Assembly: GCA_022844135.1 (NCBI GenBank)
Contig: JALHMG010000047.1
Coordinates: 1 to 42,389, forward strand
Length of the DNA stretch: 42,389 nucleotides
Direction of reading: 5' to 3'
DNA from: Lysobacterales bacterium
GTDB taxonomy: Bacteria > Pseudomonadota > Gammaproteobacteria > Xanthomonadales > SZUA-5
Below, piece after piece: positions 1 through 42,389 of this stretch. The translations under genes were made by a program, and so were the position numbers. Below the pieces are notes generated by a model, which did not search any database, was not told the DNA's origin, and was given only the letters and a program-made list of their open reading frames with translations. Within the stretch, counting starts at the first letter, position 1. Each line of letters opens with the position of its first letter.

Positions 1-256
1 CATCCGGTCCTTCATCGTTTCCTACAATTCCAACGCTTCCCCATTTGTCTGGCGCAAACGAGAGGTCAGGGGAGCGCAGTTGCGAAATACTATCGTTAAT
101 ATGTGCAATTAAACACTAGGAAAATGAGCGTGGCACAGCGAGAACCATGTTTCCAACACGCAGACCTGTCGGTCAGCCGGGATTTTTGGTTTGAAGAGCC
201 GGACCCGCAGCGAAACCTAGGTTTTCGCCCCGCGCGCCCGGCCTGCTCTCAATCGG

Positions 257-283
257 GCCGAAGTTTCCGCGGGAAACTTCGGC
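257..283. terminator. Perfect hairpin just after the prolyl oligopeptidase stop codon
   Basis: Arms 257-268 and 272-283 are perfectly complementary (12 bp, GCCGAAGTTTCC) around a 3-nt loop. The hairpin begins 7 bases past the stop codon of the minus-strand peptidase gene. No T-run follows on the minus strand, so it may stabilise the mRNA 3' end or act as a weak terminator rather than a canonical intrinsic one. Confidence 0.45.
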
Positions 284-289
284 GCGAAA

Positions 290-2371
290 CTAGCGGAGTT
301 CGCGAGCAAAGAACGTCCAGGCAAGTGCCGTCATGAACGCGCGCTGCGCATTGTTTGCGGCGCCGCCATGGCCGCCTTCCATGTTTTCGTAGTAAAGCAC
401 GTCGTGGCCTTGCTCCTTCATCTTCGCGACCATTTTGCGGGCGTGACCTGGATGGACGCGGTCGTCGCGGGTGCTGGTGGTGAACAACGTGCGCGGATAC
501 TTTGTCTCGGCTTTAACGTTGTGGTAGGGCGAGTACTTCTGCAGGAACGCCCATTCTTCCGGCTTGTCCGGATCGCCGTATTCGGCCATCCATGAGGCGC
601 CCGCAAGCAGTGTGTGATAACGCTGCATATCCAGCAGCGGCACCTGACACACAATTGCGCCGAACAAATCCGGGCGCATTGTGAGCATATTGCCCATCAG
701 CAAGCCGCCGTTCGATCCGCCTTGGATACCCAGGTGTGGTGTGGAGGTGACTTTGCGGGCGATCAAATCTTCCGCCACCGCGATGAAGTCCTCGTACGCC
801 TTGTTGCGATTCGCTTTGAGCGCCGATTGGTGCCACTTTGGACCGAACTCACCGCCACCGCGAATGTTGGCTACCACGTACACGCCGCCTTTGGTCAGCC
901 AGCTGGCACCTGTCGCAGCGCTGTAGCCGGGCGTCATCGATACCTCAAATCCGCCGTAGCCATAGAGCACCGTTGGGTTCTTGCCATCGAGCGCGAGGTT
1001 CTTGGGGCCAACCTGGAAGTATGGGATCAGAGTGCCATCGGCGCTTTTGGCTTCGTGCTGGCTGACCTTCAGATTGCTGGCATCGAAGAACGCCGGCGTC
1101 GACTTGATCTTCTCCGGCGCGCCCTTGCCGATCTCGCCCAGATACAGCGTGGTCGGTGTCAGAAAATCGGTGATCGTCAGAAAGTACGCATCGGACTCGT
1201 CGCTATCCACTGCGCTGGCGCCGATGGTGCCGAATTCCGGCAGGCCACTCATCGCTTCGCGCGACCACGCGCCGTCCTCGTAAGTCAGCACGTACAAACG
1301 ATTCTTGACATTATCGAGTTCGTTCAAGATCAGATGATTGCGGGTCGGCGAAAAGCCGGCCAGAGACTTGCGTTCGCCCGGCTGAAAGAGCACATCGAAG
1401 TTGCGCTCGCCCTTCATGAAGGCGTCGAGTTTGGTCGCCAGCAATGCGCCGGACGGGTACGTCTTGCCGCCGACGGTCCAGTCTTCGCGAAGCGTGATCA
1501 GCATCCACTCGCGGAATGGGGTGGCTTCAGCGCTGTCTTGTTTGTCGATCTTGACCGGTTTACCGTCGACCAGCAGATACAGCTCGTTGGTGTAGAACGT
1601 GGTGCCGCGCAGGATCGCCTGGCGTTCGAAACCCGGCGTCAGATCGCTGAAGGCCCACACCCACACGTCCTCCGGTTTGCCCTCGTAGACCACGCTGGCC
1701 GCGGTCAGCGGCGTGCCACGCTGCCAGCGTTTGGCGATACGCGCATAGCCGCTGCTGGTCATCGATCCGGCACCAAAATCAGTGCCGACCAGGACCTCGT
1801 TTTCGTTTACCCAGGAGATCTGACTCTTGGCTTCCGGCAACTCAAAACCACCCTTGACGAAAGACTTGCTGGGGATGTCGAACTCGCGCACCACATCCGC
1901 ATCTGCGCCGCCACGCGACAGCGAGATCAGGCAGCGCTCGTACTTGGGCTGCAAGCAGTTGCTGCCAGCGAACACCCAGTTCTCGCCCTCGGCCTTTGCC
2001 AGCGCGTCGACGTCGAGAATCGTCTCCCACTGCGGCTGGTCTTTCTTGTATTCGGCCAACGTTGTGCGCCGCCACAGGCCACGTTCGTGCGTCGCGTCAC
2101 GCCAGAAGTTGTAGTAGTAATCGCCCATCTTGTCGACGAACGCGATCTTGTCGTCCGAATCGAGAATGGCGCGGGTGCTGGCTTCGATACGCTTGAAGTC
2201 GCCAGAACGCGATAACTCGTCGACCGCATCGTCGTTGAGCGCTTTCACCCAGCTAAGGGCCTTCTCGTCTTCGACGCCTTCGAGCCATTGATGTGGGTCG
2301 TCGGCTGCATTGGTGGATGTGGCGGCAGCAAGAGCGATCATGAGCGACAAAGCGATTCCTGAGCGGCGCAT
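290..2371 (-). CDS. Secreted prolyl oligopeptidase family serine peptidase (S9A)
   Basis: 693 aa, the usual length for S9A prolyl oligopeptidase plus a signal peptide (about residues 1-22, ending TNAA). Residues ~25-420 form the N-terminal beta-propeller that filters substrates by size; the C-terminal part is the alpha/beta-hydrolase. The catalytic serine is Ser553 in GGSNGG, the acid lies in the DDRVHP motif (~636/637) and the base is His668 in EGGHGG, which matches the spacing of the porcine enzyme. The enzyme should cleave peptides shorter than ~30 residues after proline. The signal peptide places it in the periplasm or outside the cell. It is divergent from the EamA transporter gene across ~220 bp and appears monocistronic. 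Confidence 0.93.
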   Translation of the reverse strand: MRRSGIALSLMIALAAATSTNAADDPHQWLEGVEDEKALSWVKALNDDAVDELSRSGDFKRIEASTRAILDSDDKIAFVDKMGDYYYNFWRDATHERGLWRRTTLAEYKKDQPQWETILDVDALAKAEGENWVFAGSNCLQPKYERCLISLSRGGADADVVREFDIPSKSFVKGGFELPEAKSQISWVNENEVLVGTDFGAGSMTSSGYARIAKRWQRGTPLTAASVVYEGKPEDVWVWAFSDLTPGFERQAILRGTTFYTNELYLLVDGKPVKIDKQDSAEATPFREWMLITLREDWTVGGKTYPSGALLATKLDAFMKGERNFDVLFQPGERKSLAGFSPTRNHLILNELDNVKNRLYVLTYEDGAWSREAMSGLPEFGTIGASAVDSDESDAYFLTITDFLTPTTLYLGEIGKGAPEKIKSTPAFFDASNLKVSQHEAKSADGTLIPYFQVGPKNLALDGKNPTVLYGYGGFEVSMTPGYSAATGASWLTKGGVYVVANIRGGGEFGPKWHQSALKANRNKAYEDFIAVAEDLIARKVTSTPHLGIQGGSNGGLLMGNMLTMRPDLFGAIVCQVPLLDMQRYHTLLAGASWMAEYGDPDKPEEWAFLQKYSPYHNVKAETKYPRTLFTTSTRDDRVHPGHARKMVAKMKEQGHDVLYYENMEGGHGGAANNAQRAFMTALAWTFFARELR

Positions 2372-2592
2372 AGCGCGGCTTCTCCGTAGGCGAAGGGTAA
2401 CTTCCTAAAGATAGCCGCAAAGCCGATGACAGAAATGTGTCGAAAGTGTGGGTTGGCGCCCGAGTAGGTTCACCGACGATCGCTGCTGGGGACGGCGCTT
2501 GTGCCTTGCGTGTCCACGTCGACGATCGATGCGATTGCACATTCAAGCTTGCAGCACCGATGCTTGATCGTCGCCTCACTTGTCGCCAGTCC

Positions 2593-3474
2593 ATGCTTCC
2601 AGCCCGCGATTTTGGTTTTGCGCTGCTCATCTGCCTTGCCTGGGCCGGCAACTTTCTGGCTTCCGCTTCGGCGGTGCAGCACTTTCCGCCAATCCTGTTT
2701 ACCGCTTTGCGTTTGCTGTTGGTATTGACCTTACTGCTGCGCTTCCTGAAACCGCTTCCACGATCATTGTGGCGGACCTTCTTTTTTGTCGCTTTGTGCA
2801 ATGGCGCGCTGCATTTCGGATTCAACCATTGGTCGATTGCAGCCGCCGGCGATATCAGCTCGGTGGCGCTGAGTCTGCAAAGCTACATTCCGATGACGGC
2901 GATACTTGCGTGGTGGCTGTTGGACGAGCGGCCAACTGCGATCACCTGGCTGGGAATCGCTGTCGCTTTTGCCGGCGTTGCGATTCTGGCGTTCGATCCG
3001 CTGGTGCTCGATGCGCCCCGGGCGTTGGTGTTATCGCTGGTCGCTGCCGGGACACTGGCGGTTGGCACCGTGTTGCTGCGCCGCTTGCCAGGCTTGCATC
3101 CGTTTCAAGTGCAGGCGTGGGCGGCTGCGATCAGCATCCCGCCGCTGCTGCTGTGGTCGTTCGCGATGGAGCCGTGGTCGCTTGCGACCATCGTCGACGC
3201 CAGCGTGCTCGATTGGGGCGGCGTTGCGTACTCGGCGCTGGCCGCATCGCTGATCGGGCACGGCTTGTTGTACGGTCTCTTGCAACGCCACGCGGTCGCG
3301 CAGGTGACGCCGGTGTTGATGTTGACGCCGGTCTTTGCGGTCGCGCTGGGTGTTTTGGTGTGGGGCGACCGACCCGGTCCGCAACTGCTGATCGGCGGCG
3401 CCTTGGTATTGCTTGGCGTGCTGCTCGTGGTGCTCAAAGGCGGCCGCAAAGTTCAAGCGAAGAGCGCTGCATAA
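2593..3474 (+). CDS. EamA (DMT superfamily) transporter
   Basis: An inner-membrane carrier of the drug/metabolite transporter type with about ten hydrophobic helices in two EamA repeats. The first repeat ends around the segment LLDERPTAITWLGIAVAFAGV, a typical EamA signature, and the second ends with LVWGDRPGPQLLIGGALVLLG. The reading frame is open from 2437, but that upstream stretch is hydrophilic and atypical. I therefore place the start at ATG 2593 (MLPARDFGF), giving 293 aa, the normal family length. The substrate cannot be told; such proteins export amino acids or other metabolites. The 3' end overlaps the convergent thiE gene by 22 bp. Confidence 0.85.
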   Translation: MLPARDFGFALLICLAWAGNFLASASAVQHFPPILFTALRLLLVLTLLLRFLKPLPRSLWRTFFFVALCNGALHFGFNHWSIAAAGDISSVALSLQSYIPMTAILAWWLLDERPTAITWLGIAVAFAGVAILAFDPLVLDAPRALVLSLVAAGTLAVGTVLLRRLPGLHPFQVQAWAAAISIPPLLLWSFAMEPWSLATIVDASVLDWGGVAYSALAASLIGHGLLYGLLQRHAVAQVTPVLMLTPVFAVALGVLVWGDRPGPQLLIGGALVLLGVLLVVLKGGRKVQAKSAA

Positions 3475-4073
3475 CGCCGCGCATTCGCCTCGATATCGCC
3501 CACCAAAACACCGCGCGAGACCGCGAGCGCATTTGCGCCAGCGGCGATCAGTTCACCGCCATTGTCTGGCGTGATCCCACCAATCGCTACCAGCGGCAAT
3601 CCAAATGGCCTGGCTTTGCGCAGCAAGAACGGTTCGGCGTGGCGTGCGTTTGGTTTGGTGTCGCTCGGGAAAAAAGCGCCGAAAGCGAGATAGCTGGCGC
3701 CCGCATCGGCCGCGCGTTGCGCGTTCACCACGCTGTCGTAGCAGGATGCCCCGATGATCGCCAATGGTCCCAGGCACTCTCTCGCCGCGGCGATCGTCGA
3801 GTCGTGCTCGCCAATGTGCACACCGTGGGCGTTCAACGAAAAGGCCAGATCGACATCGTCGTTGACGATAAACAGCGCCCCATTGCGTCGGCAACATTGG
3901 AAGAGGGCATGGCCGCGCTCGAAACGCGCCTCGGGGCTGGCCGCTTTGTCGCGGTATTGAATCAGGCGCGCACCGCCGGCAATCGCAGCTGCGCACGCCT
4001 CCACGAGACGCTCTGGCGCCAGCCAGGTGGTATCGATCAAGACATACAGTCCGCGGATGGCGCTGGGGTTCAT
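3453..4073 (-). CDS. thiE: Thiamine phosphate synthase
   Basis: 206 aa TIM-barrel enzyme joining HMP-PP and the thiazole phosphate to give thiamine phosphate. Visible family motifs are QYRDK near the N-terminus (pyrophosphate/Mg binding), the NDD motif, GVHIGEHD (often GVHLGQxD), GAFFPSxTK and the C-terminal GGI. The 3' end overlaps the convergent EamA gene by 22 bp. It is divergent from the rubredoxin gene, an order also seen in Xanthomonas relatives. I see no TPP riboswitch in the ~180 bp upstream of the start. Confidence 0.92.
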   Translation of the reverse strand: MNPSAIRGLYVLIDTTWLAPERLVEACAAAIAGGARLIQYRDKAASPEARFERGHALFQCCRRNGALFIVNDDVDLAFSLNAHGVHIGEHDSTIAAARECLGPLAIIGASCYDSVVNAQRAADAGASYLAFGAFFPSDTKPNARHAEPFLLRKARPFGLPLVAIGGITPDNGGELIAAGANALAVSRGVLVGDIEANARRYAALFA

Positions 4074-4255
4074 CGACTGAGCATTCTCAAAGGTTGTGAC
4101 AGACTATGAGAGTTTCTCGCCGGGAACGAGTGGCTGCGCTCAGTCGCGTGCTCGCCGGCTGCCGTGCGGCCGGCCGCGCCCTTGGAACCAAGCGGCGAAG
4201 CGGAGCCGCTGGCGCGAAAGCGATGCAATCATTCAACAATGGACAAGGAAGCCCA

Positions 4256-4453
4256 ATGAGCGAACCCAGCGATGGCCGCGGCGCCTACAAAACTTACGTC
4301 TGCGTGGTGTGTGGCTTTATCTACGACGAAGCTGCCGGCTGGCCGGCCGAAGGAATTGTGGCCGGTACCCGTTGGGCCGACGTGCCCGATTGGTGGACCT
4401 GCCCCGATTGCGGCGTGGGCAAGGCGGACTTCGATATGGTGGAAGCGGCCTGA
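4256..4453 (+). CDS. Rubredoxin
   Basis: 65 aa. Two CxxC pairs (CVVCG and CPDCG) bind a single mononuclear iron, with the typical Y-x-C-x-x-C-G-F/Y-Y-D start and the WxCPDCG second half. It is a small cytoplasmic one-electron carrier; partners in related bacteria include alkane hydroxylases and peroxide-reducing systems, but none is evident nearby. ATG 4256 is preceded by an AAGGA element at about 4244-4248. The stop TGA (4451-4453) abuts the GTG start of the TonB-dependent receptor gene, so the two are probably translationally coupled. Confidence 0.95.
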
Positions 4454-6490
4454 GTGAGCACGTGGATCGCGCTGGCAGCGGCTCTGGTCGCAACCGAGCC
4501 GTGCAAACCGGATTGCGAGAAACTGCAAGCCGTTGAAGCCGTGGCGACGCCGCAGCGTCGCTCGCTTCCCGACGGGACGATCAGTATTGAAGTAGAGGCG
4601 AACACCGCTGCGCCGTTGATGGACGTGGCCGAGGTGTTCGCGCGCGTGCCAGGCGTGGTGGCTCGTGCGCGCGACAATTACGCGCAAGACACGCAACTGA
4701 GCGTGCGCGGCTTTGGCGCGCGCGCCAGCTTCGGTATCCGCGGCGTGCGCCTCGAGACGGATGGTGTGCCTTCCACGGCAAGCGATGGCCAAACGCAAAT
4801 CGGTCATCTGGACGTGCTCGGCGCCGAACGCATCGATGCGATTACTGGACCATTCGCCGCGCTATACGGAAACGGTGGCGCTTACTTCGAAATCCGCGAA
4901 CGGCGTCAGCAGACCTCTGGCCTGCGCTGGTTCCAGGGCAGCGGCGGTCGCTCGCAGCGCGCACTGGCGCTGGCGGGCAATCACTTCCACGTCCGCGCGC
5001 AGCAGGTAGAAACCAGCGGCGCGCGCGTGCAATCGGCGGCCGAGCGGCGCCTGTATCGCGCCGGTTTTCGCCACGAGATCCCGTTGGGCGAATTCCATCT
5101 GTCCGCCGATCGCCAGGAGCAACCGAACTCGCGGGACCCGCAGGGTCTGACGCGCGCTGAATTCGAGCGTAACCCACGTGGTGCGAGCCCGGCGGCCATC
5201 GCCTTCAACACGCGCAAGTCCGTGTTCCAGGACCAGATGAGCGCACGATTCGCCGCGAGCGGCGCCTTCGCCTGGGATGCAGGCGTGTTTGCCAGCGACC
5301 GTAGTGTCGATCAGGTGCTGTCGGTGGCGCCGAATGCACAGCTGGCGCCTACCAACGGCGGCGGTGTTATCGACCTTGCGCGTCGCAGTCGCGGCTTTTA
5401 CTGGCGCGGCACGCACGACATCGCTGGCGGCCAGTTGAGTGCGCGCGTGGCAACCGAGCAACTCGACGAACAGCGGTTGGGCTTCGAGAATTTCGTTGGC
5501 ACCACCCTCGGCCAGCGCGGCGCTTTGCGCCGCGACGAGCGCAATCGCGCCGACACCCGCGATGCGATGCTGCGTTTCGATCGCCCGGTGCTTGGCCTCG
5601 ATTGGAGCGCCGGGGTGCGCCGCACCGAGATCGACTACCGAAGCCGCGACAATTACATTCGCCTCGGCAATCCAGACGACAGCGGCAGTTACGAAGCGAG
5701 CGCATGGTTGCCGGTGACTGGTGTTGCCTGGCGCGGTCGGCGCTGGCAGAGCGCGTTCGCCATCGGCAAGGCGATCGATGTGCCGACGCTCGCTGAGCTC
5801 GCATATCGCGCGGATGGCGATGGCGGCTTTAACACCGCGCTGCAACCGTCGAATGTGCGCCAGGCCGAGTGGAGCGTGGGTTGGCGCAGCGCGAGCCAGG
5901 AGGCATCGCTCGCACTGTTTACGGTGCATGGGCGCGAAGAGATCGTTGTGCAATCGAACGAAGGTGGACGCACTACCTTTGCCAATGCCGGCCGAACCCG
6001 CCGCCGCGGGATGGATTTCGATTGGCGCTGGAGCGGCGCTCGCACTTCGCTCGGCGTTTCGGCCACCTACACCGATGCGCGCTTCGTCGAAGGGTTTCTG
6101 ACGTGCCAGCGAAACCCTTGCCCCTTGCCCGATTTACGTGTTCCCGAGGGCTCGGCGCTTCCCGGCGTTCCCCGCCTTTTCGGCGACATCGAATGGCGCT
6201 GGCGCCAGAACAATCTGGTCATCGGCGTCGACTTGCGAGGCGCCAGCGAAACGCCCGTCAGCGAGCGATTCCGAGACACCACGCCTGGATACGGTGCGAT
6301 CGACGTGAGTCTGCAGCGCACCCTGCAAATAGCCGGCACAGCGCTGCGCTTGAACGCTCGCATCGACAACCTGCTGGACCGCAACTACAGCAACTCAGCC
6401 ATTGTCAATGAAGTTGCCCGCCGCTACTTCGAGCCAGCGCCAGGGCGAACATTCTGGCTTGGCGTCGATATGCGCCTGCCCGATTTCTGA
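4454..6490 (+). CDS. TonB-dependent outer membrane receptor
   Basis: 678 aa starting with GTG directly after the rubredoxin stop. The N-terminus has a short signal peptide, a mature start rich in cysteine (CKPDCEK) and a possible TonB-box-like TISIEV at ~43-48. The plug domain covers ~50-150, with the diagnostic LSVRGFGARASFGIRGVR, the DGVP segment and the ERIDAITGPFAALYGNGG region. The remainder is a 22-strand barrel pattern ending in an aromatic residue (LPDF), as expected for BAM-dependent insertion. The ligand cannot be read from sequence: siderophores, cobalamin or other metal complexes are possible. Coupling to a rubredoxin gene hints at iron, but that is inference. Confidence 0.88.
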   Translation: MSTWIALAAALVATEPCKPDCEKLQAVEAVATPQRRSLPDGTISIEVEANTAAPLMDVAEVFARVPGVVARARDNYAQDTQLSVRGFGARASFGIRGVRLETDGVPSTASDGQTQIGHLDVLGAERIDAITGPFAALYGNGGAYFEIRERRQQTSGLRWFQGSGGRSQRALALAGNHFHVRAQQVETSGARVQSAAERRLYRAGFRHEIPLGEFHLSADRQEQPNSRDPQGLTRAEFERNPRGASPAAIAFNTRKSVFQDQMSARFAASGAFAWDAGVFASDRSVDQVLSVAPNAQLAPTNGGGVIDLARRSRGFYWRGTHDIAGGQLSARVATEQLDEQRLGFENFVGTTLGQRGALRRDERNRADTRDAMLRFDRPVLGLDWSAGVRRTEIDYRSRDNYIRLGNPDDSGSYEASAWLPVTGVAWRGRRWQSAFAIGKAIDVPTLAELAYRADGDGGFNTALQPSNVRQAEWSVGWRSASQEASLALFTVHGREEIVVQSNEGGRTTFANAGRTRRRGMDFDWRWSGARTSLGVSATYTDARFVEGFLTCQRNPCPLPDLRVPEGSALPGVPRLFGDIEWRWRQNNLVIGVDLRGASETPVSERFRDTTPGYGAIDVSLQRTLQIAGTALRLNARIDNLLDRNYSNSAIVNEVARRYFEPAPGRTFWLGVDMRLPDF

Positions 6491-6613
6491 GCCCCCCGAG
6501 ACGGCAGGCATGCTTCTGAAAACGCGGAGTGCGGTCCGCATGCCCGGAGTTCGATCATTTCGCGGAAGAGTGAAATCGCAGCAACACAAGTGCTGGCTTC
6601 CTTGCAATGTGGC

Positions 6614-9508
6614 TCAAGCCTCGCCGGCCGCCACGCGATCGCGCCCTGCATGTTTGGCTCGATACAACTGCATGTCTGCCTCGCGAATCAGTTCGCGCGG
6701 GGTGTGACGTTTGCGCTCAGCCAGGCCTACGCTGAGCGTCAGGCGATGGCTGTCGGGCAGGCCAGGAATGCGCAGTTGACGCACTCGAATCATCAGGTCG
6801 AGGGCGGCGCTGCGGGCGTCGTCCAGGTTCAGTTCTGGGAATACGAGTGCGAACTCTTCGCCGCCGTAGCGTGCGACGATGCGATTCGGCCCGGCCCATT
6901 GCTTCAAGAGATCGGCCATTGCGATCAGCACCAGATCGCCGATGTCGTGGCCGTAATCGTCGTTGATGCGTTTGAAGTGGTCCATATCCGCTATCGCGAC
7001 CGTCAATGGGGAACCTGACTGGTAGGCGTTGAGCAGCAGTTCCCAGAAGCGACGGCGATTCGGCAGACCGGTGAGCGGGTCCTCCTGCGCTTGTTTGGCG
7101 AAGGCTTCCGACTGCTTGCGCACCGTGTCCAGTAGATTGGTTTTTTCGGCGTTTGCCCGCGCCAATGCATCGTTCTGCCGCCGCAACTCTTCGGTGCGTT
7201 GGTCGATCAGCGCAGAGAGCTTGCGCGTACGCGCACGCAAGCGCCTGGCGCGAAGGCCGGGAATTGCGGCGCCGAGGGCGAGCAGCGAACCGGCCATCAG
7301 AGCGATAAACCAGCGCGTTTCGTACAGGCGCGGCGGCAGCGAGAACTCGACGACGGCAGGTGGCTCGGCGAACACACCATCGCGCTTGGCGGCAGTGACT
7401 TCGAACCGATAATCGCCGGGAGGCAGGTTCGTGTAAGCGGCGCGCCGATCGGTCGCCTCAATCCAACCGTCATCGAAACCGACCAATCTATAGCGGTACT
7501 GCAAATTCTCAGGCTGATCGAAGCTCAAGCCGGCGAATCGCAGCGCGATGCGTTTGCTACCGGGCGATAGCGAAAGCGGTTGCCCAACGTCCTTGGTGGC
7601 CTCATCGACTTGCATTTCTTCGATCACGGGTGTTGGCGCCACGCTCGAATGCAAAGCATCGATGGCGGTGGGGTCGAACACGGTGACGCCGCGTGCTGTG
7701 GGCACCCAGATCAAGCCATCGCGATCGCGCCATCCGGCCGGTTGCGAGCCCCCGTTGCATTGTGCGCTGGACATGCCGTCGGTGCGCCCGAGCAGGCGTA
7801 CATCCAAACGCTTCGGGCCTGCGGTCAGCTCATTTTGCACGACCTGCATCAGCCCGGCGTTGGACGTCAGCCAGAAATGCCCACTGCCGTCGTCGAAGAT
7901 TCGAAACACCACATCGTCGGCGAGCCCCTGGTCCTCACCGAAGGCCACGAATCCATCGTCCGCATAGCGCACGAGGCCGTGATCCGTCGCGATCCACACC
8001 GTGCCGATGGCGTCCTCGTAGAAATCGAACACATCTTCGCCAGGAAAGCCATCGGATTGGCGATAAGAGACGATCTTGCCGTCCTGCAGTACCGCCATGC
8101 CATTGACCGTGCCGATCAGCACTCGACCGTCGGAGGTTTCGAACAACGACAGCACGTACGACTCTGGCAGGCCCGACTCCTTGTTCAGCGCCAAATCGAT
8201 GCGTCCACCTGCGATGCGCGAAGCGCCGCCAGCTGTGCCCACCCAGATGGTTCCATCGCGCGTTTCCAGGAGTGCGCGAACCTGTCCAAACGGCAAGCCG
8301 GATTCTTGCGTCCAGCGCGTCAGTTCGCTGCCACGGAGCTGGATCAAGCCTTGGTCGTAAGTGCCAACCCACAAGCTGCCCTCGCGCGCTGCGAGCACGG
8401 ACATGACGCTGGTGCCGTTGGCGATGCGCGCGTCGACTTCGATACGGCCACCCGTATAGCGCCCCAAACCTTCGCTGGTGCCGATGTATGTGGTGCCGTC
8501 GGGGGCCTGGTGAATGGTGCGGACATAATCGTCGCTCAATCCTTCGCGACGCGTGTAGACGCGGAACGGCGAGGCCTTGAGGCGATTGATCCCCGAATTA
8601 GTCGCAATCCACATGCCGTCTTCGCGGTCTTCGAAGATGCGCAGCACGCGATTATTGGAGAGTCCCTGGTCGGCGCCCAATTGTTCGATGCTGGCCCCAA
8701 AGCGCAGCACGCCGTCGCTCTGCGTGCCGAGCCAGATCTGGCCGCGACGATCCTCGAAGATCGACGAAACGATGGCCTTGTCGAAGGCGCCCAGCGGGAC
8801 GCGCTCGAAGCGCTTTCCCTGGCTGCGATAAAGGCCTTGGTCGGTGCCCACCCAGACTTTCCCAGCGCGATCCTGGCCGAGCGAGAACACAATGGATTCC
8901 GGGACGTCGTCGATGGGCGCCAGCTGATCGCCGATCATTCGATGCAGTCCCCGTGCCGTGCCGATCCAGATCGACCCCTCGCGATCCTCCAGGAGCGACA
9001 AGATCCACGGGTATTTCAGCTCCGCGTTGCGTTCATAAGCGCGCACTCGCTCGCCATCGAAGTACGCGAGACCCGCATCCTGCGTGCCGATCCAGAGCCG
9101 GCCGCTCGAGTGACTGTGCAGCACCAGCATGCGTGGCGACACCGCCTCGTCCGCGGCGGCATGGCGCCACTGCTGTCCGTCGAACGAGACCAGGCCCGAT
9201 TGCGCGGTTGCCGCAAACAGGATGCCGTTGTGCCACGCCAGCGCGCGCACGCCATCGTCTTTAAGTGCGGGTGTATTGCGCCTGTTGTAAGCGTAAAAGG
9301 TGCGGCCGTTGAAGCGCGCGATGCCATCCCAGGTCGACATCCACAGGTAGCCCTGATCGTCCTGGAGAATGTCGTGGACGGTGTTGTGCGGTAGCCCATC
9401 GTCGGTGAACCACGCGCGCTTGGCATATTGATCCAGACGCTGCGCGTGCAGCACACCCGCAAACACTGCGAGCAAGAGCGCAAAGCCGATGGCGAGGATT
9501 CGCAACAT
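6614..9508 (-). CDS. Two-component-propeller sensor diguanylate cyclase
   Basis: 964 aa from the ATG at 9508; the longer open frame upstream covers low-complexity intergenic DNA. Order: signal peptide (1-22, ending LHAQ), about fourteen W(I/V)GT..GL propeller repeats (~25-640), a Y_Y_Y Ig-like domain (~650-730), one membrane helix (~733-752), a charged coiled coil (~757-805) and a GGDEF domain (~806-960). The active site GGEEF is at 882-886, so cyclic di-GMP synthesis is expected. The inhibitory RxxD motif upstream is replaced by GPNR, so product inhibition is probably lost. The periplasmic propeller senses an unknown ligand, possibly a saccharide as in hybrid two-component systems of Bacteroides. 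It is convergent with the TonB receptor. Confidence 0.93.
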   Translation of the reverse strand: MLRILAIGFALLLAVFAGVLHAQRLDQYAKRAWFTDDGLPHNTVHDILQDDQGYLWMSTWDGIARFNGRTFYAYNRRNTPALKDDGVRALAWHNGILFAATAQSGLVSFDGQQWRHAAADEAVSPRMLVLHSHSSGRLWIGTQDAGLAYFDGERVRAYERNAELKYPWILSLLEDREGSIWIGTARGLHRMIGDQLAPIDDVPESIVFSLGQDRAGKVWVGTDQGLYRSQGKRFERVPLGAFDKAIVSSIFEDRRGQIWLGTQSDGVLRFGASIEQLGADQGLSNNRVLRIFEDREDGMWIATNSGINRLKASPFRVYTRREGLSDDYVRTIHQAPDGTTYIGTSEGLGRYTGGRIEVDARIANGTSVMSVLAAREGSLWVGTYDQGLIQLRGSELTRWTQESGLPFGQVRALLETRDGTIWVGTAGGASRIAGGRIDLALNKESGLPESYVLSLFETSDGRVLIGTVNGMAVLQDGKIVSYRQSDGFPGEDVFDFYEDAIGTVWIATDHGLVRYADDGFVAFGEDQGLADDVVFRIFDDGSGHFWLTSNAGLMQVVQNELTAGPKRLDVRLLGRTDGMSSAQCNGGSQPAGWRDRDGLIWVPTARGVTVFDPTAIDALHSSVAPTPVIEEMQVDEATKDVGQPLSLSPGSKRIALRFAGLSFDQPENLQYRYRLVGFDDGWIEATDRRAAYTNLPPGDYRFEVTAAKRDGVFAEPPAVVEFSLPPRLYETRWFIALMAGSLLALGAAIPGLRARRLRARTRKLSALIDQRTEELRRQNDALARANAEKTNLLDTVRKQSEAFAKQAQEDPLTGLPNRRRFWELLLNAYQSGSPLTVAIADMDHFKRINDDYGHDIGDLVLIAMADLLKQWAGPNRIVARYGGEEFALVFPELNLDDARSAALDLMIRVRQLRIPGLPDSHRLTLSVGLAERKRHTPRELIREADMQLYRAKHAGRDRVAAGEA

Positions 9509-9636
9509 GGGTGTAGAGCATAGTCCGGTCGCGGCTCGCTGCGTAGGCTGGCTCTTGCAGGTTGCGGGAAGAGCGACAACATGCGAGAACAGTCGCAATT
9601 GCTGCGATCGCCGCAACCCGAAAAGCGTGAGCACGG

Positions 9637-9669
9637 CAACCAAGAACCAAAAACCAGCAACCAAGAACC
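9637..9669. repeat. Short CAACCAAGAACC direct repeat
   Basis: The 12-mer CAACCAAGAACC occurs at 9637-9648 and again at 9658-9669, separated by an A/C-rich spacer. A related A/C-rich stretch lies at about 16938-16975 before the desaturase gene. Both are intergenic and look like a small dispersed repeat family. Confidence 0.6.
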
Positions 9670-9672
9670 CCA

Positions 9673-10383
9673 ATGGCCCACATCGAACGCGAAGCTCATC
9701 CCATCCTGACGCTGCTTGGCCTGCTCGCGATCGGCGTGCTGTTGACCATTTTCGGCGGTACGGTCTGGACCGCGCCGCTCGAAATCCTGATCGTGTTTTT
9801 TCACGAGGCTGCGCACGCATTGATGACGGTGCTGACCGGCGGGCGCGTTGTCGAGATGGCGGTGACCATCGATCAGGGAGGCCACGTCATTTCTGCTGGC
9901 GGCAATCGATTCTTGATCTTGACAGCGGGCTACCTGGGCTCGCTGCTCATCGGTGCGGCGCTGTTGATTGCCGGGATGCGCTCGAAGCACGATCGCGCCA
10001 TTCTGCTGGCGTTGGGCGTTTTGGTGGCGCTTATTACCGTCTTTTTTGTCCGGAATATGTTTGGCATCACTTATGGTTTGCTGGCGGCAGCGCTGATGAT
10101 CGGCATTGCGCGGCTCCTGCCGGAAATCGCCAGCGATTACACGCTGCGATTGATCGGTGTGATGAGCTTGCTTTACGTCCCGGCGGATATCTTCAGCGAC
10201 ACCATCGATCGTTCGCACCTGCATTCCGATGCGCGCATGCTGGCGGAGGAATTTGGCGGTACGACGATGCTGTGGGGAGGATTGTGGTTATCGATGTCGG
10301 TTGCGATGGTCGTCATCTCGTTACTGATCGGATTGCGTCGTCGGCGCAGCTCGCCATCGAACATCGGCCCGCCCTCGCCATGA
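9673..10383 (+). CDS. M50B family membrane metallopeptidase-like protein
   Basis: 236 aa, multi-pass. The HEAAH zinc motif lies at residues 44-48 within a hydrophobic segment, as in the M50B peptidases (site-2-protease-like, PF13398). About six further hydrophobic helices follow, and a cytoplasmic Arg-rich tail closes the protein. The family includes many uncharacterised members; intramembrane proteolysis is possible but unproven. The start ATG 9673 lies directly after an A/C-rich repeat and has no clear ribosome binding site. The gene precedes yicC by ~70 bp. Confidence 0.78.
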   Translation: MAHIEREAHPILTLLGLLAIGVLLTIFGGTVWTAPLEILIVFFHEAAHALMTVLTGGRVVEMAVTIDQGGHVISAGGNRFLILTAGYLGSLLIGAALLIAGMRSKHDRAILLALGVLVALITVFFVRNMFGITYGLLAAALMIGIARLLPEIASDYTLRLIGVMSLLYVPADIFSDTIDRSHLHSDARMLAEEFGGTTMLWGGLWLSMSVAMVVISLLIGLRRRRSSPSNIGPPSP

Positions 10384-10454
10384 TCGAGTCCGGTTTCGAT
10401 CCGGTCTTGGGCAAACCGCGCTAACATCCTCCCCCCATCACCTGGATGTACGCC

Positions 10455-11321
10455 ATGCCGCGAAGCATGACTGCGTTTGGCAGCGCCGAAGGCGTCACCG
10501 TCGTCGGTGCGTTGCGCGTCGAAATGCGCACGGTCAACCATCGCTTCCTGGAGGTTTCGACGCGCCTGCCCGATGAGCTTCGCGCATTCGAGCCCGCAAT
10601 TCGCGAGCGCCTCGCGGCGCGGGTGTCGCGAGGAAAGCTCGATTTCTCGGCGCGGTTGCGGACTGACGGTACGCGAGCCACAACGCTGGCGCTCAATCCG
10701 GTATTGCTGGAGCAGTTGGCGCGACTGATCGCACAGCTGCAATCCGCGCAACCAGGTCTGGCGCCTGCCAATCCGCTGCAACTGCTGTCCTGGCCGGGCA
10801 TGGTGGTCAGCGCCGATACCGATGCCGATGTACTTGCCGGCGAGGTGCTGCAACTTGTCGACCAGGCGCTCGACTCATTGGAGGCGCAACGCGATCGCGA
10901 GGGCGCACGCCTGGCGGAGGTCATGCGCGAGCGCGCCGCCGCGCTGGATGGTCTGCGCCGAGCCGCGATCGAACTGCTGCCGCAGATACGCAGCGGTTGG
11001 CGCGACAAGCTGATGGCGCGGCTGAAGGAATCCGGCGCGACGGTCGATCCGCAGCGCTTCGAGCAGGAATTGGTGCTGGTGCTGCAACGTATGGACGTCG
11101 ACGAAGAGCTCGATCGGCTCGGTATCCACTTAGCGGAGCTCGACAAGACGCTGCAACGCAATGAGCCGGTGGGACGACGACTGGATTTCCTGAGCCAGGA
11201 GTTGAACCGCGAGGCCAACACCTTCGGCAGCAAGTCCACGGACGCGCGCACCAGTCAGTTGGCGGTGGATATCAAGGTACTGATCGAACAAATCCGCGAG
11301 CAGGTGCAAAACTTGGAATGA
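10455..11321 (+). CDS. yicC: YicC family endoribonuclease
   Basis: About 288 aa. The N-terminus MPRSMTAFG matches the conserved family start (M-x-x-SMTxFG), which is why ATG 10455 is preferred over ATG 10446, three codons upstream. Conserved stretches include VEMRTVNHRFLE, RxxRGKLD and the C-terminal GRRLDFLSQELNREANTFGSKS. YicC proteins are endoribonucleases implicated in sRNA turnover in E. coli. The 3' end overlaps gmk by 4 bp (ATGA), so the two are co-translated. Confidence 0.92.
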   Translation: MPRSMTAFGSAEGVTVVGALRVEMRTVNHRFLEVSTRLPDELRAFEPAIRERLAARVSRGKLDFSARLRTDGTRATTLALNPVLLEQLARLIAQLQSAQPGLAPANPLQLLSWPGMVVSADTDADVLAGEVLQLVDQALDSLEAQRDREGARLAEVMRERAAALDGLRRAAIELLPQIRSGWRDKLMARLKESGATVDPQRFEQELVLVLQRMDVDEELDRLGIHLAELDKTLQRNEPVGRRLDFLSQELNREANTFGSKSTDARTSQLAVDIKVLIEQIREQVQNLE

Positions 11322-11941
11322 GCATGGTCGGCAATTTGTTTGTGGTCGCGGCGCCGTCGGGTGCCGGCAAGACCAGTCTGGTGCGCAAACTGATCGAACA
11401 CGATCCGGCGGGTCTGCGCGTGTCGGTGAGCTATACCACGCGCCCGCCGCGGCCGGGCGAGGTCGATGGCGTGCACTATCGATTCACCGATCCGCAGCAC
11501 TTCCAATCGCTGATCGACGGCGAGCGATTGCTCGAACATGCGTTGGTGCATGGTCACCACTACGGTACCGGGCGCGATCAGGTGGAAGCCGCATTCGCTG
11601 CGCACATCGATGTGGTCCTGGAGATCGACTGGCAGGGCGCGCGTCAGGTGCGCGAGCGTTATCCCGATTGCGTGAGCATCTTTGTGCTGCCGCCCTCGCG
11701 CGACGAGTTGCTGCGGCGTCTGAATCATCGTGGCCAGGACTCGGCAGAGGTCATCGCCCGGCGCATGCGCAACGCGCGCGGCGAGATGGCGCATGCCACG
11801 GAATTCGACTACTTGATCGTCAACGACGACTTCGACGTCGCGCTGGCGCAATTGACCGCCATCGTACGCGCCGCGCGCGTGTCCATGCGCGTGCAAGCCC
11901 CGCGCCAGCGAGAGCTGCTTAACCAGTTGCTCGCCGACTGA
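11318..11941 (+). CDS. gmk: Guanylate kinase
   Basis: 207 aa, the normal length. The P-loop APSGAGKTS lies at ~12-20, followed by the GMP-binding SYTTRPPRPGEVDG-HY motif, the lid and the DWQGARQV motif. It phosphorylates GMP to GDP. The usual GNxYGT motif reads GHHYGT here, a His for Asn change beside the GMP-binding tyrosine; the rest is canonical. It follows yicC with an ATGA overlap. The rpoZ gene often found downstream in gammaproteobacteria is absent and a secreted Tyr/Arg-rich protein follows instead. Confidence 0.94.
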   Translation: MSMVGNLFVVAAPSGAGKTSLVRKLIEHDPAGLRVSVSYTTRPPRPGEVDGVHYRFTDPQHFQSLIDGERLLEHALVHGHHYGTGRDQVEAAFAAHIDVVLEIDWQGARQVRERYPDCVSIFVLPPSRDELLRRLNHRGQDSAEVIARRMRNARGEMAHATEFDYLIVNDDFDVALAQLTAIVRAARVSMRVQAPRQRELLNQLLAD

Positions 11942-12059
11942 GCGACCGCGCGCTGAACGAGGTGTGCGGCAGTCGCAATATTCAGCCCGCCCTTAATCGC
12001 GCAGGCGTACGTTATTCGCACGTGCCAAATCGGGCCGGTTCGCCCCAAGGAGCATTGCA

Positions 12060-12590
12060 ATGGCGAAGTGGATCGTGGGTGTGGTGGCGTTGGTGTTGGC
12101 CGGATTGGCCATGCCCGCGCAAGCTGGGCGTTGGTCTATCGGCTACAGCGACTATGGTTGGAATGGTGGGTACTCGATTAGCGTCGGGGGCTTTGGTCAC
12201 GGCCACGGCTGGTATGCGCCATCCTGGTACGCGCCGGGATATCGCGATTGGTACGGCTACGGCCAGCCTCGGGTCGTCTATCGATCCAGTTATCCGCGCC
12301 ATTATGGCTATGGCTACGGTTTCGATCGATTGCCGCCGTATCGTTACGAAAGCTACCGTTACGTGCCGCGTTACTATCGTCATCGCGACTGGCGCCGCGA
12401 TCGTCACGTCCGGTACGACCGCTACTGGAATGATCGCCGCGATCGCTACAGTCGCCATCACTATGATCGCTACGATCGTTACGATCGCGGCTACCGCCAC
12501 GAACGCGCTTACGATCGCTCCCGTCGCGATGCGTACTACAACGCCCACGACGACGCCTGGCGCGGCCAGCGCGGGCGCGAGTACGATTGA
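12060..12590 (+). CDS. Secreted Tyr/Arg/Asp-rich low-complexity protein
   Basis: 176 aa. A signal peptide (1-22, MPAQA-G) precedes a Gly/Tyr-rich part (~23-80) and then an extremely Tyr/Arg/Asp/His-rich part built on repeats such as YDRYDRYDRGY. At DNA level this is a run of imperfect 9-mers (TACGATCGN) around 12465-12490. A good Shine-Dalgarno AAGGAG sits at 12046-12051. Similar short secreted Arg/Tyr-rich proteins are common as uncharacterised ORFs in gammaproteobacteria. I do not recognise a function; cell-surface or periplasmic charge/metal interaction would be a guess. Confidence 0.75.
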   Translation: MAKWIVGVVALVLAGLAMPAQAGRWSIGYSDYGWNGGYSISVGGFGHGHGWYAPSWYAPGYRDWYGYGQPRVVYRSSYPRHYGYGYGFDRLPPYRYESYRYVPRYYRHRDWRRDRHVRYDRYWNDRRDRYSRHHYDRYDRYDRGYRHERAYDRSRRDAYYNAHDDAWRGQRGREYD

Positions 12591-12622
12591 CCACGAGCAC
12601 AATCAGACGATTCTGGAGAGAA

Positions 12623-12656
12623 GGCTGCTTGCAGCCAGCTTCTACGAAACGTAGAA
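12623..12656. other. Two small hairpins between the Tyr/Arg-rich gene and the AbiF RNA
   Basis: 12623-12636 folds as GGCTG/CAGCC with a CTTG loop. 12640-12656 folds as a perfect 7-bp stem TTCTACG/CGTAGAA with an AAA loop, followed by TTTG. The second could terminate the upstream gene, but it also carries the putative -10 of the next transcript. Confidence 0.45.
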
Positions 12657-12657
12657 T
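12629..12657 (+). promoter_or_regulatory. Putative sigma70 promoter of the AbiF-associated RNA
   Basis: TTGCAG (12629-12634) and TAGAAT (12652-12657) are separated by exactly 17 bp. The -10 matches the consensus at 5 of 6 positions, the -35 only at TTG. Transcription would start near 12664, just before the structured RNA. Confidence 0.5.
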
Positions 12658-12663
12658 TTGAAT

Positions 12664-12725
12664 CAACAACACCCGCCAAGGCTATGTCCGCAAGGATATC
12701 CTCAAACTGGCGGGTTTCTTTTTCT
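12664..12725 (+). ncRNA. Structured RNA upstream of AbiF (abiF RNA-like), ending in a terminator
   Basis: The outer stem ACCCGCCA (12671-12678) pairs with TGGCGGGT (12708-12715) and is followed by TTTCTTTTTC. Inside, AGG (12679-12681) pairs with CCT (12700-12702). ATGTCC pairs with GGATAT around a GCAA tetraloop (12684-12699), leaving a CT bulge and an unpaired CAAAC on the 3' side. The asymmetric internal architecture is more elaborate than a plain terminator. It lies 11 bp before the AbiF start, under its own promoter-like sequence. Position and architecture agree with the published abiF RNA motif, a non-coding RNA found upstream of AbiF genes. That identity comes from memory of the motif, not from a covariance search. 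Confidence 0.72.
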
Positions 12726-12736
12726 AGCAGCGCCTG

Positions 12737-13678
12737 ATGAAGTCCACCAAGTTCACCAAGGTCGCAAAGACCGTTGACGAGCAAATCGAGCTTCTGCGTT
12801 TGCGTGGGATGGAAGTCGACAGCGCCCAGGCCAAACACTATCTGCTGCACTTGAACTACTACCGGCTAGCGGGCTACTGGCGGTCGTTTGAAGAAAGCCA
12901 CGACCCGCACATGTTCAAAGCAGGTACCCGCTTCGAACGAGTTCTTGACCATTACCTGTTCGACCGAGAGTTTCGTCTGTTGCTGCTTGATGCAATTGAA
13001 AGAATCGAAGTTTCGGTTCGCACTCAGTGGGCTTACCACCTAGCTCATCATGACGGAGCACACGCTTATCTAAACCCGCGAAATGCCTCATCACAACGCA
13101 AGTTGACTCGGCAATCTGCGCGGTTGGCGGCTGAAATCGAATCGTCCCAAGAGCCGTTCGTTGTCCATCTCCGTTCAAAGTACACGCAGCCCGATATGCC
13201 GCCGGTTTGGGCTGCTTGCGAAGTTTTGTCGCTGGGCCAGCTTTCAAGATGGTATGAACTGATGCGCCCGACCTCATTGCGCAGTACGATCGCCAAGACC
13301 TATGGCCTGGATCAGCAGGTGCTTGAGTCTTTTTTGCACCATTTGACTTATGTTCGAAATCTATGCGCCCACCACAGTCGCGTGTGGAATCGTGAGCTGA
13401 CCATCTTCGCGCCGGTAATTAAATCTAAGCCAGCGGCGCTGGCACGAGCAACAGTTCCAGCGTCTCAGCGAAAGATCTACCACACGTGCTGCTTTCTCCA
13501 GCATCTTATGAATGTCATTGCGCCCGACCACCAATGGCATTGTCGGCTTAGCGACCTGATAAGCAATTACCATATCGATACATCGGCAATGGGGTTCCCG
13601 TCAGATTGGTCGTCACGCCCGCTTTGGGCTAGTCCATCAGGTTACGAACTTGACCAGCAGCCGACGGCGAATACGTAG
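12737..13678 (+). CDS. AbiF/Abi_2 family HEPN-type abortive infection protein
   Basis: 313 aa. The N-terminal half carries the Abi_2 hallmarks KTVDEQIELL, HYLLHLNYYRLAGYW and the helix LLLLDAIERIEVSVRTQ. The HEPN-type RNase motif R-x4-H is R207-NLCA-H212 in LTYVRNLCAHHSRVWNR. A second R95-x5-H101 occurs in the first half, but I would not call it catalytic. AbiF proteins protect against phage by abortive infection and are reported as toxin-like RNases paired with an upstream ncRNA. Base composition is lower in GC than the neighbours, suggesting acquisition. The last ~16 residues after PLW are unusual and coincide with a repeat shared with the next gene. No strong ribosome binding site precedes ATG 12737. 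Confidence 0.88.
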   Translation: MKSTKFTKVAKTVDEQIELLRLRGMEVDSAQAKHYLLHLNYYRLAGYWRSFEESHDPHMFKAGTRFERVLDHYLFDREFRLLLLDAIERIEVSVRTQWAYHLAHHDGAHAYLNPRNASSQRKLTRQSARLAAEIESSQEPFVVHLRSKYTQPDMPPVWAACEVLSLGQLSRWYELMRPTSLRSTIAKTYGLDQQVLESFLHHLTYVRNLCAHHSRVWNRELTIFAPVIKSKPAALARATVPASQRKIYHTCCFLQHLMNVIAPDHQWHCRLSDLISNYHIDTSAMGFPSDWSSRPLWASPSGYELDQQPTANT

Positions 13679-13744
13679 CGCTCGATGAATACGACCAAAG
13701 AAAACAGTTGATCTGGATTGGCTCCATCAAGTTACGACCTTTGA
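13633..13744. repeat. Imperfect 21-bp direct repeat bridging the abi and WS/DGAT 3' ends
   Basis: TCCATCAGGTTACGAACTTGA (13633-13653) lies in the last codons of the abi gene. A near copy at 13723-13744 covers the 3' end of the convergent acyltransferase gene, including its stop codon. The copies differ at two bases plus one insertion. Confidence 0.55.
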
Positions 13745-15178
13745 TGCTGCCACTCTTCGCGTGCGCTTCTTCGGCGCCGGTTTGCCGAAGTATTCAAGCT
13801 CCAGCTCCTCCAGCGCCAGTTGCATGTACGGCGAGAGTCGCTGCAGATGCGGCAGTGTGCTGCGGCAGCCGGTGATGCCGAAGGCGAGCTTGCCGTCGTA
13901 GCTTTGGCAGGTGATGTTGATCGCCTGACCATGCGTCACCAGCGATACGGGATATGCCGCCTCCAGTCGCGCGCCGCGGAAGTACAGTGGCTTTTCCGGG
14001 CCGGGTACGTTGGAGATGGTGATATTGAACATTGGCCGGGTGCGCCCCCCGATGCCGGTCATCAGCGACAGCATCGTCGGCGCCATCAGCAGCATTGTGT
14101 ACTGCATCATGGCCTTTTTCGGCAGGTTCGAAACGTGCTGCTTGGCGCGCCGTGTGGATGCGGTGATGGCCTGAATGCGCTCGCGCGGCGCGTCGATGTC
14201 GGTGCCCAGCGTGGAGATGATGAAGGTGATCGCATTGCCGGTGCCTTCGTCATCCTTGGGCCGCACCGACACCGGGATGCCGGCGGTCAGCGAGTGCTCG
14301 GGCAATTCGCCGAGTTCGATCATGAAGCGCCGCAGCGCGCCCCCGCAGAGCGCCAGCACCACATCGTTCAGCGTGGCATTCGCCGCCTCGGCGAGCTTGC
14401 GCAGGCGCGGCAATTCGAAACGCTGCGTCGCGAAGCGCCGCTCCTGGTTGATGCGACCGTTGAGCAGCGACAGCGGCGATTCGAACGGGATCGCCAGCGT
14501 GTCTTCTTTGTTGCGGAAGGCCCCAATCATCGAACCGAAGGCGCGTGCGATATCCGGCAGAGAACCGATCTGATCGCGCACCAGTTCGGTGAAGTTCGAG
14601 ACCACTTCGGCGGGCGTCGGCGGTGGCGCTTTCGGCCGCTTGGAAGCTTTGCCGCCGGTGCTGCCCAACGCCCAGAATGGCGGCAGCTTGCGCGACGAGC
14701 GCGCATCCGACGACATCGCTTTCTCCAAGAGCTTGATGCCGCTGATACCGTCGATCAGGGAGTGATGCATTTTCACGTACATCGCGAACTGGCCGTCGGC
14801 CAAACCTTCGATGACTTCGCATTCCCAGGGCGGGCGATTCAAGTCCAGAGGCTGGCTGTGGAAACGTGCGATCAGCTGCCCCAACTCGCGCTCGCCGCCG
14901 GGGCGCGGCAGTGCGGAGTGGCGCACGTGATGCTCAAGATCGATATCGTCATCGATCTCCCACACCGGCATCAGGCCCTTCAAGCTCGGCATCCGCAGGC
15001 GCTGATTCCACGGCGGCGCGAATTTCTTCGTCGCCCGAAAATCCTGCATGAGTTTGGCGAAGAAATCCGGCGGCGCGTCGTCGGGTAACACAAAGCGCAT
15101 CAAGCCACCCACATGCATCGGCGTTTCGCGCGATTCCACCATGAGCCACGATGCGTCCAACGGATTAAGCGTTTTCAT
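13727..15178 (-). CDS. Wax ester synthase / diacylglycerol acyltransferase (WS/DGAT)
   Basis: 483 aa, the typical length of the bifunctional bacterial enzyme that transfers acyl-CoA to fatty alcohol or diacylglycerol. The catalytic HHxxxDG motif is HHSLIDG at 138-144. The N-terminal MKTLNPLDASWLMVE and the C-terminal NITISNVPGPEKPLYFRGARL are family signatures. The membrane-associated product implies neutral-lipid storage or remodelling. It is transcribed alone; a fatty acid desaturase is encoded 1.8 kb away on the same strand but in a separate unit. It is convergent with the abi gene, 48 bp apart. Confidence 0.92.
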   Translation of the reverse strand: MKTLNPLDASWLMVESRETPMHVGGLMRFVLPDDAPPDFFAKLMQDFRATKKFAPPWNQRLRMPSLKGLMPVWEIDDDIDLEHHVRHSALPRPGGERELGQLIARFHSQPLDLNRPPWECEVIEGLADGQFAMYVKMHHSLIDGISGIKLLEKAMSSDARSSRKLPPFWALGSTGGKASKRPKAPPPTPAEVVSNFTELVRDQIGSLPDIARAFGSMIGAFRNKEDTLAIPFESPLSLLNGRINQERRFATQRFELPRLRKLAEAANATLNDVVLALCGGALRRFMIELGELPEHSLTAGIPVSVRPKDDEGTGNAITFIISTLGTDIDAPRERIQAITASTRRAKQHVSNLPKKAMMQYTMLLMAPTMLSLMTGIGGRTRPMFNITISNVPGPEKPLYFRGARLEAAYPVSLVTHGQAINITCQSYDGKLAFGITGCRSTLPHLQRLSPYMQLALEELELEYFGKPAPKKRTRRVAASKVVT

Positions 15179-15342
15179 CGCCAGCGTCCCCGAGCCTTGG
15201 TGCTCACAGCATAACCATTCGCCGCCGATGTGGCGGATGTGTGATGAGTGCGAATCGGATTCGGCGCCCAGCGCCTCGCCAAGGCTTGGAGGCGATTCGG
15301 CTTCGCGATGTCAGCTCAGGCCTCTCGCTCCTGCGCCTGGCG

Positions 15343-15579
15343 CTAACGGCGCCCGATCACGCGCAGCCGCTTCAGTTTCGACGCCGCCCCGCTCTTGATC
15401 TCAACGTCCGACTTCGCCACGCCATAGTGCCGCGCGCAGAGCGCAATCAATTCGGCGTTGGCCTTGCCGTCCACCGGGGGCGACAACAATGACGCGAGCA
15501 CGCTGCCGTCGGGCTGCACTTCCCAGGTCGCGCTGCGCGCATTGGTCTTGACGCGCACGGAAACGACGATGTCGCTCAT
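15343..15579 (-). CDS. DUF167/YggU family protein
   Basis: 78 aa. ATG 15579 overlaps the stop of the upstream MoxR-like gene by 4 bp (ATGA). The family features are the VRVKTNARSATW start, the DGSVLASLLSPPVDGKAN core and the C-terminal SGAASKLKRLRV. DUF167 proteins are small conserved alpha/beta proteins of unknown function. It is the last gene of a tight three-gene unit. Confidence 0.88.
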   Translation of the reverse strand: MSDIVVSVRVKTNARSATWEVQPDGSVLASLLSPPVDGKANAELIALCARHYGVAKSDVEIKSGAASKLKRLRVIGRR

Positions 15580-16418
15580 CGCCGCGTCATGAACGCGATC
15601 TTCTCGAAGAGATGCACATCCTGTTCGTTCTTGAGCAACGCGCCGTACAGCGGCGGGATGACCTTGCGCTGGTTTTTCTCGCGCAGGGTTTCGGCCGGGA
15701 TGTCTTCGGCGAGCAGCAGCTTCAGCCAATCTAGAAGCTCGCTGGTCGAGGGCTTCTTTTTTAGGCCGGGGGCTTCGCGGACCAGGAAAAATGCGGCGAG
15801 CGCTTCGCGCAACAGGTCTTGCTTGAGCGCGGGGAAATGCACATCGACGATCGCCCGCAGGCCGGCTTCATCGGGGAAGCGGATATAGTGGAAGAAGCAG
15901 CGTCGCAGGAACGCGTCCGGCAATTCCTTCTCGTTGTTGCTGGTGATGATCACGATCGGGCGCGAAATGGCGCGTACCGTTTCTTGCGTCTCATAGACAA
16001 AAAACTCCATTCGATCGAGTTCGCGCAACAGGTCGTTCGGGAATTCGATGTCGGCCTTGTCGATTTCGTCGATCAACAGCACAGCGCGACGCTGGCTGGT
16101 GAACGCATCCCAGAGCTTCCCTGGCACGATGTAGTTGCGGATATCGCTGGCGCGGGATTGGCCCAACTGCGCATCGCGCAGGCGATTGACGGCGTCGTAT
16201 TCGTACAATCCGTGCTGCGCTTTGGTGGTGCTCTTGATGTGCCATTCGATCAGCGGCGCGTCGAAAGAGCGCGCCACCTCTTGGGCGAGCAGGGTTTTGC
16301 CGGTGCCCGGTTCGCCCTTGATCAGCAGCGGTCGTTCCAGCGCGATCGCGGCATTGACTGCGAGCGCCAATTCGTCGGAAGCGACGTATGTCGAAGTGCC
16401 GGAAAATCGTGGGCTCAT
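15576..16418 (-). CDS. MoxR-family AAA ATPase
   Basis: 280 aa from ATG 16418. Walker A GEPGTGKT lies at 35-42, Walker B LLIDEIDKAD at ~117-126, sensor 1 in IVIITSNNEKELPDAFLRRC and the arginine finger in that same region. MoxR ATPases act as chaperones that help insert cofactors or activate partner proteins, usually with a VWA-domain partner; none is encoded next to it here. Both ends overlap neighbours by ATGA (DUF1820 upstream, DUF167 downstream), indicating one operon. Confidence 0.92.
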   Translation of the reverse strand: MSPRFSGTSTYVASDELALAVNAAIALERPLLIKGEPGTGKTLLAQEVARSFDAPLIEWHIKSTTKAQHGLYEYDAVNRLRDAQLGQSRASDIRNYIVPGKLWDAFTSQRRAVLLIDEIDKADIEFPNDLLRELDRMEFFVYETQETVRAISRPIVIITSNNEKELPDAFLRRCFFHYIRFPDEAGLRAIVDVHFPALKQDLLREALAAFFLVREAPGLKKKPSTSELLDWLKLLLAEDIPAETLREKNQRKVIPPLYGALLKNEQDVHLFEKIAFMTRR

Positions 16419-16732
16419 GTGGATCGATGCGGCAAAGGCATGGGAATGATCTTGTCGCCGCTGGCGCCGTCGCGTATCGCCGCGGTCCCGCGCTCGTCGA
16501 CTTCTTCGATGCGAACGATGCTCTGCATGGGCAGGTGCAGATTGCGCGTGCGGGCGAATTCCTCGCGGAGTTTCTCTTCTGTCGGGTCGACCAGCATCCC
16601 ATCGCGCGGTGCGAATTCGAGATCCGATACGCAGGTAAAGCCCCACAAGTCGCTGGAGCTGACGCGCTTGGCGTACAACTCATAGACCTTGCCGTGGTTC
16701 AGGAACACAACTTTGTACAGTTTGCGGGACAC
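16415..16732 (-). CDS. DUF1820 family protein
   Basis: 105 aa from a GTG at 16732 (VSRKLYKVVFLNHGKVYELYA), chosen because the recognisable homology begins there; the upstream in-frame extension is low-complexity intergenic sequence. The conserved stretches are KLYKVVFLNxGKVYELYA, DLWGFTCVSDLEF and DPTEEKLREEF. The function of DUF1820 is unknown. It overlaps the MoxR-like gene by 4 bp. Confidence 0.85.
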   Translation of the reverse strand: MSRKLYKVVFLNHGKVYELYAKRVSSSDLWGFTCVSDLEFAPRDGMLVDPTEEKLREEFARTRNLHLPMQSIVRIEEVDERGTAAIRDGASGDKIIPMPLPHRST

Positions 16733-16957
16733 GGTGTGCCAATCCGAGTGCGGGGTGGGGATAGTGACGGAGGATGGGCTGCGGGTAAAGCGGGTTCGTG
16801 GTCGTTGGTGGTTGGCATTTGCGATGTTCGCAAGCGACAGCTGCTCTTTTTTTTCCAGGCCCCAGGGTCCGCATGCTCGCTTCGAGGCTGTTGAAATCGA
16901 ACCATTGGTCCGTGCCTGAGCGCAGGGGCCGACGGGCATCAACCAAACCGAGAACCG

Positions 16958-18160
16958 TCAACCAGGAACCGCTACACCAGGCGCGCGGCGCATCGACGCA
17001 TCGCCCATCAGAATCGCCCAGAGCCTTTTGAAGCGTTCGAATACACTCTCCTCAACATAGGGAACGCCGAAGCGCTCGCATATCGCTTTGACCCGCGGAG
17101 CGGCCTGGCGGTATTTCAGCATCGGCAAATCGGGCCAGAGGTGATGCTCGATCTGATAGTTCAAATAGCCCATCAGGAAATCGCGCCTATCGCTGCCGCC
17201 GGGATAGTTCACAGAGCCGACGATCTGGCGCAGATAGAACTCCCCGCGGTCTCGCGGATGGCCTTCGAAGCGCCACACATCGTCGCCCGCATGATTGGGT
17301 ACGATGATCGCGAAAGCATGGACATTGGCGTAGAGCTCAGCAAGAACGGAGTTGATCAGCACCGCCGCCCAAGCCCAGGTGCCGAGCGGCAGAAACAGCG
17401 CCGGGACGAGCCCGAATTTGATCGCCGCGTTGGGCAATACGCAGCGCCACCAAAACGCGATCCCGCGCCGTGTGATCGGCAACAACAGGCGCTCTCCGGG
17501 GTAGAGCAGGCGCCAGATGTTGCCCGGCGTCGGCAGCGGCGATTCGCCTTCGGGCTGCGCGGCGCGCAGTTGACGTTGCTGTAGCGCCCACAAGGTATTC
17601 GGTGCGTAGTAACTGAGCTTCCAGGTCAGCATCAGCAGCAGTACCAGCATCCACTTCAGCGGCCTGGGCATGACGCGCAAGCGCAGTAGCCAGGCGTTGT
17701 GCTCCACCAGGTCCGGATCGTCGACTTCCCCGGTGTGGAAGTGGTGCAGGTGATTGTGCTCGTATGCCCAGGCTTTGGGGTCCATCCAATCGGGCCAGTC
17801 GAGCCACCGGCGCCAACCCTGCGCATATTTGGCGCTGGTCAATCGCTCAGGAACGGGCGCCTTGTCGTAGCCGCGATGCATCACATGGTGCGTCACCATC
17901 GTCCAGCGCGCGACGTTGCCCATACCGATCAGCAACACGGCGATCGGATTCGGCACCACCCACGCGCACGCATAGCCAGCTGCGGTGCACAGCCGCCCCC
18001 AGCGCTCCATGCGCAGCAGATGCGCCGCGTCGTCCAGGCCGATGTCGGCGACGAGCTCGCGGCGCAGCGCTGCCAACTCCGCGGCAAATGCGGAGCGGTC
18101 GATTTGCGGCAAAGGCACGACGGTTGAACCATCCATCGCCGAATCATGCCGGTTCGGCAT
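16958..18160 (-). CDS. Membrane fatty acid desaturase
   Basis: 400 aa with the three histidine boxes of di-iron membrane desaturases: HHVMHRG (91-97), HNHLHH (135-140) and QIEHHLWP (336-343; the leading Gln is typical of front-end/acyl-lipid types). Hydrophobic segments lie between the boxes. There is no N-terminal cytochrome b5 domain. It introduces a double bond into acyl chains and uses oxygen. The start may be ATG 18160 or ATG 18136; neither has a strong ribosome binding site. It is divergent from ccoN, and the FNR-type site at 18240 lies in the shared intergenic region. Confidence 0.88.
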   Translation of the reverse strand: MPNRHDSAMDGSTVVPLPQIDRSAFAAELAALRRELVADIGLDDAAHLLRMERWGRLCTAAGYACAWVVPNPIAVLLIGMGNVARWTMVTHHVMHRGYDKAPVPERLTSAKYAQGWRRWLDWPDWMDPKAWAYEHNHLHHFHTGEVDDPDLVEHNAWLLRLRVMPRPLKWMLVLLLMLTWKLSYYAPNTLWALQQRQLRAAQPEGESPLPTPGNIWRLLYPGERLLLPITRRGIAFWWRCVLPNAAIKFGLVPALFLPLGTWAWAAVLINSVLAELYANVHAFAIIVPNHAGDDVWRFEGHPRDRGEFYLRQIVGSVNYPGGSDRRDFLMGYLNYQIEHHLWPDLPMLKYRQAAPRVKAICERFGVPYVEESVFERFKRLWAILMGDASMRRAPGVAVPG

Positions 18161-18239
18161 GCCGCTGGCGCTTTCCCGGCTTCATCGTCGCGAAATTTGA
18201 TGGTTCGGAACGGGCGCCGCAGAACAACCCGAGGCGCAG

Positions 18240-18253
18240 TTGATCCTCGTCAA
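18240..18253. promoter_or_regulatory. FNR box upstream of ccoN
   Basis: TTGATcctcGTCAA matches the FNR/ANR consensus TTGAT-N4-ATCAA at 9 of 10 positions. It is centred ~59 bp before the ccoN start codon and ~86 bp from the desaturase start. No clean -10 is obvious downstream. It fits oxygen-dependent activation of ccoNOQP by the Fnr encoded at 27875-28645. Confidence 0.8.
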
Positions 18254-18305
18254 TCGCTGCCAGCTGCTCGCCTTGCAGCATCTCGCTAACCGTACAGGAG
18301 GTGTC

Positions 18306-19751
18306 ATGGCGCAGGCGCAGGCAATGGAAAAGGTCGCCTATAACGATCGAGTGGTGATGCAGTTTGCGGTCGCCACCCTGATCTGGGGCATCGTCGGCAT
18401 GTCGGTGGGATTGTTGATTGCAGCGCAATTGGCGTGGCCGGCGCTCAATTTCGATATCCCATGGCTGACATATTCGCGGCTGCGGCCGCTGCACACCAAT
18501 GCGGTGATTTTCGCGTTCGGCGGTTGCGCGTTGTTCGCCACCAGCTACTACTGCGTGCAGCGCACGTCGCACGCCAAGCTGTTCGGCGGCAAGCTCGCGG
18601 AATACACGTTCTGGGGCTGGCAGCTGGTGATTTTGCTGGCGGCGATCACGCTGCCGCTGGGCATCACCCAAGGAAAGGAATACGCCGAGCTGGCATGGCC
18701 CATCGACATCCTGATTGCGGTTGTCTGGGTTTCTTACGGCGTTGTGTTCTTCGGCACTATCGTAAAGCGCAAGGTCGAACACATTTACGTAGCTAATTGG
18801 TTCTTCGCCGCTTTCATCATTACCGTAGCAGTGCTGCACATCGTCAATTCGCTGGCGCTGCCTACCGGTCTCTGGCACAGCTATCCAATCTATTCCGGCG
18901 CTGTCGACGCGATGGTTCAGTGGTGGTACGGTCATAACGCGGTCGGCTTTTTCCTGACCGCAGGCTTTCTCGGCATCATGTACTACTTCGTGCCCAAGCA
19001 AGCGGGCCTGCCGATCTTCAGTTACCGCCTTTCGATCGTGCACTTCTGGGCCTTGATCGCGATCTACATGTGGGCCGGCCCACACCATCTGCAGTACACA
19101 TCCTTGCCCGATTGGGCGCAGAGCCTGGGCATGGTGTTTTCGCTGATCCTGCTGGCGCCGAGCTGGGGCGGGATGATCAACGGCATCATGACCCTGTCCG
19201 GCGCATGGCACAAACTGCGCGACGATCCGATCCTGAAGTTCCTCATCGTCAGCCTGTCGTTCTACGGCATGAGCACCTTCGAGGGGCCGATGATGTCGAT
19301 CAAGAGCGTTAACGCACTATCGCATTACACCGACTGGACCATCGGCCACGTCCACTCCGGCGCGCTCGGTTGGGTGGCGATGATTTCCATCGGCGCGCTT
19401 TACATGCTGTATCCGCGTCTGCTGGGCCTGAAGAACATGTACAGCACGCGCGCCATCGAATGGCACTTCTGGATTATGACCATCGGCGTGGTCCTGTACG
19501 CGGTTTCGATGTGGGTTTCGGGCATCGCACAGGGCCTGATGTGGCGCGCGACCAACGACGACGGCACGCTCACCTATGCCTTTATCGAGGCGCTGAAGTT
19601 TACCTATCCGTACTACTACATCCGCTTCTTCGGCGGTTTCCTGGTGGTCTGCGGAATGCTGCTGATGGCATGGAACACGTACAAGACTTTCGCCATGGCG
19701 CGGGGCACTGAAACGCGCCCGATGCCGACCTTGACCGAGCAGGTGGCCTGA
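18306..19751 (+). CDS. ccoN: Cytochrome c oxidase cbb3-type subunit I
   Basis: 481 aa. ATG 18306 follows a strong AGGAGGT (18296-18302); the open frame upstream of it is not coding. The catalytic heme-copper subunit has ~12 membrane helices. Ligands align with the P. stutzeri cbb3 structure at a constant +3 offset: H63 and H350 (low-spin heme b), H210, H260 and H261 (CuB), H348 (high-spin heme) and Y254, the cross-linked tyrosine. The product reduces oxygen to water at the inner membrane with high affinity. It is the first gene of the ccoNOQP operon. Confidence 0.97.
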
Positions 19752-19752
19752 A

Positions 19753-20394
19753 ATGAATCACGAGAAATTCGAGAAGAACATCCTGCGGATGGGCATTGCT
19801 GTGGCGATCGTCATCAGCTTCGGCGGATTGGCGCAAATCCTGCCGTTGATGTACGAGGCGCAGGTGGTCGAGCCGCTGCCCAACATGCAGCCGCGCACGG
19901 CGCTGGAGCAGGCCGGATTCGATGTCTATATCCGCGAAGGTTGCTACAACTGCCACTCGCAACAGGTGCGCACGTTGCGCGCGGAGGTGGCCCGCTATGG
20001 ACATCATTCGTTGGCCGCCGAAAGCGTTTACGACCGGCCGTTTCAGTGGGGCAGCAAGCGCACTGGGCCGGATCTGGCGCGCGTCGGCGGACGCTATAGC
20101 GACGAGTGGCATCGCGTGCATTTGATCAACCCGCGCGATGTGGTGCCGGAGTCCAACATGCCGGGTTATCCGTGGCTGGCCAAGAATCTGGTCGATGCCG
20201 AGCAGACCGAGGCCAATCTCAAAGGTCTGCGGACGCTCGGTCATCCGTACACCGATGAAGACATTGCGGCGGCAAAATCCTTGTCGACCAAGACCGAAAT
20301 GGATGCCGTGATCGCTTATCTGCAGGCCTTGGGCAAATACGCGCCGAAGGTGGAAACGCTGACCGATCCGGCGACCGGAGGCGCATCGCGATGA
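19753..20394 (+). CDS. ccoO: Cytochrome c oxidase cbb3-type subunit II (monoheme cytochrome c)
   Basis: 213 aa. One N-terminal membrane anchor (~12-32) is followed by a periplasmic cytochrome c domain with the CYNCH heme site at 64-68. The axial methionine is probably in NMPGYPW. It passes electrons from CcoP to CcoN. It starts one base after the ccoN stop. Confidence 0.96.
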
Positions 20395-20528
20395 GCCTGT
20401 CGACCCTTATGGGATTGGTCACTGCGGGCAGCTTTGTTGCGTTCGTGCTGGTCATCGCTTACGCCATTGTGTTGCCGAAACGAACCGTTGAGCGCGTATC
20501 GAAACTACCTCTGGAGGAGGGCCAATGA
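20391..20528 (+). CDS. ccoQ: cbb3-type oxidase small subunit CcoQ
   Basis: 45 aa ([20 protein letters not shown]...). One membrane helix (~5-27) is followed by a short cytoplasmic tail ending LPLEEGQ. CcoQ stabilises the cbb3 complex in other bacteria. ATGA overlaps join it to ccoO upstream and ccoP downstream. Position and size support the call more than sequence similarity does. Confidence 0.92.
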
Positions 20529-21451
20529 GCACCGCGTGGAGCATTTTCATCATCGCCCTGACGCTGATCACGGTGCTCGGCAGTCTGTGGTTGCTGATCG
20601 CCACCGCGCACGTGGAAAAATCCAAATCGGGCGACCAGACGACCGGGCACGTTTGGGACGGGGATTTGCGCGAGTACAACAAGCCACTGCCGCGTTGGTG
20701 GCTATGGCTGTTCGTCGGCACGATCGTGTTTTCGGCCGGTTACCTTGCAGTGTTTCCCGGCTTCGGCTCGATGCCCGGCAGCTTCGGATGGTCATCTGAA
20801 AGTGAACTGCGTGCCGACCTGAAAGCGCACGATGAGCGCGCCCGCGAGTTGTTTGCGGCATTCGCCGGTCAGTCCTTTGAGTCCGTCATGCGCGACCCCC
20901 GCGCGCAGCAAATGGGGCGCAATCTCTACGCGACGCATTGCACAGGTTGTCACGGCGCCGATGCGCGCGGCAATCGAGGCTTCCCCAATCTCACCGATGG
21001 CGATTGGCTTTGGGGCGGCGATGAAGCCGCGGTGATAAAAACCATCACCGAAGGACGGGTCGGTGTCATGCCGGCGTGGCGCGACGCCCTCGGCGGCAAT
21101 GAAGGCGTGACCGCAATGGTCGAGTACGTCAAGTCGATGTCCAATCGCAGCCACAATGCGCGGCTCGCGGCACAGGCTAAACCTAAGTTCGACATGCTGT
21201 GCGTTGCATGCCATGGCCCGACCGGAGATGGCAACGTAGCGCTCGGCGCGCCGCGCCTCAACGACGCCATCTGGTTGCACGGCGGCGACAACAAGACGCT
21301 GTTCGAAACCATCGCTTACGGCCGCAACGGCAATATGCCCGCGCACGGCTCTTGGCTCGGCGAAGACCGCGTTCGCGTGATTGCGGCATGGGTATTGGCG
21401 CAATCGCAGGCGAATGAGGCGCCAGCAACCGCGGCGGCTGGAGCGCCGTGA
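20525..21451 (+). CDS. ccoP: Cytochrome c oxidase cbb3-type subunit III (diheme cytochrome c)
   Basis: 308 aa. It carries two N-terminal membrane helices (~8-28 and ~58-78) with GHVWDGDLREYNKPLPRWW between them, a CcoP signature. Two cytochrome c domains follow, with heme sites CTGCH (139-143) and CVACH (226-230). It is the electron entry point of the oxidase from soluble or membrane cytochromes. The 5' end overlaps ccoQ by 4 bp and the 3' end overlaps the next small ORF by 1 bp. Confidence 0.96.
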   Translation: MSTAWSIFIIALTLITVLGSLWLLIATAHVEKSKSGDQTTGHVWDGDLREYNKPLPRWWLWLFVGTIVFSAGYLAVFPGFGSMPGSFGWSSESELRADLKAHDERARELFAAFAGQSFESVMRDPRAQQMGRNLYATHCTGCHGADARGNRGFPNLTDGDWLWGGDEAAVIKTITEGRVGVMPAWRDALGGNEGVTAMVEYVKSMSNRSHNARLAAQAKPKFDMLCVACHGPTGDGNVALGAPRLNDAIWLHGGDNKTLFETIAYGRNGNMPAHGSWLGEDRVRVIAAWVLAQSQANEAPATAAAGAP

Positions 21452-21693
21452 TGTCCACCGAGGCCAGCGTTCGGCGCTGGGGAGCCGTGCTGTGGCCATC
21501 GTTTTTCGCCGCTGGCGTGATGACCGCCGTGTTCTTTGCGCTGATCGATCCCTTGGACTTGAACGCGATCAGCGCTCTGCCGGTCCAGGTGACACGCGAG
21601 CAGGGCTATACGATCGGGTTTTTCATGTTCTGGGTCGGCAGCGCAAGTTCGTCGTGGTTCACCGCCATGCTCCTGAAGAAGCGCGATGAGTGA
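21451..21693 (+). CDS. Small two-helix membrane protein between ccoP and ccoG
   Basis: 80 aa from ATG 21451, which shares one base with the ccoP stop (TGATG). Two hydrophobic segments (~11-31 and ~54-75) flank a short loop, and the C-terminus is KKRDE. It overlaps ccoG by 8 bp, so it is embedded in the operon and surely translated with it. I do not recognise a named family; an accessory assembly or stability role for the cbb3 oxidase is inferred from position only. Confidence 0.82.
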   Translation: MSTEASVRRWGAVLWPSFFAAGVMTAVFFALIDPLDLNAISALPVQVTREQGYTIGFFMFWVGSASSSWFTAMLLKKRDE

Positions 21694-23077
21694 CGATCTG
21701 GTTTTTCTTTATGAGCGCTCGGCGAAGATCTATCCGCGCGCCGTCGATGGTCGTTTTCAGCGCCTGCGCAAGGCGGCAGTGTTCTGGCTGCTTGGCATGT
21801 ACTACGCGTTCCCATGGTTTAACTGGGACGGCCGGCAGATGGTCTTGTTCGATTTGCCGGCGCGTAAGTTCTATGTGTTCGGCTGGGTAGTCTGGCCGCA
21901 GGATTTCATCTTCCTTGCAGCGTTTCTGGTGGCGTGCGCGCTGAGCTTGTTCTTTTTCACCGCATTGGCGGGGCGATTGTGGTGCGGTTATGCGTGCCCG
22001 CAAACGGTATGGACCGAGGTGTTCTTGTGGATCGAGCACCACACTGAAGGCGATCGCAATGCGCGCATGCGATTGGACAAAGAGCCGATGTCGTGGCGCA
22101 AATTTCGCATCAAGGCGAGTAAGCAGGCGCTTTGGATTGGCGTTGCGCTGTGGACTGGATTTACCTTCGTCGGATTCTTTACGCCGATTCGTGAGCTTGC
22201 TCTCGACTTCCCGATGCAGTGGGATCTGACGCGCTGGTTCTGGACTTTGTTCTACGGTGCGGCGACTTACGGCAACGCGGCATATCTGCGCGAGCAGGTG
22301 TGCAAGTACATGTGTCCTTACGCGCGCTTTCAAAGCGCGATGCTGGATCGCAACAGCCTGATCATCAGCTACGACGAGACGCGCGGCGAGCCGCGCGGCG
22401 CGCGCCGTCGCCAAGTGCCCGATCGCGCACAGCGATTGGCGACAGGCAGCGCGCCGAGCGCCGCCGAGTTGGGCGATTGCATCGACTGCAAGGCTTGCGT
22501 CCTGGTGTGTCCCACCGGCATCGACATCCGAAAAGGCTTGCAATACGAGTGCATCGGCTGCGCCGCTTGCATCGACGCCTGCGACGAGGTGATGGACAAA
22601 GTCGGATACCCGCGCGGGCTGGTGCGCTACAGCACCGAAAACGCCATCCAGGGCAAGCCCACGCACATTCTGCGCCCACGCGTGATCATCTATGCGCTGG
22701 TGCTGTTGACGCTCGGTGCTTCTGTTTTGCTGGGCGTGATGTTGAAAAAGCCTTTGATCGTCGATGTGATTCGCGATCGCGGTGCCTTGTATCGCTTCGC
22801 CAGCGACGGGCAGGTGGAAAACGCCTATCAGGTCAAGCTGATCCACAAGCGCGAAACCGCAGCCACGTTTCAGTTGCGCGTGTTGACGCCAGGGCTGCAG
22901 CTGATCGCGCCCGCCAACATCGCGGTCGAGCCTGGAGAGGTACGCAATGTCGCCGTGACGTTGCGACAGCCGGAAGACGAAGCGAAAGGCGCAAAGGACG
23001 TGGTCATCGAGGTGATCGACTTGGGCGATGCCAGCGTGCGCGTGCAGGAAACGACGCGCTTCTTTGGGCCGACCTGA
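21686..23077 (+). CDS. ccoG: Cytochrome c oxidase accessory protein CcoG (RdxA/FixG)
   Basis: 463 aa. Membrane helices carry CGYACPQTVW (C100, C104) and VCKYMCPYARFQ (C206, C210). A dicluster ferredoxin segment follows with C265/C268/C271/C275 and C289/C292/C295/C299 for two 4Fe-4S clusters, then a further helix (~325-345) and a periplasmic Ig-like C-terminal domain. CcoG is reported as a cupric reductase supplying Cu(I) to cbb3 assembly. It overlaps the preceding small ORF by 8 bp. Confidence 0.95.
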   Translation: MSDDLVFLYERSAKIYPRAVDGRFQRLRKAAVFWLLGMYYAFPWFNWDGRQMVLFDLPARKFYVFGWVVWPQDFIFLAAFLVACALSLFFFTALAGRLWCGYACPQTVWTEVFLWIEHHTEGDRNARMRLDKEPMSWRKFRIKASKQALWIGVALWTGFTFVGFFTPIRELALDFPMQWDLTRWFWTLFYGAATYGNAAYLREQVCKYMCPYARFQSAMLDRNSLIISYDETRGEPRGARRRQVPDRAQRLATGSAPSAAELGDCIDCKACVLVCPTGIDIRKGLQYECIGCAACIDACDEVMDKVGYPRGLVRYSTENAIQGKPTHILRPRVIIYALVLLTLGASVLLGVMLKKPLIVDVIRDRGALYRFASDGQVENAYQVKLIHKRETAATFQLRVLTPGLQLIAPANIAVEPGEVRNVAVTLRQPEDEAKGAKDVVIEVIDLGDASVRVQETTRFFGPT

Positions 23078-23146
23078 GCGCGCTGTTGCGCGTGGGCGGG
23101 CGAATCACAGCGCCGGTCGCGGCGCCAACAACGTCGAGGACGGGCC

Positions 23147-24169
23147 ATGACCCAAACGATGAAAGCTGCGGTTGTACGCCAGTTCGGCAAGCCGTTGACG
23201 ATTGAAGAGGTGCCCATACCCACAGTGGCAGCCGGTCAGGTATTGGTCAAAGTGATGGCGTCCGGTGTTTGCCATACCGATGTCCATGCCGCCGATGGCG
23301 ATTGGCCGGTCAAGCCGACGTTGCCATTTATTCCTGGTCACGAGGGCGCCGGCTACGTGGCGCAAGTGGGATCGGGCGTGATGCGGGTGAAGGAGGGCGA
23401 TCGCGTCGGTGTGCCCTGGCTGCACTCGGCCTGCGGCCATTGCGAACACTGCATAGGCGGATGGGAAACGCTGTGCGATAGCCAGTCGATGACTGGATAC
23501 AGCACCAACGGCGGGTATGCCGAGTATGTGCTGGCCGATCCGGGCTATATCGCCCATCTTCCCGACGGCCTCCTATTTGGACCCGCCGCCCCCGTGCTGT
23601 GCGCGGGCGTTACGGTCTACAAAGGGTTGAAAGTCCTCGATTGCAAGCCGGGCGATTGGGTGGCGATTTCCGGCATCGGTGGGCTGGGCCACATGGCGGT
23701 GCAGTACGCAAAGGCGATGGGGTTTCGCGTCATCGCTGTCGATGTCGCCGACGACAAGCTCGCGCTGGCGCGCGAGCTGGGTGCTGAGCGCGTGTACAAC
23801 GCCGCCAATCTGGATGTTGCCGAGGCCATTCAAGCCGAAATTCGCGGCGCCCACGGGGTCTTAGTCACGGCAGTTTCGCGCAGCGCGTTCGCCCAGGGCG
23901 TGGCGATGCTGCACAAGCGCGGCACGATGTCGCTGGTTGGCTTGCCGCCCGGAGATTTCTCGCTCCCGATCTTCGATGTGGTGTTGAACGCCAAGACCAT
24001 TCGCGGCTCTATTGTCGGCACCCGCGCCGACATGATCGAGGCGCTGTCGTTCGCTGGCCGTGGGATGGTGCATTCGCACTTCAGCACCGATCGGCTGGAG
24101 AACATCAACACCGTTTTCGAGCGTTTGCGAGCCGGCACCATCGAAGGCCGGGTCGTTATGCAATTTTGA
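23147..24169 (+). CDS. Zinc-dependent alcohol dehydrogenase (AdhP-like)
   Basis: 340 aa, medium-chain dehydrogenase. The catalytic zinc ligands are C42, H65 (GHEGAG) and C152. The structural zinc is bound by C96, C99, C102 and C110. The Rossmann motif GIGGLG (176-181) is followed by an acidic residue (VDVADDK) that favours NAD. It interconverts primary alcohols such as ethanol with aldehydes. It sits on the same strand between ccoG and ccoH/fixH, 69 bp after ccoG, with a GAGGA element upstream; cbb3 clusters do not usually contain this gene. Confidence 0.92.
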   Translation: MTQTMKAAVVRQFGKPLTIEEVPIPTVAAGQVLVKVMASGVCHTDVHAADGDWPVKPTLPFIPGHEGAGYVAQVGSGVMRVKEGDRVGVPWLHSACGHCEHCIGGWETLCDSQSMTGYSTNGGYAEYVLADPGYIAHLPDGLLFGPAAPVLCAGVTVYKGLKVLDCKPGDWVAISGIGGLGHMAVQYAKAMGFRVIAVDVADDKLALARELGAERVYNAANLDVAEAIQAEIRGAHGVLVTAVSRSAFAQGVAMLHKRGTMSLVGLPPGDFSLPIFDVVLNAKTIRGSIVGTRADMIEALSFAGRGMVHSHFSTDRLENINTVFERLRAGTIEGRVVMQF

Positions 24170-24220
24170 TTCGGCGGGTCGAGGCTGCGCGCCTGGCCGA
24201 TCGCATCGCCTGCGCGCCAG

Positions 24221-24234
24221 TTGACCCTCGTCAA
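24221..24234. promoter_or_regulatory. FNR-type palindrome upstream of ccoH/fixH
   Basis: TTGACcctcGTCAA is a perfect inverted repeat that differs from TTGAT-N4-ATCAA only at the symmetric inner bases (8 of 10). It has the same CCTC spacer as the ccoN site. It is centred ~41 bp before ATG 24269, so activation from a class II position would give a nearly leaderless transcript. Confidence 0.6.
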
Positions 24235-24268
24235 CTTCGCGGAGCATGCGATACCGCAACATGGCGCC

Positions 24269-24721
24269 ATGAAACGCCTCGCTATCATTGTTGCATTGGT
24301 CCTTCCGCTGCTGATTGCTGTCGGTGGAGGAATGGTCACTCTTTGGTTGGCTATCGAGCACGGCGATCGGCCGCTGCCGATTGCGATTCGCAAGAAAGGG
24401 CCGGTCCAGTTCGGCACTGCGGATGCCACGGCCGTTGCGGCTGCCGAACACTTGCGCGGCGAGCTGTCGTGGACTGGCGACCGCGTGCACCTGCGTTTGC
24501 CGGGAATAGGCGATGCGAAGCTGCGCCTCGTCGTATGGCACTCCACTGCTGCGGCTGCGGATCGCAGCATCGAATTGACTGCAGTAGCCGATGGCGAATA
24601 CGCCGGTCGCGGCGAACGGCCGAACGGGGCGTGGCAGGCGTTGCTTGAGCCTGTGGACAGGCGCTTCGCATTGCAGGCAGCGCACATCAGTGCACTGACC
24701 ATCCTGGAGCCGATGCTGTGA
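24269..24721 (+). CDS. fixH: FixH/CcoH family cbb3 oxidase maturation protein
   Basis: 150 aa from ATG 24269 (MKRLAIIVALVLPLLIAVGG), chosen because a membrane anchor starts directly there; the frame extends upstream through the FNR-type site and is unlikely to be coding. One helix (~4-26) precedes a periplasmic domain. FixH/CcoH works with the copper ATPase CcoI in cbb3 assembly. The stop overlaps the GTG start of ccoI by 4 bp. Confidence 0.85.
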   Translation: MKRLAIIVALVLPLLIAVGGGMVTLWLAIEHGDRPLPIAIRKKGPVQFGTADATAVAAAEHLRGELSWTGDRVHLRLPGIGDAKLRLVVWHSTAAAADRSIELTAVADGEYAGRGERPNGAWQALLEPVDRRFALQAAHISALTILEPML

Positions 24722-27078
24722 AATCCGCCTGCGCCTGTGCGAACTGCGGAACGGCCTGCAGCGGCGACTACTGTTGCGGCGGTTGCGAGGCGGCCGCGTC
24801 CTTGCTGAGCGCATCGGCGGTCTCGGGCGCCGCTCGGCAAGTGTCAGCGTCTGGCCCTGCGCCACTGCCGCGTCGAGCGATCGCGCTCGCTGTGCCGTCG
24901 ATCAGTTGCGGTGCCTGTGCGGCGGCCATCGAGCGCGCACTGGCGCCGCTGGTGGGCTCACTGTTGGACGCGCCGCGGATCGACATCGCGAAGCGGCTGG
25001 TACACCTGCTGGCCGCCGATACCGCCTTGCCTGCGGTGTTGGAGCGTCTGGCTGCGGCCGGGCATCCCGCCACCGTCGTCGCAAACGTCGCGAGCGTGGA
25101 CCGAGGCGCAGCACGTGGCGAATGGCTGCGCCTCGGCGTGGCATGGTTCGCGCTGATGCAGGGAATGATGTTCACCGAAGCGCTGTATTGGGGCGCTGGC
25201 GAGATGGCTTTGCCGGTGCGCGATGCCTTTCGTTGGCTGGCTTTCCTGATCACGTCGATCGCTATTGCCTACGCAGGCCAACCGTTTCTGCGCGGCGCGG
25301 TCTCAGAGCTGCGCGCACGGCGCATCGGTATGGACTGCTTGATCGCGCTGTCGATACTGCTGGCCTACGTTGTCAGCACGATCGAAACCGTGCGTGGCGG
25401 TGCGGTCGTCTATTACGACGCCGCGCTGATGTTCATTGCCTTCCTGCTGACCGCGAGAACCATCGAGGCCCGCGCCATGCGCAGCGCACGGCAGCGCATC
25501 GAAGCGTTGAGCGCGCCGTTGCCGGACAGCGTAATGCGCTGGCATGCGGGCGATTGGGTGGCAACCATGCTCAGCGCGGTGCGCGTCGGCGATGAGCTGC
25601 GCGTCGATGCCGGGGCTGCGATTCCGGTCGATGGCGTGCTCGCCGATGATGGCGAAGTCGATGAGTCCTCTCTCACTGGAGAGCCGCACGCCTTGCATCG
25701 GCCGGCTGGAGCGCGCGTGTACGCAGGCAGCACCGCCGTGAGCACGCTGCGCGTGCGCGCAACGCAAGTCGCCGCGCGCAGCACGCGCGCCGAACTGGCG
25801 CGCATTGCGGCCACGGCGCTCGCCGATCGCCCGCCGTGGCTCGCTGCGGGCGAGCGTTATGCGGGCGTGTTCACGGTGGCGATGTTGACACTGGCGCTCG
25901 GCAGCTTCCTGGTGCTCGCCCTCGCCGGGAGTTCGCGCGCTGTGCCGACCGCGCTGGCCGTGCTTGCCGCCAGTTGTCCTTGCGCCTTTGCGCTTGCGTT
26001 GCCCGCAGCGCTGGCGGCGGCGCAATCCAGCCTCGCGAGCGTGGGCCTGTTGCTCAAACGCGGTCGAGCATTGGCTGCGCTCGCGGACGTCAGCTTACTG
26101 TGCAGCGACAAAACGGGCACCTTGACAGCTGCCCGCGCTGCGGTCGCGGGCGTTGAAATCATCGATCCGATGTTGTCGCGCGAGCGCGCGCTCGGGATCG
26201 CCGCAGCGCTGGAACGCGACGTTGTGCATCCGCTGGCCGAGGCTTTTGCGCCGTTCGATATCGGGCTTGAGCGCAGCGATCACAAAGTCGTCGTCGGCGT
26301 AGGTCCCGACGCAATCGTCGATGGCGAACGCTATGCCCTGCGCGCCAGCCGCGAGCGCGTCGCTCTGTTTCGCGGCGAACAGAGATTGGCAGAGTTTGCG
26401 ATGGATGATCCTTTGCGGACTGAGGCCGTTGCGTTGATCGAAGGCTGCAAGGCGCGCGGCATTGATGTTGCGCTCTTGAGCGGCGATGCGCCGGCGCGTG
26501 TGTCCCGGTTGGCTGCCGTCCTGGGCATCGTAAACGCGCACGGCGGACTGCAGCCGGCGGAGAAGCTGGCCTGGCTCCAGGCGCAATCGCGCAAAACCGT
26601 GATGCTCGGCGATGGTCTCAACGATGCGCCGGTGCTGGCTGCTGCCGATGTGTCGGTGGCGATGGGGCGCGGCGCGGGCGATGCGCATCGCGCGGCGGAC
26701 GTGGTTCTGCTCGGTGGCGATGTATCCAAGGTGCTGATGTTGATCGACACCTCGCGCAAACTGAAGCGCATCGTGCGTCAGAACTACGCCTGGGCGCTGG
26801 GATACCACGCGCTGATGTTGCCATTGGCGCTGCTCGGAATGATGCCGCCCTGGGCTGCGGCCATCGGCATGGCCGCGAGCTCCTTGTTGGTGACACTGAA
26901 TGCGCTGCGGCTGCGACACGTCCAATCGCCCGGCGCAACCCCCGCAATCGTCGACGCGGCGTCGGCGCCGAGTCGATCGCCGGCGGCCGTCGCTATGGCG
27001 CAAGCGCCCAAACGCAGCGGAGGGTTGCGGGCCGAGAGCCGGCCGAAGATCGGCGCACATGCTCAGGAGAGCGTATGA
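24718..27078 (+). CDS. ccoI: Copper-exporting P1B-type ATPase for cbb3 assembly (CcoI/FixI)
   Basis: 786 aa with a GTG start. The Cys-rich N-terminus (C5, C7, C10, C14, C19, C20, C23) precedes a heavy-metal domain with SCGAC (C64/C67). Core motifs are TGE (320-322), the CPC metal site (420-422), DKTGT with phosphorylated D464, the HP dipeptide in DVVHPL (~504) and GDGLNDAP (631-638). It moves Cu(I) toward the periplasm for insertion into CcoN. The C-terminal ~50 residues are an Ala/Pro-rich tail beyond the last helix. It overlaps fixH (GTGA) and ccoS (ATGA). Confidence 0.95.
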   Translation: MKSACACANCGTACSGDYCCGGCEAAASLLSASAVSGAARQVSASGPAPLPRRAIALAVPSISCGACAAAIERALAPLVGSLLDAPRIDIAKRLVHLLAADTALPAVLERLAAAGHPATVVANVASVDRGAARGEWLRLGVAWFALMQGMMFTEALYWGAGEMALPVRDAFRWLAFLITSIAIAYAGQPFLRGAVSELRARRIGMDCLIALSILLAYVVSTIETVRGGAVVYYDAALMFIAFLLTARTIEARAMRSARQRIEALSAPLPDSVMRWHAGDWVATMLSAVRVGDELRVDAGAAIPVDGVLADDGEVDESSLTGEPHALHRPAGARVYAGSTAVSTLRVRATQVAARSTRAELARIAATALADRPPWLAAGERYAGVFTVAMLTLALGSFLVLALAGSSRAVPTALAVLAASCPCAFALALPAALAAAQSSLASVGLLLKRGRALAALADVSLLCSDKTGTLTAARAAVAGVEIIDPMLSRERALGIAAALERDVVHPLAEAFAPFDIGLERSDHKVVVGVGPDAIVDGERYALRASRERVALFRGEQRLAEFAMDDPLRTEAVALIEGCKARGIDVALLSGDAPARVSRLAAVLGIVNAHGGLQPAEKLAWLQAQSRKTVMLGDGLNDAPVLAAADVSVAMGRGAGDAHRAADVVLLGGDVSKVLMLIDTSRKLKRIVRQNYAWALGYHALMLPLALLGMMPPWAAAIGMAASSLLVTLNALRLRHVQSPGATPAIVDAASAPSRSPAAVAMAQAPKRSGGLRAESRPKIGAHAQESV

Positions 27079-27212
27079 ACAGCCTGCTGTTCCTGCTTCC
27101 GATCAGCGCATTGCTTGCGGCCATTGCCTTGCGCGCCTTCTGGTGGGCAGTGCAAAACGAACAGTTCGACGAGCTCGATAAAGCCGCACGTAGCGTGCTG
27201 GACGACGAATGA
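27075..27212 (+). CDS. ccoS: cbb3-type oxidase assembly protein CcoS
   Basis: 45 aa (MNSLLFLLPISALLAAIALR...). One membrane helix is followed by the family-typical FWWAVQNEQFDELDKAA. It is needed for cofactor insertion into the cbb3 oxidase in other bacteria. ATGA overlaps join it to ccoI and to the SafE-like gene. Confidence 0.93.
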   Translation: MNSLLFLLPISALLAAIALRAFWWAVQNEQFDELDKAARSVLDDE

Positions 27213-27868
27213 CTGAAAGTCTGCTCGTCTTCATTTCGGGACTGGGCTTGGGTGCGCTCGCCAGCGGCCATTGCGCGCTGATGTGCGGCGGACTGGTGGC
27301 CAGCCTGCGCTTGTGCAGCGCCAGGCACTCGCCGCTGCTGTGGGTTGGCCGATTGATCAGCTACAGCACCCTCGGCGCTATCGCCGGCTCAGCGCTCCAG
27401 ATCTTGCCGCGCAGCGAGCTCGCCGACAGTGTCGTACGTGTCGTGTTCGCGTCCACATTGTTGATGGCAATGTTTATGCTGCGGACACCGCGGTTGCTCA
27501 TTGCCCCGGCCGCATCGGGGTTGGCCCGCAGCGCAGCCTCGCTTTGGGCGCAGCACCTGGGTCCGCATGCGCGCGCTCTCGCCGCACGAACCTCCGGCGG
27601 AGCGCGTCTGGGTCTGGGTTTGCTTTGGGGCTTGCTGCCCTGCGCGGCGCTGCACACCACGCTGGTGGCTGCATCGATCAGCGGCAGCGCCGGCAACGGC
27701 GGCTTGCTGTTGTTCGGCTTTGCCGCCGGCACCAGTCCTGTGCTGTGGTGGACCGAGCGGCGCCTGGGATTGCCGATCGCCGCTTTGCGTTGGGCACTTT
27801 TGCTGCTGCCGTTGCCGCTGATCGCACACCCGACGGTGCTGCCATGGCTGATGGATTGTCTGCGTTGA
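27209..27868 (+). CDS. SafE/TauE-like membrane protein of the cbb3 cluster
   Basis: 219 aa, about six membrane helices. The first carries GHCALMCGGLVASL, the GHCxxMCGG signature of the COG2836 branch often found downstream of ccoS. The second half repeats the pattern (GLLWGLLPCAALHTTL). Members are annotated as sulfite exporters, but in cbb3 loci a copper-related role is suspected, since they resemble CcoA/DsbD-like transporters. It overlaps ccoS by 4 bp. Its stop codon lies inside the FNR-type palindrome at 27865-27878. Confidence 0.85.
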   Translation: MTESLLVFISGLGLGALASGHCALMCGGLVASLRLCSARHSPLLWVGRLISYSTLGAIAGSALQILPRSELADSVVRVVFASTLLMAMFMLRTPRLLIAPAASGLARSAASLWAQHLGPHARALAARTSGGARLGLGLLWGLLPCAALHTTLVAASISGSAGNGGLLLFGFAAGTSPVLWWTERRLGLPIAALRWALLLLPLPLIAHPTVLPWLMDCLR

Positions 27869-27878
27869 TCCTGATCAA
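27865..27878. promoter_or_regulatory. Perfect FNR palindrome spanning two convergent stop codons
   Basis: TTGATcctgATCAA matches the FNR consensus at all 10 defined positions. It contains the stop codons of the SafE-like gene (TGA, plus) and fnr (TCA, minus). Convergent TGA stops create part of this symmetry by chance, so its regulatory value is uncertain. Confidence 0.45.
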
Positions 27879-28645
27879 GGGGCCAGCGGCCCGGCCTGGC
27901 GCCGCAACGCGTCGAAATCGAGCAGCGTTACGTGCTTGCGATCGGTGCGCACAAAGCCCTGTTCCTCAAATCGGGCAAACACGCGACTCATAGTCTCCTT
28001 GCGCATCGCCAGCAATCGCGCGATGTCTTGCCGCGGCAGTCCAATCGTGAACTCGGTGGCGGAAAACCCGCGTTGCTTCCAACGCCCGCTCAAGTCGAGC
28101 AGGAACGCCGCCAGGCGCATTTCCACCGGGTGGTCTACAGAATAACGCCGCGTCTGCAACGCGGCACTGAAGAGTTGAAACAAGCGCCCCTGGAGCGTCG
28201 GCCAGACAAGCGCGAGATCGGCAACCCGCGGAAACGAGACTCGGCAGATCATGCCGGTATCGAGCAATGTGGCGTCGCAGCGATAGCGCGAGCCGGCAAG
28301 TGCGTCCAGGCCCACAAGTTCCCCGGGAAGGTGCAGGCCAAGAACCTCCTCGTTGCCGTCGGTATCGACCCGCGACGTTTTCACCTGCCCGCTCTTGATC
28401 GCGTAGACGGCATCGAAGGGATCGCCCATCGAAATGTACCGCGAGCCCGCAGGCAACGGCCCGATCTGCTCGACCAAACATTCGAACGCAGTCAACGCTT
28501 CAGGGTTGGCTTGCCCCGGAATGCACAGGACCGCGCTGTGGCAGGTTCGGCAATCTGCGGCGCGTGGCCGAGCGCGGCCCGCGTTTTGCTCGATCTCGCG
28601 TTGGAAATCTTCGGCCCAGCAGTGCAAGCTTTGTAGGTCTTCCAT
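27875..28645 (-). CDS. fnr: Fnr-type oxygen-sensing transcriptional regulator
   Basis: 256 aa from ATG 28645 (MEDLQSLHCW). The N-terminal cluster cysteines are C32-x2-C35-x5-C41 and the fourth ligand is C134, matching C20/C23/C29/C122 of E. coli Fnr, so a labile 4Fe-4S oxygen sensor is expected. The cNMP-binding fold covers ~55-150, followed by the dimer helix and the helix-turn-helix LPRQDIARLLAMRKETMSRVF. There the E..SR recognition residues that read TTGAT-N4-ATCAA are kept. It is convergent with the cco locus and probably its regulator. A weak FNR-like half-matched site (28805-28818) lies in its upstream region. Confidence 0.95.
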   Translation of the reverse strand: MEDLQSLHCWAEDFQREIEQNAGRARPRAADCRTCHSAVLCIPGQANPEALTAFECLVEQIGPLPAGSRYISMGDPFDAVYAIKSGQVKTSRVDTDGNEEVLGLHLPGELVGLDALAGSRYRCDATLLDTGMICRVSFPRVADLALVWPTLQGRLFQLFSAALQTRRYSVDHPVEMRLAAFLLDLSGRWKQRGFSATEFTIGLPRQDIARLLAMRKETMSRVFARFEEQGFVRTDRKHVTLLDFDALRRQAGPLAP

Positions 28646-28804
28646 GGCGAAGTCATCCTTGATCTGAGCCCTCTCGCGCTTACGCGCCAGCTCAACGCAA
28701 CTATAGGCTTGTCGAGTCGCCAGAGCGTATCGATGGCCACGTGTTCGGCGTCCGGAAGAAGCGTCCGAGAACGGACACTTCAGCCACGGATTGACCTTAT
28801 ATTG

Positions 28805-28818
28805 TTGATCTTGCTGAA
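28805..28818. promoter_or_regulatory. Weak FNR-like site between fnr and the next gene
   Basis: TTGATcttgCTGAA keeps the left half-site and 3 of 5 right positions (8 of 10). It lies ~160 bp before fnr and ~60 bp before the divergent gene at 28879, so autoregulation or control of that gene is possible. Confidence 0.35.
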
Positions 28819-28878
28819 GTTCTTTGTCTGGCGCAAGGCTTGCAAGCACACCGTCGGACCGGATAACTGGAAAAAATC

Positions 28879-29661
28879 ATGAAGAACCCTGGACCCGCGC
28901 CGTTCATCGTATTGGTCGCCCTGTTGCTTTCGGTCTTGACGATGAGCTGGGTGTTTATCTTCCCGCGCTTCGTCCAAGGCGTGCCGTCCGATGCCGTCGA
29001 AGCAGCTTACAGCGCGCTCGAGGCGCTGTTTGCCGGACTGGCGTTCCTCGGATTGCTGTCGACCATCTGGATCCAACGGCAGGAGTTGCGCTTGCAGCGC
29101 GTTGAGCTTGCGCAAACGCGCGAGGAAATGCGGCGGCAGGCGGAAGCGCAGGAAAAAAGCGAGCGCGCGTTGCACGCCCAAACAGAAGCGCTGCGCGACG
29201 AAGCCGAACGCCAGGCGCGTGCGTATCTACGTATCTCCCTGGTGCCCACCGGCAGTTCCAGTTGGGCACTCGAGATTACCAATGCGGGCCGCACGCCCGC
29301 CGAAGACGTACAGCTGTCGGTCGATCGTCCGGTATGGCTGTGGGGGCGCGACGATCAATTGAAGCTGCTGAACGAGTTGCCGCTATTCGCCAAGGGCGGC
29401 TTCACCATACCGCCCGGATTTACGCTGACCTATGCGCTGCAGGATCGGCGCGTGTTGTCGCACGTGTTCGAGCGCAGCGTCGATCAGCCTACCCAGTTCG
29501 CCATCGGCTCTCGATACCGTACTGCCGCCGGTCGTCTGGTCGAGGAGCAAAGTCGATTCAGCCTCGACCTGCTCGAAGAAACCAGCGCCGGCGATAAGGA
29601 CTTCTGGACCCGTCAAGTCGTCCAGGCGTTGCGCGACCTGAAACCGAAGGAGCGCAACTAG
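28879..29661 (+). CDS. Unrecognised membrane protein with two N-terminal helices and a coiled coil
   Basis: 260 aa. Hydrophobic segments at ~8-30 and ~44-64 are followed by a long charged helix (~65-113, LQRVELAQTREEMRRQAEAQEKSER...) and then a beta-rich domain (~114-235) with a typical LEITNAGRTPAEDVQLSV Ig-like pattern. Such layouts are common in uncharacterised bacterial membrane proteins. I do not recognise a function. It is divergent from fnr and followed by a strong hairpin at 29685. Confidence 0.7.
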   Translation: MKNPGPAPFIVLVALLLSVLTMSWVFIFPRFVQGVPSDAVEAAYSALEALFAGLAFLGLLSTIWIQRQELRLQRVELAQTREEMRRQAEAQEKSERALHAQTEALRDEAERQARAYLRISLVPTGSSSWALEITNAGRTPAEDVQLSVDRPVWLWGRDDQLKLLNELPLFAKGGFTIPPGFTLTYALQDRRVLSHVFERSVDQPTQFAIGSRYRTAAGRLVEEQSRFSLDLLEETSAGDKDFWTRQVVQALRDLKPKERN

Positions 29662-29684
29662 TGTGTTTCCAACTAGTGGGTTCC

Positions 29685-29713
29685 CATTGATCAAGCGCTG
29701 TGCTTGATCAATG
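29685..29713. terminator. Hairpin after the two-helix membrane protein gene
   Basis: The 12-bp arms CATTGATCAAGC and GCTTGATCAATG surround a 5-nt loop GCTGT. No T-run follows on the plus strand. It could be a terminator or mRNA end stabiliser. The embedded TTGATCAA sequences are stem palindromes, not FNR sites, because they lack the N4 spacer. Confidence 0.45.
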
Positions 29714-29827
29714 TGCGAACCACCCATGGATTGCGCTTGCACGCTGTTTCGCAACAGCCTGCATGGCGACAACTTATAGATGTCCGGAATCGGATTCGAG
29801 GCTAACCGAAAGCGATTCGTTCGCTGC

Positions 29828-30361
29828 CTATTGGATCACAGAATTCAGATCGAAACCGCACGAACCCACGCAATACGGACCTGGCGGCTGAGCGGAAGTG
29901 CCGAAGCTTATGTTCAAGTAATAGGTCTGGCCGGGCGTCAGAGGGCAACTGAACTGGCTGGTGCCAAGCGCCCAACTCAGTTGTGGGTAGCGGCCTTCGG
30001 AGCGACATCCTGGCGGAACCAGAGCAGGATCGAAGCACCCCGGAAAAGGCGAGATCGACATCTGCGCGCTGCCGTTTCCATCGCCAGGAAACCCGGTCGT
30101 CAAGATACTGCCGAAAGAACTCGTGGACGAGCTGGCAACAAACTGGATTGCGTTGGTTGCGCCGCTCGGCAGCATCAGTTGCACGCGACCGCCCGGGTGG
30201 CTTGGGAAGGCGCTCTGGAAAACTTGCGGCCAGGAGGAAAGGGTCACCGGACTCGGGGGCGCGCAGGGCTCGAAGCCCGTTTCCAGGACGTACTCCTGAG
30301 ATTGGGCGACGGCGGGGATCAACAACGCTGAGTTGAGCAGTAAAGCAATAGCAGCCTTCAT
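29828..30361 (-). CDS. Unrecognised secreted protein
   Basis: 177 aa. A clear signal peptide (1-19, IPAVAQ-S) precedes a mature part rich in Ser, Pro and Gly with six cysteines, suggesting disulfides. The EYVLETGFEPC start resembles the short TGFE/GFE-type leader regions of proteins annotated only as hypothetical in Lysobacterales. The ending YYLNISFGTSAQPPGPYCVGSCGFDL is beta-rich. No enzyme motif is visible. It is transcribed alone, away from hfq. Confidence 0.68.
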   Translation of the reverse strand: MKAAIALLLNSALLIPAVAQSQEYVLETGFEPCAPPSPVTLSSWPQVFQSAFPSHPGGRVQLMLPSGATNAIQFVASSSTSSFGSILTTGFPGDGNGSAQMSISPFPGCFDPALVPPGCRSEGRYPQLSWALGTSQFSCPLTPGQTYYLNISFGTSAQPPGPYCVGSCGFDLNSVIQ

Positions 30362-30686
30362 TCTGGACCTCGCTTTCGCGCCGTGGCAGGGATAGAGTGC
30401 TAACGCGCAAATCGGCGACGCGACAGCTCATCAACGTTGATCGTGACCAACGGTATGCTCGCCAGAGCTGAGACCGAACGTCAAAACGCTGGTTTGCGAT
30501 TAGTTTTCGAGAGCGCCGGGCGCGATGCGAATTTCGATGATCGGCAAGCACAATTCGAATACGCAATGAAAACCTGAACGCTGGTAGACTGATCCTCTTG
30601 GTGAAATTGTCGGCCCGGAACTGGCGTAGCCAGCTTGCCGTCGAGCAATTGCGCCGTGCGATTTCCACAACATAAGAGGACGACCG
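30362..30686. other. 325-bp divergent intergenic region before hfq
   Basis: It must hold the promoters of the secreted protein (minus) and of hfq (plus). The best candidate I see is a TAGACT -10-like hexamer at 30585-30590 without a good -35. A small hairpin CTGGC-GTA-GCCAG lies ~60 bp before hfq. I see no gene, repeat or riboswitch here; miaA, often upstream of hfq, is absent. Confidence 0.5.
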
Positions 30687-30935
30687 ATGTCCCGGGGCCA
30701 TTCCTTGCAAGATCCGTTTTTGAATGCATTGCGCCGTGAGCGCATTCCGGTGTCGATTTACCTCGTCAACGGCATCAAGCTGCAGGGACAGATCGAATCC
30801 TTCGATCAGTTCGTGGTGCTGTTGCGCAATACGGTGAGTCAAATGGTCTACAAGCACGCGATTTCGACCATCGTACCGGCGCGCAATGTGCGCATCGCCG
30901 ACCCCAGCGAGGACGGCGGCGACAGTGCCGTCTGA
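30687..30935 (+). CDS. hfq: RNA chaperone Hfq
   Basis: 82 aa. Sm1 motif residues ([29 protein letters not shown]) and Sm2 ([10 protein letters not shown]) are intact, including Q8, F39/F42-type distal-face residues and the YKH of the proximal face. It forms a hexamer that binds sRNAs and mRNAs. The C-terminal tail is short (~15 residues). It precedes hflX by 23 bp and the pair forms the usual operon. Confidence 0.97.
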
Positions 30936-30958
30936 ACTGGAGTTCTTCGGGGTCTTGA

Positions 30959-32278
30959 ATGTTTGAGCGCGAAAAGCGCGGCGAGCGCGCGCTGCTGATC
31001 CACCCCAAAGCGCGCGGCGTCGACGACGAATCGTCGGCCGCGGAGTTTCGAGAATTGGTTCGCTCGGCCGGCGCGGAAGTGGTCGGGGAGCTGACTGCGC
31101 GCGTCGATCCGCCCAATGCAGCGCATTACATCGGCACTGGCAAGCTTGAAGAGGCGGTGGCCGCAAAGCTTGCCGTCGATGCCGATGTGGTGCTCGTCAA
31201 CCATCAGCTTTCGCCGGTGCAAGAGCGCAATCTGGAGCGCGCATTGCAATGCCGTGTGGTCGATCGGACCGGCGTCATCCTCGATATCTTCGCGCAGCGC
31301 GCGCGCAGCCATGAGGGCAAGCTGCAGGTCGAGCTGGCGCAGCTCAAGCATATGTCGACGCGCCTGGTGCGCGGCTGGACGCACTTGGAGCGCCAGCGCG
31401 GCGGCAGCATCGGCTTACGCGGTCCCGGCGAAACGCAGCTCGAGACCGATCGGCGCCTGCTCGCCGAGCGCGTGAAAGTGCTGAGCGAGCGTCTCAAAAC
31501 GGCAGTCAAGCAGCGCGAGCAGGGACGCAAAGCGCGCGACCGCTCGGCGCTGCCGTCGCTCGCTTTGGTCGGCTACACCAACGCCGGAAAATCGACGCTG
31601 TTCAACGCGCTCACCGGCGGCTCGGTGTACGCAGCCGATCAATTGTTCGCCACCCTCGATCCCACGGTGCGCCGCCTCGATGGCTTCTCGTTTGGCGCCA
31701 TTACCCTCGCGGATACCGTGGGCTTTGTTCGCGATCTGCCGCACGATCTGGTTGCCGCGTTCAAAAGCACGCTCACTGAGGCGCGCGAAGCCGACGTGTT
31801 GCTGCACGTCATCGATGGCTCCGATCCGCAAATGCCCGAACGCATCGCGCAGGTCGATGCCGTACTCGCTGAAATCGGCGCTGGCGAAGTGCCGCAGATC
31901 CAGGTGGTCAACAAGATCGATACGCTGGGCACTCGTCCCAAACTCAAGATCATGGAAGGCCGCATCGTGGCGCGTGCGTTTGTGTCCGCGAAAACCGGCG
32001 ACGGTATCGCTGAGCTTCGGCGCGGCATCGAACACGTGTTCGCCGATGAGTGGATCGAGAAAACGGTGCATCTGGGATTCGAGCACGGCGCCCTGCGCGC
32101 ACGCTTGATGCAACTGGGCGTCGTGACGGCCGAACGCGATGAGATTGGCGCCGGTTGGGAGGTCGACGTGCGCCTGCCTGTGCGTTTGGCGCAGCAGTTG
32201 GCGACGCTTCCCAGCGGGCAGGGCGATGTGGTCCGGCGGCAGTTGTTGGCCGGGAGAGCCGGTGTCCTGCCGGCCTAG
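30959..32278 (+). CDS. hflX: GTPase HflX
   Basis: 439 aa. The N-terminal HflX domain (~10-195) includes the YIGTGKLEE and GLRGPGETQLETDRR signatures. The G domain starts at ~200 with G1 GYTNAGKST (205-213), G3 DTVGF and G4 NKID. HflX splits 70S and hibernating ribosomes under stress. It starts 23 bp after hfq and is probably cotranscribed with it. Confidence 0.95.
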   Translation: MFEREKRGERALLIHPKARGVDDESSAAEFRELVRSAGAEVVGELTARVDPPNAAHYIGTGKLEEAVAAKLAVDADVVLVNHQLSPVQERNLERALQCRVVDRTGVILDIFAQRARSHEGKLQVELAQLKHMSTRLVRGWTHLERQRGGSIGLRGPGETQLETDRRLLAERVKVLSERLKTAVKQREQGRKARDRSALPSLALVGYTNAGKSTLFNALTGGSVYAADQLFATLDPTVRRLDGFSFGAITLADTVGFVRDLPHDLVAAFKSTLTEAREADVLLHVIDGSDPQMPERIAQVDAVLAEIGAGEVPQIQVVNKIDTLGTRPKLKIMEGRIVARAFVSAKTGDGIAELRRGIEHVFADEWIEKTVHLGFEHGALRARLMQLGVVTAERDEIGAGWEVDVRLPVRLAQQLATLPSGQGDVVRRQLLAGRAGVLPA

Positions 32279-32380
32279 CCGAGGTTCGGCCGGATCATCG
32301 AATCAAGCTTGAGCGAGAAGTCCAAACTTCGGCCGCTCAAAGCCATAGAATCGCGTTCCCAGATCGTCAAGCCTTCCCCC

Positions 32381-33979
32381 ATGACCTATCTCGTGCTCGC
32401 CCGCAAATGGCGCCCGAAGCGTTTCGCCGAGCTGGTTGGCCAAAAGCATGTGGTTCGAGCACTGGTGAACGGTATCGAGACCGGCAGGCTGCACCACGCT
32501 TTTTTGTTTACCGGCACACGCGGCGTGGGCAAGACCACGATCGCGCGCATTCTCGCCAAGGCGCTGAACTGCGAGCGTGGTGTGAGCACCGACCCGTGCG
32601 GCGTTTGCTCGTCGTGTGTCGATATCGACGCTGGGCGGTTCGTCGACTTGATGGAAATCGATGCCGCATCGCGCTCAAAGGTGGATGAGACGCGCGATCT
32701 GCTCGATTCGGTCATTTACGCGCCAGGGCGTGGGCGCTACAAGGTTTACCTGATCGACGAAGTGCACATGCTGTCGACCGCAAGCTTCAATGCGCTGTTG
32801 AAGACGCTCGAAGAGCCGCCGCCGCACGTCAAGTTTTTGCTCGCCACGACCGATCCGCAAAAAGTGCCCGTGACGGTGCTGTCGCGCTGTCTGCAGTTCA
32901 GCTTGAAGCGCCTGGAGCGCGGCGAGATCTCCGGGCAGATGCGCCACATTCTGGATGCCGAAGGGATTGCCTACGAGCCGGCCGGCATCGACGCCCTGGC
33001 GCGCGCCGCAGACGGCAGTTTGCGCGATGGGTTGAGTTTGCTCGATCAGGCGCTAGCCTTCGGCGGTGGCAGCGTGCGCAGCGACGATGTGGCTTCGATG
33101 CTCGGCACCATCGATCGCGATGCGCTGCTGGGCATTGCCCGCGCGCTCGTCGCTGGCGACGGGCTGGCGCTACGGAGTGAACTCGAACGCGTCGCGGCGA
33201 TGGGCGTTGGCTATGGCGGCGTGCTCGTGGAGATGATGCGGCTGTGGCACGACGTGGCCGCACGCCAGGTGCTCGGCGAGAGCATCGAATCGGATTTGTT
33301 GGACGTTGCGACGCTGGCCGAATTCGCTGCCGCGCTGGCGCCGGAGACGGTGCAGGTGTACTACCAGATGACTTTGCTGGCGCGGCGCGATCTGGATTTC
33401 TCGCCGGACCATCGCACCGGGTTCGATATGGCAATGCTGCGTTTGCTGGCGTTCCGCCCCGAGGGCGCGCCGCAGGCGCCGCGTAGCGCAGCACGCACGA
33501 CAGCGACGCCAGCGCCGCGACCGGTCGAAACGGCGCGAGAGCCGGCAAAAGCCGCGCCGCCCACTCCCGTTGCGTCAGCTTCGCGCAGCGACGATTCGCC
33601 GCTGGCGACGCGGTGGTTCGATGCGCTTGAACGCGCCGACTTGCGTGGGCCGGCGCGCGAGCTGGCGGCCCTGTTAAAGCCCATAGAGCAAAACGGCGAG
33701 CGTTGGATACTCGCGTTGGCGCCGCATCTCGATGCGGTGAATACCGACCTGGCGCGGCGCGGATTGGAGGAAGGCATACGCCGCGTGCTCGGCGCAAACG
33801 CCAGCATCGATATCCAGCGCAGCAAAGCCGGCGGCGAAACCTTCGGCGAACGCGCATCGCGTCAGACACAAGCCAGGCACAGCGCGGCGGAAGCGGCACT
33901 GCTGGCCGACCCCGTGGCCGGTGCGTTGATGAATGAGTTGGGCGCCAAGCCGGTGCCTGGCAGTTTGAAATTGAACTAG
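32381..33979 (+). CDS. dnaX: DNA polymerase III subunits gamma/tau
   Basis: 532 aa from ATG 32381 (MTYLVLARKWRP, the conserved start); an open frame from 32309 is not supported. Walker A is GTRGVGKT (45-52), the zinc cysteines are C64, C73, C76 and C79, and Walker B is LIDEVHML. SRC lies in VLSRCLQF. Residues ~375-420 form an Ala/Pro/Thr-rich linker and the C-terminal ~110 residues are the tau domain. I see no A-AAA-AAG slippage site, so the short gamma form may not be made by frameshifting. It heads the dnaX-ybaB-recR cluster. Confidence 0.95.
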   Translation: MTYLVLARKWRPKRFAELVGQKHVVRALVNGIETGRLHHAFLFTGTRGVGKTTIARILAKALNCERGVSTDPCGVCSSCVDIDAGRFVDLMEIDAASRSKVDETRDLLDSVIYAPGRGRYKVYLIDEVHMLSTASFNALLKTLEEPPPHVKFLLATTDPQKVPVTVLSRCLQFSLKRLERGEISGQMRHILDAEGIAYEPAGIDALARAADGSLRDGLSLLDQALAFGGGSVRSDDVASMLGTIDRDALLGIARALVAGDGLALRSELERVAAMGVGYGGVLVEMMRLWHDVAARQVLGESIESDLLDVATLAEFAAALAPETVQVYYQMTLLARRDLDFSPDHRTGFDMAMLRLLAFRPEGAPQAPRSAARTTATPAPRPVETAREPAKAAPPTPVASASRSDDSPLATRWFDALERADLRGPARELAALLKPIEQNGERWILALAPHLDAVNTDLARRGLEEGIRRVLGANASIDIQRSKAGGETFGERASRQTQARHSAAEAALLADPVAGALMNELGAKPVPGSLKLN

Positions 33980-33994
33980 CAAAAAGGATCGAAC

Positions 33995-34330
33995 ATGCGT
34001 GGTGGATTGGGCAATCTCTTGCAGCAAGCGCAGAAAATGCAGGAAGAATTGCAGCGCAACATGGCGCAGGCGCAGCGCGAGTTGGAGCAAACCGAAGTCA
34101 CCGGCAGCGCCGGTGGCGGCATGGTCAGTGTGGTGTTGACCGGGCGTCACGAGGCCAAACGCGTGCGCATCGATCCGCAGCTTTTGAAAGACGATCCGGA
34201 GATGGTCGAGGACTTGCTCGCGGCAGCGATCAACGATGCGGTCAACAAGGTCGCTGAGGTGTCGCAGGCGCGCATGCAGAAGGCCACCGCCGGCATGCCG
34301 TTGCCGCCGGGCATGAAACTGCCGTTCTGA
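33995..34330 (+). CDS. ybaB: YbaB/EbfC family nucleoid-associated protein
   Basis: 111 aa. An N-terminal helix ([17 protein letters not shown]) precedes the [26 protein letters not shown] core and the NDAVNKVAE helix. It is a dimeric tweezer-like DNA-binding protein. It starts 15 bp after dnaX, with an AAAGGAT ribosome site, and recR follows. Confidence 0.95.
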
Positions 34331-34334
34331 CTCG

Positions 34335-34928
34335 ATGAGTCCGCTCCTCGAAGAGCTGATCCAGGCGCTGCGATGTTTGCCGGGTGTGGGCGCCAAGAGC
34401 GCGCAACGCATGGCGTTCCACTTGCTCGACCGCGATCGCACTGCGGCCCGGCGGCTCGCCGAAAAGCTCATTGAAGCCAGCGAGAGGATCGGTCGCTGCA
34501 CGCGCTGTCGCACCTTTACCGAAGCGCCGGTGTGCGCGCTGTGCGCCAGCTCCAGTCGCGATCCCCAGCAGTTGTGCGTGGTCGAGACCAGCGCCGATTT
34601 ATATGCGTTGGAACAGGCCACCGGATACCGCGGTTTGTACTTCGTGCTGCATGGTCGATTGTCGCCGCTGGATGGCCGCGGGCCACGCGAGATCGGCCTC
34701 GATCATCTCGCGCAGCGTCTGGCCGAGGGCGAAGTCCGCGAGCTCATCGTTGCCACCAATCCCACTGTAGAGGGCGAGGCGACGGCACATTACTTGAGCG
34801 AAATCGCACGCGCGGCCGACGTCGGCGTAACGCGCATCGCGCATGGCGTTCCAGTGGGCGGCGAGTTGGAGTACATTGACCGCAATACGCTCGCGCACGC
34901 GTTCAATGGACGGACGCGAGTAGGGTAG
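34335..34928 (+). CDS. recR: Recombination protein RecR
   Basis: 197 aa. A helix-hairpin-helix ([17 protein letters not shown]) is followed by the zinc finger C55/C58/C67/C70, a TOPRIM domain ([12 protein letters not shown]) and the [15 protein letters not shown] end. It works with RecF and RecO in loading RecA at gaps. It starts 4 bp after the ybaB stop. Confidence 0.96.
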
Positions 34929-34993
34929 GGCAATCGCCTTTGGGCGTAGGAGCGTAGTTCAGTCGCCGCGCGCGCTCGATCGGAGCCAGACCA

Positions 34994-35022
34994 GCTCCCT
35001 CACCTGTCAGTGGGGGGAGGGA
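34994..35022. other. Imperfect GC-rich inverted repeat after recR
   Basis: A CTCCCTCAC arm faces a GTGGGGGGAGGG arm around a CTGTCA loop in the recR-DUF962 intergenic gap. No T-run follows, so a terminator role is uncertain. Confidence 0.3.
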
Positions 35023-35082
35023 ACCGAATCTCGTTTCCATCGTTCCAGTTTTGAAGCTTTAGCAGCAATAGGAGCCAGCGCC

Positions 35083-35505
35083 ATGCGCCCGATCGATCGA
35101 CTCATAGGCCAATACGCCGAATCTCACCGGCACCCCACCAACGTGCTGATCCATTGGATTTGCGTGCCGATCATCGTCTGGTGCGTACTGGCGCTTATGT
35201 TTTGGCTGCACCCTTATGCGGCGTACGTTGGTGTCGCTGCGGTGCTGGTCTACTACGCAACGTTGTCGCTGCCGATGGCGTTGGCGATGCTGCTGTTTTC
35301 GGCGGTGTGCCTGCTGTCGTTTGCCTATGTGCCGTATCTTTTGTGGGTGGCGATCGCCCTGTTTGTGATCACCTGGATTTTTCAGTTCATTGGCCACGAA
35401 ATCGAGGGCAAGAAGCCATCGTTCCTGGATGACGTGCGGTTCTTGTTGATCGGCCCGATCTTCTTGCTGGCAAAAGCTTTTCGCAAAGCGGGCGTCGCGT
35501 TTTGA
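35083..35505 (+). CDS. DUF962/Mpo1-like membrane protein
   Basis: 140 aa, about four membrane helices. The HRHPTN motif (15-20), H24 and H108 in GHEIEGKKP are the conserved histidines that bind iron in the yeast Mpo1 2-hydroxy fatty acid dioxygenase family. The bacterial role is unknown. An AGGAG-like element lies upstream (…ATAGGAGCC…). Its stop overlaps the next gene's start region. Confidence 0.85.
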   Translation: MRPIDRLIGQYAESHRHPTNVLIHWICVPIIVWCVLALMFWLHPYAAYVGVAAVLVYYATLSLPMALAMLLFSAVCLLSFAYVPYLLWVAIALFVITWIFQFIGHEIEGKKPSFLDDVRFLLIGPIFLLAKAFRKAGVAF

Positions 35506-36641
35506 GTGTCGCTGTGGATGCCGATGCCCTGGCGCATTCGGCCGCGTTGTCGGCGTTGATCCGCTCAGAAATTGGCGCTGGCAGCATTGGCTTTGAACGC
35601 TTCATGGAGTTGGCGCTGTACGCGCCGGGTCTGGGCTATTACAGCGCCGGTGCGCGCAAATTCGGTGCGGTCGGCGATTTTGTGACCGCGCCCGAACTTG
35701 GACCTGCGTTCGCGCGTGTGTTGGCGCACGCTTTCGCGCCGTTGCTGCATGCTTTGGCTGAGCCGACGATTCTGGAACTGGGTGGCGGCAGCGGTGCTCT
35801 CGCAGCGGAGCTGCTGCGCGCGTTGCACGCGCAAGGCCTGAAAAACGTGCGCTATCTGCTGCTCGATCGCAGCGCCGATCTGCGGGCGCGTCAGGCTGAG
35901 CGACTGGCGCCATTCGATGTCCAGTTCGTCGATGCGCCGCCGGCCGCTTTCGATGGCATCGTGCTCGGCAACGAGATCATCGACGCACTGCCGGTGAGCT
36001 GTTTTCGAATCGATAGCGGCGATGTTGTTGAGCGTGCCGTTGGTGTCGATGGCGATGCGCTGTGCTGGCGCGAGCGACCGGCGCCAGAAGCGTTGCGCGA
36101 AGCAGTGCGGCGTATCGAACATTCAATCGAACGCTCGCTGCCACATGGCTATCGGAGCGAGGTGCTGCTGTCATTGCCGGCTTTCATTCGAACGATCGCC
36201 GCGCCGCTGCGCCACGGTGCTGTGGTGCTGATCGATTACGGTTATGGCCGAGCAGAGTACTACCGTCCCGAGCGCAACCAAGGCACGCTGATTTGCCACC
36301 ATCGCCATCGCGCCCACGACGATCCCTTTTTTCTCCCGGGACTCAACGACATCTCAGCGTTTGTCGACTTCACCGCGCTCGCCGAAGCGCTGCATGCCGC
36401 AGGCTTGGAGCTGACCGCATACGACACGCAGTCGGGCTTTCTGTTGCATCAGGACTTGCCCGCAATCTTCGCTGAGCTGAGCCAGCTCGATGATCGTCAT
36501 CGGCTGGCTTTAACCGGTGCGCTCAAACGGCTGATGCTGCCCGGTGAAATGGGCGAGCGCTTCAAAGTGATGATCGCCGCACGGCCCGAGACGCGCGGAC
36601 TGGAGCGCTTGGCATTATCCGGGCAGCGACATTTGCTGTAG
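35502..36641 (+). CDS. MidA/NDUFAF7-type SAM-dependent methyltransferase
   Basis: 379 aa if started at TTG 35502, which overlaps the Mpo1-like gene's stop; GTG 35514 is a plausible alternative. ELGGGSGALAAELLR (~88-102) is the SAM-binding loop. The conserved GYYSAGARKFGAVGDFVTAPELGPAFARV precedes it. LIDYGYGRAEYY and RGTL-like QGTLICHHRHRAHDDPF identify the DUF185 family. The mitochondrial homologue methylates an arginine of complex I subunit NDUFS2; the bacterial target is unproven. Confidence 0.88.
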   Translation: MSVAVDADALAHSAALSALIRSEIGAGSIGFERFMELALYAPGLGYYSAGARKFGAVGDFVTAPELGPAFARVLAHAFAPLLHALAEPTILELGGGSGALAAELLRALHAQGLKNVRYLLLDRSADLRARQAERLAPFDVQFVDAPPAAFDGIVLGNEIIDALPVSCFRIDSGDVVERAVGVDGDALCWRERPAPEALREAVRRIEHSIERSLPHGYRSEVLLSLPAFIRTIAAPLRHGAVVLIDYGYGRAEYYRPERNQGTLICHHRHRAHDDPFFLPGLNDISAFVDFTALAEALHAAGLELTAYDTQSGFLLHQDLPAIFAELSQLDDRHRLALTGALKRLMLPGEMGERFKVMIAARPETRGLERLALSGQRHLL

Positions 36642-36677
36642 TCGATTGCGCCGAAAAGCCGGCCGATAGCTGGGCGA

Positions 36678-37184
36678 TCAGTCGCTCGCGTCGCGCGTCA
36701 AGTCCATGATCCAGTTCCACTCGAAGGTTGCGCCTTCGTCGTTGGAAAAGGCTTGCGACCACACGGGCGACGATGGGTTTCGAGCGTCCCATTGATAGAC
36801 AACGATGATGTCCTGGTCGCGAAATCGATCGCGTGCGTAAAAGCGGCCGAGCCCGGCTTCGAACGAGCCGACGACCGGGTTTGGATCCATCGCCGGTCGG
36901 CTGCTATCGATCCAGTAAATGGTCCATAGCCGCGTCGTCGCGTCGAACAGACGAATCGCCATGCCTTCGAAGGGTTGGCCATCGAACTGCGCCTCGTAGC
37001 GCTCGATATTGGCTTTGCCGAGCAGCGCTTTGCGCAGCTGCAGGCGCGATGGGAATTCGTTCCATTCCTGGCAGCCGGCAAGCCGGTCCTTCAATTTGCG
37101 ATTGCGGACGTGCCAGGACCCGACGAGGAAGTCGAAGTCGCTCTCGCTGGAATGATCTGATGCGGGCGGGAAAACAAATGCCAT
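36678..37184 (-). CDS. DUF1579-like hypothetical protein
   Basis: 168 aa from ATG 37184; the upstream in-frame extension (to 37346) is not convincing. FDFLVGSWHVRNRKLKDRLAG is the typical DUF1579-type start of lipocalin/nitrobindin-like beta proteins; the remainder shows alternating strands ending FEWNWIMDLTR. No catalytic motif is seen. It is convergent with the methyltransferase gene and downstream of acnA on the same strand. Confidence 0.78.
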   Translation of the reverse strand: MAFVFPPASDHSSESDFDFLVGSWHVRNRKLKDRLAGCQEWNEFPSRLQLRKALLGKANIERYEAQFDGQPFEGMAIRLFDATTRLWTIYWIDSSRPAMDPNPVVGSFEAGLGRFYARDRFRDQDIIVVYQWDARNPSSPVWSQAFSNDEGATFEWNWIMDLTRDASD

Positions 37185-37380
37185 GGCTGGTTCTGGTTTG
37201 GTTGCGGTGCCCAAAATCGTAGCGAACCTGACCTGACCGTGGCAGTGAGTAAAAAGCCATGGGATGGTTGATTTACGCCAATCGGAGCGCGCCGCCGCGG
37301 CGCGAACGGCGCGGCCGGAAGCACGGCGACAGGTCGCCGCGCCCACGAGCGGAAGCCAGCTGCCGGCGCTGCTGCCAGAC

Positions 37381-40089
37381 TTAAGCCGCCTTTGCCTCGG
37401 GCGCCGCCGATCCCGCCAGCTGCCGCAACACGTAAGGCAAAATACCGCCGTGACGGTAGTACTCGACTTCCTTCGGTGTTTCCAGGAGCACGCGCACTTC
37501 GAAGTTCTTGACGCTGCCGTCTTCGGCGACGGCAGTCACTTTGAGGCGCTTGCCGGTGCCATCGCCGATACCTTCGAAGCTGAAGGTTTCGCGACCGGTT
37601 AAGCCCAGCGACGCCGCGTTTTCGCCATCGAGGAACTTGCACGGCAGCACGCCCATGCCGCACAGATTCGAGCGGTGGATGCGCTCAAAGCTCTCGGCGA
37701 TGACAATCTTGACGCCGAGCAGCATGGTGCCTTTGGCCGCCCAGTCGCGCGAGGAACCGGTGCCGTACTCCTTGCCGGCGATCACGATCAGCGGCGTGCC
37801 TGCGGCCTGGAACTGCATCGACGCGTCGTAAATCGACGTGACTTCGCCAGTGGGGAAGTACGTGGTGTAACCGCCCTCTGTGCCCGGCGCCAACTGGTTC
37901 TTCAGACGGATATTGGCGAACGTGCCGCGCATCATGATTTCATGATTGCCTCGGCGCGAGCCGTAAGAGTTGAAGTCAGCGTATTGCACGCCGCGTTCGG
38001 TCAGGTACTTACCGGCCGGCGTGGTCGGTTTGAAATCACCTGCGGGCGAAATGTGATCGGTGGTGATCGAGTCCCCCAGCAACGCGAGCGCGCGCGCACC
38101 CTTGACATCGCTGATCTGGCGCAAGGACATGCTCATGCCATTGAAGTAAGGCGGGTTCTGCACATAAGTCGAGGCATCGTCCCAGGCATACAAATCGCCC
38201 ACCGGCGCCTGTACCGACTGCCAGCGCGCATCGCCTGAGAACACATTGGCGTAGCCCGCTTTGAAGCCTTCCGGCGTGACCGCGGTGCGCACGGTTTCGG
38301 CGATCTCATGATTCGACGGCCAGATGTCCTTCAAGTACACCGGCTGCCCATCGCTACCCGTTCCGAGCGGCTCGGTGGTCAGGTCGATGTCGGCGCGACC
38401 GGCCAGCGCATAAGCAACCACCAGCGGCGGCGAGGCGAGGTAGTTCATGCGCACTTCGGCGTGCACCCGGCCCTCGAAGTTGCGATTGCCGGACAGCACC
38501 GACGCGACGATCAAGTCGCCGTCGCTGACGCCCTTGCTCACTTCCGGAGGCAGCGGACCGGAGTTGCCGATGCAGGTGGTGCAGCCATAGCCGACAACGT
38601 GGAAGCCCAATGCCTCCATGTCGTCCAGCAATCCAGCCTTCCTGAAGTAGTCGGTGGCAACTTGCGAACCTGGCGCCAGGGAGGTCTTGACCCATGGTTT
38701 GGTCTTGAGACCCTTGGCGACCGCGTTGCGCGCAAGCAGCCCAGCGCCCAGCATCACCGACGGGTTGGAGGTATTGGTACACGAGGTGATTGCGGCGATC
38801 ACCACCGCGCCATCGGTAAGCGCGTATTCGCCGCTATCGGACTTCACGGCTGCTTGGCCGGGCGTGGCGCTTTTCGGCTTCGCCGCGCGTGCCGCGGCCA
38901 TGGATTCATGATTCTTGTGATACTCAGACTTCATGTTCGACAGCAGTACGCGGTCCTGCGGACGCTTGGGTCCGGCAAGACTCGGTTGCACGTCGGCGAG
39001 ATTGAGGTGCAGCACATCGGTGTACTCTGCATCCGGCGCGCCTGGCTCGCGGAACAAGCCGTTCAATTTGGCGTACTGCTCGACGAGCGCGATTTGCTCA
39101 TCGCTGCGGCCCGAAAGGCGCAGATAAGTCAGCGCTTCATTGTCGATCGGGAAAATGCCGCAGGTGGCGCCGTATTCAGGCGCCATGTTGGCGATCGTGG
39201 CGCGATCGGCGAGCGGCAGGCTATTCAAGCCTTCGCCAAAGAACTCGACGAATTTCTCGACCACGCCGCGCTTGCGCAACATCTGCGTGACGGTGAGCAC
39301 CAGATCGGTGGCCGTGGCGCCCTCAGGCAATTTGCCGGTGAGTTTGAAGCCGATGACTTCAGGAATCAGCATCGTCGATGGCTGGCCCAGCATCGCGGCC
39401 TCGGCCTCGATGCCACCCACGCCCCAGCCGAGCACGCCGATGCCGTTGATCATGGTCGTATGCGAATCGGTGCCGACGACGGTATCGGGATACGCCCAGG
39501 CCTCGGAGCCATCGGTCGCAAATACCACGCGCGCCAGAAACTCCAGATTGACCTGATGAACGATGCCAGTGCGCGGCGGTACGACCTTGAAATTGTCGAA
39601 CGCGGTCTGTCCCCAGCGCAGGAACGCGTAGCGCTCCTTGTTGCGTTCGAACTCGATACGCGCGTTCAAATCGACCGCGTCATGCGTACCGAAACGATCC
39701 ACCTGCACCGAGTGATCGATCACCAGTTCCGCTGGAATCAGCGGGTTGATCTGGCGCGGATCGCCTCCCAAAGCGCGCATCGCATCGCGCATCGCCGCTA
39801 AATCGACAACGCAGGGCACGCCAGTGAAGTCTTGCATGACCACACGCGCTGGCATGAACGGGATTTCCTGCGTGGACGGCGTCTTCGGATCCCAGTTCAG
39901 CAAGGCTTCGATATGCGTGGGCGTGACGTTCTCGCCGTCCTCGAAGCGCAGCAGGTTCTCGAGCAGGATCTTGAGCGAGAACGGCAGCCGGGCCAGGTTG
40001 AAGCGCGGCGCCAACGCCGTCAAGCGGTGATAGTGATAAGTCTTGCCGCCCGATGTGAACGTGTCGCGCGTGCCGAAGCTGTTGCTCAT
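37381..40089 (-). CDS. acnA: Aconitate hydratase A
   Basis: 902 aa, full length. The cluster ligands are C437 ([10 protein letters not shown]), C503 and C506 ([12 protein letters not shown]), equivalent to C435/C501/C504 of E. coli AcnA. The swivel domain carries the [15 protein letters not shown] motif with the active-site SSR. It interconverts citrate and isocitrate in the TCA cycle. It starts at ATG 40089 and appears monocistronic. Confidence 0.97.
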
Positions 40090-40258
40090 ACGGAATCTCC
40101 GAAGGCTGCCGGTGGGAAATCGGTGAAACCTCAGATTATGGCGTAAGGAGCTTGCGGCGGGTGCGGCAGATGCGAGATGCGGGCAAAGGAACGCGGACGT
40201 TCAGCAACCCCTGCAAGCGTCCGGTCCGGCCCGCGAGCGCAGCTCGCGGGCGTTCGGG
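40090..40258. other. acnA upstream region and start of a hairpin-rich block
   Basis: Apart from acnA's own (unresolved) promoter, it contains the GC hairpin CCCGCGAGC-GCA-GCTCGCGGG near 40230-40250 and a partial GCAAGCGTCCGG copied from the repeat that follows. I see no gene. Confidence 0.5.
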
Positions 40259-40363
40259 CCGCCACGCGGCATGCCGCGTGAGCGGCGGCCCTCACCCGCA
40301 AGCGTCCGGGGGTTCGACTCCCTCCGCCTCCAACAAAAAAACGCCGCCTTGCGGCGGCGTTTT
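40259..40363 (+). repeat. Repeat copy 1: tRNA/tmRNA-like 3' end plus terminator
   Basis: It contains the 16-bp perfect palindrome ACGCGGCATGCCGCGT, then GCAAGCGTCCGGGGGTTCGACTCCCTCCGCCTCCAACA. That stretch reads as a T-arm (GGGGG-TTCGACT-CCCTC) and an acceptor-like strand, as at a tmRNA or tRNA 3' end. A terminator follows (40341-40360). No matching 5' half of a tRNA or tmRNA lies upstream. The second copy is at 42164-42270. Confidence 0.8.
40341..40363 (+). terminator. Intrinsic terminator in repeat copy 1
   Basis: ACGCCGCC (40341-40348) pairs with GGCGGCGT (40353-40360) around TTGC, with an A-run before and TTTT after. The flanking A and T tracts make it bidirectional. Confidence 0.85.
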
Positions 40364-40461
40364 GTTGTTGGTGGCGGATGGATGACGGTTCAATTCCGCC
40401 TTTCTCCATTAAATAGCAATGCAGCGGGCTGGCGAGGAAGCGCGCGTGAACTCGGCACACA

Positions 40462-41194
40462 TCAGGTCGCGCCACTGCGGGCATGCGCCTCCAACCACTG
40501 TCGTCCGAGAGCAGTGAGCCGGTAACGTTGCGCGCGACTGTTCGGTTTTTCGGGGAGAGTCATTTCGATCACGCCCAGTTCGAGCGCCGGTGCAAGATAG
40601 GTCTTGCGGAAGTGCTCGCGGTCGGCCAGCGCCAGTGCCGCCTGCATAGCCTTCCGGGTCATTTCCCCATCGATCCGCGCCAACAGTGACCCAACTTGCG
40701 GGGTAACCTGCGGGGTGACTTGCGGGGTAACTTGCGGGGCAACCAGGTCTGCCGCCGGCCTCGGAATCACGGCCTTGAACTCGTTGCCGTCGACGTCGTC
40801 GAGTAGCGTCGTCTCCGGCCAGTCTTCCAGGACGCGCGGGATGCCGGTGCCGATGCCACGATACGGCAGGATCTTCACGGCGTGATCGGTCAAGGTCGGG
40901 TTGCGCCGGTTCGACTTGCCTTTCCGGATCTGCGCCGTGTTGAGGTTGTCGGGCAGGTGGCCGGGGCTGATGATTTCAATGCGGTCGGCGAAAATCAGCA
41001 ACCGAATCGACGCGCTAGTGAAGTAGTCGCGGTGGATCAGCGCGTTGACGAGCAACTCGATGATCGCCTGTTCCGGCACCTCCAGAACGCCCAACGAATT
41101 GAAGTTCTGGCCGGCCTGCACGTGGTGCAGGTTGCGCTTGATGAAGGCGAGGCTGCGCTGGTACTGCTCCAGCAGTGGTTGGTAGGCGTATCGG
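40462..41194 (-). pseudogene. Truncated COG2865-type ATP-binding protein (AlbA_2/RecG-like C-terminal part)
   Basis: The readable part starts around RYAYQPLLEQYQRSLAFIKRN and includes the LVNALIHRDYF, FADRIEIISPGHLP and YRGIGTGIPRVLEDWP motifs of the HATPase_c_4 domain. A PQVTPQVTPQVTPQV repeat and a winged-helix C-terminus (ALELGVIEMTLPEKPNSRAQRYRLT) follow. The normal N-terminal AlbA_2 domain is missing: upstream in this frame the sequence becomes the hsdR fragment in another frame. It is broken by an out-of-frame junction near 41178-41194. Intact relatives often accompany restriction or defence loci. Confidence 0.8.
40692..40740. repeat. 12-bp tandem repeat encoding PQVT units
   Basis: Four near-identical units of TTGCGGGGTAAC-type sequence encode PQVTPQVTPQVTPQV on the minus strand. 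Such PQV(T) repeats are a recurring feature of this protein family between its ATPase and winged-helix parts. Confidence 0.75.
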
Positions 41195-41936
41195 GCGATT
41201 TGTTGCTCAGAAACTCGGGGCTGTGCTTGATGACATTGAGGTTGTTGTCGCCAAGCACTTCGTTCTCAAGCGCGTCGTCTTCGCTGGCCAGGAGTTGGCT
41301 GAGGTCCAGCGTTTCCTCTTCGCGAAAATAGTTGAAGACGGGCGAGTCGTAAGAGGCGCTCGCATAGAACGCGCCTTCGACCGGCTGCGGCGACCCATCC
41401 TCGTACTCCATGTTGTTGGAGAAGACCATCAATTGCGTGATGTTGATGAAGCGTCTGAAGCGCGGGTTGCGGCTTCGCGTGATGATGCGGTTGCGTTCGG
41501 CAAGCACGCCCTCGCGGTTGTTGGGCTTTTTCACCTCGATGAAGGCGAGCGGCATTCCGTTGATGAGCAGCGTGATGTCGGGACGAAATTCATCGTCGCC
41601 GCTCTTGCAAGTCAGCTCGGTGACAACATGAAAGCTGTTGGTGTGGAAGTCTTCGAAGTCGATCAGCCGAATGCCTGAGCGTTCGGTAAGCCGGTCGTAA
41701 AAGGCTTGGCCGAGATCTTCGTTGTCAAGAAGCAGTTTGACATCGGCCAAAAGCCGAGGGATGTCTTCTGCCGCCATGGAAGGGTTGATTCGCGCCATCG
41801 CCGCCGTAAACAGGGCGGGGAAGATGTTGGTCTCTTCATCCCAACTCGCGCCTTTCAGGGATTGGTAGGTGTAGCCGAGCCGCACCAGGTGCAAGATGCA
41901 CGGAATCTTGACCCGGGAGTCTTCGCTAAAGACCAT
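41178..41936 (-). pseudogene. Truncated type I restriction endonuclease subunit (HsdR N-terminal part)
   Basis: About 252 residues homologous to the HsdR N-terminus from ATG 41936 (MVFSEDSRVKIPCILHL). The nuclease motif D120...E134-V-K136 (RPDITLL..AFIEVKK) is intact, as are NREGVLAERN and TQLMVFSNNMEYEDG. Homology ends at NKSPDTPTN, exactly before the helicase part. The frame then runs into the other pseudogene out of frame and stops at 41037. The ~700-residue helicase and HsdS-interacting parts, and hsdM/hsdS, are absent from the window. Confidence 0.88.
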
Positions 41937-42049
41937 TAGCAGTGCTTTCCCTCGTAGTGCAATGAATCTATCAGCTGGCGCCGGTGGCGGCCATCCGAGT
42001 CGACGAATCGGAATTGAGTTTCAACCTCGGCGGCAAAGGGCAATCGCTT

Positions 42050-42086
42050 CCTCGCCTCGGCGAGGAACCCACCCATGGCGCATGGG
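42050..42086. other. Two adjacent GC hairpins upstream of repeat copy 2
   Basis: CCTCGCC-TC-GGCGAGG (42050-42065) and CCCATG-GCG-CATGGG (42072-42086) form strong adjacent stems. No gene is visible between 41937 and 42131. Confidence 0.45.
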
Positions 42087-42131
42087 ATCCGTTTTGAGAC
42101 CAGCAGGGAAAAGCCAAATGGCGCTTCGTGA

Positions 42132-42158
42132 TGGGTGGAGGCGAGTCTAACCCCCGGT
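42132..42158 (-). repeat. Inverted partial copy of the tRNA/tmRNA-like 3' end
   Basis: The minus strand reads CCGGGGGTTAGACTCGCC followed by TCCACCCA, a diverged version of the T-arm/acceptor end found on the plus strand at 42210-42239. The two face each other, so the whole block 42132-42239 can fold into one long imperfect hairpin around the CGCGGCATGCCGCG palindrome. Confidence 0.6.
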
Positions 42159-42163
42159 CCTGC

Positions 42164-42270
42164 CCGCCACGCGGCATGCCGCGTAAGCGGCGGCCCTCAC
42201 CCGCAAGCGTCCGGGGGTTCGACTCCCCCGCCTCGACCAACAAAAAAAACGCCGCCTTGCGGCGGCGTTT
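42164..42270 (+). repeat. Repeat copy 2: tRNA/tmRNA-like 3' end plus terminator
   Basis: Nearly identical to 40259-40363: palindrome ACGCGGCATGCCGCGT, GGTTCGACTCCCCC T-arm, GCCTCGACCA end, A-run and the same terminator. The two copies lie in direct orientation 1.9 kb apart and bracket the two pseudogenes. The tract differs by a few substitutions and small indels near the acceptor end. Confidence 0.8.
42249..42270 (+). terminator. Intrinsic terminator in repeat copy 2
   Basis: CGCCGCC (42250-42256) pairs with GGCGGCG (42261-42267) around TTGC, followed by TTT and then directly by the intron-like sequence. The terminator's T-run is truncated to three bases by the insertion. Confidence 0.85.
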
Positions 42271-42389
42271 GTGCGCCCTTGATGGCGCAGATACAGCACG
42301 GTGCAAGTCCGTGTCGGGGGATGCCAAGACCCCGTAGCTGACCGTAACTGCGTCGCTGCGAGGCGGGGTGGGGAGCAACGCGAGGCGAA
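42271..42389 (+). mobile_element. 5' end of a probable class C group II intron (cut by window edge)
   Basis: It begins GTGCGCC, pairs with GGCGCA (TGCGCC/GGCGCA around CTTGAT) and continues with the ACGGTGCAAGTCCGT segment, the pattern of domain I in bacterial class C introns. These introns insert just after intrinsic terminators, exactly the location here (terminator TTT then GTGCG). In copy 1 of the repeat, the same position continues without the intron. The reverse transcriptase ORF would lie beyond the window. Confidence 0.72.

Follow-up and report, generated by a model that had tools for sequence, protein, structure and literature searches.

The window, which is the whole of contig C47 (42,389 bp) of the Lysobacterales genome studied here (G000; 5.34 Mb in 75 contigs, 99.8% complete), possessed two direct repeats near its right end, between acnA and the contig end (Table 1). 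They aligned over 103 pairs with one mismatch (102/103 identical) and gaps of 3, 1 and 1 nt, and the order of parts was the same in both: a hairpin GCGGCATGCCGC, then CCCTCACCCGCAAGCGTCC, a T-arm-like stretch GGGGGTTCGACTCCC, CCGCCT.., an A-run and a stem-loop terminator. The acceptor-like end was not alike between the copies (CCTCCAACA versus CCTCGACCAACA). No tRNA or tmRNA gene was called at the copies by ARAGORN or by Rfam at gathering score, no gene body was found by either upstream of them, and the tag reading frame, pseudoknots and 5' acceptor strand of a functional tmRNA were absent on the same evidence. The preliminary description, which had reported direct repeats of about 105 bp bracketing a pseudogene island, each with a T-arm-like part, an acceptor-like end and a terminator but no gene body, was borne out on these points.

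Table 1. Features at the right end of the window, with positions counted from the first base of the contig.
Feature	Position	Strand	Remarks
acnA, left neighbour of copy 1	37381-40089	-	ORF; name from reading the protein
REP-like hairpin adjoining copy 1	40229-40251	+	
Direct repeat copy 1	40259-40362	+	104 nt; hairpin, CCCTCACCCGCAAGCGTCC, ssrA-3'-end-like T-arm/acceptor, terminator
33-base run ending in the T-loop	40286-40318	+	same 33 bases at 42191-42223 and in G008:C15
ssrA 3'-end-like segment of copy 1	40307-40336	+	93% to G004 ssrA, E 2.1e-5
Terminator-like stem-loop, copy 1	40338-40363	both	
ORF with HATPase_c_4 and Fic-like_C	40462-41121	-	Pfam
ORF with HSDR_N (E 5e-27)	41037-41936	-	covers positions 11-213 of the 674 of the hsdR model, first third only
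Third ssrA-3'-end relic, inverted and decayed	42134-42160	-	5-nt T-arm deletion; 3 bases from copy 2
Direct repeat copy 2	42164-42270	+	107 nt; right edge cut by the putative intron
ssrA 3'-end-like segment of copy 2	42212-42240	+	93% to G004 ssrA, E 2.6e-4
Terminator-like stem-loop, copy 2	42247-42270	-	minus strand alone; the plus strand runs from the stem straight into the putative intron
Putative group II-type intron, multi-copy, 5' end	42271-42389	+	abuts the terminator stem of copy 2; contig ends within it

Two ORFs lay between the copies, overlapping at 41037-41121 in different frames. The one with HATPase_c_4 and Fic-like_C domains presumably stems from an AlbA_2/RecG-like type gene, of which it would be the C-terminal part. 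Both ORFs searched in this interval are gene fragments (HsdR and HATPase_c_4/Fic-like_C) within a 1.8-kb remnant, in line with the restriction/defence relics that had been noted between the copies. Pfam revealed no integrase in these two ORFs, and nothing between the copies was recognised as a prophage gene. At the genome level, a PF00589 search gave four matches, on contigs C59, C11 (two) and C5, while relatives of the serine recombinase found downstream of ssrA in another genus (see below) were absent at E 1e-5; neither search matched the window's contig. To the left, similarity to four relatives (G001, G004, G006 and G008) ended near the acnA start; none of the four had the window's DNA there, and no empty site upstream of acnA was found among them. 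G004 and G008 had a 543-base stretch upstream of acnA in common with each other. Three exact patterns gave 0 matches each against viral contigs, and among the plasmid and phage matches listed (20 of 51 plasmid records) no place covered 80% of the query, the places listed matching the gene fragments or the terminator.

Copy 1, used as a query against the whole genome, had seven matches, namely the two copies and five others: two palindromic matches within copy 1 on the opposite strand, one to a tRNA-Arg 3' end (C12, E 0.007) and hairpins on contigs C1 and C2. A dispersed 105-bp repeat family was ruled out by this count, the whole unit being present in two copies only. The upstream hairpin alone did recur at other loci, unlike the whole unit, so that the dispersed hairpin family suggested earlier as an alternative holds for this part and fails for the whole unit.

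Further repeat-like traces were found next to the copies. The inverted relic beside copy 2 scored 18, compared with a top score of 14 in 20 random first-order Markov sequences of 42 kb and 12.5 for the next non-copy place in the window. At copy 1, a 15-nt direct repeat (14/15 identical; 40210-40224 and 40295-40309) was located on either side of the REP-like hairpin pair, an arrangement that resembles a target duplication. To the right of copy 1, positions 40368-40419 contained an additional T-arm-like stretch, GACGGTTCAATTCCGCC, which matched contig C89 of G006 (L082) with 94% identity over 52 bases.

The core of the repeat matched ssrA of a genome of the same family (G004), which was used as the query, with E-values over the 5.34-Mb genome that put the likeness of both copies to an ssrA 3' end beyond what chance would be expected to give. 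When 38 distinct tDNA 3' ends were compared (15 from tmRNA and 23 from tRNA, the latter being fewer than the genome's full set), 13 of the 15 tmRNA ends scored above the best of the tRNA ends, one tied with it and one scored lower. The best tRNA 3' end, that of tRNA-Arg, reached 22 against 29, and a tRNA origin of the core was rejected with respect to these 23 sampled ends. The Rfam tmRNA model gave 21.4 bits for copy 1 and 18.1 bits for copy 2, both below its cut-off; as tRNA genes of the same genome reached up to 30 bits, these scores do not discriminate between origins of the core. From the sequence comparisons we conclude that the repeat core most probably corresponds to the 3' end of ssrA and not to a tRNA 3' end. 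The likeness to a tRNA or tmRNA 3' end first seen in the letters of the repeat is supported for tmRNA, with 93% identity to ssrA of relatives and tmRNA ends ranking above tRNA ends.

Relatives had to serve for this comparison since the assembly lacks the 3' end of the genome's own ssrA. What it contains of the gene is the first 130 nt, at the start of contig C45 (L056 1-130). In G001, another species of the same genus, an equal stretch lay at the end of contig C46 (L066 1504-1633) and stopped at the same base, and the ends of these two contigs were identical for exactly 119 nt. The same number recurred at the ends of contigs bearing the intron described below, where intron length plus shared upstream sequence came to 119 nt in five of eight cases (202, 123 and 104 in the other three). 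As the 119-nt length recurs at both kinds of contig end, the cut in ssrA is best explained as a break of the assembly graph. Both genomes would stem from a single graph with k near 119, in which ssrA was broken at this place. That the gene has been lost or split in G000 was rejected on the common stopping base and the 119 nt shared with G001. A truncated ssrA in such assemblies can accordingly be a graph break that mimics loss of tmRNA, rather than gene loss. Among 41 genomes, ssrA scored above the Rfam cut-off in 32, the filters losing some weak matches, and was below it or absent in nine; as one of these nine (G026) was assembled in about two contigs, not every absence need be an assembly break. 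The ssrA of G004, searched against five genomes of the family, had matches in two (G001 and G007) and none in G002, G003 and G005. In G007, ssrA also ended at a contig end (G007:C843, L065), within the T-loop.

Copy 2 ended exactly where a sequence starting with GTGCG.. began. This sequence was found at eight places in the genome (the window and L058-L064), all eight of which ran to a contig end. Six of the eight junctions followed a REP-like hairpin ending in CTCGGCGTTC, one followed the copy 2 terminator, and one (L059) followed a weak hairpin only. Insertion directly after a terminator or hairpin, a trait of group IIC, was found for positions 42271-42389. We read them as the likely 5' end of a group II intron whose class inserts after terminators. 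Such insertion has been documented for one class of group II introns (PMC8919778). Because the intron-type sequence begins at 42271, the right edge of copy 2 is an insertion edge. The starts of contigs C1 and C32 lay in an intron 3' end (RF00029, 51.5 bits), and no link was found between these RF00029 domains and either the intron 5' end at 42271 or copy 2. The right flank beyond the intron was sought in 67 of the 75 contig starts, the window's own included, and in some contig ends, and was not located there; a domain V pattern gave 0 matches in the genome.

The left half of the repeat was also found in another genus of the same family. The 33-base run common to both copies and to G008, a MAG with 7% contamination, spanned CGG to GGTTCGAC, beyond which the window continued with TCCC.. 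and G008 with CTCGG.., so that the two diverged inside the T-loop. Its 29-base core CCCTCACCCGCAAGCGTCCGGGGGTTCGA, searched with up to three mismatches in 398 genomes drawn from the order, had two exact occurrences in the window, one in G008:C15 and none in the other 396 genomes. A 27-base core likewise had one stretch in a collection of genome contigs, on the same G008 contig, records near the window's genome being possibly omitted from that collection. Since the CTCACCC inside this left half is the tail of REP-like hairpins that recur in the family, the distinctive common part is nearer 20 nt. G008:C15 possessed a second body-less tmRNA-3'-like end on the opposite strand, about 55 bases from the 29-mer. 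One left half and two right halves meeting in the T-loop would be the expected trace of site-specific recombination in ssrA, and are suggestive, not proof, of it. On that contig (L114 8135-8243), the body-less end and the 29-mer point towards each other with a single terminator between them, and the neighbouring genes were AbiE-like and Mrr-like by names read from their proteins.

Elements next to ssrA were found elsewhere in the family. On contig C56 of G008 (L048 5052-7949), ssrA was followed by a terminator, a 159-aa ORF with no Pfam match and, about 1.2 kb on, a large serine recombinase of 463 aa with Resolvase, Recombinase and Zn_ribbon_recom domains. The DNA from CCACCA through the terminator was also present in G006, both after the ssrA of contig C81 and, behind other sequence, on contig C149 (L116), and the likeness of G004 to G008 ended within 2 bases of the ssrA end. 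These junctions suggest that elements insert at ssrA 3' ends in the family. The G008 element did not make the copies in the window, because its junction with ssrA lies at CCACCA instead of the T-loop and because its terminator is unlike theirs. G006:C149 thus bears an element end of the G008 type with no ssrA in front, and it also possessed a second, more distant large serine recombinase.

The reading that we favour, at a probability of roughly 0.55, is that the two copies are decayed attachment-site scars of islands that targeted ssrA and now lie beside acnA; the attachment step itself we infer, with recombination as the origin, the identity of the element and rearrangement away from ssrA all presumed. 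An integrative element recombining at the ssrA 3' end would carry a fragment of that end in its own attachment site, and upon integration one junction would rebuild ssrA while the other would keep the displaced 3' fragment with no gene body. Two such displaced ends, in the same orientation, would have persisted around the 1.8-kb island remnant after loss of the recombinase and most of the cargo, and rearrangement would have left the array beside acnA and apart from ssrA. What is observed in favour of attachment-site scars is the identity with the ssrA 3' end, the missing body, the direct orientation, the fragmentary contents and a left half common to another genus up to the T-loop; the divergence from G008 inside the T-loop, as at a recombination point, also counts for them, as do the elements found at ssrA elsewhere in the family. 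Against them stand the left neighbour acnA, where an intact ssrA would be expected at the head of the array, an ssrA whose 5' part is on C45, the differing junction and terminator of the G008 element, the 7% contamination of the G008 MAG, the two recombinase searches with no match on the window's contig, the lack of an empty site in the four relatives, and the REP-like hairpin with its CTCACCC tail, which forms part of the left half and recurs in the family. The two ends of a single insertion would not resemble each other to the left and to the right of the putative crossover, as these copies do; the pair would take two insertion rounds or a duplication. A complete island is not claimed, because intact ssrA is absent from the contig and its 5' part lies on C45; no cognate intact gene was found at the other end in the same orientation, nor an integrase in the interval. 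The earlier suggestion of distal att sites left by islands therefore keeps its ssrA-3' origin (93% identity, tmRNA ends ranking top), whereas the att role is weakened by a contig with no recombinase match and an ssrA placed on C45.

The main rival to attachment-site scars, possible though in our view less likely, is a composite block made of a REP-like hairpin, an old ssrA 3' fragment and a terminator, which was duplicated segmentally or by homologous recombination and was never an att site. It would explain why the copies are alike across their entire 104-107 nt and why the hairpin part recurs elsewhere, and the inverted relic beside copy 2 and the 15-nt direct repeat around the hairpin pair at copy 1 would be more products of the same shuffling; the two recombinase searches with no match on the contig also agree with it. 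Such a block does not account as readily for a run common to G008 that stops in the T-loop and not at the hairpin, or for the presence of two copies only, which bracket gene fragments of foreign type. It is also conceivable, albeit unlikely, that the elements concerned bring along the ssrA 3' end and its terminator as a portable attachment block; ectopic copies of it, such as the pair beside acnA, would become new landing sites apart from ssrA, and terminator-seeking group II introns would then home to the block as well.

Two other explanations are less likely still. The copies might be present-day terminators or 3' ends of small RNAs beside relic genes, their T-arm likeness being kept by function, and the strong stem-loops (8 terminator-like sites in 39900-42389, compared with 2.8 expected from shuffles) and a folding better than 200/200 shuffles for copy 1 and 192/200 for copy 2 speak for this. 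Nevertheless, the acceptor end differs between the copies and the 29-base core is absent from 396 of the 398 genomes, which makes this explanation improbable; 0 promoter-like sites were found in the same interval, which says little as 0.5 were expected by chance. That a genuinely split or permuted ssrA has its 3' part in the copies and its 5' part on C45 is by far harder to credit: although G000 and G001 both show just the first 130 nt of the gene, the stop at one base and the exact 119 nt, a length also seen at five of the eight intron ends, point to the assembly, the copies contain no ssrA sequence preceding the T-arm, and the matches of the permuted-tmRNA model, at 29.1 and 27.8 bits, fell on the 5' piece and below the cut-off of 47.

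The repeat pair looks like a genomic fossil of an ordinary, already known kind. The displaced tDNA (attR) fragments outlined for Islander (PMC4383910) likewise include a body-less tmRNA 3' fragment at the edge of foreign DNA, whereas here two alike fragments lie beside acnA, with no integrase and no intact ssrA opposite them on the contig. Tandem islands described from Dehalococcoides have direct repeats of the ssrA 3' end at their edges, the T-loop as their proposed insertion point, a conserved motif directly upstream of those repeats and a serine recombinase (PMC3146451). The repeated ssrA 3' ends, the change point in the T-loop and the short upstream motif are alike in the window; in Dehalococcoides, however, the repeats are found no more than 100 kb downstream of ssrA, and an integration module is present in sixteen islands, while the window has a single decayed array in which no integration module was found. 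Partial tDNA copies have been taken as relics of integration, as here, in work on tRNA gene fragments (PMC9897764), and tRNA fragments are reported for Xylella prophages (PMC2605562); in the window tmRNA appears to be the source, and the interval between the copies showed no recognisable prophage gene. The upstream hairpin with its CTCACCC tail is similar to the REP/REPIN palindromes presented in PMC3116915 and PMC2817692, although the whole 105-bp unit has two copies only. Among the titles and abstract openings listed, none described ssrA scars in Lysobacterales, which is no claim of their absence from print. A probable ssrA integration fossil is hereby recorded in a little-studied Lysobacterales lineage, and the serine-recombinase element after ssrA in G008 is evidence for ssrA as an integration site in the family.

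Elsewhere in the window, ARAGORN placed a tRNA-Lys at 2939-3011, inside a long plus-strand ORF (2437-3474), which is probably a false call. Contig C46 of the same genome opens with almost the same sequence as the first 115 bases of the window, a further shared repeat edge.
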